Below the pieces are notes generated by a model that ran no database searches, was not told where the DNA came from, and saw only the letters and a list, made by a program, of their open reading frames with translations. From Sphingopyxis sp. QXT-31 (GTDB lineage Bacteria > Pseudomonadota > Alphaproteobacteria > Sphingomonadales > Sphingomonadaceae): 64,000 bases of DNA. Below are positions 1 through 64,000 of the stretch, piece by piece. Both the position numbers and the translations under genes were made by a program. The first letter of the stretch is position 1. Each line of letters begins with the position of its first letter. The DNA is taken from positions 2,666,001 through 2,730,000 of the forward strand of contig NZ_CP019449.1 of NCBI RefSeq assembly GCF_001984035.1, in the 5' to 3' direction.

Positions 1-1721
<1,721 letters not shown>

Positions 1722-1785
1722 CTCCGCTCTCCCGATTATTTGGTTTCAGGGAGAAACCTATCACGGATATCGGATATGCCAAGAC

Positions 1786-2583
1786 CTATGGGTCGCGCAT
1801 GAAGGGCGACAGCAGCTGCCGATGCCAGCGGTCGGCGTCGCGGTCGTGGGCGTCGCCCAGCCCGATCCGTTCGACCGGCTCGGTCGCGGGGTCGCGCCAG
1901 GTTCCGAACAGCCGGTCCCAGACGCTGAACAGCGATCCGTAATTGCTGTCGGTCTGCGCCTGCCGGCTGCTGTGATGGACCAAGTGCACCGCCGGGGTTG
2001 CGAACAGCCAGGTGGCGGCGCGCCAGCCGCGGCCGTCGGCGCGAATATTCGCATGCTCGGCGATCCCGGCGGCGATTAGGACAAGTTCGGCGATCGCGAC
2101 CGCGGCGGGCGGCAGCGCGAACAGCCAGATCGCGGGCAGCGCGAACAGCAACGACACGAACTGCTCGGCCGGATGGTGGCGAAACCCGGTCGTCGCGTCG
2201 ATCGCGGTGTCGGCATGGTGAACCCGGTGCAGCCGCCACAGCCAGCCGATCCGATGCGACGCGCGGTGCGCCCAATAGGCGGCAAAGCTGCGCAGCAGCA
2301 ACGCGGCCAGCGCGGCCAATACCAGCGGCATCGGGGGCAGCGGAAAGGGCGCCCCGCCCTTCGCCGCGCTCCATACGGCAAAGCCGACCAGGCTGGTGGG
2401 CACCAGCGCGGCCAGCAGCAGCGCCAGGATGCCCAGCAGTAAATTGGTCGCCGGGCGCCGCAACCCCGGCGCCGTCTCCGCGCGTGCGGCGAACAGGCCT
2501 TCGGCGAGTGCGGCAATGACGAAGGTCGCGGCCATCGCCCAAGGCGCCCACGCCATCAGTTCGTCCGCAAAGGCCCGCTCCAT
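1786..2583 (-). CDS. Sterol desaturase / fatty acid hydroxylase family membrane protein
   Basis: A 265-residue integral membrane protein with hydrophobic segments near residues 12-30, 45-72, 84-104 and 145-175. It carries the di-iron histidine clusters of the superfamily: HRASH (106-110), HRVHH (119-123), HH at 136-137, H177 and HLVHH (200-204). Family members use a membrane di-iron centre and O2 to hydroxylate or desaturate lipids or carotenoids. The start at 2583 was chosen because the first hydrophobic helix follows about 10 residues later; the frame remains open far upstream, and the Shine-Dalgarno is weak. It is divergent from the exosortase locus, with about 96 bp between the two starts. 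The substrate is unknown. Confidence 0.85.
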   Translation of the reverse strand: MERAFADELMAWAPWAMAATFVIAALAEGLFAARAETAPGLRRPATNLLLGILALLLAALVPTSLVGFAVWSAAKGGAPFPLPPMPLVLAALAALLLRSFAAYWAHRASHRIGWLWRLHRVHHADTAIDATTGFRHHPAEQFVSLLFALPAIWLFALPPAAVAIAELVLIAAGIAEHANIRADGRGWRAATWLFATPAVHLVHHSSRQAQTDSNYGSLFSVWDRLFGTWRDPATEPVERIGLGDAHDRDADRWHRQLLSPFMRDP

Positions 2584-2679
2584 GCCGCCAAGGCGTAAAG
2601 CGGCTTGCGGTGAAGGCAAGGGCTCTCTACCGTGGCCGCGGGTCATCGGAAAATGCCTTTTCTTTTCGGGAGTTCGATC

Positions 2680-2835
2680 ATGCGCGCATTGGCAGCAACC
2701 TTCCTCCTCGCCATGCCCACCGCCGCGCTGGCGGGCGTACCCGCCACGCCCGGCCCCGAGGCCGGGGTCGGCGCCGCGGCCATGGTCGCCGTCGCGGCGG
2801 GCTATTTGTTCCTGAAGCGTCGCCGCAGCCGCTGA
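2680..2835 (+). CDS. Tiny exosortase substrate candidate (signal peptide plus C-terminal sorting signal)
   Basis: A 51-residue protein. Residues 1-18 form a signal peptide (MRALAATFLLAMPTAALA). Residues 19-31 read GVPATPGPEAGVG, residues 32-45 are a hydrophobic helix, and the chain ends KRRRSR. A short Pro-Glu motif, then a TM helix, then an Arg cluster is the tripartite layout of PEP-CTERM-like exosortase signals. The next gene, 7 bp downstream, is an exosortase. If both signals are processed, only about ten residues remain, so the mature product would be a very short peptide or a membrane-anchored stub. It is not one of the sorting motifs I recognise by name (PEP, VPEID, VPLPA, VPDSG). The role as substrate is inferred from layout and neighbourhood. 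Confidence 0.7.
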   Translation: MRALAATFLLAMPTAALAGVPATPGPEAGVGAAAMVAVAAGYLFLKRRRSR

Positions 2836-2842
2836 GTCCGCG

Positions 2843-3679
2843 ATGACCGAAGCGGCGACTGTGGCGCCGCATCGCGTCGATCGTGGAGCCGCTTTTGCCG
2901 CCGCCTTGCTGCTCGCGATCGCGGGGGCGTTGACGACGCGCATCGGTGCCGCCGTCGCGCATCGCGGCCTCGCCACCGCTTTCACCGACCTGTTCGGGAT
3001 CAGCGCGATCGTCTGGTTCGCGGCCTTTGCGATCGGCGCGATCGCGCGCGAAGACGGCGCCCGGTCGCGCTGGCAACGCGGCGACGTCCCGATGCTCGCC
3101 GCGATTGTCGGCCCCGCGGTCCTGCCCGTCCCCGCCCTTGGTGCGGCGGCAGTCTTCGGCGCGGGGCTGTGGCTGGCGTTCGGCTCCGAGGCGAAATCGG
3201 CCGGCCGACGAATCGGCCTCGTGGCGCTCGCACTCAGCGCGCATCTTTTGTGGGGTCCGCTGATCCTGAAGCTGCTCGGCAGCGAATTGCTCGCGCTCGA
3301 CGCCTGGATCGCGGCGCTTTTCGCAGGCGGGAGCGCGGAGGGGAATATCTTCGGCCAGGCGGGGTCGCAGGCCTTCACCGTCGGCCAGAATTGCTCGTCG
3401 CTGACCAACCTCTCGCTCGCCGGGGTGCTCGCGGTCGCGCTGGCGCAATTGTTCGCGCTGCGCTTCGACCGGCGCCTGATTGCCGCGACCTTGCTCGCGA
3501 TGCTCGGTACCGTCGTGGTCAACGGCATCCGCCTCGCGATGATCGCGCGGCGTCCCGAACTTTACGACTATCTGCACAGCGGCGCCGGGATGATGCTGTT
3601 CGGCTGGGCGTCGTTGCTGGTCACCGCCGCAATCGTCGGCACCGCCGTCGCGCGCCACCCCGATTTTGCGCCGCGCTGA
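2843..3679 (+). CDS. Exosortase-family protein-sorting transpeptidase (dedicated type)
   Basis: A 278-residue polytopic membrane protein with about seven to eight hydrophobic segments. The exosortase/archaeosortase catalytic triad is present in the right order and spacing: Cys184 in QNCSSLTNLS, Arg230 in NGIRLAMI (with the usual Asn227) and His245 in YLHSGAG, followed by the last TM helix. Exosortases cleave C-terminal sorting signals of exported proteins at the membrane, with presumed transfer to an extracytoplasmic acceptor. It lacks the EpsI fusion of XrtA-type enzymes and no exopolysaccharide genes are nearby, so it resembles the dedicated exosortases that serve a single adjacent target. 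It starts 7 bp after the tiny substrate gene and overlaps the next gene by 14 bp, implying one transcript. Confidence 0.85.
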   Translation: MTEAATVAPHRVDRGAAFAAALLLAIAGALTTRIGAAVAHRGLATAFTDLFGISAIVWFAAFAIGAIAREDGARSRWQRGDVPMLAAIVGPAVLPVPALGAAAVFGAGLWLAFGSEAKSAGRRIGLVALALSAHLLWGPLILKLLGSELLALDAWIAALFAGGSAEGNIFGQAGSQAFTVGQNCSSLTNLSLAGVLAVALAQLFALRFDRRLIAATLLAMLGTVVVNGIRLAMIARRPELYDYLHSGAGMMLFGWASLLVTAAIVGTAVARHPDFAPR

Positions 3680-4169
3680 CTGGATATTGAGCGGCGCCGT
3701 GCTGATCGCGGCAGCGCTTGTCGCGACGAAATTGCTGTGGCTACCGCGCAACGTCTATCCCGATCGCGAACGGCTGGCTGCGGCGATCGAGGCTCGGCTC
3801 GCGACGGCGGGCCTGACGAGCAGCCGACCTTGGAAAGCGGCGCCCTTTCGGATCCGCGCCGCCGGTGGCGCCTGCACGATGATCGTCCAGCAACTCGACG
3901 TCGAGGCGGCCGAGAAGAGCATCTTCGTCGAACGCGCGCGCGACATCGGCCCGGTGCGCTATCTGTATCACGACGCCATGCGCACCGACTTTCCGCGCGC
4001 CGGTACCGTGCTGCGCGACCAGCTGCAGCGACAGGCGGCGCGGGTGGGCCTGATGGTCACGGTCGATCCGATCATCGGCGTTGCGGCGTCACCCGCCTGC
4101 CCCGATCCGGCCCCGCTTCTCGCGGGCCTCAAGCTTTTCCCGCGCGCGGGGCCGCCCGCGCTCCGCTGA
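3666..4169 (+). CDS. Exosortase-associated membrane-anchored protein of unknown function
   Basis: A 167-residue protein with one N-terminal hydrophobic helix (about residues 6-25), then a soluble, presumably periplasmic domain with two cysteines (in GGACTMIV and SPACPDP). The start is a TTG at 3666 inside the end of the exosortase gene (14 bp overlap); another TTG at 3687 is possible but would cut into the TM helix. I recognise no domain. By position it is the third member of the exosortase operon, comparable to the small accessory proteins (EpsI-like and others) that accompany exosortases, but no sequence motif proves that. Confidence 0.7.
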   Translation: MRRADWILSGAVLIAAALVATKLLWLPRNVYPDRERLAAAIEARLATAGLTSSRPWKAAPFRIRAAGGACTMIVQQLDVEAAEKSIFVERARDIGPVRYLYHDAMRTDFPRAGTVLRDQLQRQAARVGLMVTVDPIIGVAASPACPDPAPLLAGLKLFPRAGPPALR

Positions 4170-4236
4170 CTGATTTCGCGGGCGAACGGCGCGCCAAGCC
4201 GTTATGGTGCGGCGATACACCAAGGGAGTCGCTGCC

Positions 4237-4989
4237 ATGATCCGTTCTTTCACCCTTGCCGCCGCGCTCGCGCTACTGAGCGCCAGCCCGCTCGCTGCCG
4301 AGACGCCCGCGCCCATCGACTATAGCGCCGCGCTCGCCGATCCCGCGCGCCCGGCGACCGACCGCGAGCGCGACGCGGCGCGCAAACCCGCCGAACTGCT
4401 CGAATTCGCGCAGATCGCGCCGGGCGAAAAGGTCGGCGATTATGTGATGGGCGGCGGTTATGTCACCCGGCTGCTCGCCGCTGCGGTCGGCGACAAGGGC
4501 AAGGTCTATGCCTTCCAGCCCGCCGAGTTCATCGCGTTCAAGGCGCAATATGGCACCGATCAGGCGGCGGTCGACGCGGCCTATGCCAATGTCGATGCGG
4601 TGAGCGGGCCGTTCGCGGCGCCCGCTTTCCCGGTGCCGCTCGACACGATCATCACGGTGCAGAATTTCCACGACCTGTATCTGAAGCCCTTTTCCGAAGA
4701 GACGGGCGCCAGGGGCAGCGCAGCCCTGTTCGCGGCACTGAAGCCCGGCGCCACACTCGTCATCGTGGATCACAGCGCCGCCGACGGGACCGGCACGACG
4801 CTGTCCGACAGCCTCCACCGCATCGACAAGGCGGCGGTGATCGACGCGCTGGCCAATGCGGGGTTCGTGCTGGAAGCCGAGAGCGACCTCTACAAACAGG
4901 CCGACGACCCGCGCACAGCGAATGTGTTCGACAAGGAAATCCGCGGCAAGACCGACCAGTTCGCGCTGCGCTTCAGGAAGCCGGGCTGA
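4237..4989 (+). CDS. Exported class I SAM-dependent methyltransferase-like protein
   Basis: A 250-residue protein. The ATG at 4237 is preceded by GGGAG at a good distance and gives a clean signal peptide (MIRSFTLAAALALLSASPLAAE). The rest resembles a Rossmann-fold methyltransferase: APGEKVGDYVMGGGYVTRLLA (motif I region), then KGKVYAF, and VIVDHSAADG in the motif IV/V region, followed by an HRIDKAAV region. Similar exported proteins are common in sphingomonads and annotated class I SAM-dependent methyltransferase. A periplasmic methyltransferase has no obvious SAM supply, so the activity may be lost or altered. Its 3' end overlaps the convergent lipoprotein gene by 17 bp. Confidence 0.8.
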   Translation: MIRSFTLAAALALLSASPLAAETPAPIDYSAALADPARPATDRERDAARKPAELLEFAQIAPGEKVGDYVMGGGYVTRLLAAAVGDKGKVYAFQPAEFIAFKAQYGTDQAAVDAAYANVDAVSGPFAAPAFPVPLDTIITVQNFHDLYLKPFSEETGARGSAALFAALKPGATLVIVDHSAADGTGTTLSDSLHRIDKAAVIDALANAGFVLEAESDLYKQADDPRTANVFDKEIRGKTDQFALRFRKPG

Positions 4990-5499
4990 CGTCCGGCTTA
5001 CAATCGTCGTCGAGTTGCCACATCACCCAATATTCCGTCGTCAGCGGGGTAATGTGCATCGAGCTCTTGTGGCGCAGCCTGACCGTCGTTTGCGCCGGGG
5101 CTGCGCCCGGAACGGTCAGCGCGAAGCGGCATGTCGCCCGGTTGCGGGCGGTGCCGTCGAAGGCGCAGGCAAGGTCGGTCACCCGGTAATCGGGAAGCGG
5201 CGTCGGGTTCCGCACCACGCCCATTTCATCCTCTTCGTCCGGGCGGTAGCCGGGCGCGCGGATCATGTCATGGATGGCGCAGCGCTGCGCGAGGGTCTTC
5301 GCATCGGGCAGGGCGCAGGCGGGCGGGCGGGCGGGCTCTCGCGCTCTTCCCTCGACCGCCGCAAGTCCTTGCTCGCATGGAAGCCGCAATCGAGATCGGG
5401 CGGCAGCGGGAGGACGGCCAGCGGGCCGTCGGGCTTCGCGGGCGCACACGCCGCCGCCGCCATCCCGAGAAACAGGGCGACGGCGGCGCGGGCGATCAT
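4973..5499 (-). pseudogene. Small lipoprotein gene with an apparent frameshift
   Basis: An ATG at 5499 overlaps the stop of the upstream acyl-CoA dehydrogenase (ATGA), and begins a lipoprotein signal with lipobox AAAAC (MIARAAVALFLGMAAAACAP). That frame reads DLDCGFHASKDL and later stops, while the downstream part (PACALPDAKTLAQRC, then MGVVRNPTPLPDYRVTDLACAFDG, TEYWVMWQLDDDC) is open in the next frame to a TGA at 4975-4973. One extra base between about 5318 and 5375 would join them into one protein of about 175 residues. The region holds a (GGGC)n run at 5318-5336; one more 4-base unit would also restore the frame. Whether this is a lesion, a phase-variable tract or a sequence error cannot be decided here. 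Function unknown. Confidence 0.6.
5318..5336. repeat. Tetranucleotide repeat (GGGC)n inside a frameshifted gene
   Basis: The tract reads GGC followed by four GGGC units. It lies in the coding sequence of the lipoprotein gene, at the place where its two halves change frame. Gain of one unit would put the halves in one frame. Slippage is possible for such tracts; no other evidence of phase variation is visible. Confidence 0.6.
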
Positions 5500-6785
5500 C
5501 CCAGCATACCTTTGCGCGGCCCCAGATAGCCGAACAGATAGGCGCCCACCTTGCGCATCTGGATCTCCTCCGCGCCCTCGGTGATCCGGTAGCGGCGGTG
5601 GTGGCGATAGATATGCTCGAAGGGCTTGTGGCGCGAATAGCCGATGCCGCCATGCACCTGCATCGCGCGGTCGGCGGCTTCGCAGCAGAGGCGGTTCGCC
5701 CAATAATTGCACATGCTGACCTTGTCGCTGAGGCGGTGCTCGACCTCCTTGTGCGGCATATTGTCCATTTCCCACGCGGTCTTGCGGATCAGGAGGCGCA
5801 GCATCTCGGCCTGGGTCGCGAGTTCGACGAGCGGGAACTGGATCGCCTGGTTGCGCGCCAGCGCCTCGCCGAAGGGCTTGCGCTCGCGGGCGTAGCGCAC
5901 GCTTTCCTCGATGCAGAAGACCGCGGCGCCGAGCGAACTCGCCGCTTGCCGGATGCGGTTCTGATGGACGAAGCTCTGTGCGATCGACAGCCCGCCGCCC
6001 TCGGGTCCGAGGCGCGCGCTGTCGGGCACCCACACGTCGGTGAAGGTCATGCGCGGGTGGTCGGTCGGCATGTTGAAGGTCCACATATATTCGTCGACCG
6101 TCATCCCCGGCGTTCCCGTCGGCACCAGCAGGCAGGTGATCCCCTTCGCATCGCCATCCTTGCCGTCGGTGCGGCAGAAGGTCGCGCAGTGCGTCGCGAC
6201 ATGCATGCCGGTGATCCACATCTTGCGCCCGTTGATCAGCCAGCCCTCGACCCCGTCGCGGGTCTCGCGCACCGCGCGGGTTTCCATATGCGTCGCGTCG
6301 CTGCCATGGTCGGGTTCGGTGAGGCCGAAGGCGGTGCGGCGCTTGCCCTCGAAGCCGCCGAGGATAAATTCCGCCTTCTGCTCGTCGCTCGTCGCGAACT
6401 GCTCGAACATTTCGACGAACGGGAAATTGCCGACGATGCTGTGCTCGTTCTGCAGGTCGTTGTGGAGCCCCAGCCCCTTGGCGGCGAAATGTTCGCGGAT
6501 CACCGCCATCCACAGGTTCGACCCGTCCTTGCCACCATATTTTTTGGGTGCCGAAAAGCGCCAATGCCCTGCCGCGTCGGCCTTGCGCGTCGCCTGCTTT
6601 AATAGCTGCTCCCACTCATGCCGCGGCAGCCCCTGATTGTCCCAGTCGGTGCGGCTGTGCTCGCGGCGATGGTCGAAGAAACGGATATTGTCGTCGGCAA
6701 GCTCGAGCGGCTTGATCTCGGCCTCGATGAAGGCGTCGAGCTCGTCCAGATAGGCCTGCAAATCGGCCGGTACGGCAAAATCCAT
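5496..6785 (-). CDS. Acyl-CoA dehydrogenase
   Basis: 429 residues, starting at an ATG (MDFAVPADLQAYLDEL) preceded by GGGAGAGA. It has acyl-CoA dehydrogenase signatures: FGLTEPDHGSD (the flavin/substrate loop), GRKMWITGM, RYARERKPFGEALARNQ, MQVHGGIGYSRHKPFEH and the terminal ITEGAEEIQMRKVG. These FAD enzymes introduce the alpha-beta double bond into acyl-CoA thioesters and pass electrons to ETF; an etfBA operon lies 10 kb away. The long form with the N-terminal AEIKPLEL segment is typical of sphingomonad paralogues of unassigned chain length. The stop overlaps the lipoprotein start. Confidence 0.93.
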   Translation of the reverse strand: MDFAVPADLQAYLDELDAFIEAEIKPLELADDNIRFFDHRREHSRTDWDNQGLPRHEWEQLLKQATRKADAAGHWRFSAPKKYGGKDGSNLWMAVIREHFAAKGLGLHNDLQNEHSIVGNFPFVEMFEQFATSDEQKAEFILGGFEGKRRTAFGLTEPDHGSDATHMETRAVRETRDGVEGWLINGRKMWITGMHVATHCATFCRTDGKDGDAKGITCLLVPTGTPGMTVDEYMWTFNMPTDHPRMTFTDVWVPDSARLGPEGGGLSIAQSFVHQNRIRQAASSLGAAVFCIEESVRYARERKPFGEALARNQAIQFPLVELATQAEMLRLLIRKTAWEMDNMPHKEVEHRLSDKVSMCNYWANRLCCEAADRAMQVHGGIGYSRHKPFEHIYRHHRRYRITEGAEEIQMRKVGAYLFGYLGPRKGMLG

Positions 6786-6883
6786 CGTCTCTCTCCCATG
6801 GCTGTCGCACCTGCCTTGCCAGCGTTCGGCGGAGGGCAAAAGAGGAATATACTTCGTAAACTAATCTTTTCCTGCAAGCGGTA

Positions 6884-7708
6884 TCAATCCCCACCGCCCC
6901 CGCACCCGCTGCTGCATCCGCTGTCCCCGCCGCAGCTGCTGCCGCAACCGCCGCTCGAATTGGAGCCCTCGGGCGAATTATGCGGGTTGCGGAGCTGATA
7001 GAAGGCGGCGAGCGCCGACCCGGCCAAGACGGTCGTACCGAACAGCGCGACGGCGAGGTCGCTTTCGCGGATCGTCGGCGCGCGCCGGATTCGCTGATTT
7101 TCGCGCCGCGCCTCCTTGAGCGCGGCACGCGCGGCGCGCGTCTCGTCGCTGACGAAGCGCCAGCGGATCGCCATCGGGATGAGCGTCAATATCATCAACA
7201 GCGACAGCATGAAGAGCGGGCCGCCCTGCACGATGTCGGCGAACAGCCGGATCGCGCCGAACAGCAGCAGCGCCGCATAGGGGGCGATCGCCAGCAGCCG
7301 CAGACCGCGAAACTCCTCGCCGTCGAGCAGCAGGCCCGCCGATTCGAGCCGACGGCGCAGCGCCGCGGCTTCGGGACGAAGCGCGAAGACCATCGCATCC
7401 CAGCGAAACGGCGCGCGAAGTGCCAGCACCGCGCGGTCGGCGCCCGACACAGCGGTGCCGCCTGCCTGGCGAAAAGCCTTACCCTCCACTGCGATCGCGC
7501 CCGACGCGAGCAGCCGCGTGGTCACGGTGTCGGCGAAGCGCGTCTCGCGGCCGGCGAGATAGGCAAGGCTGTCGGCGTCGCGCAGCCGCTGCGTCCGGCC
7601 CGCGGGACGGAGCAACCGCGGTAGCAGCCAGGCGACCGGCCCGACGATCATCAACAGCATAAAATAGGTGCCGATAAAGGCCAGCGGGTCCCAATCGAGC
7701 GGGTTCAT
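6884..7708 (-). CDS. TIGR04222-type membrane protein with Cys/Gly-rich C-terminal tail
   Basis: 274 residues. An N-terminal TM helix (about 11-30) is followed by a cytoplasmic-looking RLRDADSLAYLAGRETRFADTV region, a central pair of TM helices (about 135-175) and another near 220-237. The chain ends in a striking tail of Ser, Gly and five Cys (GGCGSSCGGDSGCSSGCG). This architecture matches the TIGR04222 near-uncharacterised membrane family, which is typically encoded beside a glycine-rich-domain protein; that partner is the next gene upstream (14 bp gap). The Cys/Gly tail is characteristic of the family, but its purpose is unknown to me. Confidence 0.75.
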   Translation of the reverse strand: MNPLDWDPLAFIGTYFMLLMIVGPVAWLLPRLLRPAGRTQRLRDADSLAYLAGRETRFADTVTTRLLASGAIAVEGKAFRQAGGTAVSGADRAVLALRAPFRWDAMVFALRPEAAALRRRLESAGLLLDGEEFRGLRLLAIAPYAALLLFGAIRLFADIVQGGPLFMLSLLMILTLIPMAIRWRFVSDETRAARAALKEARRENQRIRRAPTIRESDLAVALFGTTVLAGSALAAFYQLRNPHNSPEGSNSSGGCGSSCGGDSGCSSGCGGGGD

Positions 7709-7721
7709 CTCCGGCGCATCC

Positions 7722-8270
7722 TCATCCCCACAGCGCGACCGCCGCCAGCGCTATCACAGCCACGGCGGCGGCGCCAAGCCGAACGATGCGCTTGGGCACG
7801 ACCCAGGCGTCGGCGAGCGAAACGCGCCGCGCGCGCGGATCGACATGGAAGCGCTGCCAGGCGGAGGGCCAGATGGTCTCGGGCGGAATTTCGCCGAACA
7901 GCCGCTCATAGCTCGCGAGCGTTTCGGCGTAGAAGGTGAAATAGCGCTGGTCCTCCTCGGCGCCCCCCGCGGTCGGTCCGTGGTGAAGCGGTGCCTTCAG
8001 CACATCGCCGCACAGCCGGTCCCAATAATCGCGTGTATAAGCGAGGTGCAGGTGCCACGCCTGGTCGACCGCTTCGGACGGCACGACCATATGGCCCGCG
8101 GTCATCGCGAGGAACAGGAAGCGGCGGTATTCGGCCATCACCGCATCGGCATGGGCGGCCGTCCAACCATTTTCGCGCGCCAGCCGCGCCTCGAAGCTGA
8201 GCGCCGCGTCGGGGGGACCGACGCGATAGTCGCGCAGCGCCATCCAGAGCGGGTGCGCTTCGGCGGTCAT
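7722..8270 (-). CDS. Glycine-rich-domain-containing (GRDP-like) protein
   Basis: 182 residues, beginning at an ATG (MTAEAHPLWMALRDY) that overlaps the stop of the preceding phosphotransferase gene. The conserved core is the E-x-VDQAWHLHLAYTRDYWDRLCGD region, which marks the glycine-rich-domain / plant GRDP-type family, followed by a single C-terminal TM helix (about 162-181). It is the usual genomic partner of TIGR04222 proteins, encoded just downstream. The biochemical role is not known. Confidence 0.72.
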   Translation of the reverse strand: MTAEAHPLWMALRDYRVGPPDAALSFEARLARENGWTAAHADAVMAEYRRFLFLAMTAGHMVVPSEAVDQAWHLHLAYTRDYWDRLCGDVLKAPLHHGPTAGGAEEDQRYFTFYAETLASYERLFGEIPPETIWPSAWQRFHVDPRARRVSLADAWVVPKRIVRLGAAAVAVIALAAVALWG

Positions 8271-9598
8271 CCGCCCCAGAGGCTGCGCGCCGCGGCGAGC
8301 GCGGCATATTTGGGGCTGTCGACCGCGCATTTGTCGAGCACCGCGCGGCGCAATCGGGCGAGCAGCCCGGGTTCAGCGAGCGTCCTGGTGCCCGCCATCA
8401 GCGCGTGCGAAAGCGCCGCATCCTCGGCGCGCGTCCGGGCGTCGAGGTCGCGCATCACGATGCCGAGCGCATTCATCGCGACAACTGCCTCGAACTTCGC
8501 ATGCCCCTCGGCATGCGGCTTGATTGCGCCTTCGATCCAGTCGCGCACCGCCTGCACGATTTCGCGGTTGATGGGCTCGCCGACGGGCGCCGGCCCGGCC
8601 CCCGGCGACGGCGGCAGCGCGCGAGCGCGCTCGGCTTCGGGCGCTTCCGCTTCAAGCAGCGTGATCAGGTCGAGCTCCTGTTCGGCGGTGCGCCGCCCGA
8701 CGACAACGCGCTCGACCGTGGTGTCGGCGCCGCTGCGCCACGCCTGCCCCATCTGAAGACAGCCGAGCGCCCACCACAGGGTGCGATAGACGAGCCAGAA
8801 GCGGAACCGGTCGCGGTCGACCGGCGCCCCGCCCGCGGCCTCATAAGCGGCGAAATAGTCTTCGAGGCCGCCGACCCCGAACGCCGGTTTGTCGAGCTGG
8901 CCGAAGCGCCACACGGTCATGCAGCCGAAGGCGAGATCCTCATGCGCGTCGCCGCGATGCGCGAGTTCCCAGTCGAGCACCACGGCCAGGCCGTCGCCAT
9001 CGACCATGATGTTGCCCATGCGATAATCGCCGTGGACGAGCACCGGCGCCGCCGGGTCGGGCAGATGATCCTCGCACCATTTGATCGCTAGCGCGATCGC
9101 CGGCCGGTCGCCGCCATAGGTCAGGAAGCGCGCCTTGAGTTCGGCGAGCGCTGCGGCGGTGTCCATATGCGGGATCGCGTCGGGGATGGTCTCCGCCGGA
9201 ATCGCATGGATGCGCGCGAGCTCGCGGCCGAGATCGGCGACCAGCGACGGCGGCGGGGCGGGCAGGATCTTCGCTGGACTGACCTCGGCGATCACGCGGC
9301 GCATGACATAACCGGTGCCCATGCCGTCGCCGTCGGTCAGCACGCCGACGACTTCGGGCGCCTTCACCCCGGCGGCATGCGCCGCTTGCACCAGCGCCGC
9401 CTCGGTCGGATGGCCATAGGGGCGGTCCGCCATATATTCCGCCGACGGGGCGCGGCGCAGCACATACCCCTCACCGCCCCAGTCGAACGCCCAGCTTTCC
9501 ATATTCGCCCCGCCCGACAGGCGGCCGAGATCCGCGATTGCGCCCGGTCCGAGCGCGCGGGTCATGAAAGCGGACAGCAGCGGGGCAAGGTCGGTCAT
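8267..9598 (-). CDS. Phosphotransferase (APH family) fused to DUF6285 domain
   Basis: 443 residues in two parts. Residues 1 to about 320 form an aminoglycoside-phosphotransferase/choline-kinase-like kinase domain with Brenner motif VHGDYRMGNIM (188-198) and VLDWELAHRGD (207-217), as in the ACAD10/FadE36-type phosphotransferases that accompany acyl-CoA dehydrogenases. After an Ala/Pro-rich linker, residues from about 345 (PVGEPINREIVQAVRDW) match DUF6285. In many actinobacteria and alphaproteobacteria these are separate adjacent genes, so this is a natural fusion. A role in acyl-substrate phosphorylation during fatty or hydroxy-acid catabolism is inferred. Confidence 0.87.
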   Translation of the reverse strand: MTDLAPLLSAFMTRALGPGAIADLGRLSGGANMESWAFDWGGEGYVLRRAPSAEYMADRPYGHPTEAALVQAAHAAGVKAPEVVGVLTDGDGMGTGYVMRRVIAEVSPAKILPAPPPSLVADLGRELARIHAIPAETIPDAIPHMDTAAALAELKARFLTYGGDRPAIALAIKWCEDHLPDPAAPVLVHGDYRMGNIMVDGDGLAVVLDWELAHRGDAHEDLAFGCMTVWRFGQLDKPAFGVGGLEDYFAAYEAAGGAPVDRDRFRFWLVYRTLWWALGCLQMGQAWRSGADTTVERVVVGRRTAEQELDLITLLEAEAPEAERARALPPSPGAGPAPVGEPINREIVQAVRDWIEGAIKPHAEGHAKFEAVVAMNALGIVMRDLDARTRAEDAALSHALMAGTRTLAEPGLLARLRRAVLDKCAVDSPKYAALAAARSLWGG

Positions 9599-9646
9599 AC
9601 GCTTTCCCTGCTAAGGATTGCGTCCCGCCGCAAGGTCCAATCGCTT

Positions 9647-10300
9647 TCAGCGCCGCAAGCGATCCTTGGCGCGCCGGTCGTGCCATTTGGCGGCGAAGTG
9701 CAGCCCCCAGGCGAGCGGCACCGCGGCGAGGAACCAGCCCCACTGGATGCGCTCGATCATCGTTTCGCCGCCGACATGGCCGAAGACCGCGATCAGGATC
9801 AGCGACGCGACGACGCCATAGAGCACGATCTGAAACCAATTGTGCCCGCTGCCGATATGGCGCGGGTCGACCGGCAGCGGCGCGCGCGGCGCGACCGTGG
9901 ACTCGATCGCGTCGCGGCGGTCGCGCCAGCCGCCGACATAATCCCACGCCTCGATCCCGACCGTCCCCGCCTCGACCAGGAAGACCGCGAGCCCGATCGC
10001 CGGCGCATGCAGCCGCGGCGCGATCGCCAGCGTATCGAGCAGCCAGCCGCCGAGGAACACCACCGCGAGCAGCCCGCCGATCGCCCACATCGCATGCACC
10101 GGCAGGCCCGCGATCATCGCATCGATATGGACCTCCAGGTCGCTGCGCCAGCGCGCGACCTCCTCGGCCTTTACCCCGCGCAGCCGCCCGTCGCGCCCGC
10201 GATAGGCGGGGCCCATCGCGGTCTCGACGAACCAACGCTCGAACCGCCGGATCTCGCCGTCGCGGATCTGCCGCTGCTGATAGTCGCTCATGAACGCCAT
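9647..10300 (-). CDS. Membrane protein of unknown function
   Basis: 217 residues with a charged N-terminus (ERWFVETAMGPAYRGRDGRL) and four hydrophobic segments at about 72-90, 96-113, 150-170 and 185-203. The start at 10300 (MAFMSDYQQRQ) follows a GGGGGCG stretch; the ATG at 10291 is a workable alternative. The frame extends upstream to 10411, but that part reads as non-coding. No family recognised. Confidence 0.65.
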   Translation of the reverse strand: MAFMSDYQQRQIRDGEIRRFERWFVETAMGPAYRGRDGRLRGVKAEEVARWRSDLEVHIDAMIAGLPVHAMWAIGGLLAVVFLGGWLLDTLAIAPRLHAPAIGLAVFLVEAGTVGIEAWDYVGGWRDRRDAIESTVAPRAPLPVDPRHIGSGHNWFQIVLYGVVASLILIAVFGHVGGETMIERIQWGWFLAAVPLAWGLHFAAKWHDRRAKDRLRR

Positions 10301-10337
10301 GGATCGCCCCCGCTGCGGTCCGGATAAGCGACGGAGA

Positions 10338-11240
10338 TTAGAATATCGATAATGCAGCGTTCTCACCGGCTTGGCGCTGAGCCTTCGGGCGTCTAGATGG
10401 GAAGCTGCCACCGCACGCGGTTAGAATAAAATAGCTTTCCACCGGCTTTCCCGCCGCATCCTCGGCCGGACGGAAGGTTGCGCGTTGCAACAGCAGCTGA
10501 CAGGTTTGCTTGTCGAGGCTTTCGAAGCCGCTGCTTTTTGTCGTCCGGCAAGCCGTAATTTTGCCCTCGGCCGATATGTTGAGCAGGAAGGTGGTCGTGC
10601 CTTCATTCCTCTTCTGCCGGTCATCCGACGGGTAATCATCGTTCGTCGCCCAGCGCCCCGGATTGCCCGTCGCTTCGGGCGGCTTCGCAATCTTCGCCAC
10701 CAAAGCGGCCGACAGGCCCCAGCTCTCCATCAAATCGGTCTGGCAGGCATCGAGCGCCTTGAGCGCGGCTTTAACGTTGGCCAGATGGAGCGGAAGGTCG
10801 AGTTTCCGGGGCCCGCGAATGACGAGCTGCTGGTTGTCGGCAAAATTTCGCGCCATTGCGCCATCACGGTCCAGCCACTGGATCATCGCCTCGGTCGCGC
10901 CTGGCTTTACATAAGGCTGCGCGTCGAATTCCCAGACGGGGGCGCCCGAAGCCGGCACGATGGTGATTTTCGCGCGGGAAGAATAAGCGGGAATCTCCGA
11001 TCCCACCACCGACCAGCTATAGCTGCCCGGGGCTATTTCGCGTTCGATCCGCAGGAAAACAGGCCGAGCCTTGTCGCCAAAGCGGCGGAACAGCCGGCAG
11101 CTGGTTTCGGCGAAATCCACCTGCCATTTGTCGAGGGGTTCGAGGAACGCCGGTTCTTCCGGGTCCGCCAATTGCGCACGGGCGGGTGCGGCGATGGCGA
11201 GCGCGAGCACAGCAACGACGGACATACCAAGGCTTTTCAT
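10338..11240 (-). CDS. Secreted protein with TonB-C-like C-terminal domain
   Basis: 300 residues from the ATG at 11240, with a signal peptide (MKSLGMSVVAVLALAIAAPARAQ). The C-terminal third (TTTFLLNISAEGKITACRT, then SLDKQTCQLLLQRATFRPAEDAAGKPV) has the fold signature of a TonB C-terminal domain, but there is no N-terminal TonB anchor or Pro-rich spacer. Sphingomonads carry many such periplasmic TonB-C proteins with unknown partners. Downstream of the enoyl-CoA hydratase gene, whose frameshifted reading frame runs into it. Confidence 0.75.
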   Translation of the reverse strand: MKSLGMSVVAVLALAIAAPARAQLADPEEPAFLEPLDKWQVDFAETSCRLFRRFGDKARPVFLRIEREIAPGSYSWSVVGSEIPAYSSRAKITIVPASGAPVWEFDAQPYVKPGATEAMIQWLDRDGAMARNFADNQQLVIRGPRKLDLPLHLANVKAALKALDACQTDLMESWGLSAALVAKIAKPPEATGNPGRWATNDDYPSDDRQKRNEGTTTFLLNISAEGKITACRTTKSSGFESLDKQTCQLLLQRATFRPAEDAAGKPVESYFILTACGGSFPSRRPKAQRQAGENAALSIF

Positions 11241-11279
11241 GGACACCACCGTATAAACGGGTTTGTACCGTCGCAATCG

Positions 11280-12057
11280 CTATTGTTCCCGCCCGCGTTC
11301 CATCACCCGCGAGGCGCCGCGCCTCGACCTCGTCGGCGCTCACGCTGCGGTTCGCGGCCGAGGAGCGTTCCTGCTCCAGCGCCATCGCCGCGCCGAAGGG
11401 TAAGGCATAGCCGTCGTCGATCAGCGCCTTATAGGCACACACCATGGCGGGATCGGCGCTCGCGATATCGCGCGCCAGCGCCTGTGCCGCGGGGAGCAAC
11501 TCCTCGGGCGCGACGACGCGGCCCACGAGGCCCCAGGCGCAGGCGGTCTCGGCATCGAGGAAATTGCCGGTCAGCGACAATTCCTTGGCGCGGCTGATGC
11601 CGATCAGCCGCGACAATTTCTGCGACAGCCCCCAGCCGGGCATCACGCCGACGCGCGCATGGGTGTCGGCGAAGCGCGCATTGGTCGAGGCGATAAGGAT
11701 GTCGCACGCCAGCGCGACCTCGAACCCGCCGGTGATCGCGACGCCGTTGATCGCGCCGATCACCGGCTGCGGGCAGAGCTCGATCGCGCGCACCGGATTT
11801 TCGTCGGCGCTCGTTGCGTTGGCGGCGCCGAGGTTGCTGGTGTCGGCGCCGAGCTCCTTGAGGTCGAGCCCCGCCGTGAACGCCCGCTCCCCCGCCCCGG
11901 TCAATATGATCGCGCGAATGCTGGCGTCCGCCGCGACCTCCCGCATCGCGGCGGCGAGGTCGGCGCGCAGCGCTTTCGACAGCGCGTTCATCGCTTCGGG
12001 TCGATTGAGGGTGACGGTGGCGACGGCATCGTCGCGGGTGATGAGGACGAGGGACAT
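11280..12057 (-). CDS. Enoyl-CoA hydratase (apparent one-base frameshift near the 3' end)
   Basis: Start ATG at 12057, sharing one base with the stop of the cupin gene upstream. Crotonase signatures are clear: LNRPEAMNALSKAL, GAGERAFTAGLDLKEL, GAINGVAITGGFEVALACD, ARVGVMPGWGLSQKL and LGLVGRVV-type residues. It hydrates trans-2-enoyl-CoA in beta-oxidation or branched-chain catabolism. The literal frame passes through the expected end and continues to 11017 inside the next gene. Removing one C from the CCC at 11306-11308 restores the normal family terminus AVMERGREQ and a TAG at 11282-11280. So the protein is about 259 residues if the extra base is an error, or about 346 with an aberrant tail if real. 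Confidence 0.85.
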
Positions 12058-13049
12058 CAGGCGATTTCTCCATAAGAGGCATAATCCTCTACATGAATGT
12101 TGGGCCTGCGAAAGCTGGTGAAGCTCATGCTCGCCGACAGGTCGAGCGCCTCGACCTGGTGCCACCAGCCGACGGGCAGGAAGACGCCCTCGCCGGGGCC
12201 GATGACTGTTTCCAGCACCGGTGGCATTTGTGCATCACCCTCGCCCGCGGGCAAAGCTTCATTGCCCCAGTCGGAGAAGCAGTGGCGGCTGTTCTTCATC
12301 CGCGCGAGGGCCCAGGGCGGCGCCAAACGCACGCGCTTGCGGCCCATCACCTGCACCAGCAGATTGTTGGTGAGGTCGTGGTGCCAGGGAGTCAGCGTGC
12401 CCTTGGGCCCGAGCCAGAAAAAGCCGTCGCGCGGGCGCTGGTCGAGCAAAGTGATCGGCGCCATATCGTCCCACAGGGGCGCCAGCGCCGTAGCGTTTGT
12501 GCCGCTGTTGTAAGCCGTGAGATAGATGTCGTTGCTCGCCTCGTCCTTGCGGAGCCAGTCAACCAGCTCGCCGAACCGAACGAGCCGGCGATGGTCGTCC
12601 TTGGCGATTTCGTAATCGGCGCTGCGCTCGCGCTCGACCTGCGCCTCGACGACGGCATCGCCCGCGACGCTCGCGAAATGGTCGAGCGACCAGTTGGCGA
12701 GCGCGGGCCAATGATCGATCAACCCGGTCAGCTTCGCGGGACGCCCCGCCTCATAATGGTGCCGATAGAAGAAATCGGGGTCGGGCCTGTCCAGCGTATC
12801 GAGCGCGAAGCCGCCGTCGGCCTCGAAGGCGAGCCGCCGCTGGTTGGCGAACAGCCAGTTCTGCTTGGCCATAAGCGCCGCCTGCCGCCGCAGCATCGCC
12901 GCCATCGGGTCCTTGCCCAAGCGATCGATCTCATATTTCGCCGATGCCGCCGATACGCCTGCGCCGACGAGCCGCTCAAGCAGCGCGGCGGCGTCGTCGC
13001 CGGCGGCCAGCCCTTCGGCCAGCAGCGCGCGTTTGTCGGTTTGGGGCAT
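12057..13049 (-). CDS. Cupin-like / JmjC-type Fe(II) oxygenase family protein
   Basis: 330 residues. An N-terminal helical part (1-80) precedes a cupin-8/JmjC-like double-stranded beta-helix. Candidate iron ligands are the HxD in TPWHHDLTNN (His223, Asp225) and His297 in LPVGWWHQVEALD. Family members are 2-oxoglutarate-dependent hydroxylases or related proteins; in sphingomonads they often occur among TonB-receptor or catabolic genes. The substrate is unknown. Translationally coupled to the enoyl-CoA hydratase. Confidence 0.8.
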   Translation of the reverse strand: MPQTDKRALLAEGLAAGDDAAALLERLVGAGVSAASAKYEIDRLGKDPMAAMLRRQAALMAKQNWLFANQRRLAFEADGGFALDTLDRPDPDFFYRHHYEAGRPAKLTGLIDHWPALANWSLDHFASVAGDAVVEAQVERERSADYEIAKDDHRRLVRFGELVDWLRKDEASNDIYLTAYNSGTNATALAPLWDDMAPITLLDQRPRDGFFWLGPKGTLTPWHHDLTNNLLVQVMGRKRVRLAPPWALARMKNSRHCFSDWGNEALPAGEGDAQMPPVLETVIGPGEGVFLPVGWWHQVEALDLSASMSFTSFRRPNIHVEDYASYGEIA

Positions 13050-13140
13050 GGCCGAATCTCCTCGTCGCCATCGATGATTAACCGAGGCGTGATGAGCCGC
13101 TCAAGCCCAAGTCGATGACAGAAAAATGACGCCGCCCAGA

Positions 13141-13274
13141 TCCTCCCCATCGCGAAGCGTTGGGGAGGGGGACCGCTCGCGAAGCGAGTGGTGGAGGGGT
13201 CAGCAACGTTTGCGCCATTACCCCTCCGGCAGCGCTTCGCGCTGCCACCTCCCCATCGCTTCGCGTGGGGAGGA
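13141..13274. repeat. GC-rich intergenic repeat, family A, copy 1
   Basis: A block that starts TCCTCCCC and ends GGGGAGGA, with internal inverted arms such as CGAAGCG and TGGTGGAGGGG ... CCCCTCC. The same arrangement recurs at four other intergenic sites in the window. It lies between the cupin gene and a serine hydrolase. It is probably a REP/MITE-type element; no protein is encoded. Confidence 0.75.
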
Positions 13275-13280
13275 GCCTTA

Positions 13281-14555
13281 TCAGTCGCCCGGCGGCCCCT
13301 TATAGCCCGGCCCATATACCGCCGCGCGGAAGTCGCGGTGGAGCGTGCCGTCGTAGGGCAGCGTCTGGACGAAGAGGACCGCGGTCAGCTCGTTCGCGGG
13401 ATCGACCCAGAACAAGGTCGAGGCCATGCCGTCCCAGAAAAATTCGCCCGTCGCGCCGCGGCTTTCCTCGGCGGTCAGCGGTTGCCCCTTGCGCACTGCA
13501 AAGTCGAAACCGAAACCGACATGACCTTTGCTGGGGAGCCACGAACGCTCCTTGACGGCGGGATCGAGCTGGTCGCTCGCCATCAGCTTCACCGTCGAGG
13601 ATTTGAGGATGCGCGCGCCCTCCAGTTCGCCGCCGTTCAGCAGCATGCGCGCGAAGCGCTGATAATCGTCGAGCGTCGAGGCGAGGCCGAAGCCGCCCGG
13701 CGTGAGTTTGTGATCCTGAAAGTTCAGGACGCGCGAGGCGACGGCATCCTGCTGGACCATCCTGCCCTCGCGCTTCTCATACATGGCGGCAAAACGCGGC
13801 AGCCGCGTATCGGGCTGGCGCCAAGCGGTTTCGCGCATCTTCAGCGGTTCGAAGATGTGCGCGCGAACATAGTCGGCGAAGGGCTGACCCGAGAGTTTCT
13901 CGACCAGCGCCGCCTGAACATCGACCGCGATGCTATATTCCCATTGCTTCCCCGGCTGGTAGAGCAAGGGCACGGTCGCAAGTCGGCGGCTCGCTTCGGC
14001 GAGGTCGATGTCGAGCGCGAGCGGCGCCGCGGCGACATAGGCATCGTGCGCCGGGGTCGGCCCGGCGCCATAAGCGAAGCCCGCGGTGTGACGCATGATG
14101 TCGCGCACCGTGATCGGGCGTTCGGCGGCGACATAGCGCGGCTGCCCCGCCGCATCCTTGCCCGCATAGACGCGCATGCTCGCATATTCGGGCAGATAGT
14201 TCGCCAGCGGATCGTCGAGGCGGACCTTGCCCGCTTCCCACAATTGCATCAGCGCGACCCCGGTCACCGGCTTGGTCATCGAATAGATTTGCGCGATCGT
14301 ATCGCGCGCCATCGGGCGGTTGGCGGCGCGGTCGGCGAAACCGGCGCTGCCGAAATAGACCTCGCGCCCGTCCTTCCACACCAAGGCCGACACGCCTGCC
14401 GCCCGGTCGCTGGCGATCATCTGCTGGAGCGCGGCGTCGATGCGTGCGTTGTCGATGGTGACGGCTTCGGTCTGCGCCGTCTGCGCGGAGACGGGCGCGG
14501 CGAAAGCGGCGGGCGTAGCCGCCAGCAGGCAAAGGGCGATCAGCGAAGCGCGCAT
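13281..14555 (-). CDS. Secreted serine hydrolase, beta-lactamase (class C/esterase) family
   Basis: 424 residues starting at ATG 14555 with a signal peptide (MRASLIALCLLAATPAAFA). The nucleophile motif SMTK (SxxK) follows DTIAQIY, the second motif is a YSI around YQPGKQWEYSIAVDV, and the region GGFGLASTLDDYQRFARMLLNGG is typical of the family. Members include esterases, D-aminopeptidases and AmpC-like enzymes; the sequence does not show true beta-lactamase activity. It stands alone, with repeats downstream. Confidence 0.88.
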   Translation of the reverse strand: MRASLIALCLLAATPAAFAAPVSAQTAQTEAVTIDNARIDAALQQMIASDRAAGVSALVWKDGREVYFGSAGFADRAANRPMARDTIAQIYSMTKPVTGVALMQLWEAGKVRLDDPLANYLPEYASMRVYAGKDAAGQPRYVAAERPITVRDIMRHTAGFAYGAGPTPAHDAYVAAAPLALDIDLAEASRRLATVPLLYQPGKQWEYSIAVDVQAALVEKLSGQPFADYVRAHIFEPLKMRETAWRQPDTRLPRFAAMYEKREGRMVQQDAVASRVLNFQDHKLTPGGFGLASTLDDYQRFARMLLNGGELEGARILKSSTVKLMASDQLDPAVKERSWLPSKGHVGFGFDFAVRKGQPLTAEESRGATGEFFWDGMASTLFWVDPANELTAVLFVQTLPYDGTLHRDFRAAVYGPGYKGPPGD

Positions 14556-14655
14556 GGTCAGTCTCCCGTTGGCCGCGTGCCGCGGCTCTTTCGCGAAGAG
14601 AGCGCAGCGCAGCGCGCGCGTCAATGCAGGCCGCGGCTGAATAGCTTTGCGAAGC

Positions 14656-15990
14656 CTAGGGCGCCGCCGTGTCCTCGGCCGCCGCATCGCTCAACGCGCC
14701 GTTCTGGATAAGCCACTGCGGATGCGCGGCCTGCGCACTCGCCATCACCCGGTCGACCGCCGCAGCGACCTGTTCGCCCTCGGCCTCGCGGTCGCGCTGG
14801 ACGACGACGCGACGCGCCTGCGCGTCGATGAGCACCCGGTCGCGCGGCACCAGTCCGCCGACGGTCAGCGCGGTCAGGATCGACGCACTGTCGGCATCGC
14901 GCGTCTCGAGCGTCGCGATGCGGCTGCTCAATTGCTCCTCGACCTGCGCGGCGGCGTTGCTCTGCTTGCGCAGTTGCGCCAGGTTGATGCTGACCTCGCG
15001 GTCGAGCCGCGCACGCATCCGTGCCGCGAGCGTGTCGTTGAGCCCCGAGGCGAAGCGGTCGACGAGCACGACGCCGTCGACCGTGATCGCGTCGCCCTCC
15101 ATGCGGACGGTCAGGCTGTCGACGCGGTCGCCGCGCGCGAGCAGCCGGTCGAGTTCGGACTGCACCGCCGTGCGGGCGCGGATTTCGCGGACGATATTGT
15201 TGAAGGAGAGAGCGAGCGGGATCGACAATATGCCCAGCGTCGCGACGATCCCGACGACCTGCATCACGGTGTGCTGCGGGGTGAGCGACGGCCCGAATTT
15301 GTTGAGCCGCGCGACGATCGTCACCGAAAAGGCGATCGCGAGCGTGTTGGTCAGGAAGAGCAGCCCGCCGCCCATCGCGAAATCGGGGCGCCCGGTGACG
15401 ATGCCGAAAGCGACGGTCGACAGCGGCGGCAGCAGCGCGGTGGCGATCGCCACGCCGACCATCACGCCCGACAATTTGCGCATGATCGCATAGACGCCCG
15501 CGATGCCGCCGACGACCGCGACACCGAGGTCGATGAGCGTCGGCTGGGTCCGCGCGCGGATTTCGGGCGTGACGTCCTGGATCGGCGACAGCCAGATGAT
15601 CAGCGCCGCAACGACGATAGCGACGAGCGTTCCCGCCGCCAGCGTGACGAGCGAACGCTTGATCAGATTGCTCTCGATCGTCGCGAGGCCGAAGCCGATC
15701 CCCATGATCGGCCCGAGCAGCGGCGACACGAGCATCGCGCCGATCACCACCGGTGCCGAACTTTGCAGCAGGCCCAATGTGGCGATCGCCGTGGCCAGGA
15801 CCACGAGCAGCAGGAATTTGGTGTCGAGCCGCGCGTCGCGCGCGACGCTCGCCAGAATCAACGAGCGGCCGTGGGCGTCGCCCCCGGCCGCTGCGTTATT
15901 ATCTTCGGGCTCGCCGCGCGTCGCGCGGCGCCCCCCGGCACTGAAGGAGCTACCCTCGATACCGGGCACGCCGGGATGATCGCCGGTCAC
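14656..15990 (-). CDS. DUF389 family membrane protein
   Basis: 444 residues. After a Gly/Arg-rich cytoplasmic N-terminus (1-45), there are about six TM helices (56-250) with the DUF389/TIGR00341 core [24 protein letters not shown], then a soluble domain with Arg-rich repeats ([18 protein letters not shown]). The start is a GTG at 15990, only 2 bp after the etfA stop, so it is probably the third gene of the etfBA operon. Function not established. Confidence 0.82.
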
Positions 15991-15992
15991 GA

Positions 15993-16922
15993 TCAGATCT
16001 TGCCGGTCAGCTCCGGAACGGCGCTGAACAGATCGGCAACGAGGCCGAAGTCGGCAACCTGGAAGATCGGCGCGTCTTCGTCCTTGTTGATCGCGACGAT
16101 GGTCTTCGAATCCTTCATGCCGGCGAGATGCTGGATCGCGCCCGAGATGCCGATTGCGAAATAGACCTGCGGCGCGACGATCTTGCCGGTCTGGCCGACC
16201 TGATAGTCGTTGGGGACATAGCCCGCATCGACCGCGGCGCGGCTGGCACCGAGCGCGGCGCCGAGCTTGTCGGCGAGCGGGACGATGACTTCTTCGTACT
16301 TCTCGCTCGAACCCAGCGCACGGCCGCCCGACACGATGATCTTGGCCGAGGTGAGTTCGGGGCGATCCTGCTTGGCGATTTCGGCGCCGACGAAGCTCGA
16401 CGTGCCGGCATCGCCGCCCGCTGTGACCGCTTCGATCGTGCCCGAGCCGCCCGAGGTCGCGGCCTTGTCGAACGCGGTGCCGCGCACGGTGAGGACCAGC
16501 TTGGCATCGCTCGACTCGACGGTCGCGATCGCGTTGCCGGCATAGATCGGGCGCGTGAAGCTCTTCTCGCCCTCGACCGACAGGATTTCCGAAATCTGCA
16601 TGACGTCGAGCAGCGCGGCGACGCGCGGCGCGATATTCTTGCCGGTGGTCGTCGCGGGCGCGAGGAACGCGTCGTGGCTGCCCATCAGGTCGGCGATCAG
16701 CGGCGCGACATTCTCGGGCAAATTGTGACCGAAAGCGGCGTTGTCCGCGACATGGACCTTGCCGACGCCCGCGATCTGCGCGGCTTCCTTGGCAACCGCA
16801 TCGACGCCTTCGCCGGCGACGAGCAGATGGACTTCGCCAAGCTTCGACGCGGCGGTGACCACCGCGAGCGTGGCGTCCTTGACGGCGCTGCCGTCATGTT
16901 CGACCCAAACCAGAGTTTTCAT
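15993..16922 (-). CDS. etfA: Electron transfer flavoprotein subunit alpha
   Basis: 309 residues, the usual length. The N-terminal half is the nucleotide-binding-like domain ([11 protein letters not shown]); the C-terminal FAD domain has the conserved [54 protein letters not shown] (beginning and end quoted only as a family landmark) and [21 protein letters not shown]. It accepts electrons from acyl-CoA dehydrogenases and passes them to ETF-ubiquinone oxidoreductase. Its ATG overlaps the etfB stop by 4 bp. Confidence 0.97.
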
Positions 16923-17668
16923 GAGTGCACTCCCAGCGCTTTCAGCTTGGCAACCAGTTCATCGACATCGGCGACCTTGACGCCGGCCGAGCGGACCGGC
17001 GGTTCCGACACCTTGACGACCTTGACGCGCGGCGCGGTGTCGACGCCGTAATCGGCGGGGGTCTTGGTATCGAGCGGCTTCGACTTCGCCTTCATGATGT
17101 TCGGCAGCGAGGCATAGCGCGGCTCGTTCAGGCGAAGGTCGGTGGTGACGATCGCGGGAAGCTTGAGCTTCACGGTCTCGAGGCCGCCGTCGACTTCGCG
17201 GGTGACGTTGACGCTGTCGCCGTCGACAGCGACCGCGCTGGCGAAGGTGCCCTGCGCCCATCCGGTGAGCGCAGCGAGCATCTGGCCGGTCTGGTTGTTG
17301 TCGTCGTCGATCGCCTGCTTGCCGAGGATGACCAGGCCGGGCTGCTCGGCGTCGGCAATCGCTTTCAGGATCTTGGCGATCGCGAGCGGCTCGACCGCAT
17401 CGTCGGTCTGCACCAGGATCGCACGGTCGGCGCCCATCGCGAGCGCGGTGCGCAGCGTTTCCTGCGCCTTGGCCGGACCGACGCTGACGGCAACGATCTC
17501 GGTCGCGACGCCCTTTTCCTTGAGGCGGATCGCTTCTTCGACCCCGATCTCGTCGAACGGGTTCATCGACATCTTCACATTGGCGAGATCGACGCCCGTA
17601 CCGTCGGACTTGACCCGCGGCTTGACGTTGTAATCGAGCACCCGCTTCACGGGGACGAGGATTTTCAT
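16919..17668 (-). CDS. etfB: Electron transfer flavoprotein subunit beta
   Basis: 249 residues from the ATG at 17668 ([19 protein letters not shown]). Diagnostic segments are [19 protein letters not shown], the AMP-binding region [16 protein letters not shown] and the domain-linking loop [28 protein letters not shown] segment. First gene of the etfB-etfA(-DUF389) operon; a palindromic operator lies about 50 bp upstream. Confidence 0.97.
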
Positions 17669-17715
17669 GGCTCTTTCAGCTCCTCTCGAAAAATTGTGCA
17701 CTGCGCCATAATTGG

Positions 17716-17733
17716 CGTTTACGTAAACGTCAA
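17716..17733. promoter_or_regulatory. Palindromic operator upstream of etfB
   Basis: CGTTTACGTAAACG at 17716-17729 is a perfect 14-bp palindrome, extended on one side to TTTACGTAAACGTCAA (17718-17733). It differs at two positions from the perfect palindrome TTGACGTTAACGTCAA in front of the PQQ dehydrogenase gene at 46 kb. The shape suits a TetR- or MerR-type (LiuR-like) regulator of fatty-acid or branched-chain catabolism; the regulator is not in the window. Confidence 0.6.
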
Positions 17734-17750
17734 CCAGCAGTCCCCAAACC

Positions 17751-17930
17751 CCTTCTCCCTCGAGGGGAGAAGGATAGGGAGCCTTATCGCCGCAGGCGAT
17801 TAGGCGGACTTGGATGAGGGTGAGCGGAGCTTTGGCTCCGCGCGAGCCTTTGGCTCGCAACCCCTCACCGAGCTTCGACTAAGCGGCAAGCCGCCAAGTC
17901 TTCGCAACCCTCTCCCACAAGGGGAGAGGG
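17751..17930. repeat. Intergenic repeat, family B (CTCCC-GGGAG bounded)
   Basis: A block between etfB and sucC bounded by TTCTCCCTCGAGGGGAGAAGG and by CTCTCCCACAAGGGGAGAG, with internal stems such as GAGCTTTGGCTC. A shorter relative lies at 45861 after map. These read as REP-like hairpin elements, and the right-hand stem could also act as a terminator for sucC. Confidence 0.6.
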
Positions 17931-17939
17931 GTAAACCTA

Positions 17940-19148
<1,209 letters not shown>

Positions 19149-19191
19149 GGGGTCTGCCGGGCCTTTCGACTCTGGAAGGGGAGATGATCGG

Positions 19192-19218
19192 CGCCGCCTA
19201 AGCACAAGTCAGGCGGCG
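19192..19218 (-). terminator. Hairpin in the sucC leader
   Basis: CGCCGCCT (19192-19199) and AGGCGGCG (19211-19218) form a perfect 8-bp stem with an 11-base loop between the small lipoprotein gene and sucC. There is no U-run, so it may be a weak terminator for the upstream gene or a leader structure of sucC. Confidence 0.35.
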
Positions 19219-19262
19219 TGGCTACCCCTAGGCGCCCCGAGCGCAGCGACAGATTTTCTACC

Positions 19263-19574
19263 CTAGCGAAAAGCGCAGACCGCCGCCGAGCTGGTCGTCA
19301 CCGCCAATATCTCGGCATCTTTCAGCGCGCGGACCTTGTGGAGGAACTGGTCGAGCGACAGGTCGGCGAGGCGCCGTTCCTTGAGGCTGCCGAGCGCCGA
19401 CAGGCGGCGCAGCTGGAGCAGCGACAGCCGGTCGACCATGCGTTCGGCCATGCACGCCGACATCGGCGCCGACAGGCCGGCGTCGTTGAGGCCGTTGCGC
19501 AGCCGCGTCTCGGGCGTCGCGCAGCCCGCGAGCGTCAGCGCGGCAAGCATCGGCATCAGCGCCAGTTTTTTCAT
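19263..19574 (-). CDS. Small lipoprotein of unknown function
   Basis: 103 residues. The ATG at 19574 has GGAAGA 8 bp upstream, inside the end of the preceding gene. Lipobox LAGC (MKKLALMPMLAALTLAGC) predicts outer- or inner-membrane lipidation. The mature part (RLRNGLNDAGLSAPMSACMAERMVDRLS) is helical, with conserved-looking Cys. It is a recognisable sphingomonad hypothetical without assigned role; encoded right behind the beta-lactamase-like lipoprotein. Confidence 0.75.
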   Translation of the reverse strand: MKKLALMPMLAALTLAGCATPETRLRNGLNDAGLSAPMSACMAERMVDRLSLLQLRRLSALGSLKERRLADLSLDQFLHKVRALKDAEILAVTTSSAAVCAFR

Positions 19575-19578
19575 CGCA

Positions 19579-20724
19579 TTATCTTCCATGAAATTCGGCG
19601 ACCGCGCGCGACACCGACTGCATCGTCGCCATGCGCGCGGGCACCGGCGAACTCGCCTCGCCCATCAGCACGACGATCGCATAGCGCGTGCCGTCGGGCG
19701 CGGTGGCGATGCCGATGTCGTTGTACCCGACGGTCATGCCCCGATAATCCTGCCCCGTACCCGTCTTGTGCAGGAAGGTCCAGCCGGCGGGCAGCCCGGC
19801 CTTCAGCCGCTGCGGCCCGCTCTTGGTGCGCGTCATCACGCCGAGCAGATATTGGGTCGATTCGGGCGACAACAAGTTGCCGCGCGCCAGCTTGGTCAGC
19901 GCATTGGCGATCGCCGCGGGGCTCGCGCCGTCGGGCGGGTCGGCGCGATAGGCGTCCATCGCCGCCTTACGCGTCGCCTCGGGCAGCGCGGCGCGCGCCG
20001 CCTGGAAACTGCGGCCGACCGAATAGCTCTGCTGCCATTTGAGCCCCGCCGCGCCCGCCTGGAGCAACCGCTCGCCGGGGCCGAAGCGAATGGCGCCCAG
20101 ATCCTTCTTGTCGATGAAGCGCCGCACCGCGTCGGGGCCGCCGACGGTGCGCAGCAGGCTGTCGTTCGCGGTATTGTCGCTCTGGGTGATCGCGGTCTCG
20201 ATCAGCTCGCGCACCGTCATCGTCACCGACCCCTGTGACTGAACGCGCGCGGCGATCGGCTGGTGGAACAGGGTCAGATCCTCGGGCCCGATGCGCACAT
20301 TCTGGTCGAGCCGCAGCCGGCCGTTGTCGACCGCGTCGAGCACCGCGAGCGTGACCCACAGCTTCGACACGCTCTGCTGCGGGAAGAGTTCGTTCCCGCG
20401 CTGGGTCAGCGTCCATTCGCCGTCGATGCGCTGCACCGCGATGCCGGTCTTTCCGGGAAAAGCCTTCCATATCTCGAACAGCCGATCGTCGAGCCCGGCG
20501 GGAGCACGGCGGAAACCGGGGTCGGCGGGCAGCTGCGGCGCGGGGGTCGAACTGCGCACCGGCGGGCCGATCGGCACGGTGACCGCGCCCGAACCGGTGC
20601 GAACCGGCTGTGCCTGCTGCTCGCGCGACGCGGGCACGATCGCCGCGCTGCTGACGCATCCGGCGAGCACGATGGCGCTCGCTCCAATGGCGAGCAGGTG
20701 CCTGCCCGAAACCTTCACTCTCAT
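19579..20724 (-). CDS. Class A beta-lactamase-fold serine hydrolase, lipoprotein
   Basis: 381 residues from ATG 20724 (MRVKVSGRHLL; an in-frame ATG at 20751 is an alternative). The signal ends in a lipobox, LAGC, with Cys23 as the lipidation site. A Pro-rich linker (about 40-80) precedes a class A fold: SVSK (nucleophile Ser118, Lys121), SDN in TQSDNTAND, and HKTGTG as the KTG box. The omega region reads GPGERLLQ and is followed by about 30 extra residues before SPAAIANAL, so the ExxLN motif is only partly kept. This points to an enzyme acting on another amide or ester, not a proven beta-lactamase. Confidence 0.82.
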   Translation of the reverse strand: MRVKVSGRHLLAIGASAIVLAGCVSSAAIVPASREQQAQPVRTGSGAVTVPIGPPVRSSTPAPQLPADPGFRRAPAGLDDRLFEIWKAFPGKTGIAVQRIDGEWTLTQRGNELFPQQSVSKLWVTLAVLDAVDNGRLRLDQNVRIGPEDLTLFHQPIAARVQSQGSVTMTVRELIETAITQSDNTANDSLLRTVGGPDAVRRFIDKKDLGAIRFGPGERLLQAGAAGLKWQQSYSVGRSFQAARAALPEATRKAAMDAYRADPPDGASPAAIANALTKLARGNLLSPESTQYLLGVMTRTKSGPQRLKAGLPAGWTFLHKTGTGQDYRGMTVGYNDIGIATAPDGTRYAIVVLMGEASSPVPARMATMQSVSRAVAEFHGR

Positions 20725-20865
20725 TCCAACCCCGCGACTGCGACTTTCCATTCGTCCCCCGGCCCTTTTGGCCGATGGAGAACGTCCCGCACGCGGGATG
20801 CGGCGACCAGTGCTTTGCGACGAACGATTCCATGCGCGCGATGAGCGGCGGAACCGTTGGGGGGA

Positions 20866-21546
20866 TCAGGGCGCCGGCTTGGCCCGGACGAGTTGGGGGA
20901 AGAGCCGCTTGAGCGCTGCGAGCTTCGGCGCGTCCCAGGTCAGGATGTAGCCGTTTTTGGGATTCTTGCGCATGAAGTCCTGGTGCAACGGCTCGGCGCG
21001 GTAAAAGGCCTTATAGCTTTCGATCGGTACGACGATCGGCTTGGCGAAATATTTGCCCTTGCCGATCTGCGCCAGATAGGCGGTCGCGACCTTGCGCTGC
21101 GTGGCGTCGAGCGGGACGATCGCGGCGCGATATTGCGGGCCGCGGTCGGGGCCCTGGCGTTCCTTGAGCGTCGGGTCGGCGACCACCGAGAACAGCACGC
21201 GGAGCAAGGTGCCGTAACTGACCTGGCTGGGGTCGTAGACGATGCGCACCGCCTCGGCATGTCCCGACGTGCCGTCGTGGGTGAGCTCATATTTTGCGGT
21301 CGCTTTGCTGCCGCCATGATAACCCGATTCGACCGAGATCACGCCCTTCACATTCGCGAAGACGCCCTCGACGCCCCAGAAACAGCCGCCTGCGAGGACG
21401 GCGGTCGCCTTCTTGCCGGGGACCGCGGGGTCGACCGCGGCGGCGGGCAGCTTGACGACGCTTTCGGCGCTCGCGGCGGGCGGCGCGCATTGCGCGACCA
21501 GTATCGCGGCGAGCGCCGCGCCCAGCGACCGCCGCGCCGGGGTCAC
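20866..21546 (-). CDS. msrA: Peptide-methionine (S)-S-oxide reductase, exported
   Basis: 226 residues from a GTG at 21546 that overlaps the stop of a 35-codon ORF. An N-terminal signal sequence (LGAALAAILVAQCAPPAASAE) precedes the MsrA domain with catalytic Cys55 in GGCFWGVEG, ESGYHGGSKATAKYE, HAEAVRIVYDP, and the closing HQDFMRKNPKNGYI. It reduces methionine-S-sulfoxide in proteins; the signal peptide suggests periplasmic repair. The frame is open to 21750, but that upstream part is unlikely to be translated. Confidence 0.93.
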   Translation of the reverse strand: MTPARRSLGAALAAILVAQCAPPAASAESVVKLPAAAVDPAVPGKKATAVLAGGCFWGVEGVFANVKGVISVESGYHGGSKATAKYELTHDGTSGHAEAVRIVYDPSQVSYGTLLRVLFSVVADPTLKERQGPDRGPQYRAAIVPLDATQRKVATAYLAQIGKGKYFAKPIVVPIESYKAFYRAEPLHQDFMRKNPKNGYILTWDAPKLAALKRLFPQLVRAKPAP

Positions 21547-21650
21547 AGCGCCATCGCGAGCGCGGGTTGCTGCGTCATGACAAAGACGGCGCCGATCGCG
21601 AAGCCGGCGAGCATGGTCGGAAACCAGTCGGAGCGAAGCATGGAGAGCAT
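21543..21650 (-). CDS. Predicted 35-residue membrane protein upstream of msrA
   Basis: ATG at 21650, preceded by an AGGAAC sequence, and TGA at 21545-21543 that overlaps the msrA GTG (GTGA). The product MLSMLRSDWFPTML continues into a single hydrophobic helix and ends ALAMAL. The overlap and Shine-Dalgarno suggest a leader or co-translated small protein coupled to msrA. No homologue is recalled; coding status is an inference. Confidence 0.45.
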   Translation of the reverse strand: MLSMLRSDWFPTMLAGFAIGAVFVMTQQPALAMAL

Positions 21651-21735
21651 GGGTTGTTCCTGTCATCTCTAGTCGTTTCGCGGCCAAGGCCGCTTTGGTT
21701 ACCCCGACTCTATGGCGCGCCCCGAACCATGCGTC

Positions 21736-21751
21736 AGTGATGGCGATCACT
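21736..21751. promoter_or_regulatory. Inverted repeat upstream of the msrA leader ORF
   Basis: AGTGAT-GGCG-ATCACT is a perfect 6-bp inverted repeat with a 4-base spacer, about 85 bp before the small ORF. The TGA/TCA half-sites are CRP/FNR-like in style but the spacing is short. A tentative operator only. Confidence 0.25.
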
Positions 21752-21809
21752 TTTAGGCAGCAGGCCTTACTTTACGGTGAACCGGCCTGTTGTGCGGCGT
21801 TCAGCTTTT

Positions 21810-21993
21810 AAACCCCTCCCGCAAGCGGGAGGGGCAGCGAGACTTACGAGCTTGCTCGTTAGTCGCAGCGGGGTGGGCAGGCCGCAACGTTGCTGGCCCA
21901 CCCAGCATCAGGTCGGATGTGCCCCCGGCACATCCTTGATCAGTCCGGGGACTGATCAACCTGATACTCCCCTCCCGCCTGCGGGAGGGGAGA
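21810..21993. repeat. Intergenic repeat with GGGAGGGG/CCCCTCCC ends
   Basis: Between msrA and the aminotransferase lies a block bounded by CCCCTCCCGCAAGCGGGAGGGG and CCCCTCCCGCCTGCGGGAGGGG, with internal stems ACGAGCTTGCTCGT, CCGGCACATCC and TTGATCAGTCCGGGGACTGATCAA. It encodes nothing. It looks like a composite of REP-type hairpins and fills most of a 346-bp gap. Confidence 0.6.
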
Positions 21994-21996
21994 TGC

Positions 21997-23265
<1,269 letters not shown>

Positions 23266-23312
23266 CTAGAGCCTCTGTCCGCAATGCGCAAGGCGACGTA
23301 GGGATAATTTAC

Positions 23313-25139
23313 CTATGCAGGCTGAAACGCGTCCGCCAGTCGCGCCGGCACCAGCCCGCGCAGCGAATTGCCGATGAAGAAACCGCCCGCCAGGTCGGCG
23401 AGGCGGAGGTGCGATTCGACCGCGCGGCCCTTTTCGATCAGCTCGGCGCGCAGCACCCCGGGCAGCAGGCCGAGCGACAGCGGCGGGGTGAGCAACACGC
23501 CCTCGCGCTCGACGAAGATATTGCTCCAGCTCCCCTCGGTGACGAAGCCCGGTTCGTCGACGAAGACGACCTCGGCGGTGCCGGCCTCGGAGCGCGCCTC
23601 GTCATAGAGCGCGCGCAGGCTGGTCTTGTGCGTCAGGCGAAAGTCGTCGGCGCCCATCGGCGCGGGGCGCACCGCGACGGGCACGGGCAGTTCGGCGAGG
23701 CGCGGCAGCGGCGACACCTCGACCGCGAGCGCGCCCGAGGGTGCGAGCCGCATCCGCACCCGCGCCGCGCTGCGCAGACGAAAGGTCGCCGACTGCAGGC
23801 TGTTGCGCGCGCCGTGCCGGTCGAAGGCGAAGCCCAGCGCCGCCGCGCTCGCCTTCATCCGCGCGAGGTGCCCCTCGAGCCGCTGGACCCCGTCGATGGG
23901 GTCGAAATGCATCGTCTCGATCAGATCGAAACTCTCGCGCGCTGCCCCCACAAATTCCCCCTTGGCCAGACATTCCTGCCATTCCTCCGATGGCAGACTG
24001 TCGGCGACGATTCCCGATCCCAATCCCAGCCTGGCGCGAATCGGCTTTTCCTGCAAGCCGGTTAGCGGCGGAAAGAGGAGCGTGCGGATCGCGACATTGA
24101 ACGCCGCGTCGCCATCCGGCTCGATGAAGCCGATCGACCCGGTGTAGAGCCCGCGCGGGCCGACCTCGAGCTCGTCGATGATCTCCATCGCGCGCACCTT
24201 GGGCGCCCCGGTGATCGACCCGCAGGGAAAGGCCGCGCGCAGCACGTCGACCGCGCCCCTGTCCGCGGGCAGGGTCGCGGTCACGTCGGACACCAGTTGA
24301 TGGATCGTCGGAAAGCTCTCCACGCGAAACAGGTCGGGCACCGCCACCGACCCCGGTTCGGCGACGCGCGACAGGTCGTTGCGGATCAGGTCGACGATCA
24401 TCAGATTTTCGGCGCGCTGCTTGGGATCGGTCGCCAGTTGCCGCGCCGCCGCAACATCGGCTTCGGCATCGGCCAGCCGGGCGGCGGTCCCCTTCATCGG
24501 CCGCGCGATCGCCTCTCGCCCGCGCAGCGCGAAGAAGAGCTCGGGCGACAGCGATGCGATCGCTTGGCACCCCGTCCAGATAAAGCCGCCATAACCCGCC
24601 CGCGCCGTCCGCCGCAGCCGGGCGTAGACCGCGAGCGGATTGCCGAGCACGGGCACCGCCGCACGAAAGGTCAGGTTCGCCTGATAGATGTCGCCGTCGC
24701 GGATATAGCCGAGCACCGCTTCGACCGCGGCCTCGTAATCGCCGCGCGCGATCCCCGGCTCGACCGCGCCGATCCAGGAGCTCGCGGGATCGGGGAGCAG
24801 GTCCGGCACCGCATCGGCATCGATCCGCTCGACATCCGCGAACAATCCGAACCAGCCGAGCGGCGCCTCGCCCTCGCCCGCCGGCGACGCCCCGCGCCAC
24901 GCCGGGGCCAGCCCCTTGCCGCCCTCATAAGCAAGATAGCCCGCCGCATGCAGCCCGCGCCGCCCCGCCGCCTCGAGCGCGTCGAGCAGCGCCGGCACCT
25001 CGGCGGCGCTGTCGGCGCGCAGAATCTCGACCGGATCGCGCAGCAGCCGCGCCGGCACCGCGCCCGCGGCACGCGCGTCGTCGAGCAGCACGAAGGGCGG
25101 GGCCCCGCTACCCGGCAGGCTGATCCGATGCTCTGTCAT
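23313..25139 (-). CDS. Bifunctional aminodeoxychorismate synthase component I / 4-amino-4-deoxychorismate lyase (PabB-PabC fusion)
   Basis: 608 residues from ATG 25139 (MTEHRISLPG). The N-terminal about 400 residues are chorismate-binding PabB: GDIYQANLTF, PMKGTAAR, RAENLMIVDLIRNDL, and PCGSITGAPKVRAMEIIDELE. The C-terminal about 190 residues are a class IV PLP lyase/aminotransferase fold: THKTSLRALYDEAR, EVVFVDEPGFVTEGSWSNIF and PGVLRAELIE. Together they convert chorismate plus ammonia to 4-aminobenzoate for folate. The glutamine amidotransferase PabA is not adjacent. Confidence 0.94.
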   Translation of the reverse strand: MTEHRISLPGSGAPPFVLLDDARAAGAVPARLLRDPVEILRADSAAEVPALLDALEAAGRRGLHAAGYLAYEGGKGLAPAWRGASPAGEGEAPLGWFGLFADVERIDADAVPDLLPDPASSWIGAVEPGIARGDYEAAVEAVLGYIRDGDIYQANLTFRAAVPVLGNPLAVYARLRRTARAGYGGFIWTGCQAIASLSPELFFALRGREAIARPMKGTAARLADAEADVAAARQLATDPKQRAENLMIVDLIRNDLSRVAEPGSVAVPDLFRVESFPTIHQLVSDVTATLPADRGAVDVLRAAFPCGSITGAPKVRAMEIIDELEVGPRGLYTGSIGFIEPDGDAAFNVAIRTLLFPPLTGLQEKPIRARLGLGSGIVADSLPSEEWQECLAKGEFVGAARESFDLIETMHFDPIDGVQRLEGHLARMKASAAALGFAFDRHGARNSLQSATFRLRSAARVRMRLAPSGALAVEVSPLPRLAELPVPVAVRPAPMGADDFRLTHKTSLRALYDEARSEAGTAEVVFVDEPGFVTEGSWSNIFVEREGVLLTPPLSLGLLPGVLRAELIEKGRAVESHLRLADLAGGFFIGNSLRGLVPARLADAFQPA

Positions 25140-25174
25140 CGTCGATTGCTGCGTTCCGCGACCCGGCGGCGGCG

Positions 25175-25723
25175 TCAGCGCTCGCGGCGGACGCGGATGC
25201 GCTTCAGGCTGCCGATCTCGGCGAAATAGCTGCCGACCGCGCCCGGATAGATCACCACCTTCTCGCCCGGCTTGGGGTCGCGCGGCAGGTCGGTCTGGTC
25301 GGTCTGAATCCACACGGCGCCATCCTCGATCTCGAAGCGCATCTTGTTATAGCCTTCGCGGCGCGCCCATTTGATCGTCGTTTCGAAGCGGGTGATCTTT
25401 TCCTCGTCATCGTCGCCGCCGCCGAAAAAGGGCAGGTCGCGCAGCGTGAAGCCGAACAGTCCGCGCCGCGCCTTTTGCGCCGACGCGCGGTCGAAGATGG
25501 TGACGTCGTTCGCCGCCTGCGCCTGCGCGAGCGCCGCGACCTCAGCATCGAAGCAGGCGAGCCGCGCCGCCGCATCGGCGATCGCGCGGCAGTCGTAAAC
25601 CTTCTGGACCTGCGCCGGGGTTGCGGGCGGTTCCTTGTCCTTCGCCAGCGCCGCCGGGGCCCATGCCGCCGTCACGGCCACCCCCGCTGCCGCGGCCCAA
25701 AGTCTCCGCCGTATCGCACCCAT
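25175..25723 (-). CDS. Secreted protein of unknown function with a Cys-pair helical motif
   Basis: 182 residues, ATG at 25723 with AGGGAGG upstream. A signal peptide ending WAPAALA is followed by VYDCRAIADAAARLACFD (two Cys in a short helical hairpin, seen in many alphaproteobacterial envelope proteins), then a beta-rich region with KITRFETTIKWARREGYNKM and RFEIEDGAVWIQTDQ. The C-terminus KRIRVRRER is basic. No enzyme motif; 35 bp upstream of the pabBC start, so possibly co-transcribed. Confidence 0.7.
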   Translation of the reverse strand: MGAIRRRLWAAAAGVAVTAAWAPAALAKDKEPPATPAQVQKVYDCRAIADAAARLACFDAEVAALAQAQAANDVTIFDRASAQKARRGLFGFTLRDLPFFGGGDDDEEKITRFETTIKWARREGYNKMRFEIEDGAVWIQTDQTDLPRDPKPGEKVVIYPGAVGSYFAEIGSLKRIRVRRER

Positions 25724-25870
25724 GGCCGTTCCTCCCTGCATTCGCCCCTGCCTAGCCGCGACGCCGCATCGCTGCAAGCGCGGCACCCCCCGATTGCGAT
25801 GCGCGCGCGTCGTGCCTAGGTATGACCGACACCCCCACCCGCTCCTCTCGCAGAAGGATGACGCGCCGCG

Positions 25871-27538
25871 ATGACAAGCCCCTATGACTGGTCGACGAAT
25901 TACAACCATCCGACCGCTTGGGATCAGGATTTCGCGCCGCTGTCGCTTCCCGCCATGCTCGCCGCCAGCGTCGCGCGAAAAGGCGACGCGCCGATGCTCG
26001 ACTTCATGGGTCGCCATTTCGGGTACAACGAGGTCGCGCGCGGCGTCGCTCGCGTCGCGAAGGGCCTGCAGCAACGCGGCATCGGCAAGGGCACGCGCGT
26101 CGGGCTGTTCCTGCCCAACGTCCCGCATTATGTCGCGGCCTATTATGGCGCGCTCGCCGCGGGGGCGACGGTGGTCAATTTCTCGCCGCTCTATACCGCG
26201 GCCGAGCTCGAGGCGCAGGTCGAGGATTCGGGCACCGACATCCTGTTCACGATGAGCGCCACCGCGTTGCTGCCGACCGCGCTCGAGGTCCTCGACGGGT
26301 CGAGCCTCAAGCAGCTCGTCGTCGGCTCGGTCGCGGGCGGCCTCCCCGGCGCCAAGTCCCTCCTCTACCGCATGCTCCGCCGCAAGGAGGTGTCGGCGCT
26401 GCCCGACGACAGCCGCGTCACGCGCTTCTCTGCGCTCGTCGACAACGACGGCAAATATGAACCCGCCGCCATCGATCCCGAAACCGATATCGCGCTGATC
26501 CAGTATACCGGCGGCACCACCGGCACACCCAAGGGCGCGATGCTGACGCACCAGAATCTCACCGCCAACGCGCGGCAGGTCAACAGCATCGACCCCGACC
26601 ATGACGCCGAGGACCGTATCCTCGGCGTGCTTCCCTTCTTTCACGTCTTCGCCAACACCTGCGTGCTCAACCGCACCGTGCTCAACGGCGGCATGATCGC
26701 GATGCTGCCGCGCTTCGACGCCAAGCAGGCGCTGGAGGCGATCTCGCGAACGAAAGCCACCGCGCTCCCCGGCGTGCCCACGATGTATCAGGCGCTGCTC
26801 GACCACCCGGAGCTCGGCAAGACCGATTTCTCTTCGCTGCGCGTCTGCATCTCGGGCGGTGCGCCGATGCCCGCCGAGCTGCGCGAGAAATTCACCGCCG
26901 CAACCGGCGCCGCGCTGGTCGAGGGCTATGGCCTTACCGAAAGCGCGGGCGTGGTCTCGACCAATCCTTATGACGGCCCCGTCAAGGCGGGCACGATCGG
27001 CCAGCCGCTGCCCGCGACGCACATCCGCCTCGTCGATAAGGAAGACCCGATGCGCGACGCCCCCGCGGGCGAACCAGGCGAGCTGGTCGTAAAAGGACCG
27101 CAGATCATGCGCGGCTACTGGAACCGGGCGGATGCGGACAAGGACAGCTTTACCGACGACGGCTGGCTGCGCACCGGCGACGTCGCGGTCATCGACGCGG
27201 ACGGCTACGTCCGCATCGTCGATCGCCTCAAGGACATGATCGCGGTCGGCGGCTTCAAGGTCTATCCGAGCGTGATCGAGGCGCATCTCTACGAACATCC
27301 CGCGGTCAAGGAAGCAATCGTCCTCGGCGTCCCCGACGCCTATCGCGGCGAGGTGCCGAAGGCGTTCGCGACGCTGGAGGAGGGGTTCACCATCTCGGGC
27401 GAAGCGCTCGCCGCCTGGCTCAACCCCCAGCTCGGCAAGCACGAACGGGTGAGCGCAGTTGAGGTAAGACTGAACCTCCCGAAGACGATGATCGGCAAGC
27501 TCGACCGCAAGGCGCTGCGGGCCGAGGAGGGGGCGTAG
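25871..27538 (+). CDS. Long-chain fatty acid--CoA ligase
   Basis: 555 residues, ANL superfamily. The AMP-binding P-loop is YTGGTTGTPKGAM; later motifs are GYGLTESAGVVSTNP, TDDGWLRTGDVAVID and RIVDRLKDMIAVGGFKVYP, ending with the catalytic Lys segment PKTMIGKLDRKALR. It activates fatty acids to acyl-CoA with ATP, feeding beta-oxidation or lipid synthesis. The N-terminus (MTSPYDWSTNYNHPTAWDQ) is typical of FadD paralogues of sphingomonads. Confidence 0.94.
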   Translation: MTSPYDWSTNYNHPTAWDQDFAPLSLPAMLAASVARKGDAPMLDFMGRHFGYNEVARGVARVAKGLQQRGIGKGTRVGLFLPNVPHYVAAYYGALAAGATVVNFSPLYTAAELEAQVEDSGTDILFTMSATALLPTALEVLDGSSLKQLVVGSVAGGLPGAKSLLYRMLRRKEVSALPDDSRVTRFSALVDNDGKYEPAAIDPETDIALIQYTGGTTGTPKGAMLTHQNLTANARQVNSIDPDHDAEDRILGVLPFFHVFANTCVLNRTVLNGGMIAMLPRFDAKQALEAISRTKATALPGVPTMYQALLDHPELGKTDFSSLRVCISGGAPMPAELREKFTAATGAALVEGYGLTESAGVVSTNPYDGPVKAGTIGQPLPATHIRLVDKEDPMRDAPAGEPGELVVKGPQIMRGYWNRADADKDSFTDDGWLRTGDVAVIDADGYVRIVDRLKDMIAVGGFKVYPSVIEAHLYEHPAVKEAIVLGVPDAYRGEVPKAFATLEEGFTISGEALAAWLNPQLGKHERVSAVEVRLNLPKTMIGKLDRKALRAEEGA

Positions 27539-27553
27539 GCCTGGACGACGCGG

Positions 27554-27771
27554 TTTTGGGGTGGAAAGCTGCCGTTAGCCCTCTCCCCTTGAGGGGAGAG
27601 GATAGCGCAGCTTGCTCCGTCAGGAGCTAGCGAAGCTTGGAGAGGGGTGCTTGGACGCCTCTGGCGGTCGGAAACCCCTCTCAACTCCGGCTAGGCAGCA
27701 GGCTGCCAAGCCTGCGTATCTCTCCCCTCAAGGGGAGAGAGCATAACCCTGCGAACGGCAACTAACGCCCG
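27554..27771. repeat. Intergenic repeat family C, copy 1 (inverted relative to copy at 36.7 kb)
   Basis: A block of about 218 bp after the acyl-CoA ligase gene. It begins TTTTGGGGTGGAAAGCTGCCGT, contains CTCTCCCCTTGAGGGGAGAG hairpins at both ends, and ends GCGAACGGCAACTAACGCCCG. A nearly identical block lies at 36731-36946 in the opposite orientation, so the two could recombine and invert the 9 kb between them. Confidence 0.85.
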
Positions 27772-27813
27772 AAACCGGACAGCCCACCCCGAAAGAATCT
27801 GCCAATGAGACAT

Positions 27814-27839
27814 TGTAACCTTTGTCATGTTATGCCATA
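27814..27839. promoter_or_regulatory. Possible Zur/Fur-type box before the merC-like gene
   Basis: The AT-rich stretch TGTAACCTTTGTCATGTTATG has imperfect GTAAC/GTTAT half-sites about 40 bp before the GTG of the MerC-like gene, and a Zur-like regulator gene follows it. The match to a metal-regulator box is weak; it could equally be a promoter. Confidence 0.25.
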
Positions 27840-27872
27840 TCCGGGATCGCAATTGCACCAACGGAGAATCGG

Positions 27873-28307
27873 GTGACCCAAGTCGCCAGCCCTGCCCCTG
27901 CCCTGACGCGCCTCGGCGCGCTGGTTCGGGCTGCGCGCGATTCGCGGCCGCTGACCTCGCTGTCGGGCGACCAGCTGGCGATGGGGCTGTCGGGGCTGTG
28001 CCTCGTCCATTGTCTCGCGACGACGGTGTTCTTCGCTTCGCTCGCCTCGGTAGGCGGGGTGTTCCTCGACAATCACCTGTTCCACGAGATCGGGCTGGTC
28101 ATCGCAATCGGCTTCGCGCTGGTGACGCTCGTCTCGGGCGTGCTCAGCCACGGCTATATCATGCCTTTCGCGGTCGGCAGCTTCGGGCTGGGCATGATGG
28201 CGGGCGCGCTGTCGCGGCCGCACGACGGCAGCGAAGTGCTCGCGACGATGATCGGCGTCGCAGTCGTCGCGCTGGGCCACGACCTCAACCGCCGCGCGCG
28301 GAACTGA
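27873..28307 (+). CDS. MerC-domain membrane protein
   Basis: 144 residues from a GTG at 27873, with GGAGA 8 bp upstream. Four hydrophobic segments cover residues about 38-130. MerC hallmarks are a Cys/His pair in GLCLVHCLATTVFF and a second segment FHEIGLVIAIGFALVTLVSGVLSH (short family landmark, no further motif). MerC-type proteins are inner-membrane metal carriers; here the neighbour is a Zur-like regulator, so zinc or another metal is more likely than mercury. The metal is an inference. Confidence 0.8.
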   Translation: MTQVASPAPALTRLGALVRAARDSRPLTSLSGDQLAMGLSGLCLVHCLATTVFFASLASVGGVFLDNHLFHEIGLVIAIGFALVTLVSGVLSHGYIMPFAVGSFGLGMMAGALSRPHDGSEVLATMIGVAVVALGHDLNRRARN

Positions 28308-28420
28308 CGGCATCATAGGCGCGGGGCCGGAACGGACCCGCCCGCGGCTTGCGGGCGCCCCCCAAACATCCTACATTGCGCGTTAGTTAGCGCCGGATTA
28401 TCCGCGCAGAGGAAACGCCA

Positions 28421-28885
28421 ATGGGCAAGCATGATCATCCGCACGTCGAGGCCAGCGGCGCCTCGCTCGCCGACGCGGCGCAGACCGCGCTCGAGAGCGC
28501 GGGCGAAGCTTGGACCGACATGCGCGCGCAGATTTTCGACGCGGTCGCCAAGATCGGCAAGCCCGCGAGCGCCTATGAAATCGCCGACATCGTGTCGAAG
28601 AACCGCGGCAAGCGCGTCGCGCCGAACAGCGTCTATCGCATCCTCGACTTGTTCGTGGCGAACAACCTCGTCCGCCGCGTCGAAAGCGCCAACGCCTTCG
28701 TCGCGAACAGCCACCCGGGCTGCCTGCACGACTGCATCTTCCTGATCTGCGACAATTGCGGCAGCGCCGTGCATATCGACAACGACAAGCTCTCCGACGG
28801 CGTGCGCGCCGCCGCCGACGCGACGGGCTTCGCTGCCGAGCGGCCGGTGATCGAAGTGCGCGGCAAATGCGCCGAGTGCCAATAA
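28421..28885 (+). CDS. zur: Fur-family metal-responsive regulator, Zur-like
   Basis: 154 residues, ATG at 28421 with GAGGA upstream. The N-terminal winged helix includes KPASAYEIADIVSKN and VAPNSVYRILDLFVANNLV. The metal-binding half has HPGCLHDCIFLICDNCG (CxxC) and a closing CAEC, the structural zinc pair of the Fur/Zur group. An N-terminal His-rich tag (GKHDHPHVE) is present. The merC-like gene lies 113 bp upstream in the same direction. Zur rather than Fur is judged from the short length, cysteines and neighbour. Confidence 0.85.
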   Translation: MGKHDHPHVEASGASLADAAQTALESAGEAWTDMRAQIFDAVAKIGKPASAYEIADIVSKNRGKRVAPNSVYRILDLFVANNLVRRVESANAFVANSHPGCLHDCIFLICDNCGSAVHIDNDKLSDGVRAAADATGFAAERPVIEVRGKCAECQ

Positions 28886-28909
28886 TTTGATCCTTGGCGG
28901 GCGCGGCGC

Positions 28910-29779
28910 ATGAGCGGGGGGCTCCAGCGCTGGGTCGAGGCCCAGCGCCTGCGAGCGCCCGCGCCGACCGGCTGGTGGTACGCCACGTTCGCCCTCGGCA
29001 TCGGCACCCTGCTGTTCAGCCTGTCGCTGGCGCAGGTCTTTCCGCAGGCCGGTTACGCCCACGCCCCGGGCTATGGCGCCCCTGTCATCGCCTTCGAATT
29101 CGCGCGGAGCCAGGCCGATCTGCTCGCGGTGTTCGGCCCCGAAAGCGACCCCGGCCAGATCGCGCGGCTCGCGGCGATGCGCGCGGGGAACGAGCAGGAT
29201 TATCTGTTCATGCTGCTCTATGCGTCCTTCGTGACCAGCGGGCTGATCGCGCTGTGGCGCGAGCTTCGCCTGCGTTGGTTACTCGCGGCGGCGCTGCTGC
29301 CGGTCGCGGCGGCGCTGTGCGACGCCTATGAGAATTGGTTGCTCTTCGACATCCAGGCGGCCTACACCGTCGGCGAATATTCGCCGTCGATGGCCAGCTT
29401 GCCCTGGCACGTCGCGGCGAAGTTCCTGTTGCTCGCGCTCGCCAATGCCGCGATCGGCGCCGCGCTGACCCAGATGTCGCGGCGCTGGCAGCTCGCGGGC
29501 ACGCTCGTCCTCGTCCCCCTGCTCACCGTCCCGATGGCGCTCGTCTCGCCGCCCGCTTTCGGCTGGACGCTGACCGCGGCGATCGGCGCGGGATGGATCG
29601 GGCTGCTCGGCACCGCGGCGATCGGCAGCGGCTATGCGCTCTTCAAAAAGGCGCCGCTGGTCGATTTCGAACCCGAGGCGCCGCAGCGCCGCGCGACCGA
29701 TCGCGGCGGACCCGAGGAACCGCCGCCGCCGCCAGGCACCGCGCCGCGCAGCTTCGGGCGTCGCAAGAGCGACCTCTAA
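28910..29779 (+). CDS. Polytopic membrane protein of unknown function
   Basis: 289 residues with about six TM helices (23-45, 103-118, 124-140, 165-187, 195-215, 220-243) and a Pro/Arg-rich cytoplasmic tail (EEPPPPPGTAPRSFGRRKSD). Starts 24 bp after the zur-like gene, so it may share its transcript. No family recognised. Confidence 0.7.
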   Translation: MSGGLQRWVEAQRLRAPAPTGWWYATFALGIGTLLFSLSLAQVFPQAGYAHAPGYGAPVIAFEFARSQADLLAVFGPESDPGQIARLAAMRAGNEQDYLFMLLYASFVTSGLIALWRELRLRWLLAAALLPVAAALCDAYENWLLFDIQAAYTVGEYSPSMASLPWHVAAKFLLLALANAAIGAALTQMSRRWQLAGTLVLVPLLTVPMALVSPPAFGWTLTAAIGAGWIGLLGTAAIGSGYALFKKAPLVDFEPEAPQRRATDRGGPEEPPPPPGTAPRSFGRRKSDL

Positions 29780-29852
29780 CCCCTTTCCGTCGGTCGCGTG
29801 CGGGTCTAGGGACTCGGGCGAATCCTGAAACAGGGCAAAGGGGGCTGCACCC

Positions 29853-31376
29853 ATGAACACAGTGATCATCCGCGAAGACGACCTGGTCGAAACCATCGCC
29901 GACGCACTCCAGTACATCAGCTATTTCCACCCGATGGATTATATCCGCGCGCTCGCCGCGGCCTATGAGCGCGAGGTGTCGCCCGCCGCGAAGGACGCGA
30001 TGGCGCAGATCCTGTCGAACAGCCGCATGTGCGCCGAGGGGCATCGCCCGATCTGCCAGGACACCGGCATCGTCACCGTGTTCATCAAATGGGGCATGGA
30101 CTGCCGCCTCGACTCACCCCGCAGCCTGCAGCAGGTCGTCGACGAAGGCGTGCGCCGGGCGTACCTCCACCCCGACAACAAGCTCCGCGCCTCGATCCTC
30201 GCCGATCCCGCGTTCAGCCGCGTCAACACCAAGGACAACACGCCCTCGGTGCTCAACGTCGAGATGGTCCCCGGCACCAAGGTCGTGATCGACGTCGCCG
30301 CGAAGGGCGGCGGCAGCGAGAACAAGTCGAAGTTCAAGATGATGAACCCGTCGGACTCGATCGTCGACTGGGTGCTCGAAATGGTGCCGCAGATGGGCGC
30401 CGGCTGGTGCCCGCCCGGCATGCTCGGGATCGGCATCGGCGGCACCGCGGAGAAGGCGATGCTGCTCGCGAAGCAGTCGCTGATGGACCCGATCGACATG
30501 ACCGAGCTGCTCGCGCGCGGGCCTTCGTCGCCAACCGAGGAACTGCGCATCGAGCTGTATGAAAAGGTCAATGCGCTCGGCATCGGCGCGCAGGGGCTCG
30601 GCGGCCTCGCGACCGTGCTCGACGTCAAGATCGCCGACTGGCCGACCCACGCCGCGTCGAAGCCCGTCGCGATGATCCCGAACTGCGCCGCGACCCGCCA
30701 CGCCCATGTCACGCTCGACGGCAGCGGCCCCGCCTATCTCGAAAAGCCGGTGCTCGCCGATTATCCGCAGATCGACTGGAAACCCGATCAGGCGGCGATC
30801 CGCGTCGATCTCGACAATCTGACCCCCGAAGTCGTCGCGAGCTGGAAACAGGGCGATCGCCTGCTCCTCAACGGCAAGATGCTCACCGGCCGCGACGCCG
30901 CGCACAAGCGCATCGCCGACATGCTCGCCAAGGGCGAGAAGCTGCCGGTCGAGTTTAAGGGCCGCGTCATCTATTATGTCGGCCCGGTCGATCCGGTCGG
31001 CGAGGAAATCGTCGGCCCCGCGGGCCCCACCACCGCGACGCGCATGGACAAGTTCATGGACATGATGCTCGAGCAGGGCCTGCTCGCCTGTGTCGGCAAG
31101 GCCGAACGCGGCCCCGCCGCGACGCAGGCGATCGCGAAACACAAAAGCGCCTACCTCATGGCGGTCGGCGGCGCAGCGTATCTCGTCGCGCGCGCGATCA
31201 AGGGCAGCAAGGTCGTCGGCTTCGCCGACCTCGGCATGGAGGCGATCTACGAGTTCGAGGTGCAGGACTTCCCGGTCACCGTCGCGGTCGACAGCGAAGG
31301 CCAGAACGTCCACGTCAACGCGCCGATGCTGTGGCAGAAGCGCATCAAGGACGAAGGGTTGCTGGAGAAGGCGTGA
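29853..31376 (+). CDS. Class I fumarate hydratase (iron-sulfur)
   Basis: 507 residues, full length for the single-chain class I enzyme. The [4Fe-4S] cysteines lie in ICQDTG (Cys68), GAGWCPPGMLGIGIGG and PNCAATRH. The C-terminal domain has PTTATRMDKFMD, GKAERGPAATQAI and LGMEAIYEFEVQDFPV. It interconverts fumarate and malate in the TCA cycle and is oxygen-sensitive, unlike class II FumC. Confidence 0.95.
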   Translation: MNTVIIREDDLVETIADALQYISYFHPMDYIRALAAAYEREVSPAAKDAMAQILSNSRMCAEGHRPICQDTGIVTVFIKWGMDCRLDSPRSLQQVVDEGVRRAYLHPDNKLRASILADPAFSRVNTKDNTPSVLNVEMVPGTKVVIDVAAKGGGSENKSKFKMMNPSDSIVDWVLEMVPQMGAGWCPPGMLGIGIGGTAEKAMLLAKQSLMDPIDMTELLARGPSSPTEELRIELYEKVNALGIGAQGLGGLATVLDVKIADWPTHAASKPVAMIPNCAATRHAHVTLDGSGPAYLEKPVLADYPQIDWKPDQAAIRVDLDNLTPEVVASWKQGDRLLLNGKMLTGRDAAHKRIADMLAKGEKLPVEFKGRVIYYVGPVDPVGEEIVGPAGPTTATRMDKFMDMMLEQGLLACVGKAERGPAATQAIAKHKSAYLMAVGGAAYLVARAIKGSKVVGFADLGMEAIYEFEVQDFPVTVAVDSEGQNVHVNAPMLWQKRIKDEGLLEKA

Positions 31377-31390
31377 GCGCGTCCTTAACC

Positions 31391-31473
31391 GTCACCCCGG
31401 CGAAGGCCGGGGTCTCGCCTCCCGCCCGCAAACACCTCCGATAAGACGAGATCCCGGCCTTCGCCGGGATGAC
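31391..31473. repeat. Repeat family D, copy 1 (GTCAYCCCGGCGAAGGCCGGGRT)
   Basis: Inverted pair: GTCACCCCGGCGAAGGCCGGGGT on the left and ATCCCGGCCTTCGCCGGGATGAC on the right, with about 35 bp between. The same unit recurs at 31693, 33084 and, more diverged, 39146. Such CCGGCGAAGGCCGG elements are dispersed REP-like sequences. Confidence 0.8.
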
Positions 31474-31589
31474 GACATTGGTCGTGTATTGGCTTGCGTT
31501 GTAAACCCGCGACTTACAACGCGACCATTTGGAGCAGGAGCCACCTATGTTGCTATTGAGACGATCCCGCAACGAATCAGGGATCGCTC

Positions 31590-31773
31590 AATGGACACCG
31601 ATTGGCTGGATTTGGAACCTGCAGAAGGCGACGAGGCCGAATGGCTGAAACGCCGCTCACAACGAAACCGAAAACGACGCTCAAAACAGTCCGTCACCCC
31701 GGCGCAGGCCGGGGTCTCACCCTCGCGGCCAATCACATCCGATACGGCGAGATCCCGGCCTTCGCCGGGATGA
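31590..31773 (+). other. Short ORF running into a repeat; doubtful gene
   Basis: An ATG at 31590 opens MDTDWLDLEPAEGDEAEWLKRR, followed by a basic stretch, and the frame then continues into repeat copy D2. The N-terminal acidic part looks protein-like, so it may be the remains of a small gene whose 3' end was replaced by the repeat. The rest of the 31377-31787 gap holds only repeat D1 and D2 and AT-richer spacer. Confidence 0.25.
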
Positions 31774-31774
31774 C
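31693..31774. repeat. Repeat family D, copy 2
   Basis: GTCACCCCGGCGCAGGCCGGGGT and ATCCCGGCCTTCGCCGGGATGAC arms, 82 bp overall, ending only 13 bp before the chosen start of the GIY-YIG gene. Internal TCCGATA is shared with copy 1. Confidence 0.8.
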
Positions 31775-31787
31775 GATGATGGGAACG

Positions 31788-32096
31788 ATGTGTATCGATC
31801 GGCGCATGCGCCAGCCCTGCGTCTACATCCTGACCAACCGCAGTAATCACCTCTTTTACGTCGGCGTCACCAGCGACATTGCGGCGCGTATGATGCAGCA
31901 TCGCGCGGGCAAGGGCGCCACGCATTGCCGACGCTATAATATCCGCAAGCTCGTTTACGCCGAGTTCCACGCCACGATGCCCGAAGCCATCGCACGCGAA
32001 AAGGCGCTGAAGGAATGGCATCGGAACTGGAAGCGGCGACTGATCACCGAAGCCAATCCCGATTGGAACGACCTGTTCGATAGCCTTCTGGCCTAA
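31788..32096 (+). CDS. GIY-YIG nuclease-domain protein (YhbQ-like)
   Basis: About 103 residues. The domain opens with CVYILTNRSNHLFYVGVTSD, the GIY-YIG-type VYI ... YVG motif, then the Arg in IAARMMQHR and a distal EKALKEWHRNWK helix with the conserved Glu/Lys/Trp. These small single-domain proteins are presumed DNA-acting nucleases of unknown target. The start at 31788 has GGGAACG just upstream; the ATG at 31806 is an alternative that begins right at the domain. Repeat D2 abuts the gene. Confidence 0.85.
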   Translation: MCIDRRMRQPCVYILTNRSNHLFYVGVTSDIAARMMQHRAGKGATHCRRYNIRKLVYAEFHATMPEAIAREKALKEWHRNWKRRLITEANPDWNDLFDSLLA

Positions 32097-32180
32097 CCCA
32101 TCCTAAGACTGGAACGGCTAGATCGTGTTCAGAGTCGCGTGCCTCTGGACACTCTTCGCCGGGATAACGGGAGGGGTGCC

Positions 32181-33077
32181 ATGTTGCCGAAACAGCGGAT
32201 GTTCTTTCTCGCCACCGGCATCGTCACGGCGCTCTGCTTTTTCTTCTTCGTCCCCTTCTCAGCCGACACCGGGACGGGCGCGAAACTCTTCTTCTCGGCG
32301 ATCATGGGCGCTTTCGCAGCGTATGGGCTGTGGTCGCTGTGGGGCATCCCTGCGCTCGTCGCCGATCTCTGGAACCTCGCACGGCGCCCGAAACGCGGGC
32401 CACCCTCAAGCGCCCCCATCCACCATAAAGGCCCGCTCCCCGAACTTTCGCCATCGCGCCAAGCCGATGTGCGCCGCGTCGTCCGCGTCATGGCCGAGCA
32501 TGGCGTCTTCGCGCCCGAAACCCCCGACCCCGCGCTGCTCTACGCCGGGGTCGCCGACATGGACGAGAGCGTCAAGCCCGACACGATCCTCTCCATCCTC
32601 GAAGAGGTTTCCTACTACCACCCCGACGCCGATCCCGCAGCGTGGACGGCCAATCTGGCGATGCACGACAGCAAGGCCGAACAGGATGAGGCGGCGCAGA
32701 TCGCCGACCTCGTCCGCCTCGCGGGCGGCGGCCTCGCCGTCAGCGACATCCGCATCGAGCATGGCGCCGAGGTCGCGCGCCGGATTCCGGTTACAATCGC
32801 GATGACCGTCAACGGCGAGGCGGTGACCCTCGCCTATGCCGGCAACGTCAAATATCTCTCGACGCATATCCACCACGCGCTCGCCACGCGGCTCGACGCC
32901 GCGAACTCCGGCCGCCGCTTCGCCTGGCTGTGGACCGATCAGGGCGCATGGATCAGCGCACTACCCGCGGGCTCCGTCGAGGCAATGAACGCGGCGCTCA
33001 AGCTCAAACCGCAGAGCCGATGCTGCTGGGAATGGGTGAGCGACGCCGCACCGATGGCGGCGGGCGAGACGATCTGA
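32181..33077 (+). CDS. Membrane-anchored protein of unknown function
   Basis: 298 residues from ATG 32181 with GGGAGGGG upstream. Two TM helices (about 6-25 and 34-52) are followed by a cytoplasmic domain with VVRVMAEHGVFAPETPD, ADMDESVKPDTILSILEEVSYYHPDAD and a C-terminal AWLWTDQGAWISALP. No recognised domain. It lies between repeat D2 with its GIY-YIG gene and repeat D3. Confidence 0.7.
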   Translation: MLPKQRMFFLATGIVTALCFFFFVPFSADTGTGAKLFFSAIMGAFAAYGLWSLWGIPALVADLWNLARRPKRGPPSSAPIHHKGPLPELSPSRQADVRRVVRVMAEHGVFAPETPDPALLYAGVADMDESVKPDTILSILEEVSYYHPDADPAAWTANLAMHDSKAEQDEAAQIADLVRLAGGGLAVSDIRIEHGAEVARRIPVTIAMTVNGEAVTLAYAGNVKYLSTHIHHALATRLDAANSGRRFAWLWTDQGAWISALPAGSVEAMNAALKLKPQSRCCWEWVSDAAPMAAGETI

Positions 33078-33083
33078 ACCACC

Positions 33084-33159
33084 GTCATCCCGGCGAAGGC
33101 CGGGATCCCAGCCTATGCTGTGGATGCACCGGCGAGATCCCGGCCTTCGCCGGGATGAC
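33084..33159. repeat. Repeat family D, copy 3
   Basis: GTCATCCCGGCGAAGGCCGGGAT and its inverse ATCCCGGCCTTCGCCGGGATGAC are separated by about 30 bp. It sits in the convergent gap between the 32.2 kb gene and the SDR gene, where it could also help end both transcripts. Confidence 0.8.
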
Positions 33160-33170
33160 GGTGGCCTATG

Positions 33171-33989
33171 CTAATCGCGCCGTTTGATCGCCACCTGCGA
33201 TTCGATCACCTTCTGCACGTCCCACGCTTCGTCGCCCGGCGTGCGCGGCGCATATTTCGCGTAGGCCGCATAGGCCTCGCCCCAGCGCTCCTCCATGCGC
33301 ACGACATTATAGGGGTGGCTGACGAGATAGAATTCGCCCGCCTCCATCTGCGGCACGATCCGGTCTGCAAAGGCGTCGGCGTCCATCGCGGGTTCGACGT
33401 GGCGCGTCATGTCGGACTTGACCCAGCCGGGGATGATCACGCCGACGTCGATCGCGGGTGCGACCTCGCCCCGCAGCATGTCCATCAGGCCGAGCACCGC
33501 ATGCTTGCTCGCCACATAGGCGCCGCCATTGACGCGCAGCGCGTTGAAGAAAGCATTCTCCGACGCGGTCGCATAGAGGCCCGCGGGCAAGCCATCGGCC
33601 TGGAAGCGGCGGCCGAAGGCGGCGAGCACGGTCCACACACCCCAGAAATTGACCTCGAACAAGGCGCGCGCTTCGGCGGGGTCGCAGTCGATCACCGACG
33701 CGCGCGGACCGCCGATGCCGGCATTGGCGATCACCGCGTCGGCGCGGCCGTGCCGCTCCCATGCAAAATCGGCGAGCGCCTCGACCGACGCGGCGTCGGT
33801 GACGTCGGCAGCGAAGGCCAGCGCCTCGACGCCGAGTGCCTCCAAAGCCGCCACCGCCTCGGCCAGCTTCTCCGCTCGCGGCTCGCTGAGGATCACCCGC
33901 GCGCCCGCGGCACCGAGCCGTTTCGCCAGCGCAAAACCGATCCCCGTCGCGCCGCCGGTGATCGCAACGCTCTTGCCCGTAAAATCCAT
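33171..33989 (-). CDS. Short-chain dehydrogenase/reductase
   Basis: 272 residues, classical SDR. The NAD(P) loop is ITGGATGIGFALAKRL, followed by NAGIGGP (NAG motif), Ser in ATASENAFF and catalytic YVASK. It oxidises or reduces a hydroxyl/keto group; substrate unknown. The Glu/Pro rather than basic residue after beta-2 (SEPRAEK) leaves cofactor choice open. Confidence 0.92.
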   Translation of the reverse strand: MDFTGKSVAITGGATGIGFALAKRLGAAGARVILSEPRAEKLAEAVAALEALGVEALAFAADVTDAASVEALADFAWERHGRADAVIANAGIGGPRASVIDCDPAEARALFEVNFWGVWTVLAAFGRRFQADGLPAGLYATASENAFFNALRVNGGAYVASKHAVLGLMDMLRGEVAPAIDVGVIIPGWVKSDMTRHVEPAMDADAFADRIVPQMEAGEFYLVSHPYNVVRMEERWGEAYAAYAKYAPRTPGDEAWDVQKVIESQVAIKRRD

Positions 33990-34109
33990 CGCTCGCCTCC
34001 GTCGATGAAGACGTTAGGCGGGGCGCGGCGACGCCGTCAACGCGCGGCTTGCGTTCCGCGCCCGAGGCGCCAAACTGCTTCGCATACGAACAACTCAAGG
34101 GGACGCCGA

Positions 34110-35645
34110 ATGGATTTCCGTAACGTCAATGCCTGGAATCGCCGCGACCTGATTCGCGGCGGCGCGATGCTTTCCGCCGGGGCGATGCTGATGCGCCCGC
34201 TGCCGGGGCTCGCCGCGAACGGGCCGATGGCGGATATCCGCAAGGCTGCCGAGGCGGGCAAGGACGCCTCGCTCAAACGCATCCGCGACTGGATCGCGCT
34301 CCCCTCGATCGCCGCCGAGAACCGCAGCATGGCCGAGGGTGCGGCCTATATGGCCGAGCTCGCGAAGGACGCGGGCTTCACCAATGTCGAGATCGTGCCC
34401 ACCGACGGTCATCCAGGCGTCTTCGGCACCATCGACGTCGGCGCGCCGCGCACGCTCGGCATCTATTTCATGTACGACGTCAAGCAGTTCGATCCCGCCG
34501 AATGGTCGTCGCCGCCGCTCGAGGGCAAGATGGTCGACCGGCCCGGCTTCGGCCTGTCGATCATGGGCCGCGGCGCGGTGAACCAGAAGGGCCCGGAGGC
34601 GAGCTTCCTCGCCGCACTCCACGCGATCCGCGCCGCCAAGGCCAAGCTGCCGGTGAACATCGTCCTCGTCTGCGAGGGCGAGGAAGAGATCGGTTCGCCG
34701 CATTTCCGCCAGATCGCGACCAAGCCCAATATCCTCGCGGCGCTCAAGAAGTGCGAGGGCATCTTCATCCCCTTCGCCTCGCAGGGCAAGTCGGGCAATG
34801 TCACGGTCAACCTGGGATCGAAGGGGATCATCGAACTCGAACTGGTCGCCAGCGGCGAGAAATGGGGCCGCGGCCCCAAGGGTGACGTGCACTCCAGCCT
34901 GAAGGCGATGGTCGATTCACCCGCCTGGCGGCTGGTGCAGGCGCTGCAGACGTTGGTCACCGACGGCGGCAACACGCCCGCGATCGAGGGCTGGTTCGAC
35001 AATGTCCGCCCGCTCACGGCGCGCGAAAAGGAACTCATCCGCGCCGCGGCAAAGGCGGGCGACGAGGAACAGCAAAAGGCGGCGCTCGGCATCACCCACT
35101 GGATCGACAACCTCGCCTATGACGACGCGCTGATCCGCCTCGCGCAGCAGCCGACGGTCAATATCGAGGGGCTCGTCGCGGGCTATACCGGGCCCGGCGG
35201 CAAGACCGTGCTCCCCGGCCGCGCGGTCGCCAAGCTCGACCTCCGCCTCGTCCCCAACCAGACGCGCGCCGAGGCCGAGAAGAAGCTCCGCGCGCATCTC
35301 GACAAGCATGGCTTCACCGACGTCGAGGTCAATGTCTCGGGCGGCTACGACCCGACCGAGGTCGCCGAGGACAGCCGCCTCGTCCGCTCGGAACTCGCGA
35401 CCTACAAGAAGCTCGGCGTCGCGACGAGCCTCAACCCGCGCATGGCGGGCAGTTGGCCGGGATCGACCTTCACCGCGGCGCCCGTGTCGATCCCCGCGGC
35501 GCATTTCGGCATCGGCCACGGCTCGGGCGCGCACGCCCCCGACGAATATTTCCTGATCGATTCGACCAATCCCAAGGTCGCGGGGCTGGTCGACGCGACG
35601 ATGGGCTTCGCCGAATTCCTCTATGTGCTGGCGGCGATAAAATAG
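34110..35645 (+). CDS. M20-fold protein with Tat signal; several metal ligands replaced
   Basis: 511 residues from ATG 34110 (AAGGGGA upstream). An RRDLIRGGAM twin-arginine signal predicts Tat export. The fold follows the M20 dipeptidase pattern (CEGEEEIGSPHF, GPGGKTVLPG, GSGAHAPDEYF). However, the usual GHYDVQP is YFMYDVKQ (Met121 for His), GRGxxDxKG is GRGAVNQKG (Asn158 for Asp), and the later Asp ligand region reads IFIPFASQG. Glu192 and His475 remain. It may bind metal differently or be a non-peptidase. Canonical relatives elsewhere in the window (56 kb) keep all ligands. Confidence 0.85.
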   Translation: MDFRNVNAWNRRDLIRGGAMLSAGAMLMRPLPGLAANGPMADIRKAAEAGKDASLKRIRDWIALPSIAAENRSMAEGAAYMAELAKDAGFTNVEIVPTDGHPGVFGTIDVGAPRTLGIYFMYDVKQFDPAEWSSPPLEGKMVDRPGFGLSIMGRGAVNQKGPEASFLAALHAIRAAKAKLPVNIVLVCEGEEEIGSPHFRQIATKPNILAALKKCEGIFIPFASQGKSGNVTVNLGSKGIIELELVASGEKWGRGPKGDVHSSLKAMVDSPAWRLVQALQTLVTDGGNTPAIEGWFDNVRPLTAREKELIRAAAKAGDEEQQKAALGITHWIDNLAYDDALIRLAQQPTVNIEGLVAGYTGPGGKTVLPGRAVAKLDLRLVPNQTRAEAEKKLRAHLDKHGFTDVEVNVSGGYDPTEVAEDSRLVRSELATYKKLGVATSLNPRMAGSWPGSTFTAAPVSIPAAHFGIGHGSGAHAPDEYFLIDSTNPKVAGLVDATMGFAEFLYVLAAIK

Positions 35646-35698
35646 GGGCGGCGGCGGGGCGCTGGACTAGCAGCGCCCGCCGCCCCATATCGCGGATC

Positions 35699-35974
35699 AT
35701 GTGGATCGCGATCATCGCCATTTTCGCCGCGGGCATCGGCAATTTCGCGATGCACCGCGCCTTCATGGAAAGCGACGATCCGCTGATCCGGCAGATGGTC
35801 AAGCCGCTGGCCGACAAGGTCGGGCCGAATGTCACCTATGTCTTCGAATTTTTGTTGCTGGTCGGCGCGATGGCGATCGCGACGCGCAACTGGTTCACCG
35901 GGCTGCTGCTCTACGGGCTCTACACGATCTTTAACGCGATGGCGTTCAGCTGGGTGATGAACCGGCCGAAGTGA
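35699..35974 (+). CDS. Small membrane protein of unknown function
   Basis: 91 residues from the ATG at 35699, three hydrophobic segments (2-19, 47-63, 66-84). Follows the M20-like gene after 53 bp in the same direction. No family recognised. Confidence 0.65.
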   Translation: MWIAIIAIFAAGIGNFAMHRAFMESDDPLIRQMVKPLADKVGPNVTYVFEFLLLVGAMAIATRNWFTGLLLYGLYTIFNAMAFSWVMNRPK

Positions 35975-36038
35975 CTGCTTGGGCAGGAGCCGCGCAAGAC
36001 AGAGGCGGACCGCCGTGTCGCGGATGTCGGTCCTATTG

Positions 36039-36190
36039 GTTTCGCGCAAAGACGCAAAGACACGAAGATGTCGCGCCGGCCGCGAAGCAGTTTTTTTCCT
36101 CCAATGCTGAGTCATGATGCAACGTTGATGAGGAGGCGACCTAACGGTCGCGCGCCAGCCTCTTCGCGCGTTTGCATTTTTGCGCGAAAC
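36039..36190. mobile_element. MITE-like inverted repeat element
   Basis: The ends are a perfect 12-bp inverted repeat, GTTTCGCGCAAA (36039-36050) and TTTGCGCGAAAC (36179-36190), and similarity continues inward imperfectly for about 30 bp (CAAAGACACGAAGA versus its counterpart). The 152-bp interior encodes nothing convincing. It is the size and shape of a miniature inverted-repeat element or paired REP. This accounts for most of the gap 35975-36271. Confidence 0.5.
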
Positions 36191-36271
36191 AAAAAAGGAC
36201 GCACCTGTGGGCACTGCTCTGACGGAGAGACAGCAAACGACCGATTGCGGGCATGCAGATTCCGTTACCCT

Positions 36272-36655
36272 ATGCAGATGACCGAATATCCAGATACCGG
36301 CGCAATCGCGGAAGCGTGGATAGCCGAGAGACTTGCAAACCTCACTGTCGCCCAAGGAGAGCCCATTGAGGTGGAGTATACGGATTTGCTCGATGGACTA
36401 ATATTCGCGCAACCCTCTGTGGCATGGGAAGCCCTCAAAAACATCTCACGCGATCAGCGGGTAGACCCGGTCGACGATGTTTTCGGAATGGGGCCGCTCA
36501 GCTCGTTCATTTTTCGGTGCGGCGTCGACTTCCGCAAAGAGATTCATGATTTCTGGAAGCTAAATTCCAGATTCCGAGGGCAGTATAAGATGGTGGTGCT
36601 TAGGGATATTGCTGAGGCAATCGTTGCGCCCGACAGCATTGTGGATGCTGCCTAA
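36272..36655 (+). CDS. Uncharacterised protein with atypical base composition
   Basis: 127 residues from ATG 36272 (or 36278). The sequence (IAEAWIAERLANLTVAQ, then EVEYTDLLDGLIFAQPSVAWEALKNIS) is predicted cytoplasmic and helical, with an N-terminal W-I and a WEAL segment like DUF6869-type proteins; that assignment is tentative. Codon use is less GC-rich than all neighbours (many ATA, ATT, TTG). Flanked by the MITE-like element and repeat C2, it looks acquired. Confidence 0.6.
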   Translation: MQMTEYPDTGAIAEAWIAERLANLTVAQGEPIEVEYTDLLDGLIFAQPSVAWEALKNISRDQRVDPVDDVFGMGPLSSFIFRCGVDFRKEIHDFWKLNSRFRGQYKMVVLRDIAEAIVAPDSIVDAA

Positions 36656-36730
36656 ACCGCGCATATATTGACGTCCGCTTCCCACCCCATTTCAGTCGTT
36701 CGCCGCCGATGCGGACGCGGTGACCGCTAA

Positions 36731-36946
36731 CGGGCGGTAGCTGCCGTTCGCAGGGTTATGCTCTCTCCCCTTGAGGGGAGAGATACGCAGGCTTGGCAGC
36801 CTGCTGCCTAGCCGGAGTTGAGAGGGGTTTCCGACCGCCAGAGGCGTCCAAGCACCCCTCTCCAAGCTTCGCTAGCTCCTGACGGAGCAAGCTGCGCTAT
36901 CCTCTCCCCTCAAGGGGAGAGGGCTTTACGGCAGCTTCCCACCCCA
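36731..36946. repeat. Repeat family C, copy 2 (inverted)
   Basis: Near-identical, opposite-orientation copy of 27554-27771, including the two CTCTCCCCTTGAGGGGAGAG hairpins and the segment GGAGTTGAGAGGGG ... CACCCCTCTCC. It fills the gap after the atypical gene. Confidence 0.85.
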
Positions 36947-37153
36947 AAGCGGACAGCGTCTGCAAATAAGGCTTTCCTACATTATTCGGCTGTGCCAGCC
37001 TTCATTCGACTCGTTCATTCGGTGGACAAAAGCGGTCGCCCCCGCCGCGCGGATGCGACCCACCGTACCGGGCGCGTCCAGCACGTCGCAAGTGCCGAAA
37101 GGGGATGCCCAAAGGGCTGAACTTTACTGAACTTTGAAGACGCCGCGCGGCCG
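36947..37153. other. Gap sequence with a possible gene remnant
   Basis: No convincing gene. Positions 36971-36995 (GCTTTCCTA followed by ATTATTCGGCTGTG) match 20 of 25 bases of the promoter-proximal stretch at 50722-50746 before the HTH-like gene, and AACTTTACTGAACTTTG near 37122 recalls GAACTTTGTGAACTTA just after that gene. It may be a decayed, internally deleted relative. Confidence 0.3.
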
Positions 37154-38281
37154 TCACGCGGCCCCGTGGTACCACCACACGCCGTCGCGATCCTCGCGCT
37201 TCACCCGCCCCTCGACCTCGAGCCGCCGCAGATGCGCGAGCGCCTCGCCGGTCGCCATGCCAAGCTGCTCGCCGCCGATCGGCCGGTTGAACAGCAAGGG
37301 GAAGCTGTCGACCGCACGCATCGGCGCCCTGGCGATCGACTCGGACAGATTATAGAGCCGCATGCGATGCTCGTCGCGGAGCGCCATCAGCCGGACGTGC
37401 AGCCCCTTGAACGGCTGGCCGTGCGCGGGGCAGGTGATCACGTCTGCGGGCACCGTCGCGATCAGCTTGTCGATCGACGCCAGCCATTCGCCCAGCGGAT
37501 CGGCATCGGGCTCGGTGATGTTGACCGACACGTTCGAGCTGATCCGCGGCAGCACCTGGTCGCCCGACACCAGCACGCCCTCGCGCTCGTTCCACAGGCA
37601 CGCATGTTCGGGGCTGTGTCCCGACCCGACGACGACGCGCCACCGATGCGCGCCCATGTCGAGCACATCGCCGTCCTTGATCCGCGTGTAGCTGCGCGGC
37701 AGCGGGTACATCACCATCGCAAAGCGACCCCAGCCGCCATTGCGCTGCGCGTCTATCTGCTCGTCGTCCCAGCCCGCGGCGCGCGATTGCGCCAGCGCCT
37801 CTTCGGGCACCGTCTCGCCGGTGTCGCCGACGATCATCCGGGCGGTCAGCATCTCGCCGCGCGTCATCCACAGCTGGACGCCCTTCTTCTTCGCGATCCA
37901 GCCCGCGAGCCCGATATGGTCGGGGTGGAGGTGCGTGCCGATGACGCGGGTGACCGGCACATCCTTGAGCGCCCCCGCGTAAAGCGCCTTCCACGCGTCC
38001 GAGCAGATGGTGAGGCACACGCCGGTGTCGACGACCGCGACGCCGTCATGGTCGTCGAGCAGCCAGCTGTTGATATGGCCGAGCGACCCCGGCATCGGGA
38101 TGCGCGCCCAGCTGATCCCCGGCGCGATGCGGATCGTCTCGCCCGCCCCCGGCGCGGCATCGCCCCAGGGATAGGTCAGCCCGGCGTGGCTGGTCGCGGT
38201 GAAGCTGTCGTCCTGCGTCAGCGAGGCGTCCGGCGAGCCGCTGGCCGCCGGGATGCCCTCGTCGTCGCCGACCGACGCCAC
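37154..38281 (-). CDS. MBL-fold metallo-hydrolase
   Basis: 375 residues from a GTG at 38281, 3 bp after the TrcR stop. Metallo-beta-lactamase fold: VVDTGVC, GTHLHPDHIGLAGW (HxHxDH), GSGHSPEHACLW, SGDQVLPRISSN and CPAHGQPF. A C-terminal winged-helix-like portion (GMATGEALAHLRRLEVEGRV) matches MBL proteins with an appended LACTB2-type domain. Related enzymes hydrolyse thioesters, acyl groups or RNA; substrate unknown. Confidence 0.9.
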   Translation of the reverse strand: MASVGDDEGIPAASGSPDASLTQDDSFTATSHAGLTYPWGDAAPGAGETIRIAPGISWARIPMPGSLGHINSWLLDDHDGVAVVDTGVCLTICSDAWKALYAGALKDVPVTRVIGTHLHPDHIGLAGWIAKKKGVQLWMTRGEMLTARMIVGDTGETVPEEALAQSRAAGWDDEQIDAQRNGGWGRFAMVMYPLPRSYTRIKDGDVLDMGAHRWRVVVGSGHSPEHACLWNEREGVLVSGDQVLPRISSNVSVNITEPDADPLGEWLASIDKLIATVPADVITCPAHGQPFKGLHVRLMALRDEHRMRLYNLSESIARAPMRAVDSFPLLFNRPIGGEQLGMATGEALAHLRRLEVEGRVKREDRDGVWWYHGAA

Positions 38282-38284
38282 GCC

Positions 38285-38959
38285 TTATGCGGCCGTTTCG
38301 TCGTTCGCCGCTTCGGCGGCTTCCTCCGCGGCGCGCGCTTCGGCGGCGGCGGTGCGTTCGGCGCGCAGTTCCTCGAGCAGCGCCTCGCGGTCGCCCTCGA
38401 AACGGCTGTCCTCGGGCGCCTTGATCCCCGCCTTCTTCGCGGCCTTGGCGACGAGCGCGTCGAGTTCGCGCTGCGAGCAGAGGCCGAGCGTCACCGGATC
38501 CTTGGGGACGATGTTCGCGCTGTTCCAGTGGCTGCGGTCGCGGATCGCGCCGATGGTGTTGCGCGTGGTGCCGATCAGCTTGCCGATCGCGCCGTCCGAC
38601 ACTTCGGGGTGGTTCTTCAGGATCCAGGCGATGCCGTCGGGCTTGTCCTGGCGCTTGCTCACGGGCGTGTAGCGCGGACCGCGGGTGCGGCGGATCGTGT
38701 CCTGCGCCTGCTTGCTCATCTTGAGCTTGTAATTGGGGTCGTTCTGACCCTTTTCGATCTCGTCCATCGACAGCTCGTGCGCGCGCACGGGGTCGCGACC
38801 GGTATATTTGGTCGCGGCGGTTTCGTCGGCGATCGCCTGGACCTCGAGGATGTGGATGCCGCAATATTCGGCGATCTGGACGAAGGTGAGGCCGGTGTTG
38901 TCGACCAGCCAGGCGGCGGTCGCGTGCGGCATCAACGGGGTGGCATCGGCATTGGCCAT
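38285..38959 (-). CDS. trcR: Cell cycle transcriptional regulator TrcR (DUF1013)
   Basis: 224 residues, ATG at 38959. DUF1013 is conserved throughout: LVDNTGLTFVQIAEYCGIH, DPVRAHELSMDEIEKGQ, RGPRYTPVSKRQDKPDGIA and TTRNTIGAIRDRSHWN, then an Ala/Glu-rich tail that is probably disordered. The family is alphaproteobacterial, studied in Caulobacter as a cell-cycle gene regulator with HTH-like segments. Translation initiates below two GC hairpins at 38990-39039. Confidence 0.92.
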   Translation of the reverse strand: MANADATPLMPHATAAWLVDNTGLTFVQIAEYCGIHILEVQAIADETAATKYTGRDPVRAHELSMDEIEKGQNDPNYKLKMSKQAQDTIRRTRGPRYTPVSKRQDKPDGIAWILKNHPEVSDGAIGKLIGTTRNTIGAIRDRSHWNSANIVPKDPVTLGLCSQRELDALVAKAAKKAGIKAPEDSRFEGDREALLEELRAERTAAAEARAAEEAAEAANDETAA

Positions 38960-38989
38960 GACTGCTCTCCAAAAGCGCAAATGAAAGCC

Positions 38990-39039
38990 CCGCCCCTCGC
39001 GGGGCGGAAATAATAAGGGCCGCCCCTCGCGGGGCGGCC
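38990..39039. promoter_or_regulatory. Two tandem GC hairpins with identical loop before trcR
   Basis: CCGCCCC-TCGC-GGGGCGG (38990-39007) and GGCCGCCCC-TCGC-GGGGCGGCC (39018-39039) share core and loop and are separated by an A-rich linker. They sit 30-80 bp upstream of the TrcR start and would be in its leader RNA. Function unknown; leader control or a terminator of read-through are options. Confidence 0.45.
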
Positions 39040-39145
39040 GGACATTGGGTGGGGCTATATGCCGGTTTCGAAAAAGGGGCAAGTGCGGGGATTCAGCGAG
39101 GGCTGCGTCGGCTTTTGGGGTGGAGAGCGGCCGTCCGCCCTACCC

Positions 39146-39222
39146 CGTTCCCCGGCGAAAGCCGGGGCCCAGGATGCGAGGGCTGCGCTTGCCATCTGGA
39201 CCCCGGCTTTCGCCGGGGAACG
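39146..39222. repeat. Repeat family D, diverged copy 4
   Basis: CGTTCCCCGGCGAAAGCCGGGG on the left and CCCCGGCTTTCGCCGGGGAACG on the right, about 35 bp apart. Same architecture as the copies at 31-33 kb, with a C-to-T style variation in the arms. It occupies the gap between trcR and a small membrane protein gene. Confidence 0.7.
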
Positions 39223-39307
39223 GCAAGGTTCGTCCGAAACCGGACTCGCTGTTACGCCCTGATCACAATGGCCTCGGCCACTCTCGCCCCGCAAATGTTC
39301 GCGAACG

Positions 39308-39565
39308 TCAGCCCCGCCCCGATCGAAGCGCCGCGCGAACGATGCTGAGCGTGCCGGTGGCGGATATGACGATCGCAATTCCCATGAACAGCGCGATGGG
39401 CCCCCACGGATAATAGCCGAAATCCGGCTGCGGCTGCGCTGGCCGGTTCAGCCATTCGATGGAAACCACGGCCAGCGGAGCGGCGCACAGAAATGTCCAC
39501 AGCAGAAGCCGCTCCTTGTAGACGGCGACGACGCAGCAGGCGGCCCAGATCAGGAAGAAGATCAT
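39308..39565 (-). CDS. Small membrane protein of unknown function
   Basis: 85 residues from the ATG at 39565, with three hydrophobic segments (about 2-16, 20-36, 54-72) and a short basic tail. It lies 47 bp downstream of the GST gene in the same direction. No family recognised. Confidence 0.6.
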   Translation of the reverse strand: MIFFLIWAACCVVAVYKERLLLWTFLCAAPLAVVSIEWLNRPAQPQPDFGYYPWGPIALFMGIAIVISATGTLSIVRAALRSGRG

Positions 39566-39612
39566 TCCGGGATGATAGGCTCGACGAAGCGCGGGAGCAA
39601 TATCCCGCCGGG

Positions 39613-40236
39613 CTATGCCCCCATCGCCACGAACCCCGGCTCGGCCTCGACCCGCGCGATCCAGGCCTGCACCGCGGGATAGTCCGCCAGCGCGAACAGC
39701 CCGCTGTCCTCGGCGACATGCGTATAGGCATAGAGCGCGATGTCGGCGAGCGACAGATCCGCCCCGACCAGCCACTCGCGCCCCGCGAGATGCGCGTCCA
39801 TCAGCTTCAGCGCCGCGGCGCCCGCCTGCTGCTTCACCGGCACCTGGGCGCGCTGGATGTCGGTGAAATTGGCCTCGCCGACCCATTTCATCCAGAAGCG
39901 CAAGGTCGCCACATTGGGTTCGTGATTATATTGTTCCCAGAACATCCAGTGCAGCATGTCCGCGCGTTCGAACCGGTCATAAGGGACGAGATGCGTGCCG
40001 TCGGCGAGCCAGAAGCAAGCGGCATTGCTCTCGGGCAGAAATTGGTCACCGACCTGCAGCACGGGAATACGCCCGTTCGGATTGACCTCGGCGAGGAAGG
40101 TCGGCGTCCGCGTCTCGCCCTGCATGATGTCATATTCTCGCCGCTCGATCGGATAGTCGAGCAAAGCCGCGGTCATGCGGATTTTGTAGCAATTTCCGCT
40201 TGGCGCATATTCGTGAAGGATCGGCCAGTCGCTCAT
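39613..40236 (-). CDS. Glutathione S-transferase family protein
   Basis: 207 residues. Thioredoxin-like N-terminus (YAPSGNCYKIRMTAALLD) with the conserved NPNGRIPVLQV cis-Pro segment and ESNAACFWLAD; the C-terminal helical domain has EWLVGADLSLADIALYAYTHVAEDSG (family landmark). It conjugates glutathione or acts as a disulfide/peroxide enzyme; the Ser/Cys in SGNC suggests a beta- or nu-like type. Substrate unknown. Confidence 0.92.
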   Translation of the reverse strand: MSDWPILHEYAPSGNCYKIRMTAALLDYPIERREYDIMQGETRTPTFLAEVNPNGRIPVLQVGDQFLPESNAACFWLADGTHLVPYDRFERADMLHWMFWEQYNHEPNVATLRFWMKWVGEANFTDIQRAQVPVKQQAGAAALKLMDAHLAGREWLVGADLSLADIALYAYTHVAEDSGLFALADYPAVQAWIARVEAEPGFVAMGA

Positions 40237-40320
40237 CGCTTCCCCCCGGAGGCGCTTGCGGCACCCCCCGGCGCCACCCGCGCCTCTATGCGGGGATCGC
40301 GTCCGGCCCGCAAGCGGCGC

Positions 40321-40863
40321 TTACGGACCGCAGCGCCACTCGCCCGCGAACACCCGCACCGCGCCGTCGGCGCGGTCGCCTGTCAGCGTCGCGGGGCTCG
40401 GCGGCGATTCGCCGCCGCCCGTCGCGGGGCCGGTGAGCGCGAGGCGCAGTTGCAGCCCCTTGCCCGTGAAGCGCGCGCCCTTGGTCATGCCGTCGAAGCC
40501 GCCGGGCGACGCGACGCGCTCGATCGTCGTTCCGACCTTGACGATCCCACGCGCCGGATCGCTCGACGCGACATCGCCCATCGCGACCAGAATCGGCGGC
40601 GTGGCAGCGTCGGCGGCAAAGCTGCAGCCAAGTTCGCCGGGCAGTTTGGCCGCCGAAACATCGGCCGGGGTCAGGCCGGCAAGGTCGATCGGCGAGCCGT
40701 CGCCGCCCTTGGTCGGGATATCGACGGGCTTGATCGGCGGCGGCAGGCCGTCGCTCGCCGCCGCGCTCTTCTCGGGCTGCGCCGCGGGCTGGTCGGCCGC
40801 CGGCTGCGAACAGGCGGCAAGGCCGAGCGCAAGGACCGCGACCGAGGCATAAGAAAAGCGCAT
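40321..40863 (-). CDS. Lipoprotein of unknown function
   Basis: 180 residues from the ATG at 40863 with lipobox LAAC (MRFSYASVAVLALGLAACSQ). An Ala/Gln-rich linker is followed by a domain beginning DLAGLTPADVSAAKLPGELGCSF and ending FAGEWRCGP; the two cysteines could pair. No assigned family. Confidence 0.75.
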   Translation of the reverse strand: MRFSYASVAVLALGLAACSQPAADQPAAQPEKSAAASDGLPPPIKPVDIPTKGGDGSPIDLAGLTPADVSAAKLPGELGCSFAADAATPPILVAMGDVASSDPARGIVKVGTTIERVASPGGFDGMTKGARFTGKGLQLRLALTGPATGGGESPPSPATLTGDRADGAVRVFAGEWRCGP

Positions 40864-40941
40864 GGAAAATCTCCTGGTGGTATTCAGAACGGCCCCCGCC
40901 GCCTCTGAACAACCGCCGAAAGGCGATGCGCGTTCCTCCAT

Positions 40942-41922
40942 TCACCCCACGCTGAGCACGATTTTCCCGACATGTTCGCCCGCCTGCATGCGCGCGTGCG
41001 CCGCGGCCGCCTCGGCGAGCGGGAAGGCGCGGTCCATCGCGGGCTTCCACGCGCCTTCGCTCAAACGCGGCCAGACGGTGCGCGCGATTTCGTCCGCCAG
41101 CGCCGCCTTGAAGTCGGCGCTGCGCGCGCGGAGCGTCGATCCGGTCATCGTCAGCCGGCGGCGCATGACCTGCGAAATGTCGATCTCGACCTTCGCGCCG
41201 CGCTGGAAGGCGATGGTGACGTGGCGTCCGTCGTCGGCGAGGCATTCGAGGTTGCGCGGCACATAATCGCCGCCGACCATGTCGAGCACGGCGTTCACGC
41301 CCGCGCCGCCGGTGAAGGCCTTCACCGCCTCGACATAGTCTTCGCGCGAATAGTCGATGGCGAGATCGGCGCCGAGCGCGGTCGCGGCGGCGCATTTGCC
41401 GGCGCTGCCGCAGGTCACGATGACCCTGATCCCGAAGAGTTTGCACAGCCCGATCGCGGTCGTGCCGATGCCGCTGGTGCCGCCGTGGACGAGCACGGTC
41501 TCGCCCTCCATCACCCACGCGCGCTCGAACAGATTGTGCCACACGGTGAAGACCGTTTCGGGCAGCGCTGCGGCTTCGGCCATCGAAAAGCCCCGCGGCA
41601 CCGGCAGGCAGCTTCCCGCCGGCGCGAGGCAATATTCGGCATAGCCGCCGCCCGCGACGAGCGCGCACACCGCCTGCCCCAGCATCTCGGGATCGCCCCC
41701 CGGCCCCACCGCAACGACGGTCCCCGCGATCTCGAGCCCCGGCAGGTCCGACGCGCCCGGCGGCGGCGGATAGAAGCCCATGCGCTGCAGCACGTCGGGG
41801 CGGTTGACCCCCGCCGCGGCGACGCGGACGAGCAGTTCGCCCGGTCCCGGTCGCGGCACGGGACGCGTTTCGGGGACAAGAACCTCGGGCCCGCCCGGCG
41901 CGCTGATGGCGATGGCGGTCAT
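40942..41922 (-). CDS. NAD(P)H:quinone oxidoreductase (zinc-independent MDR family)
   Basis: 326 residues from ATG 41922 (MTAIAISAPGGPEVL). Medium-chain reductase fold of the quinone-oxidoreductase branch: AGVNRPDVLQRMGFYPPPPG, LPGLEIAGTVVAVG, LVHGGTSGIGTTAIGLCK (nucleotide loop) and the TALGADLAIDYSRED segment. No zinc ligands of alcohol dehydrogenases. It reduces quinones or enals with NADPH. Confidence 0.93.
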   Translation of the reverse strand: MTAIAISAPGGPEVLVPETRPVPRPGPGELLVRVAAAGVNRPDVLQRMGFYPPPPGASDLPGLEIAGTVVAVGPGGDPEMLGQAVCALVAGGGYAEYCLAPAGSCLPVPRGFSMAEAAALPETVFTVWHNLFERAWVMEGETVLVHGGTSGIGTTAIGLCKLFGIRVIVTCGSAGKCAAATALGADLAIDYSREDYVEAVKAFTGGAGVNAVLDMVGGDYVPRNLECLADDGRHVTIAFQRGAKVEIDISQVMRRRLTMTGSTLRARSADFKAALADEIARTVWPRLSEGAWKPAMDRAFPLAEAAAAHARMQAGEHVGKIVLSVG

Positions 41923-42039
41923 GCTGTCCGGCACGCTGGTCACGTTCGAAATCCCCCTGCTTCCCACAGGGGCGCCTTATTGACAGCCCGGGGCGGCGGG
42001 TCAACAAGTTCGGCCTGCGAAAAGAGGAGGATGCCCGCC

Positions 42040-42237
42040 ATGGACGACGACGACCTTCCCCGCCGCCGCGACGATGTGCTCGCGGCGCTGACCAAACAGC
42101 CGCTCGATCCGCTGTCGCTCGACGAACTCGACGAACGCGTCGCGGTGCTCGAGGGCGAGATCGCGCGCGTCAAGGCGCACAAGGCGACCGCCGCGGGGCA
42201 CAAGGCGATCGCGGAGTCGCTGTTCAAGAAGGGGTGA
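42040..42237 (+). CDS. DUF1192 family protein
   Basis: 65 residues from the ATG at 42040; AGAGGAGG is 9 bp upstream, which favours it over the ATG at 42031. Conserved DUF1192 pattern: DDDLPRRRDD, then LDPLSLDELDERVAVLEGEI and a basic helix. A small alphaproteobacterial cytoplasmic protein of unknown role. Confidence 0.88.
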   Translation: MDDDDLPRRRDDVLAALTKQPLDPLSLDELDERVAVLEGEIARVKAHKATAAGHKAIAESLFKKG

Positions 42238-42265
42238 CGGGTATCGGGCGGTTGCGGACGGAAAA

Positions 42266-42420
42266 ATCCTCCCTGTGGCCGAAGGCCATGGGGAGAGGGA
42301 CCGCCGCCGCAGGCGGTGGTGGAGGGGCTGAAAGGTCGCGCGACGCCTGACGGCGTCGGCCCCTCCGTCAGCGGCTTCGCCGCTGCCACCTCCCCATCGC
42401 TTCGCGACAGGGAGGATTAT
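42266..42420. repeat. GC-rich intergenic repeat, family A, copy 2
   Basis: Begins ATCCTCCCTG and ends CAGGGAGGAT with inner TGGTGGAGGGG and CCCCTCCGTC arms. It lies between the DUF1192 gene and clpA; the remaining sequence up to the clpA Shine-Dalgarno shows no gene and no specific signal I can name. Confidence 0.75.
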
Positions 42421-42615
42421 GACGTCCGCTCCCCACCCCACCCGACCCCCCCACCCGAATTCTCAACGCCCCGTTAACCATAACGAAAGCCTGTCATCGT
42501 AATTTCACATGGACGTCTCCGCTTTTCCCTTGCGGTGGGGCGGCGGCATCGCCACCTTGTGTTCCTAAGGGGGCCGCCATCTCCCCGGCCTGGTCCCCGC
42601 AAGGAGATGAAGACC

Positions 42616-44952
42616 ATGCCGTCCTTTTCGGAGAGCCTCGAAAAGACCCTGCACAACGCTTTGAAGGCCGCTTCGGAGCGTCACCACGAATATGCGACGC
42701 TCGAGCATCTGCTCTACGCGCTGATCGACGACGATCATGCCGCCGAAGTGATGCGCGCCTGCGGCGTCGCGCTCGACGACCTGCAATCGGCGGTCGTCCA
42801 TTATCTCGACACCGAGCTCGACAGCCTGAAGGTCGAAGGGCACAGCGACCCGTCGCCGACGTCGGGCTTCCAGCGCGTCGTCCAGCGCGCTATCCTGCAC
42901 GTCCAGTCGTCGGGCAAGGACGAGGTGACCGGCGCCAACGTCCTCGTCGCGCTCTTCTCCGAACGCGAAAGCTACGCGGTCTATTTCCTCCAGCAGCAGG
43001 ACCTGACGCGCCTCGACGCGGTCTCGTACCTCAGCCACGGCGTCGGCAAGGGCGGCAAGCCCTCGCCGCAGGCCGAGCCCGAGGAGAAGGAAGAGGCGAA
43101 GGACAAGTCGGACGCGAAGAACAAGAAAGAGACCGCGCTCGACCAGTTCACCGTCAACCTCAACGAGAAGGCCAAGGTCGGCAAGGTCGACCCGCTGATC
43201 GGCCGCAGCGCCGAGGTCGACCGTACGATCCAGATCCTCTGCCGCCGCAGCAAGAACAACCCGCTGTACGTGGGCGATCCCGGCGTCGGCAAGACCGCGA
43301 TCGCCGAGGGCCTCGCGCGCAAGATCATCGAGGGCGACGTGCCCGAGGTGCTGCTGCCCGCGGTCATCTATTCGCTCGATATGGGCGCGCTGCTCGCGGG
43401 CACGCGCTACCGCGGCGATTTCGAGGAGCGGCTGAAACAGGTCGTCACCGAACTCGAAGGCCTGCCGCACGCGATCCTGTTCATCGACGAGATCCACACG
43501 GTGATCGGCGCCGGCGCGACGAGCGGCGGCGCGATGGACGCGTCGAACCTGCTCAAGCCTGCGCTGTCAGGCGGCGTCATCCGCTGCATCGGCTCGACGA
43601 CCTACAAGGAGTTCCGCAATCACTTCGAAAAGGACCGCGCGCTGCTCCGCCGCTTCCAGAAGATCGACGTGATCGAGCCCACGCTCGAGGACACCAAGAA
43701 GATCCTCGCAGGCCTGCGCAGCGCGTTCGAGAGCCACCATCAGGTGCGCTACACCCCCGACGCGATCAACGCCGCGGTCGAGCTCAGCGCGCGCTACATC
43801 AACGACCGCAAATTGCCCGACAAGGCGATCGACGTGATCGACGAGGTCGGCGCGATGCAGATGCTCGTCGCCCCGTCGAAGCGCAAGAAGACGATCACCG
43901 CCAAGGAGATCGAGGCGGTCATCGCGACGATGGCGCGCATCCCGCCCAAATCGGTGTCGAGCGACGACAAGAAGGTCCTCGAAACGCTCGAGACCGACCT
44001 GAAGCGCGTCGTCTTCGGCCAGAACACCGCAATCGAGGTGCTCTCGTCGGCGATCAAGCTGTCGCGCGCGGGTCTGCGCGATCCCGAGAAGCCGATCGGC
44101 AACTATCTCTTCTCGGGCCCCACCGGCGTCGGCAAGACCGAGGTCGCCAAGCAGCTCGCGTCGATCATGGGCATCCCGCTCCAGCGCTTCGACATGAGCG
44201 AATATATGGAGCGCCACAGCGTGTCGCGCCTGATCGGTGCGCCTCCGGGCTATGTCGGTTACGACCAAGGCGGGCTGCTCACCGATGCGATCGACCAGAA
44301 CCCGCATTGCGTGCTGCTGCTCGACGAGATCGAGAAGGCGCACCCCGACCTGTTCAACATCCTCTTGCAGGTGATGGACAATGGCCGGCTGACCGACCAC
44401 CATGGCAAGACCGTCGACTTCCGCAACGTCGTGCTGATCATGACGACCAATGCGGGCGCCAGCGACATGGCGCGCGAGTCGATCGGCTTCGGCGCATCGA
44501 CGCGCGAGGATGTCCAGGAAGAGGCGGTGAAGCGCATGTTCACCCCCGAATTCCGCAACCGCCTCGATGCGATCGTGCCCTTCGGCTATCTGCCGCCCGA
44601 GGTCGTCGCGCGCGTGGTCGACAAGTTCATCCTCCAGCTCGAACTCCAGCTGGCTGATCGCAACGTCCATATCCAGCTCGACGACGGCGCCCGCGAATGG
44701 CTGACCGCCAAGGGCTACGACAAGCTCTATGGCGCGCGTCCGATGGGCCGCCTGATCCAGGAAAAGATCAAGCAGCCGCTGGCCGAGGAACTGCTCTTCG
44801 GCAAGCTGGTCCATGGCGGCGAGGTCAAGGTGAAGATGAAGACCGGCGACGACGCCAAGGTCGGGAACCCGCTCACCTTCGAAATCACCCCCGCCCCGCC
44901 CAAGGCGAGCAAGGGCAAGGCGAAGACCAAGCTCGACAAGGCGGCGGAATAA
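42616..44952 (+). CDS. clpA: ATP-dependent Clp protease ATP-binding subunit ClpA
   Basis: 778 residues from the ATG at 42616, 9 bp after AGGAG (the ATG at 42607 is too close). Order: ClpN domain (LHNALKAASERHHEYATLEHLLYALI), an acidic linker, AAA-1 with GDPGVGKT and FIDEIHT, AAA-2 with GPTGVGKT and LLDEIEKAH, the ClpP-docking IGF loop (ESIGFGAST), and the sensor-2 region GARPMGRLIQ. It unfolds substrates for ClpP. The adaptor gene clpS, often next door, is not in the window. Confidence 0.97.
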   Translation: MPSFSESLEKTLHNALKAASERHHEYATLEHLLYALIDDDHAAEVMRACGVALDDLQSAVVHYLDTELDSLKVEGHSDPSPTSGFQRVVQRAILHVQSSGKDEVTGANVLVALFSERESYAVYFLQQQDLTRLDAVSYLSHGVGKGGKPSPQAEPEEKEEAKDKSDAKNKKETALDQFTVNLNEKAKVGKVDPLIGRSAEVDRTIQILCRRSKNNPLYVGDPGVGKTAIAEGLARKIIEGDVPEVLLPAVIYSLDMGALLAGTRYRGDFEERLKQVVTELEGLPHAILFIDEIHTVIGAGATSGGAMDASNLLKPALSGGVIRCIGSTTYKEFRNHFEKDRALLRRFQKIDVIEPTLEDTKKILAGLRSAFESHHQVRYTPDAINAAVELSARYINDRKLPDKAIDVIDEVGAMQMLVAPSKRKKTITAKEIEAVIATMARIPPKSVSSDDKKVLETLETDLKRVVFGQNTAIEVLSSAIKLSRAGLRDPEKPIGNYLFSGPTGVGKTEVAKQLASIMGIPLQRFDMSEYMERHSVSRLIGAPPGYVGYDQGGLLTDAIDQNPHCVLLLDEIEKAHPDLFNILLQVMDNGRLTDHHGKTVDFRNVVLIMTTNAGASDMARESIGFGASTREDVQEEAVKRMFTPEFRNRLDAIVPFGYLPPEVVARVVDKFILQLELQLADRNVHIQLDDGAREWLTAKGYDKLYGARPMGRLIQEKIKQPLAEELLFGKLVHGGEVKVKMKTGDDAKVGNPLTFEITPAPPKASKGKAKTKLDKAAE

Positions 44953-44959
44953 AGGCGAC

Positions 44960-44990
44960 GGGGCGGCCATGGTGCCGCCCCTCGCTTTTT
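44960..44990 (+). terminator. Rho-independent terminator after clpA
   Basis: Stem GGGGCGGC (44960-44967) and GCCGCCCC (44974-44981), loop CATGGT, followed by TCGC and five T. It lies right after the clpA stop and before map. Confidence 0.8.
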
Positions 44991-45016
44991 GACCCCCCAT
45001 CGCCTATACCGCCCCC

Positions 45017-45856
45017 ATGTACGACTATGTCACCGTAAGCGCCGCCGACACGGCCGCGCCCGCCCGCGTTCGCGACGGCACGATCAAGCTGCACGACGCG
45101 GCGGGCTTTGCCGGGATGCGCAAGGCGGGGCGGCTGTCGGCCGAAATCCTCGACGCGCTCGTCCCCTTCGTCCAGCCGGGCGTCACCACGGCGGAGATCG
45201 ACGACCTCGTCCGCACGATGATGTTAGAGGGCGGCGGCATTCCTGCGACGCTCGGCTATCGCGGTTTTACGCACAGCTGCTGTACCAGCATCAACCATGT
45301 CGTGTGCCACGGCATCCCCGACGACAAACCGGTGCGCGAGGGCGATATCGTCAACATCGACGTGACGACGATCATCGACGGCTGGCACGGCGACACCAGC
45401 CGCATGTATCTGGTCGGCGATGTGCCGATCAAGGCGAAGCGGCTGGTCGAGGTGACCTACGAGTGCCTGATGCTCGGCATCGAGCAGGCCAAGCCCGGCA
45501 ACCGCATGGGCGACGTCGCGCATGCGATCCAGACGCATGCCGAAAAGCACCGCTATTCGGTGGTGCGCGACTTCTGCGGCCACGGGCTCGGCCAGATGTT
45601 CCACGACGCGCCCGAGGTGGTCCACGCCGGCCGCCCCGGCACCGGCCCGGAACTGCGCCCCGGCATGTTCTTCACGATCGAGCCGATGATCAACACCGGC
45701 AAATATGCGGTGAAGATGCTCGCCGACGGCTGGACCGCGGTGACCCGCGACCGCAGCCTCTCGGCGCAGTTCGAGCACAGCATCGGCATCACCGAAACCG
45801 GCTGCGAAATCTTCACCGCCAGCTCCAAAGGCCTGAACGCGCCGCCCTGGGCCTGA
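45017..45856 (+). CDS. map: Methionine aminopeptidase, type I
   Basis: 279 residues. Pita-bread fold with the di-metal ligands in DVTTIIDGWHGDTSRMY (two Asp), CGHGLGQMFHD (His), EPMIN (Glu) and EHSIGIT (Glu). It removes N-terminal methionine. The N-terminal 20 residues are an extension typical of alphaproteobacterial Map. Encoded just after the clpA terminator. Confidence 0.96.
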   Translation: MYDYVTVSAADTAAPARVRDGTIKLHDAAGFAGMRKAGRLSAEILDALVPFVQPGVTTAEIDDLVRTMMLEGGGIPATLGYRGFTHSCCTSINHVVCHGIPDDKPVREGDIVNIDVTTIIDGWHGDTSRMYLVGDVPIKAKRLVEVTYECLMLGIEQAKPGNRMGDVAHAIQTHAEKHRYSVVRDFCGHGLGQMFHDAPEVVHAGRPGTGPELRPGMFFTIEPMINTGKYAVKMLADGWTAVTRDRSLSAQFEHSIGITETGCEIFTASSKGLNAPPWA

Positions 45857-45860
45857 TTCC

Positions 45861-45935
45861 TTCTCCCTCGATGGGAGAAGGATATGAAACCTTTCCGCGG
45901 AGCGACTAGGCGAAGTTGGATGAGGGTGATGGTGC
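45861..45935. repeat. Intergenic repeat, short family B relative
   Basis: Begins TTCTCCCTCGATGGGAGAAGG and continues TAGGCGAAGTTGGATGAGGGTG, as in the block at 17.75 kb. It is truncated on the right. Its first hairpin could end map transcription. Confidence 0.45.
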
Positions 45936-46098
45936 GTCACCGAACCCCCGCATCAGGCCGGCACCGCACCCCCACCGCTACGACTGGCGAACAAGCTCGC
46001 AAGTCCGGCTGCCCCCCCCATCGAGCGGGAGGGTAAGACAAGCCCACCCCCACCACCCCCCATTTTCCCGCTTGCGCCCGCCCCCCTTCGCGCGCAGA

Positions 46099-46116
46099 CT
46101 TGACGTTAACGTCAAG
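46099..46116. promoter_or_regulatory. Perfect 18-bp palindromic operator before the PQQ dehydrogenase
   Basis: CTTGACGTTAACGTCAAG is a perfect palindrome, 28 bp upstream of the ATG. Fourteen of sixteen core bases match the etfB operator (TTGACGTTTACGTAAA on the reverse strand). Suggests repression by a shared TetR/MerR-type regulator. Confidence 0.7.
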
Positions 46117-46143
46117 CATAGGCGTCGAACGGGAGAGCATGAG

Positions 46144-48330
46144 ATGGCGAAACGGGTCTTTTCGGCCGCGCTGCTGGGCTGCGCGGTTTTGGCACTGGCG
46201 GCGTGCAACGCCTCGAAGAACGACAGCATCTCGGGCGGTGCCTCGCTCGACGATGCCGAAAAGGCCAGCGAGACCCTGCTCAAGACCGGCGGCAATGGCG
46301 ACGACTGGGGCGCGATCGGCTTCAGCTACGACGAACAGCGCTTCAGCCCGCTCAAGGATATTGACGCGTCGAACGTCGGCCAGCTCGGCATCGCCTGGAC
46401 CGCCGACCTCGACGATGCGCGCGGGCAGGAAGCGACCCCGGTGGTGGTCGACGGCGTGATGTATGTGAGCCACGCCTGGTCGAAGGTCAGCGCCTGGGAC
46501 GCCGCGACGGGCAAATTGCTGTGGAAATTCGACCCCAAGGTCCCCGGGGAACGCGCGGTCCACGCCTGCTGCGACGTCGTCAACCGCGGCGTCGCGGTTT
46601 GGGGCGACAAATTGTTCGTCGGCGCGCTCGACGGCCGGCTGATCGCGCTCGACAGGAAGACCGGTACCGAGGTCTGGTCGACCCAGACCTTCGACGCCGA
46701 ACGGCCCTACACCATCACCGGCGCCCCGCGCGTCGTGAAGGACATGGTGCTGATCGGCAATGGGGGTGCCGAATTCGGCGTCCGCGGCTATGTCACCGCC
46801 TATGATGCCGACACCGGCAAGGAACGCTGGCGCTTCTACACCGCGCCCAACCCCAACAAGGAAAAGGACGGCGCCGCCTCCGACGACATTTTTGCGAGCA
46901 AGGCCAATGCGACCTGGTCCGACAAGGGCGAGTGGCAGACCTCGGGCGGCGGCGGCACCGTGTGGGACGCGATCGTCTACGACAAGGATCTCGACCAGGT
47001 CTATCTCGGGGTCGGCAACGGCAACCCGTGGAACCACGGGACGCGCTCCAATGGTCAGGGCGACAACTGGTTCCTCTCGTCGGTGGTCGCGCTCGACGCC
47101 TCGACCGGCGCCTACAAATGGCATTATCAGGAAACCCCGGCCGAGACTTGGGACTATACCGCGACCCAGCCGATCATCCTCGCCGAGCAGCAGGTCGACG
47201 GCAAACCCGTCAAGGTGCTGTACCATGCACCCAAGAACGGCTTTTTCTTCACCATCGACCGCACGACCGGCAAGCTGATCGACGCCAAGCCCTTCGTCGA
47301 CGGCATCAACTGGGCCACCGGCTACGACCTCAAGACCGGGCGCCCGATCGAAAATCCCGAGGCGCGCTTCTACAAGACCGGCAAGCCCTTCATCGCGATC
47401 CCCGGCGCGCTCGGTGCGCACAACTGGCACCCGATGAGCTACAACCCCGCGACGGGCCTCGTCTATATCCCCGCGCAGCAGATCCCGCAGGGCTATCTCG
47501 CCGACATGAACGAGCTCGACAAGCGCAAGGTCGTCGGCTTCAACATCGGCACGTCGCTCACCGGCACACTGCTCCCCGACGACAAGGCCGCGTTCCGCGC
47601 CGCGGTCGCCGCGACCACCGGGCGGCTCGTCGCCTTCGACCCGCGCAGCGGCAAGGTCGCGTGGAGCGTCGCGCACCCCGCGGCATGGAACGGCGGCACG
47701 ATGACCACCGCGGGCAATCTCGTCTTCCAGGGCACCAGCACCGGCCGCTTCCGCGCCTATACCGCCGACACCGGCAAGCAACTCCTCGACCTCGACATGC
47801 AGTCGGGGATCGTCAGCGCGCCTTCAACCTTCCGCGTCGGCGGCGTGCAATATGTGGCGTTCATGACCAGCAAGGGCGGCGCCTTCCCGCTCGTCGCCGG
47901 GGTCGCCGGCGGCGTGACGCGCAAGGTGCCCAACATCCCGCGCCTCGTCGTGCTCAAGGTCGGCGGGACCGCCAAGCTGCCCGCGCCGCCCGCCTCGACG
48001 ACGCTCGCGTGGAACCCGCCGCCGCAGTTCGGCACCGCCGCACAGGTCGCCGCGGGCAAGGCGCATTTCGGGCGCTATTGCATCGTCTGCCACGGCGACA
48101 GCGCGATCGGCAACGGCTTCACCCCCGACCTCCGCGTCTCGGGCACGCTCGCCAACGCCGATGCGTGGAAGGGTGTCGTCGTGGACGGCATGCTCAAGGA
48201 CCGCGGCATGGTGAGCTTCGCCAACGTGCTCACGCCTGCCGACGCCGAGGCGCTGCGCGCCTATGTCATCGACCGCTCGAACTGGACCAAGGCGAACTTG
48301 GCGGACTCGTCCGCCCCGATGGGACGCTGA
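46144..48330 (+). CDS. PQQ-dependent quinohaem alcohol dehydrogenase, lipoprotein
   Basis: 728 residues from ATG 46144. The signal has lipobox LAAC (Cys21), so it is probably membrane-tethered. The eight-bladed PQQ propeller has the vicinal disulfide in HACCDVVNRG (Cys142-Cys143), typical W-docking repeats, and metal-site residues. After a linker, cytochrome c domain CIVCH (646-650) with a GMVSF distal Met segment. It oxidises alcohols in the periplasm, passing electrons through haem c to the respiratory chain. A possible target of the regulator that also controls etfBA. Confidence 0.94.
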   Translation: MAKRVFSAALLGCAVLALAACNASKNDSISGGASLDDAEKASETLLKTGGNGDDWGAIGFSYDEQRFSPLKDIDASNVGQLGIAWTADLDDARGQEATPVVVDGVMYVSHAWSKVSAWDAATGKLLWKFDPKVPGERAVHACCDVVNRGVAVWGDKLFVGALDGRLIALDRKTGTEVWSTQTFDAERPYTITGAPRVVKDMVLIGNGGAEFGVRGYVTAYDADTGKERWRFYTAPNPNKEKDGAASDDIFASKANATWSDKGEWQTSGGGGTVWDAIVYDKDLDQVYLGVGNGNPWNHGTRSNGQGDNWFLSSVVALDASTGAYKWHYQETPAETWDYTATQPIILAEQQVDGKPVKVLYHAPKNGFFFTIDRTTGKLIDAKPFVDGINWATGYDLKTGRPIENPEARFYKTGKPFIAIPGALGAHNWHPMSYNPATGLVYIPAQQIPQGYLADMNELDKRKVVGFNIGTSLTGTLLPDDKAAFRAAVAATTGRLVAFDPRSGKVAWSVAHPAAWNGGTMTTAGNLVFQGTSTGRFRAYTADTGKQLLDLDMQSGIVSAPSTFRVGGVQYVAFMTSKGGAFPLVAGVAGGVTRKVPNIPRLVVLKVGGTAKLPAPPASTTLAWNPPPQFGTAAQVAAGKAHFGRYCIVCHGDSAIGNGFTPDLRVSGTLANADAWKGVVVDGMLKDRGMVSFANVLTPADAEALRAYVIDRSNWTKANLADSSAPMGR

Positions 48331-48355
48331 TATGCCGCTTTTTTAGGCAATGCGG

Positions 48356-48399
48356 TTGCGCCGTTGCCCACGCCTTGGGCAGCGGCGCAATTTGCTTTC
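48356..48399 (+). terminator. Hairpin terminator after the PQQ dehydrogenase
   Basis: TTGCGCCG(T)TGCCC and GGGCA(G)CGGCGCAA make a 14-bp stem around ACGCCTT, followed by a T-rich run. It separates the dehydrogenase from glnB. Confidence 0.6.
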
Positions 48400-48431
48400 A
48401 AAATTCTTACCGGAAGCTTGCGATTCGGCAA

Positions 48432-48448
48432 TTGGCACGGCTTTTGAT
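48432..48448 (+). promoter_or_regulatory. Sigma-54 promoter before glnB
   Basis: TTGGCACGGCTTTTGAT matches the RpoN consensus TTGGCACGNNNNTTGCW except for A in place of C in the -12 element. It lies about 110 bp upstream of glnB, consistent with NtrC-dependent expression of glnBA. Confidence 0.6.
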
Positions 48449-48559
48449 TGGTGCAACATGACGGGGCCTCGCAGCGACTCAAGGTGAGTGCGAACCGGAC
48501 AGGCAGGCCTGGTCCGGCTCTGGCTGCAGGCATCGATAAAGCCCAAGTGGGGGACATGA

Positions 48560-48901
<342 letters not shown>

Positions 48902-48975
48902 CCAGCATAAGCTCTCCAATCCTGTTCAACTAAACCGGCCCGGCCGGTCATCATCGCAAGAAGGAAGTTCAGACC

Positions 48976-50388
48976 ATGGCCACCAAGCCCAAGGACATCA
49001 TCGCCCGCATCAAGGACAACGACATCGAGTGGGTCGATCTGCGTTTCACCGATCCCAAGGGCAAGTGGCAGCACCTCACCATGTGCGCCGGCGTGATCGA
49101 CGAGGATGCGCTCGAGGACGGCCTGATGTTCGACGGTTCGTCGATCGAGGGCTGGAAGGCGATCAACGAGAGCGACATGATCCTGAAGCCCGACCTCGAC
49201 GCCGTTTACGACGATCCCTTCTCGGCCACCCCGATGATGGTGATCTTCTGCGACATCGTCGAGCCGTCGACCGGCGAAGGCTACGCCCGCGACCCGCGCA
49301 CGACGGCGAAGCGCGCCGAGGCCTATGTCGCCTCGACCGGCGTCGGCGACACCGTCTATGTCGGCCCCGAGGCCGAATTCTTCATGTTCGACGACGTGCG
49401 TTTCGAAACCGGCTACAACAAGTCGGGCTTCGAGATCGACGATATCGAGCTGCCGACCAACACCGGCCGCAGCTACGAAGGCGGCAACCTCGGCCACCGT
49501 CCGCGCGCCAAGGGCGGCTATTTCCCCGTCGCGCCGGTCGATAGCGCCGTCGACATCCGCGCCGAGATGGTCTCGACGATGCTCGAAATGGGCCTGCCTT
49601 GCGACAAGCACCACCATGAGGTCGCCGCGGCGCAGCACGAGCTGGGCCTGACCTTCGGCACGCTCACCGAAACCGCCGACCGCATGCAGATCTACAAATA
49701 TGTCGTGCACCAGGTCGCGCATGCCTATGGCAAGACCGCGACCTTCATGCCCAAGCCGATCAAGGACGACAACGGCAGCGGCATGCACACCCACATCTCG
49801 ATCTGGGAAAAGGGCAAGCCGCTCTTCGCCGGCAACGGCTATGCGGGCCTCAGCGACATGTGCCTCTATTTCATCGGCGGCGTCGTCAAGCACGCCAAGG
49901 CCTTGAACGCCTTCACCAACCCGACGACGAACAGCTACAAGCGCCTCGTTCCCGGCTTCGAAGCGCCGGTGCTGCTCGCCTATTCGAGCCGCAACCGCTC
50001 GGCCTCGTGCCGCATCCCCTATGGCGCGGGCGCCAAGGCGAAGCGCGTCGAATTCCGCTTCCCCGATGCAATGGCCAACCCCTATCTCTGCTATTCGGCG
50101 CTGCTGATGGCGGGGCTCGACGGCATCGCGAACAAGATCCACCCGGGCGACCCGATGGACAAGAATCTCTATGACCTGCCGCCCGAGGAACTGGCCGAAG
50201 TCCCGACCGTCTGCGGCTCGCTGCGCGAAGCGCTCGACAGCCTGCTCGCCGACCACGACTTCCTGCTGAAGGGCGACGTGTTCACCAAGGACCAGATCGA
50301 GGCCTATGTCGAACTGAAGTGGGACGAAGTCTATCGTTTCGAACAGACGCCGAGCCCGGTCGAGTTCGACATGTATTACAGCGCCTGA
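48976..50388 (+). CDS. glnA: Type I glutamine synthetase
   Basis: 470 residues. Landmarks: [42 protein letters not shown] and the ATP loop NRSASCRIP. Adenylylation Tyr is Tyr399 in NLYDLPPEE, so activity is probably controlled by GlnE. It forms glutamine from glutamate and ammonia. Confidence 0.98.
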
Positions 50389-50414
50389 TCCTTCGGGTCA
50401 GCGACGCGTAAGAA

Positions 50415-50450
50415 GGGCATCCGGTCTGGGGGGACCGGGCGCCCTTTTTT
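50415..50450 (+). terminator. Rho-independent terminator after glnA
   Basis: GGGCATCCGGT, loop CTGGGGGG, ACCGGGCGCCC, followed by six T (50445-50450). The stem has one two-base mismatch. A clear end for the glnBA operon. Confidence 0.85.
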
Positions 50451-50500
50451 CTGGAGCGACGCCGGGGGTCGGCTTTGGGGTGGGGAGCGGACGTTCCTAA

Positions 50501-50651
50501 TCCTCCCTGCGGCGTAGCCGTGGGGAGGGGGACCGCCGCGAAGCGGTGGTGGAGGGGCGATGCCATAAGCGTCGGTCTGAGGCCGCCGCCCCTCCACCAC
50601 CGCCTGCGGCGGCGGTCCCCCTCCCCATCGCTTCGCGACAGGGAGGATTAT
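50501..50651. repeat. GC-rich intergenic repeat, family A, copy 3
   Basis: Begins TCCTCCCTGCGGC and ends CAGGGAGGAT, with inner GGTGGTGGAGGGG and CCCCTCCACC arms. It fills most of the 371-bp gap after glnA; the last 100 bp up to 50759 hold the promoter region of the next gene. Confidence 0.75.
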
Positions 50652-50759
50652 GATGACCGCTTCCGCCCGAAACCCGCCATCCCGTCCCCAAATCCAATTT
50701 CGTCACCCGCCCCAATAAATCGCTTTCCTAAAATATTCCGCTATGGTCCATACTGTCGG

Positions 50760-51200
50760 ATGACCGACCCGACTCGCCCGCCTGGCGCTCCCGCCCGCCT
50801 CCTCGAAGGCACCATTCTCGCCTTTACGCCCGTCGCGCAGCAGCGCTGCCGCGCCGACGGCTGGACGCCGCTCACGCAGGAACGTTTCATCCGCGCGCTC
50901 GAGGCGATGGGCTCGGTCGGCGCCGCGGCGAAGACGGTCGGCATGAGCCGCCGCTCGGCGTACAAGCTGCGCGACCACGACGATGCCGGCAGCTTCGCCC
51001 GCGCCTGGGATCAGGCGCTCGATCTCGGCCGCGGGCGGATGTTCGACTATGCGATGGAGCGCGCGCTGAACGGCGTCACCACCGTGCGCATCTTTCGCGG
51101 CGGCGCGGTCGACATCAGTTGCGGCCCCAACATGGACCTCGTCAACGCCGCGATCCGCGAACCGTCGGCGCCCGCTAAGGGCACAAAGGTAACAAAATAG
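50760..51200 (+). CDS. Predicted helix-turn-helix protein of unknown function
   Basis: 146 residues from ATG 50760. Residues about 38-70 (QERFIRALEAMGSVGAAAKTVGMSRRSAYKLRDHDD, motif at its middle) resemble an HTH used by terminase small subunit or sigma-like proteins: GSVGAAAKTVGMSRRSAY is a typical recognition turn. The rest (FARAWDQALDLGRGRMFDYAMERALNGV) is the usual companion of phage-type HTH proteins. It could be a chromosomal regulator or a phage remnant; no other phage gene is close. Confidence 0.7.
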   Translation: MTDPTRPPGAPARLLEGTILAFTPVAQQRCRADGWTPLTQERFIRALEAMGSVGAAAKTVGMSRRSAYKLRDHDDAGSFARAWDQALDLGRGRMFDYAMERALNGVTTVRIFRGGAVDISCGPNMDLVNAAIREPSAPAKGTKVTK

Positions 51201-51346
51201 TCGCTACCGACCGGAGAACTTTGTGAACTTAAGCCGCAAAAGGCCGCGATCGCCTCTTATTCTTTTTTTGCCGCAAACCCGGCGCAAAGACATTGGTAAC
51301 GCGCATGATCCAAGCTAGATCAGTGACATCAGGGGGAGTTTCATTC

Positions 51347-54136
51347 GTGCGCAAGTTTGCCATTCTTCTGGCCGCCTCGGCCTTGGCGCTCGCCGCGCCC
51401 GCCCTTGCCGCCGACACGCCGGCCTATGGCGCGCCGGCGGCATGGGTGGTGCCGCACGCCGGGCCGCTGCCCGTGGGCGATGCCGCGACGCCGTGGCTGC
51501 TCAGCGACGAACAGATATTGATCGAGGCCGACAAGCGCTCGACTTTCACCGACCACGCCTTTCGCATCGCCTCGGCCGACGCGCTGCGCAACTGGGACGA
51601 CCTGCAATTCGTGTGGCAGCCCGACCGCGACGACCTGATCGTCCACAAGCTCGAGATCGTCCGCGGCGGCGCCACCATCGATCTGCTCGCGCAGGGGCTC
51701 AAGCTCACCGTGCTCCGCCGCGAAACCGCGTTCGAGCAGAAGATGATCGACGGGCTGCTCACCGCGACCGCGGCGATCGAGGATCTGCGCGTCGGCGACA
51801 CGGTGCGTTTCTCGGTAACCGTCGTCGAACGCAGCGACGTGCTCGCGGGCAATGGCGAGGCCTTTGCCAATGTCCAGGCGAAACCCGCCGCGATGGCGCA
51901 GGGCTCGCTCCGCGTGCTGTGGCCCAGGGCGCTGCCGGTGAAGTGGAAAGCCTTCGGCAAGGGCATCGCGCCGGTCGAGGCCGATCAGGGCGCGTACCAC
52001 ATCCTCACCCAGTCCCAGCCGGTGATCAAGCAGGACGAGATGCCGCAGGACGCGCCGCTGCGCTATCGCCGCCCGCCGGGGCTCGAATTTTCGACCTTCG
52101 CCAGCTGGACCGACCTGTCGCGCACCGTCGCGCCGCTTTACGCGACCACCGGCACGGTCAAGGAGAGCGGCACGCTCGCCGCCGCGATCGACAAGATCGC
52201 CGCCTCGACCAAGGACCCCAAGGCGCGCGCCGCCGCCGCGCTCGCCTTTGTCCAGAACGAGATCCGCTATCTCTACAACGGCCTCGCCAACGGCAATTAT
52301 GTGCCGCAAAAGCCCGAGGAAACGTGGACGCTGCGCTATGGCGACTGCAAGGCAAAGACCTTGCTGCTGCTCGCGGTTCTGGACCGCCTCGGCATCGCGG
52401 CGCAGCCTACGCTCGTCCATTCGACGCTCGGCGATGCGCTGCCCGACCGGCTGCCGACGCTCGGCGCCTTCGACCATGTCATCGTCCAGGCGGCGATCGA
52501 CGGCACCGATTACTGGCTCGACGGCACCACCGCGGGCACGCATGTCGCGGATCTCGCCGACGTCCCGCCCTTCCGCCACGCGCTGCCGCTGACCAACGCG
52601 GGCCATGACCTCGCGCCGCTGCCCGTGCGGCGCCCGGCGCGGCCCGACATGACCGTCAGCATCGCTTACGACCAGTCGGCGGGCACCGCTTTTCCGCCGC
52701 TCTTCGACATGCGCTTCACCATGCGCGGCGAGCTTGCGACGCGCATGAGGGGCATGGCGGCGCAGGCGACCCCCGAACAATTGCGCGACCTCGCGCAGGG
52801 CGCGCTCGGCGACTTCGTCAACAACGGCCAGATCCACACGCGCGCGATCGAGATCGACGAGGCGGCGGGCACCGCGACGATCCGCGCCGCGGGTGTCGGC
52901 AATCTGCCATGGGTCCGCGACGAGCAGCGCCCCTATGTGAAGCTCGACGGGCTGATCGGCGATTTCGAGGTCAGCGCCGACCGCAGCCGCGCCGCGTGGC
53001 GGAGCATTCCGGTCGCGGGCGGCCAGCCCAGCCTGATCGTGCGCGAAATCAGCCTCAAGCTGCCGCGCGCCGATGGTTTTGCGATGGAGGGCGACACCGC
53101 CGCCGACCTGATGATCGCGGGCATCGGCATGCAGCGTGAGGCGAAGCTCGCCGGCGACCGCCTCGAACAGCGCGAGACGATCTGGACCACCGGGCGCGAG
53201 GTCGCGGTCGATCAGCTGCCCGCCGCGCGCGCGGCGACCGCCGCCGCCAAGCAGCGCGAATTCCGTTTGCGCGCCCCCGCGGGCTTCCCTTCGCGCACCG
53301 AGGAGATTGCCGAAGCCAAGAAGGCGAAGCGCCTCGGCCCGCTGCTGGCCGCCTATCAAAAGGCCATCGACGACGATCCCGAAGTCGCAAACGGCTATCT
53401 CAACCGCGCCGTCTTCCACGCCGGCATCTTCGAACCCAAGGCTGCGATTGCGGATATGGGCGAGGCGCTGAAGCGCGAGGCCGATGCGGCGACCTATCTG
53501 CGCCGCGCGGGCCTTTATTTCGACACCGGCGATTTCAAGGCGGCCCTCGCCGACACCGACGAGGTGCTGGCGCTCGATCCGGGGTCTGAAACCGCGCTCG
53601 ACTACAAGATCCGCCTGTTCGCCGAACTCAAGCAGTTCGACGATTCGCTCGCGCTCAACGACGAGCAGATCGCCGCAGCGAAGGACAAGCGCGGCTGGGT
53701 CGCGCTCAAGGCCGAGACGCTCGGCAAGGCTGGGCGCGCCGAAGAGGGCGCCGCGCTGCTCGCCGAAGCGCTGACTGAGCGGCCGGGCGACCCGGGCCTG
53801 CTCAACGGCCTCTGCTGGCTCAAGGGCACACGCTCGTTCGAACTCGAATCGGCGCTCAAGGATTGCACCCGCGCGATCGAGCTCACCGACGATCCGGCGG
53901 CGGTGCTCGACAGCCGCGCGATGGTCTTTTTCCGCCTCGGCCGGATGGAGGAGGCGCGCGCCGACCTCGACGCCGCGCTCAAGATCAGCCCGAACATGCC
54001 GGGGTCGCTCTACATGCGCGGCATTGTCAAGCTGCGCGGCGACGACCGCGCCGGCGGTCAGGCCGACCTCGCGCTCGCGCGGTTGCAACGGGGCCGCATC
54101 GACACCGAATATTCGGGCTTCGGGATCACGCCCTGA
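51347..54136 (+). CDS. DUF3857 / transglutaminase-like / TPR secreted protein
   Basis: 929 residues from a GTG at 51347 with GGGGAG upstream. A signal peptide (FAILLAASALALAAPALAA) is followed by a DUF3857 domain (about 60-260), then a transglutaminase-like core with Cys in RYGDCKAKTLLLL, His in GAFDHVIVQ and Asp in WLDGTT. The last 280 residues are TPR-type helical repeats. A large envelope protein, perhaps binding or processing peptides; the substrate is unknown. Confidence 0.9.
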   Translation: MRKFAILLAASALALAAPALAADTPAYGAPAAWVVPHAGPLPVGDAATPWLLSDEQILIEADKRSTFTDHAFRIASADALRNWDDLQFVWQPDRDDLIVHKLEIVRGGATIDLLAQGLKLTVLRRETAFEQKMIDGLLTATAAIEDLRVGDTVRFSVTVVERSDVLAGNGEAFANVQAKPAAMAQGSLRVLWPRALPVKWKAFGKGIAPVEADQGAYHILTQSQPVIKQDEMPQDAPLRYRRPPGLEFSTFASWTDLSRTVAPLYATTGTVKESGTLAAAIDKIAASTKDPKARAAAALAFVQNEIRYLYNGLANGNYVPQKPEETWTLRYGDCKAKTLLLLAVLDRLGIAAQPTLVHSTLGDALPDRLPTLGAFDHVIVQAAIDGTDYWLDGTTAGTHVADLADVPPFRHALPLTNAGHDLAPLPVRRPARPDMTVSIAYDQSAGTAFPPLFDMRFTMRGELATRMRGMAAQATPEQLRDLAQGALGDFVNNGQIHTRAIEIDEAAGTATIRAAGVGNLPWVRDEQRPYVKLDGLIGDFEVSADRSRAAWRSIPVAGGQPSLIVREISLKLPRADGFAMEGDTAADLMIAGIGMQREAKLAGDRLEQRETIWTTGREVAVDQLPAARAATAAAKQREFRLRAPAGFPSRTEEIAEAKKAKRLGPLLAAYQKAIDDDPEVANGYLNRAVFHAGIFEPKAAIADMGEALKREADAATYLRRAGLYFDTGDFKAALADTDEVLALDPGSETALDYKIRLFAELKQFDDSLALNDEQIAAAKDKRGWVALKAETLGKAGRAEEGAALLAEALTERPGDPGLLNGLCWLKGTRSFELESALKDCTRAIELTDDPAAVLDSRAMVFFRLGRMEEARADLDAALKISPNMPGSLYMRGIVKLRGDDRAGGQADLALARLQRGRIDTEYSGFGITP

Positions 54137-54180
54137 GAGGGTGATGAATGGCGGCTTTGGGGTGGAGAGCGGACCTCCTA

Positions 54181-54388
54181 ATCCTCCCTGTCGCGAAGCG
54201 ATGGGGAGGGGGACAGTTTGGGGTCGTCCGGTCCCCCGGACCGGACTCGGATTGCCGGGGGCAATTCAAGTCCAAACTCGAAGCATGGTGGAGGGGTGCG
54301 TGCAGCCGAAGTCGGCCTATGGCCTCCCGCTCCCCTCCACCACCCTGCGGGTGGTCCCCTCCCCACGGCTACGCCGCAGGGAGGATTA
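54181..54388. repeat. GC-rich intergenic repeat, family A, copy 4 (with insertion)
   Basis: Same start and end (ATCCTCCCTG ... CAGGGAGGAT) but about 55 bp longer, with an extra middle segment (GTCCCCCGGACC, CTCGAAGCATGG). It lies in the 293-bp convergent gap between the TPR protein and the membrane protein. Confidence 0.7.
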
Positions 54389-54429
54389 AGATGACGGAAA
54401 GCGCCCGAAAGCGGGCGTGTTCCACATAG

Positions 54430-55089
54430 CTAACGCACCATCATCCCACGCTTGGCGACCGCGACGAAGCTGCCCGCGATCAGCGAAATCGCGAGCACCG
54501 CGATCACGTCGAGCGGGCCGAGCGGCGCGTTCCAGCCGAGCGCGTCGAGCGCGGCCCAGGGCAACAGCACCGCACCCGCGATCAAAAACGCCCAGGACGC
54601 GCCCTCCAGCCCCAGCTGGCGGTCGAACTCGTCATAGGAGCGCATCCAGAAATAGGAAAGCAGGCTGACGGCCATCAGCACCGCGAGCGCCGCCAGCGCC
54701 ACCCCCGGCGCAACGATCCCGGCGGCAAAGTCGGGCGTTCGCGCCAGCGCGAGCGACACCAAAGTCACCCCGATCCAGCCCATATAGAGCGCCGAGCTCA
54801 GCAGCTTCGGCCGGTCCTCGACCAGTTCCTCGGCATCGCCGACGTTGAGTAGCTTCGCCCCGGCGCGCGGCGCCGCGAGCCCGAAACCGACCATCGCGCC
54901 GACCAGCAGGAACACCAGCCCGATGCCGCCCAGCGCGATCCGCGACGGCCCCATCGCCGCCAGCAATCCCTCGCCGGCCGCCCAAAGCGCCAGCGATACC
55001 GTGCCCGCGCCCACCACGGCACCGATCAGCGAACTGACCCCGGCCTTCTTCCACTTGCGCTTGCGTTCGTCGGTCATGGCGGCACTCAT
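54430..55089 (-). CDS. Membrane protein of unknown function in an XRE regulator pair
   Basis: 219 residues with about five TM helices (18-35, 50-70, 98-116, 122-143, 165-184, 192-210). Its ATG overlaps the stop of the XRE regulator by 4 bp, a common two-gene arrangement in which the membrane protein is the controlled target. No family motif recognised; EEFDRQ-type segment SYDEFDRQLGLE is conserved-looking. Confidence 0.75.
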   Translation of the reverse strand: MSAAMTDERKRKWKKAGVSSLIGAVVGAGTVSLALWAAGEGLLAAMGPSRIALGGIGLVFLLVGAMVGFGLAAPRAGAKLLNVGDAEELVEDRPKLLSSALYMGWIGVTLVSLALARTPDFAAGIVAPGVALAALAVLMAVSLLSYFWMRSYDEFDRQLGLEGASWAFLIAGAVLLPWAALDALGWNAPLGPLDVIAVLAISLIAGSFVAVAKRGMMVR

Positions 55090-55298
55090 CTTTCGTCCTC
55101 CGGCTTCCAGTCGTCGATAAACAGCTCGCGCACCTCGAGCCCGAACAGGCCGGCCATGCGCAGCGCGAGCGGCAGGCTGGGGTCATATTTGTCGGTCTCG
55201 ACCGCGTTGATCGTCTGCCGCGAGACGCGCAGCCGGCGGGCCAATTCCCCCTGGCTCCACCCCGCCGCTTCGCGATATTCGCGCACCCGGTTCTCCAA
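55086..55298 (-). CDS. XRE-family transcriptional regulator
   Basis: 70 residues from a TTG at 55298 with AGGGAG upstream. A single HTH: EAAGWSQGELARRLRVSRQTINAVETDKYDPSL, with the recognition helix in SRQTINAVE. Small regulators of this type usually control their own operon. Two direct-repeat operators overlap the start region of its promoter (55314-55365). Confidence 0.92.
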   Translation of the reverse strand: MENRVREYREAAGWSQGELARRLRVSRQTINAVETDKYDPSLPLALRMAGLFGLEVRELFIDDWKPEDER

Positions 55299-55313
55299 CC
55301 TTCGCTCCCTTGC

Positions 55314-55365
55314 CTGTCAAGAGCTCTTTACAGGCCGGTGACGGGACTGTCAAACACTCTTTACA
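55314..55365. promoter_or_regulatory. Tandem operators of the XRE regulator
   Basis: CTGTCAAGAGCTCTTTACA (55314-55332) and CTGTCAAACACTCTTTACA (55347-55365) match at 16 of 19 bases and start 33 bp apart, about three helical turns. Each is an imperfect palindrome (TGTCAA ... TTTACA). On the minus strand the right one contains TTGACAG (-35-like) leading to TGTAAAGAG, so both overlap the regulator promoter. Divergent lipoprotein gene may be affected too. Confidence 0.65.
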
Positions 55366-55433
55366 CCTCGCGCTTACCCTTTCGTAAGCCCCCGCCGCTA
55401 TGACGACCGCGATCAACTCGGGGGATATGGGCG

Positions 55434-55952
55434 ATGATCGGGAAATTGATGACGATCGCGGCGGCGCTGCTGCTCGCGGGCTGCGGTTCGGGCGTGAGCG
55501 AGCTGGTCAGCCAGACCAAGACCGTCGCGGCGCCGCGCGAAGAAGTGTTCGCAAAGATGTTTGGCGACGATCAGCAGACCGACCTGCCGCTCGTCACCAA
55601 CGGCGGCTCGACGCGGCTCTATGAACTGGTGATCGAAAAGGACGATCCCGAATGGCCAGCCGCGGCGCCCAAGGAGCGCCCCGAGGCCTATAAGGTCAAA
55701 TTCGCCGTCGCGATGGAAATCCCGCGCGAGACGCACATCATCTATAGCGTCGACGACGGCGCGCTGTCGACCGGGCTCAAATTCACCTTCGAGGAACTCG
55801 CGCCGGACAAGACGCGCGTCGCCTTCACCGTCGACGAGACGAGCGGTCACGACACCCAGGGGCTGACCGTCAACGAGCTCAAGATGCACGCGATCGCGCG
55901 CCAGGCGCTGGGCAAGCTCGACGATTTCGACGAGGTGAAGGAACCCGCCTGA
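55434..55952 (+). CDS. Lipoprotein of unknown function
   Basis: 172 residues, ATG 55434, lipobox LLAGC (MIGKLMTIAAALLLAGCGSG). The remainder (APREEVFAKMFGDDQQ, THIIYSVDDGALSTGLKFTFEEL, FTVDETSGHDTQGLTVNE) is a beta-rich domain like other small SRPBCC-related envelope proteins; tentative. Followed by the M20 peptidase after 64 bp. Confidence 0.8.
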   Translation: MIGKLMTIAAALLLAGCGSGVSELVSQTKTVAAPREEVFAKMFGDDQQTDLPLVTNGGSTRLYELVIEKDDPEWPAAAPKERPEAYKVKFAVAMEIPRETHIIYSVDDGALSTGLKFTFEELAPDKTRVAFTVDETSGHDTQGLTVNELKMHAIARQALGKLDDFDEVKEPA

Positions 55953-56016
55953 CGCGGGCTTGCGGCGCGCGGCATCGCGCGCCACTATGCGGGCTCCCCC
56001 TCAGGAGCCTATTTTC

Positions 56017-57327
56017 ATGAAATCGTTGCCGCTTGCCGCCGCTCTTGCCGCCACGCTGATGCTCGCCCCCGCGGCGGAGGCCAAGCTATCGAAAGCCGAG
56101 GCGGCGATGGCGAAGACGGTGACCGCCGAACAGGAGCGCTCGATCGCGCTCCTTGAAAAGCTCGTCAACCAGAACAGCGGCTCGCTCAATCTCGCGGGTG
56201 TCGAAAAGGTCGGCGCGATGATGCGCGCCGAACTCGAGCCGCTCGGTTTCGAGGTGACATGGAAGCCGATGCCCGAGACGGGGCGCGCGGGTCACCTGAT
56301 CGCGGTGCACAAGGGCAAGCCCGATACCAAGCGCCTCCTGCTCATCGCGCATCTCGACACGGTGTTCGAACCCGATTCGCCGTTCCAGACCTTCGTCCGC
56401 AAGGGCGATAAAGGCGAAGGCCCGGGCGCGGGCGACGACAAGGGCGGCATGGTCGTCATCGTCGCCGCGCTGCGCGCGATGCAGGCGGCGGGCACGCTGA
56501 AGGATGCGAATATCGAAATTCACATGACCGGCGACGAGGAAGATGCCGGCAATCCGATCGAGAAGGCGCGCGCCGACCTGATCGACGCGGGCAAGCGCAG
56601 CGACGTCGCGCTCGATTTCGAGGGGCTCGTCCGTGACAATGGCGCCGACATGGGATCGGTCGCGCGCCGCTCGTCGGACAGCTGGACCGTGACCGCGACG
56701 GGCAAGTCGGCGCACAGCTCGGGGATTTTCAGCGCCGCGGCGGGCGACGGCGCGATCTATGAATTGACGCGCATCATCCACCGCTTCCGCACCGAGCTGC
56801 CCGAACCGAACCTGACCTTCAACGTCGGGCTGATCGCGGGCGGGCAGCAGGCCGAGCTCGATGCGGGCGGCATTCGCGCCACCGCCAGCGGCAAGACCAA
56901 TATCATCGCCCCCATCGCGATCGCGCGCGGCGACCTGCGCGCGCTGTCCCCCGAGCAGATCGAGCGGGTGAAGGCGAAGATGGCGGCGATCGTCGCCGAG
57001 CACGCCCCGCTGACCGACGCCAAACTGAGCTTCGACCCCGGCGGCTATCCCTCGATGGCGCCGACCGACGGCAACCGTGCGCTGCTCGCCAAGCTCAACG
57101 GCGTGAACCGCGACCTCGGGCTCGCCGAAATGGCGCCGCTCGATCCGCTGAAACGCGGGGCGGGCGACATCAGCTTCGTCGCCGCCGACGTCGACGGGCT
57201 CGCGGGGCTCGGACCCTATTCGACCGGCGATCATGCGCCGGGCGAGGCGGTCGACCTGCCGAGCATCGAACGGCAGGCGACGCGCGCCGCCATATTGATG
57301 TCACGTCTCGCGGCTGAAAAGCGCTGA
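56017..57327 (+). CDS. Secreted M20 family metallopeptidase
   Basis: 436 residues from ATG 56017 with CAGGAG upstream and a signal peptide (LPLAAALAATLMLAPAAEA). All M20 ligands are present: AHLDTVF, GAGDDKGGM, GDEEDAGNP, the Asp region ALDFEGL, and a late His in GDHAPGE. The dimerisation domain carries SARSSD- and GKSAHSSGIFS-like segments. It hydrolyses peptides or N-acyl amino acids in the periplasm. It contrasts with the 34-kb homologue that has lost ligands. Confidence 0.93.
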   Translation: MKSLPLAAALAATLMLAPAAEAKLSKAEAAMAKTVTAEQERSIALLEKLVNQNSGSLNLAGVEKVGAMMRAELEPLGFEVTWKPMPETGRAGHLIAVHKGKPDTKRLLLIAHLDTVFEPDSPFQTFVRKGDKGEGPGAGDDKGGMVVIVAALRAMQAAGTLKDANIEIHMTGDEEDAGNPIEKARADLIDAGKRSDVALDFEGLVRDNGADMGSVARRSSDSWTVTATGKSAHSSGIFSAAAGDGAIYELTRIIHRFRTELPEPNLTFNVGLIAGGQQAELDAGGIRATASGKTNIIAPIAIARGDLRALSPEQIERVKAKMAAIVAEHAPLTDAKLSFDPGGYPSMAPTDGNRALLAKLNGVNRDLGLAEMAPLDPLKRGAGDISFVAADVDGLAGLGPYSTGDHAPGEAVDLPSIERQATRAAILMSRLAAEKR

Positions 57328-57390
57328 GGCCGGCGAATATAACGCCCGGCCGCGCTTGATTCATTCGCCGCCATGATTAGGTAGCAATAC

Positions 57391-57400
57391 GATACGTATC
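57391..57400. promoter_or_regulatory. Short palindrome upstream of the aldehyde dehydrogenase
   Basis: GATACGTATC is a perfect 10-bp palindrome centred about 30 bp before the ATG at 57426. Too short to assign, but placed as an operator would be. Confidence 0.3.
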
Positions 57401-57425
57401 CGGAACCGCCGATGGGAGAGAGAAA

Positions 57426-58862
57426 ATGAGCAGCTTCGAAACGCACCTGAAACAAAATTACATCGGCGGCCAGTGGGTCGACAGCCAGGGCGGCAAGGAA
57501 CATCAGGTCATAAGCCCCTCGACCGAGGAAGCCGCGAGCACCATCGTGCTCGGCACCGCCGCCGATGTCGATGCTGCGGTCGCGGCGGCGAAAGAAGCGT
57601 TCAAGAGCTTCTCGCAGACCACGCGCGAAGAGCGGCTCGAGCTGCTCGGCCGCATCGTCGAGGAATATAAGAAGCGCATCCCCGACCTCGCCAAGTCGAT
57701 GGCCGCCGAAATGGGCGCCCCGGTCAGCTTCGCCGCCGCCGCGCAGGCGCCCGCCGGGCTCGGCGGCTTCTTCGGCACGATCGCGGCGCTCAAGGACTTC
57801 CAGTTCACCGAACAGCATGGCGCGAACACCATCGTCTACGAACCGATCGGCGTGGTCGGCATGATCACCCCGTGGAACTGGCCGCTCAACCAAATCGCAT
57901 TGAAGGTCGCCCCCGCGCTCGCCGGCGGCAATACGATGGTGCTGAAGCCCAGCGAAGAATGCCCCGGCAATGCGACGATCTTCGCCGAAATCCTCGACGC
58001 CGCGGGCGTGCCGCCGGGCGTGTTCAACCTGGTGCAGGGTGACGGCCCGACCGTCGGCAATGCGATCTCGTCGCACCCCGGCATCGAAATGGTGAGCTTC
58101 ACCGGCTCGACCCGCGCGGGCATCCTCGTCGCCAAGGCCGCCGCCGATACCGTCAAGCGCGTCCATCAGGAACTCGGCGGCAAGTCGCCGAATATCGTGC
58201 TGCCCGGCGCCGACCTCGCGGCGGTGCTGCCCCCGACGGTGTCGGGCGTTCTCGTCAACACCGGCCAGAGCTGCATCGCCCCGACGCGCATCCTGGTCCA
58301 GAAGGACGAGGCGCAGGCCGCCGTTGGGGTCATCAAGGCGATGTTCGATGGCACGAGCGTCGGCGACCCGCTGAGCGAAGGCGCGCATATCGGCCCGGTG
58401 GTCAACAAGGCGCAGTTCGACAAGATCCAGGGCCTGATCCAGTCGGCGATCGACGAGGGCGCGACGCTGGAGACCGGCGGCACCGGCCTGCCCGCCAACG
58501 TCAACCGCGGCTATTATATCAGGCCGACCGTCTTCTCGGGCGTGACCCCCGACATGCGCATCGCCAAGGAAGAGGTGTTCGGCCCCGTCGCGACCGTGAT
58601 GAGCTACGACACGCTCGACGAGGCGATCACCGTCGCCAACGACACCGAATATGGCCTGTCGGCGGTGATCTCGGGCGATCCCGCCGAGGCGGCGAAAGTG
58701 GCGCCGAAACTGCGCGCGGGCATGGTCGCGGTCAACAATTGGGGTCCCGCCCCCGGCGCGCCCTTCGGCGGTTACAAGGCGTCGGGCAATGGCCGCGAAG
58801 GCGGGCTGTTCGGGCTCAAGGACTTCATGGAGGTCAAAGCCATCAGCGGCATTCCGGCGTAA
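57426..58862 (+). CDS. NAD(P)-dependent aldehyde dehydrogenase
   Basis: 478 residues, GGGAGAG upstream. Catalytic residues: Asn151 in PWNWPLNQ, Glu249 in QELGGKSPN, Cys283 in GQSCIAP; cofactor loop FTGSTRAG. It oxidises aldehydes to acids. Tail PFGGYKASGNGREGGLFGL is typical of the sphingomonad ALDH group acting on aromatic or aliphatic aldehydes. Confidence 0.95.
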   Translation: MSSFETHLKQNYIGGQWVDSQGGKEHQVISPSTEEAASTIVLGTAADVDAAVAAAKEAFKSFSQTTREERLELLGRIVEEYKKRIPDLAKSMAAEMGAPVSFAAAAQAPAGLGGFFGTIAALKDFQFTEQHGANTIVYEPIGVVGMITPWNWPLNQIALKVAPALAGGNTMVLKPSEECPGNATIFAEILDAAGVPPGVFNLVQGDGPTVGNAISSHPGIEMVSFTGSTRAGILVAKAAADTVKRVHQELGGKSPNIVLPGADLAAVLPPTVSGVLVNTGQSCIAPTRILVQKDEAQAAVGVIKAMFDGTSVGDPLSEGAHIGPVVNKAQFDKIQGLIQSAIDEGATLETGGTGLPANVNRGYYIRPTVFSGVTPDMRIAKEEVFGPVATVMSYDTLDEAITVANDTEYGLSAVISGDPAEAAKVAPKLRAGMVAVNNWGPAPGAPFGGYKASGNGREGGLFGLKDFMEVKAISGIPA

Positions 58863-58870
58863 GCTGAAGA

Positions 58871-59008
58871 TCCTCCCTGCGGCGAAGCCGTGGGGAGGGG
58901 GACCGCTCGCGAAGCGAGTGGTGGAGGGGCTGGCGACGCTGCGCAATAGCCCCTCCGTCAGACGCTACGCGACTGCCACCTCCCCATCGCTTCGCGACAG
59001 GGAGGATC
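58871..59008. repeat. GC-rich intergenic repeat, family A, copy 5
   Basis: ATCCTCCCTGCGGC at the start, CAGGGAGGAT at the end, with internal CTCGCGAAGCGAGTGG (as in copy 1) and CCCCTCCGTC. Immediately downstream of the aldehyde dehydrogenase and followed by another short CCCTCCC-GGGAGGGG hairpin at 59015-59035 before argJ. Confidence 0.75.
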
Positions 59009-59059
59009 GACGACCCCTCCCGTTTACGGGAGGGGTTTTGCTATCGGCCCATTGGGATT

Positions 59060-60301
59060 ATGCGCACCCCCATCATGACCACCCGCTCCCCGCTCGCTCC
59101 CGACAGTTTCCCCGCGCTCCCCGCGATTCCCGGCGTCACGCTCCGCGTCGCGCGCGCGCGGTACAAGGAATGGGACCGCTGCGACCTGACCTATGTCGAG
59201 CTGACCCCCGGCACCGCGGTCGCGGGGGTGTTCACGCGCAACATCTGTTGCTCCTCGGAGGTCGAGCTCGGCCGCGAGCAGGTCAAGGACGGGTCGGCGC
59301 GTGCATTGATCGTCAACGCGGGCAACAGCAACGCCTTCACCGGCTATCGCGGCCGCGAGGCGGTCGAGCAGATCATGGATCAGGTCGCGGGCCACCTCGG
59401 CTGCGCCCCGACCGACGTCTTCGTCAGCTCGACCGGGGTCATCGGCGTACCCTTGCCCAAGGACAAGGCGCGCGCCGGGGTCGCGGCCGCGCTCACCGCC
59501 GCGCCCTGTTCATGGGAAGCGGCCGCCGAAACCACCGGCACCACCGACACCTTTGCCAAGGGATCGGCCGCGAGCGCGGTGATCGGCGATCGCACGGTGC
59601 AGATCGCGGGCATCGTCAAGGGATCGGGCATGATCGCCCCTGACATGGCGACGATGCTCGGCTATATCTTCACCGACGCCGCGGTCGCGCCCGCGCTGCT
59701 GCAGGAGATGCTCTCCGAAGCGACGGGCACCAGCTTCAACAGCATCACCGTCGACAGCGACACGTCCACAAGCGACACCGTGCTGCTCTTCGCCACCGGC
59801 CAGGCGGGCAATCCCGTGCTCGAATCATGGGACGACGCCGGCGCCGACGCGCTCTATGCGGCGATCCGTCAGGTCGCGCTCGACCTCGCGCAGCAGGTCG
59901 TGCGCGATGGCGAGGGCGCGTCGAAATTTATCGAGATTCAGATCAGCGGCGCGGTCGACGACCATAGCGCGAAACGCGTCGCGCTCGCGATCGCCAATTC
60001 GCCTTTGGTCAAGACCGCGATCGCGGGCGAGGATGCGAACTGGGGCCGCGTCGTGATGGCGGTGGGCAAGGCGGGCGAACCCGCCGACCGCGACCGCCTC
60101 GCGATCCGCTTCGGCGACCATTGGGTCGCCAAGCAGGGCCTGCCCGTCGACGGCTATGACGAAGCGCCCGTCGCGGCGCATCTCAAGGGGATGGAGGTGC
60201 GCATCGGCGCCGACCTCGGCCTCGGCGACGGCCGCGCGACCGTGTGGACCTGCGACCTGACGCACGGCTATATCAGCATCAACGCCGATTACCGGAGCTG
60301 A
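59060..60301 (+). CDS. argJ: Bifunctional glutamate N-acetyltransferase / amino-acid N-acetyltransferase
   Basis: 413 residues; ATG at 59075 is a second possible start. ArgJ motifs: AGNSNAFTG, STGVIGVPLP, and GSGMIAPDMATML, where autocleavage is between the two residues of the AT pair (Ala-Thr before Met-Leu), making the nucleophilic Thr. It cycles acetyl groups between ornithine and glutamate in arginine biosynthesis. It converges on trxA. Confidence 0.96.
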   Translation: MRTPIMTTRSPLAPDSFPALPAIPGVTLRVARARYKEWDRCDLTYVELTPGTAVAGVFTRNICCSSEVELGREQVKDGSARALIVNAGNSNAFTGYRGREAVEQIMDQVAGHLGCAPTDVFVSSTGVIGVPLPKDKARAGVAAALTAAPCSWEAAAETTGTTDTFAKGSAASAVIGDRTVQIAGIVKGSGMIAPDMATMLGYIFTDAAVAPALLQEMLSEATGTSFNSITVDSDTSTSDTVLLFATGQAGNPVLESWDDAGADALYAAIRQVALDLAQQVVRDGEGASKFIEIQISGAVDDHSAKRVALAIANSPLVKTAIAGEDANWGRVVMAVGKAGEPADRDRLAIRFGDHWVAKQGLPVDGYDEAPVAAHLKGMEVRIGADLGLGDGRATVWTCDLTHGYISINADYRS

Positions 60302-60315
60302 GGCGACCCACAACC

Positions 60316-60413
60316 GTCGCCCCCGCGAAGGCGGAGGCCGCTAGCGATTTACGCCGCAAGGCGGGATAAAGCCGAGAGCGGCCCCCGCCCTCGCGGGGGC
60401 GACCATACAGATC
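60316..60413. repeat. GC-rich inverted repeat between argJ and trxA
   Basis: GTCGCCCCCGCGAAGGCGG on the left and CCGCCCTCGCGGGGGCGAC on the right make a long stem in the convergent gap. It is a REP-like hairpin and probably a bidirectional end of transcription. Confidence 0.6.
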
Positions 60414-60732
60414 AGAGCGCGTTTTCCAGCCAGCCCTTGAGCGCGCTCTTGGGCGCGGCGCCGACCTTGGTCTCGGCGATCTCGCCATTCTTGAACAGGA
60501 TCATCGTCGGGATGCCGCGCACGCCATATTTGCCCGGCGCGTCGGGGTTTTCGTCGATGTTGATCTTGGCGATCACCACCTTGCCAGCGAGCTCGTCCGA
60601 AATCTCCTCGAGCGCGGGGCCGATCATCTTGCACGGACCGCACCATTCGGCCCAGAAATCGACCAACACAGGTGTGTCGCTGTCGAGGACGTCGGCCTGG
60701 AAGCTCGCGTCGGTAATCGCTTTGGTACCCAT
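60412..60732 (-). CDS. trxA: Thioredoxin
   Basis: 106 residues. Active site WCGPC (Trp30-Cys34), cis-Pro in RGIPTMILF. Cytoplasmic disulfide reductase. Encoded 63 bp downstream of addA in the same direction, an arrangement shared with related alphaproteobacteria. Confidence 0.97.
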
Positions 60733-60795
60733 GGAAGGTCTCCTAAAATTCTGCTTGGCTCCAAGCTAGGCAGTCGGCGCGTCCGGCTCAAGTCC

Positions 60796-63700
60796 TCAAC
60801 CCGGCAAATTCGCCTTGGTTGCCAGCAAGCCCGGCTTGTGCGGCGCGAGCGCGGAATCGTCCAGCGCGACCCATTTCGGCCCCGCAGTATAGAGCAAAGC
60901 CGCATCGATCCGCCGCCCCGGAAAAATTACCGCCAGTGCGTCGCGATAGGCCGCCATCTGCCGCAGATAGGCCGGTGCGACATCGGCTGCGGTGTCGGGG
61001 ACATGCCGCCCGGTCTTGTAATCGACCACCGTCACGGCATCATCCGTGACCAGCAGCCGATCGACGATCCCCGCCACCACCGCGCCTTCGACCACCGCCG
61101 ACAACGGCACCTCGGCGAGCGACCCCGGTCCGAAGATCGCGGCATGCGCCGGGTCCTCGATCACCGCGAGCACCTCGTCGACCAGCGCGCCATGCGCCGC
61201 CGCGCCCAAGTCGGGCGCCTGCACCCCCAGCCAGTGCAGCGCCGCCGCGCGCCGCCGCGCAGGCGCCACCGGCGGCAGCCGCTCGAACAGCGCATGGAGC
61301 AGCAATCCGCGCGATACCGCGTCGGCGCGCGCGGTCCCCTGCGGCGGCACCGCGACATCGTCCGCGCCCAATGCCGACGGCGCGAGCGGGCGCGGCGGGC
61401 GCGCCTCCTCGGGAGCGGGCCGATGCGCCCAGTCGGGAACCGCAACCGGCGCCGCAACCGGCCCCTTCGCCTTCGCCGGGCGCGCCCATTTCTTCGGATG
61501 CGCCGCGTGGACGCGCTTCTGCCCCCAGCGCGGCCCGGCATCCTCCCAGCCGAGCCCCATATTCTCCATCACCGCATCGACCGCGCTATGCCAATTGTCG
61601 GCGGGCAGCTCGTCCGATTTTCGCGTGCCCGTGACGACCAGCAGTTCCTCGGCGCGCGTCATCGCGACATACAGCAGCCGCCAATGCTCCTGCAGTTCGG
61701 CGCGTGCCTTGGCATCATGCGCATCGGCGACCTTGCCGTGACGTTCCTCCTTGCCGAGCGCGAAGGCGGGCAATTTGTCCCAGCCGCTGAGCGACAGGTC
61801 GAAGCTCAGCCGCTTCGATGCCGGATCGTCGGTCGCATCGGCGAGGATGACGATCGGCGCCTGCAACCCCTTCGATCCGTGCACCGTCATCACGCGCACG
61901 ACGTCGCTGCGCGCCTCGGTCTGGCGCTTGATGTCGGCGGTGCTCGCGTCGATCCGGGTCAGGAAACCGAGCAAGGACGGCACCTCCAATTGCTCGAAGG
62001 CCAGCGCCTGCGCGAGCAGTTCGTCGATCGGATCGCGCGCCTCGCGCCCCAGCCGCGCATAGAGTCTCCGCCGCCCGTCGATCGGCCCCGACAATATCCT
62101 GTCCAGAAAGCGGAAGGGCGTCGTGAAATCGGCCATGCCGAGCAGGTCGCGCAGCGCCGCCATGGTCTCAGCCGGCACCTCCTCCTCACGGTCGCGCAGC
62201 GCGCCCCACAGCGACGACGTCCGCGCATGGGCAAAGCCGAACAAGGCTTCCTGTGACCAGCCGAACAAGGGCGAGACGAGCAAAGCCGACAGGTTGAGGT
62301 CGTCGAGCGGCTGCACCGCAAAGCGCATCGCCGCGAGCAGATCCTGCACCGCGAGCGGCTGGGTCAGCGCGAAGCGGTCGACGCCCGCGACCGGCACATG
62401 GCGCGACTGCAATCGCGCAACGATCCGCGCCGCAAGATCGCGGCGCCGCCGCACGAGGATCAGCACGTCGCCCGGCGCGACGGGGCGCCCGTCCTTGCCG
62501 TTGGCGATCCAGTCCTGCACCTCGTCGGCGATCGCGCGCGACAGCCGCAGGCTCGCGGGATCGCTCGCGGCGGCGAGGCTGTCGGCGGCCGGCGCACCCT
62601 CGCCGTCCTCGCCCTCGGCCTCGACCGCATCCTCTTCCTCGACACCGTCGAGCGCCTTGCCCACCGGCAGCGGCTGCCACAATTCGACCCGCCCCGGATG
62701 CGTGCTCTTGAAAGGCAGCGGCTGTTGTTCACCGCTGTCGAGCCCCATCAATTCGGTTGCGCCTCCCGCGATCCATTGGTCCACCACGTCGAGTACGGCC
62801 GGGCTCGACCGGTAATTGGTCACCAGATCAACGCCCTTGAAAGGCCGTCCGCCCTCCGCCGCGCGCTCGCCGAAACGGATTCGCGCCGCCTCGAACGCCG
62901 CGGGCTCGGTGCCCTGGAAGCCGAAGATCGCCTGCTTGCGGTCGCCGACGGTGAACATCGTGCGGACGCGCTCGTCCTTCGCGCCCTGCCCGGCGAAAAA
63001 TTCCTCGGCGAGCGAAAGCACGATCGCCCATTGCCGCGCATTGGTGTCCTGCGCCTCGTCGACCAAAATATGGTCGGTGCGCTGGTCGAGCTTGAAACGC
63101 ACCCAGTCGCCAAAATCGCCGCGCCCAAGCAGGTGCAGCGCGATGCCGATCAGATCGTCGAAATCGGCGAGCCCGGCTGCGCGCTTGGCGAGCGCATAGG
63201 CCTCGGCAAAGTGGCTGCCCAGATCCCACGCGGCGGCAAGGTCGTCGGCGACCGCCATCGCCGCCGCGGTCGCGACCAGCGCATCGACCGCGCCGACGAT
63301 GCGCGTCGCGGCGCCCAGGCAATCGTGCATCTTGCCCGTTTCCTTGACGAAATCGGCGCGCAACTCGCCGGTGCCGGTGACGAAGCAACTGCGCAGCGCC
63401 GCCAGCATCGCCCCGCGCCCGGCGGGGTCGGCGTGCAGCCACTCGCCCATCAGTTCGGCACGCGCATCGCCGGTCTTCGTCCCCCAGGCGCGCCCGCTCG
63501 AGGCGACCGCAGCGATATCGGTATCGGCGACCAGCCCGCGTTCGAGCGCCGCGATCTGGAAAGTCGCCGGATCGCCCTGCGGCAGACCGAGCGCGTCGCG
63601 CACGTCGCCCGCCTTGGGCGCGATGCGCGGCTGGTCGGCGCCGCCGAAACGCGCGGCGCAGCGCACGAGAAAGGCGATCGCCGCATCCTGCCCCATCCGC

Positions 63701-64000
63701 CGCGACAGCATCGCGGCGACGCTGCGCATGGCCTCGCCGTCGGCATCCTTCTGCCCGAGCAATTTGCCGAGCACCTCGCGCTGCAACGCGCTCGCCTCGC
63801 TGTCCTCCAGCGGACGGAAGCCCGGCAGGATTTTCGCTTCCAATGGAAAGCTCGCGAGCAGCGTCTGGCAAAAGCTGTGGATCGTCTGGACGCGGATCGC
63901 GCCGCCCGGGCTGTCGATCACGGTCGCGAACAGTGATCGCGCGCGGTCGATGATCCCCGGCAGCTCCCAGTCGGCGCCCAGCGCGCGCAGGTCGAGCCGC
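60796..64000 (-). CDS. addA: Double-strand break repair helicase-nuclease AddA (5' end beyond window)
   Basis: The frame is open to the window edge, so 1067 codons are present without the N-terminal Walker A part. UvrD-type motifs in order: RVQTIHSFCQTLLASFP (Ia region), HILVDEAQDTNARQW (II), TVGDRKQAIFGFQG (III), VMTVHGSKGLQAPIVIL (V), YVAMTRAEELLVVTG (VI), then the RecB-like nuclease DYKTGR with a downstream Gln/Tyr motif QMAAYRDAL. With AddB it resects double-strand breaks for RecA loading. AddB would lie upstream, outside the window. Confidence 0.96.
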   Translation of the reverse strand, partial: RLDLRALGADWELPGIIDRARSLFATVIDSPGGAIRVQTIHSFCQTLLASFPLEAKILPGFRPLEDSEASALQREVLGKLLGQKDADGEAMRSVAAMLSRRMGQDAAIAFLVRCAARFGGADQPRIAPKAGDVRDALGLPQGDPATFQIAALERGLVADTDIAAVASSGRAWGTKTGDARAELMGEWLHADPAGRGAMLAALRSCFVTGTGELRADFVKETGKMHDCLGAATRIVGAVDALVATAAAMAVADDLAAAWDLGSHFAEAYALAKRAAGLADFDDLIGIALHLLGRGDFGDWVRFKLDQRTDHILVDEAQDTNARQWAIVLSLAEEFFAGQGAKDERVRTMFTVGDRKQAIFGFQGTEPAAFEAARIRFGERAAEGGRPFKGVDLVTNYRSSPAVLDVVDQWIAGGATELMGLDSGEQQPLPFKSTHPGRVELWQPLPVGKALDGVEEEDAVEAEGEDGEGAPAADSLAAASDPASLRLSRAIADEVQDWIANGKDGRPVAPGDVLILVRRRRDLAARIVARLQSRHVPVAGVDRFALTQPLAVQDLLAAMRFAVQPLDDLNLSALLVSPLFGWSQEALFGFAHARTSSLWGALRDREEEVPAETMAALRDLLGMADFTTPFRFLDRILSGPIDGRRRLYARLGREARDPIDELLAQALAFEQLEVPSLLGFLTRIDASTADIKRQTEARSDVVRVMTVHGSKGLQAPIVILADATDDPASKRLSFDLSLSGWDKLPAFALGKEERHGKVADAHDAKARAELQEHWRLLYVAMTRAEELLVVTGTRKSDELPADNWHSAVDAVMENMGLGWEDAGPRWGQKRVHAAHPKKWARPAKAKGPVAAPVAVPDWAHRPAPEEARPPRPLAPSALGADDVAVPPQGTARADAVSRGLLLHALFERLPPVAPARRRAAALHWLGVQAPDLGAAAHGALVDEVLAVIEDPAHAAIFGPGSLAEVPLSAVVEGAVVAGIVDRLLVTDDAVTVVDYKTGRHVPDTAADVAPAYLRQMAAYRDALAVIFPGRRIDAALLYTAGPKWVALDDSALAPHKPGLLATKANLPG

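Follow-up and report, generated by a model that had tools for sequence, protein, structure and literature searches.

What do bacterial exosortases attach their products to? Typical exosortase systems have many targets and lie within exopolysaccharide (EPS) clusters, and to our knowledge the acceptor of these targets is still open. A figure legend of 2006 gives it as an unknown periplasmic nucleophile (PMC1569441). Here we describe a gene set, rare in Sphingopyxis and related bacteria, that offers a minimal system for this question: it combines one enzyme, one tiny target whose short peptide would suit mass spectrometry, one accessory gene and one lipid-enzyme-like gene, which makes the acceptor question directly testable. 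Among open-licence papers we found no description of this module in print. We consider it highly probable that the exosortase and its miniature target are enzyme and substrate. As for the wider reading, in which short peptides, secreted or at the surface, are the product of a dedicated exosortase and are perhaps linked to a lipid that the hydroxylase-family enzyme modifies, we find the balance evenly poised.

A compact locus with a miniature target

The locus lies in a window of 64 kb, positions 2,666,001-2,730,000 of a 4.29-Mb single-contig genome; the coordinates of its genes are those of the window. An initial annotation had described three genes on the forward strand, and their layout is as it said. 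A small ORF (2680-2835; ATG at 2680, stop codon at 2833-2835) encodes 51 residues with a signal peptide, a hydrophobic stretch and the cluster KRRRSR. After a gap of 7 bp (2836-2842) comes the exosortase gene (2843-3679, ATG at 2843, 278 residues), whose last 14 bp are shared with a third ORF (3666-4169). These three genes are real, but the unit is larger: a divergent gene of the fatty acid hydroxylase/sterol desaturase superfamily (1786-2583, reverse strand, 265 residues) had been overlooked, and in the lineage of the window the unit consists of four genes. The 96 bp that separate the divergent genes (2584-2679) presumably hold a control region. The statement that no EPS gene is near holds among the neighbours run through Pfam. 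Downstream, at 4204-4989 on the forward strand, lies a gene that has a signal-peptide-like start and weakly resembles methyltransferases (its best NCBIfam match, E 4e-4, is short of the cut-off); homologues of it come after the module in loci L042 and L043, and none was found in L044.

The mini-target can be divided, by our own reckoning, into MRALAATFLLAMPTAALA, GVPAT, PGPEAG and VGAAAMVAVAAGYLFLKRRRSR. Its predicted signal peptide (residues 1-18, 2680-2733, assigned by eye) ends in the AxA site A16-L17-A18, followed by Gly. Five linker residues (19-23, GVPAT, 2734-2748), the sole candidate passenger, precede the core motif (residues 24-29, PGPEAG, 2749-2766), which stands at the head of the run PGPEAGVG. 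The hydrophobic helix and basic tail make up residues 30-51 (2767-2832), with G41-Y42 and R48. The motif had been described as Pro-Glu. In the aligned short targets its constant part is P-x-P-x-x-G and the Glu is not conserved: in a set of 17 short targets, drawn from 14 genomes, the positions that never vary include the AxA alanines (A16, A18), both prolines and the glycine of the motif (P24, P26, G29) and a Tyr of the helix.

A length-limited search of protein databases, which favours short targets and is blind to long ones, found 563 relatives of the small ORF at E<=1. Among the best 120 of these 563, the tail is nearly constant, and the linker and signal peptide are the most variable parts. 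In this subset 119 sequences could be aligned on the motif, and a simple AxA pattern placed the site 2-7 residues before P-x-P in 118 of them (5 residues in 48, 6 in 41, 4 in 20, 7 in 4, 2 in 3 and 3 in 2); the one remaining sequence has no recognised AxA site and was left unassigned. Short targets, divided in this way, carry almost no passenger between the predicted signal-peptidase site and the motif, and one may ask what purpose such a system serves. None of the curated C-terminal sorting models reaches its cut-off with the window mini-target, the best being CoaP_CTERM (16.7 vs 35) and LPXTG (14.2 vs 15.9). Of seven other targets scanned, only that of locus L058 exceeds the LPXTG model (19.1 vs 15.9), which we read as a resemblance of the helix and basic tail. 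One source gives a relative (P0114) the name MYXO-CTERM; we set this label aside, as the motif is described with an invariant Cys (PMC11980579) and the window mini-target has no Cys.

The exosortase carries C184 (3392-3394), R230 (3530-3532) and H245 (3575-3577) in the order that the initial annotation had claimed, and the profile search that it called for gives 28.3 bits with TIGR04178 (cut-off 23). By this score and by the order of Cys, Arg and His we assign the predicted enzyme to the exosortase/archaeosortase superfamily. The enzyme reading was to fall if relatives had lost these residues; C184, N227, R230 and H245 are invariant in all 27 aligned homologues (17 core and 10 class-level sequences). 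TIGR04178 also passes its cut-off of 23 bits in three of ten other exosortases scanned (L006 26.4, L009 26.5, L010 23.4) and stays below it in L008 (18.7), L058 (16.3) and L067 (13.9); L060, L061, L063 and L065 have no TIGR04178 match at E<=0.1. The window enzyme thus resembles the superfamily in its signature score, its invariant Cys, its N-x-x-R and the order of its His. It differs in that no named NCBIfam Xrt, Crt or Art model rises above its cut-off (best, cyanoexosortase A, 28.1 bits vs 150), which is likewise so for the ten other exosortases scanned, and in having C-S-S for the C-x-G of EpsH. Pfam gives no match at all, PF09721 (Exosortase_EpsH) included. EpsH is described by the motifs C-x-G, N-x-x-R and H-x-x-x-G, with six invariant residues (PMC1569441); the window enzyme has the other five of these and falls outside the six-residue definition. 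Among the 27 aligned exosortases, a Gly two positions after the Cys occurs in one and H-x-x-x-G in 26. Members of the superfamily are expected to have about eight membrane helices; the AF2 model of the window enzyme is mostly helical (pLDDT 86.7, pTM 0.85), its sequence has hydropathy peaks, and no solved structural relative was found. By sequence, the enzyme is a new and unnamed subfamily of a known kind of enzyme, with an unusual predicted substrate and partner.

That partner, the third protein, has an N-terminal membrane helix and an alpha/beta domain in its AF2 model (pLDDT 90.1, pTM 0.80). It gives no match to a Pfam or NCBIfam family, EpsI (TIGR02914) included, and its fold gave no clear structural match. 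Its two cysteines, C70 and C145, are present in every one of 37 sequences aligned and may form a disulphide.

The PEP-CTERM/XrtA (EpsH-EpsI) system shares with the window module a tripartite sorting signal, a hydrophobic enzyme with Cys, Arg and His, and a downstream partner. In contrast, the module has P-x-P-x-x-G, a single target nearly without passenger and no EPS cluster seen adjoining it. Its partner has no detectable similarity to the one EpsI-like region compared, the C-terminus of the EpsH-type protein of the same genome (hhalign probability 0.3%, in a single-sequence comparison of low sensitivity). This EpsH-type protein (L001, G000:C1:65373-66125, with C-S-G) is the only other exosortase found in the genome and its only match to PF09721. 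It has an EpsI-like C-terminal extension and, by eye, neighbours that are glycosyltransferase-like and asparagine-synthase-type amidotransferase-like; it seems to be a member of the PEP-CTERM/XrtA system. XrtF of Flavobacterium johnsoniae is, like the window enzyme, a variant exosortase with an adjacent partner gene. Loss is reported to impair biofilm and surface colonisation, and what we saw of these accounts describes no mini-target or hydroxylase, unlike the window module (PMC10936215, PMC12188702).

Co-occurrence of enzyme, target and third gene

Searches with the exosortase yielded 10 matches in 298 genomes of the family, of which 7 were full (E<=4.6e-33), and 5 in 80 genomes of the genus, 4 of them full; we dropped as partial the matches with E 1e-4 to 7e-4 (G135, G238 and G274 in the family, G367 in the genus). 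A scan of genome contigs added 10 exosortase loci, six of them taken as genomes already found, and 8 of 396 genomes of the order have the exosortase, three of them new. Combining the family, genus, contig and order searches leaves a core clade of 17 distinct genomes. The class (385 genomes) gave 10 genomes, the window's own included, and 10 further loci. In the exosortase tree the 17 core loci stand together (94/95), with L058 and L059 next to them (83/90).

Each of the 17 core loci has at least one mini-target or longer target directly upstream of the exosortase and the third gene directly downstream; the co-occurrence of the three genes, which the initial annotation had proposed as a check, is complete in the core clade. 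Of the 298 family genomes, a profile of the third gene matches exactly the 7 in which the exosortase match is full; in the 291 others it finds nothing. With the target profile, 5 of the 298 give hits of E<=1e-5, all among those 7; the remaining two have longer targets for which the profile hit is weak (G043, E 0.0046) or missing (G123), yet these are seen adjoining the exosortase. Weak target hits in 22 family genomes (E 0.001 to 0.01), treated as chance, and in 3 genus genomes were dropped before counting (E 3.6e-4 to 0.01 over both sets); in none of these genomes was an exosortase found. Only some first-look candidates were scored per genome (6 for the exosortase in the order and class, 12 for the third gene and 22 for the target in the family, up to 83 for the target in the genus), so that absences are not proof. 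For the target in the window's own genome all 139 candidates were scored, and the short-target profile marks one place (E 1e-20; next E 0.6), in keeping with the claim that no other target is near.

Adjacency, agreement in presence and absence, and a single target agree with a dedicated system in the published sense, whose enzyme would here cleave the mini-target. Dedicated rhombosortase/GlyGly-CTERM systems are described with one target per genome, encoded beside the enzyme, as here (PMC3237569); the window enzyme differs in being an exosortase and not a rhomboid protease, and its target in being nearly without passenger. The idea of a dedicated pair holds throughout the core clade; outside it, in seven of the ten class-level loci (L061-L067), no target ORF was seen in the stretches examined, so that pairing with a target marks a subfamily and not all homologues. 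The pattern used missed 4 of 20 loci with known targets (L026, L037, L038, L046), which makes these absences weak. By eye, L061, L063, L065 and L067 have a glycosyltransferase-like gene directly upstream of the related exosortase, with no recognised target, and in L061, L063 and L065 an ORF of similar size with a hydrophobic start comes next.

The hydroxylase-family neighbour and the acceptor

The divergent gene at 1786-2583 matches PF04116 with 104.4 bits (cut-off 31) and has the boxes HRASH, HRVHH and HLVHH. Members of PF04116 act on several kinds of lipid, so that the substrate of this one cannot be named. A divergent homologue is found by tblastn in 13 of the 16 core loci that can be tested, the seventeenth (L036) being left out because its contig ends there, and is not found in L037, L038 and L039. 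The three core loci that lack it in the ~7-8 kb on each side have targets with a long Gly-rich ectodomain (genomes G123, G043 and G011). With three core loci lacking it, the hydroxylase is not needed by every member. In the exosortase tree G123, G043 and G011 form one clade (98/92) inside the hydroxylase-bearing loci, which suggests a single loss. In two long-target Sphingomonas loci, L037 and L038, a sensor-kinase-like gene lies upstream on the opposite strand (at ~5.5-7.3 kb of the locus stretch), in the hydroxylase's usual place; in L038 a response-regulator-like gene lies beside it.

How independent are these 13 cases? The four Sphingopyxis loci have flanking genes in common, such as an acyl-CoA dehydrogenase (92-96% identity), so they represent one inheritance and one observation of linkage, not four. 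When five flanking proteins were compared with the other 23 loci scanned, nothing above 24% identity came up at E<=1e-20. Thus, the other nine loci with the hydroxylase do not share this location; they also fall outside the Sphingopyxis branch of the exosortase tree. The window's genome has seven PF04116 genes, and the 13 hydroxylases next to the module cluster apart from five own-genome paralogues (94/96), in a tree that leaves out L108 (the seventh gene, 49.5 bits, which failed the histidine pattern), six loose-pattern sequences taken as non-coding frames and one duplicate. Among the 80 Sphingopyxis genomes, a close hydroxylase homologue (E<=1e-45, a threshold of our choosing) occurs in four, the same four that have the exosortase and strong target hits.

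From this recurring lipid-enzyme-like neighbour, and by analogy with artA, pssA and pssD, we propose a lipid as the acceptor. In Methanosarcina, artA is described beside pssA/pssD, and in Haloferax ArtA-dependent cleavage is reported to require both Pss proteins, while attachment of the lipid requires HvPssA (PMC7157517). The archaeosortase A system thus has, in some genomes, a sorting-enzyme gene adjoining lipid-enzyme genes, as here (PMC7157517). It differs in being archaeal, with several large targets and with head-group enzymes, whereas the module has a hydroxylase-family enzyme and a lipidation that is proposed.

We envision the following sequence of events. The Sec pathway would export the mini-protein, and signal peptidase would cleave it after A-x-A; what stays would be a stub, a few residues long, ahead of P-x-P-x-x-G, a single membrane helix and the basic tail. 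C184 would act as the nucleophile together with R230 and H245, as their invariance and the enzyme family lead us to expect; the exosortase would then cut near P-x-P-x-x-G and pass the new C-terminus to an amine acceptor, to give a peptide of ~5-12 residues. The hydroxylase-family enzyme might alter a membrane lipid that is the acceptor or prepares it, much as enzymes of lipid head groups serve archaeosortase A, and the membrane-tethered third protein with its two cysteines may help on the periplasmic side.

It is possible, if somewhat doubtful, that we are looking at an ordinary dedicated pair whose acceptor is a polysaccharide precursor or water, as supposed for PEP-CTERM systems, the hydroxylase belonging to general lipid metabolism and merely sharing a control region. 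The wider surroundings of the family speak in its favour: L058, L059 and L060 adjoin Wzz-, GalE-, sugar-transferase- and glycosyltransferase-like genes (by eye), G011 has a UDP-glucose-dehydrogenase-like gene upstream, and the long-target clade does without the hydroxylase. The polysaccharide-like loci of L058 and L059 favour a polysaccharide-side role as the older state. Against a hydroxylase of general metabolism speaks that the gene keeps its divergent position next to the target in 13 core loci, nine of which are not from Sphingopyxis, and that these neighbours group apart from the own-genome paralogues. It is present or absent together with the exosortase in 80 of 80 genus genomes at the thresholds used, and L022 has targets on both sides of it.

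Paralogous and long targets

The single target that the initial annotation had noted is true of the window's genome and not of all others: two of the 17 core genomes have several, with conserved tails and different linkers. G093 has five, of which four stand in tandem close to the end of a contig and one lies on a different contig, and L022 has four, three in a row and one past the hydroxylase gene. The linkers in L022 and G093 are all different (GIGTPGV, GGTNAV, GPAAA; TKFV, FEVV, GSVVV, ELAPV). Between copies 1 and 2, the closest pairs, the tails show 10 synonymous against 0 non-synonymous changes in L022, and 12 against 1 in G093; tail changes in the other paralogue pairs are less strict (synonymous to non-synonymous between 7:3 and 12:8). 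The fifth G093 target (L101, G093:C19:3988-4104), apart from the exosortase contig, reads PRPEAGAG before a helix and basic tail, and the fourth of L022 (L022:2991-3407, forward strand), the one past the hydroxylase gene, has a PAPIVG tail.

Could the mini-protein instead stay uncleaved and serve the exosortase as a small membrane subunit or activator, the conserved helix and basic tail being what matters for its function? Its tail is far more conserved than its linker, the mature protein is nearly all tail, and among paralogues the tail is kept while the linker differs, as this would have it. We nevertheless find such a role quite improbable. In the position of the mini-target, G011, G123 and G043 as well as L058, L059 and L060 have proteins in which longer ectodomains precede a related tail (with PGPIAGAGLP, PGPLEGVGLP or PAPLLGVGLP in the last three), as cargo would have them; tandem paralogues and the distant G093 copy are what one expects of substrates; and sorting substrates usually consist of a signal peptide followed by motif, helix and basic tail. 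The small ORF has a mere 51 codons, and GC-rich DNA often contains long ORFs by chance, which could suggest that it arose in this way; conservation refutes this and leaves it virtually no probability: synonymous codon changes (12-20) exceed non-synonymous ones (5-8) in all 6 pairwise comparisons of the four Sphingopyxis copies, motif and tail recur in 17 of 17 core genomes, and the databases hold the 563 relatives.

With the mini-protein taken as cargo and a lipid as its acceptor, we can go one step further, to a reading that we regard as unlikely though worth stating: the module would make C-terminally lipidated peptides of ~5-12 residues, that is, a ribosomal lipopeptide route run by an exosortase with a dedicated lipid hydroxylase, in which paralogous targets vary the peptide but leave the sorting tail as it is, as one might imagine for a system of signalling or self-marking.

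Outside the core clade, L059 has a second target (L059:7806-8111, reverse strand in the orientation examined) with a Gly/Asn/His-rich ectodomain and a VPGPLEGVGLPF tail, in a locus that also has Wzz-, Wza- and sugar-transferase-like genes.
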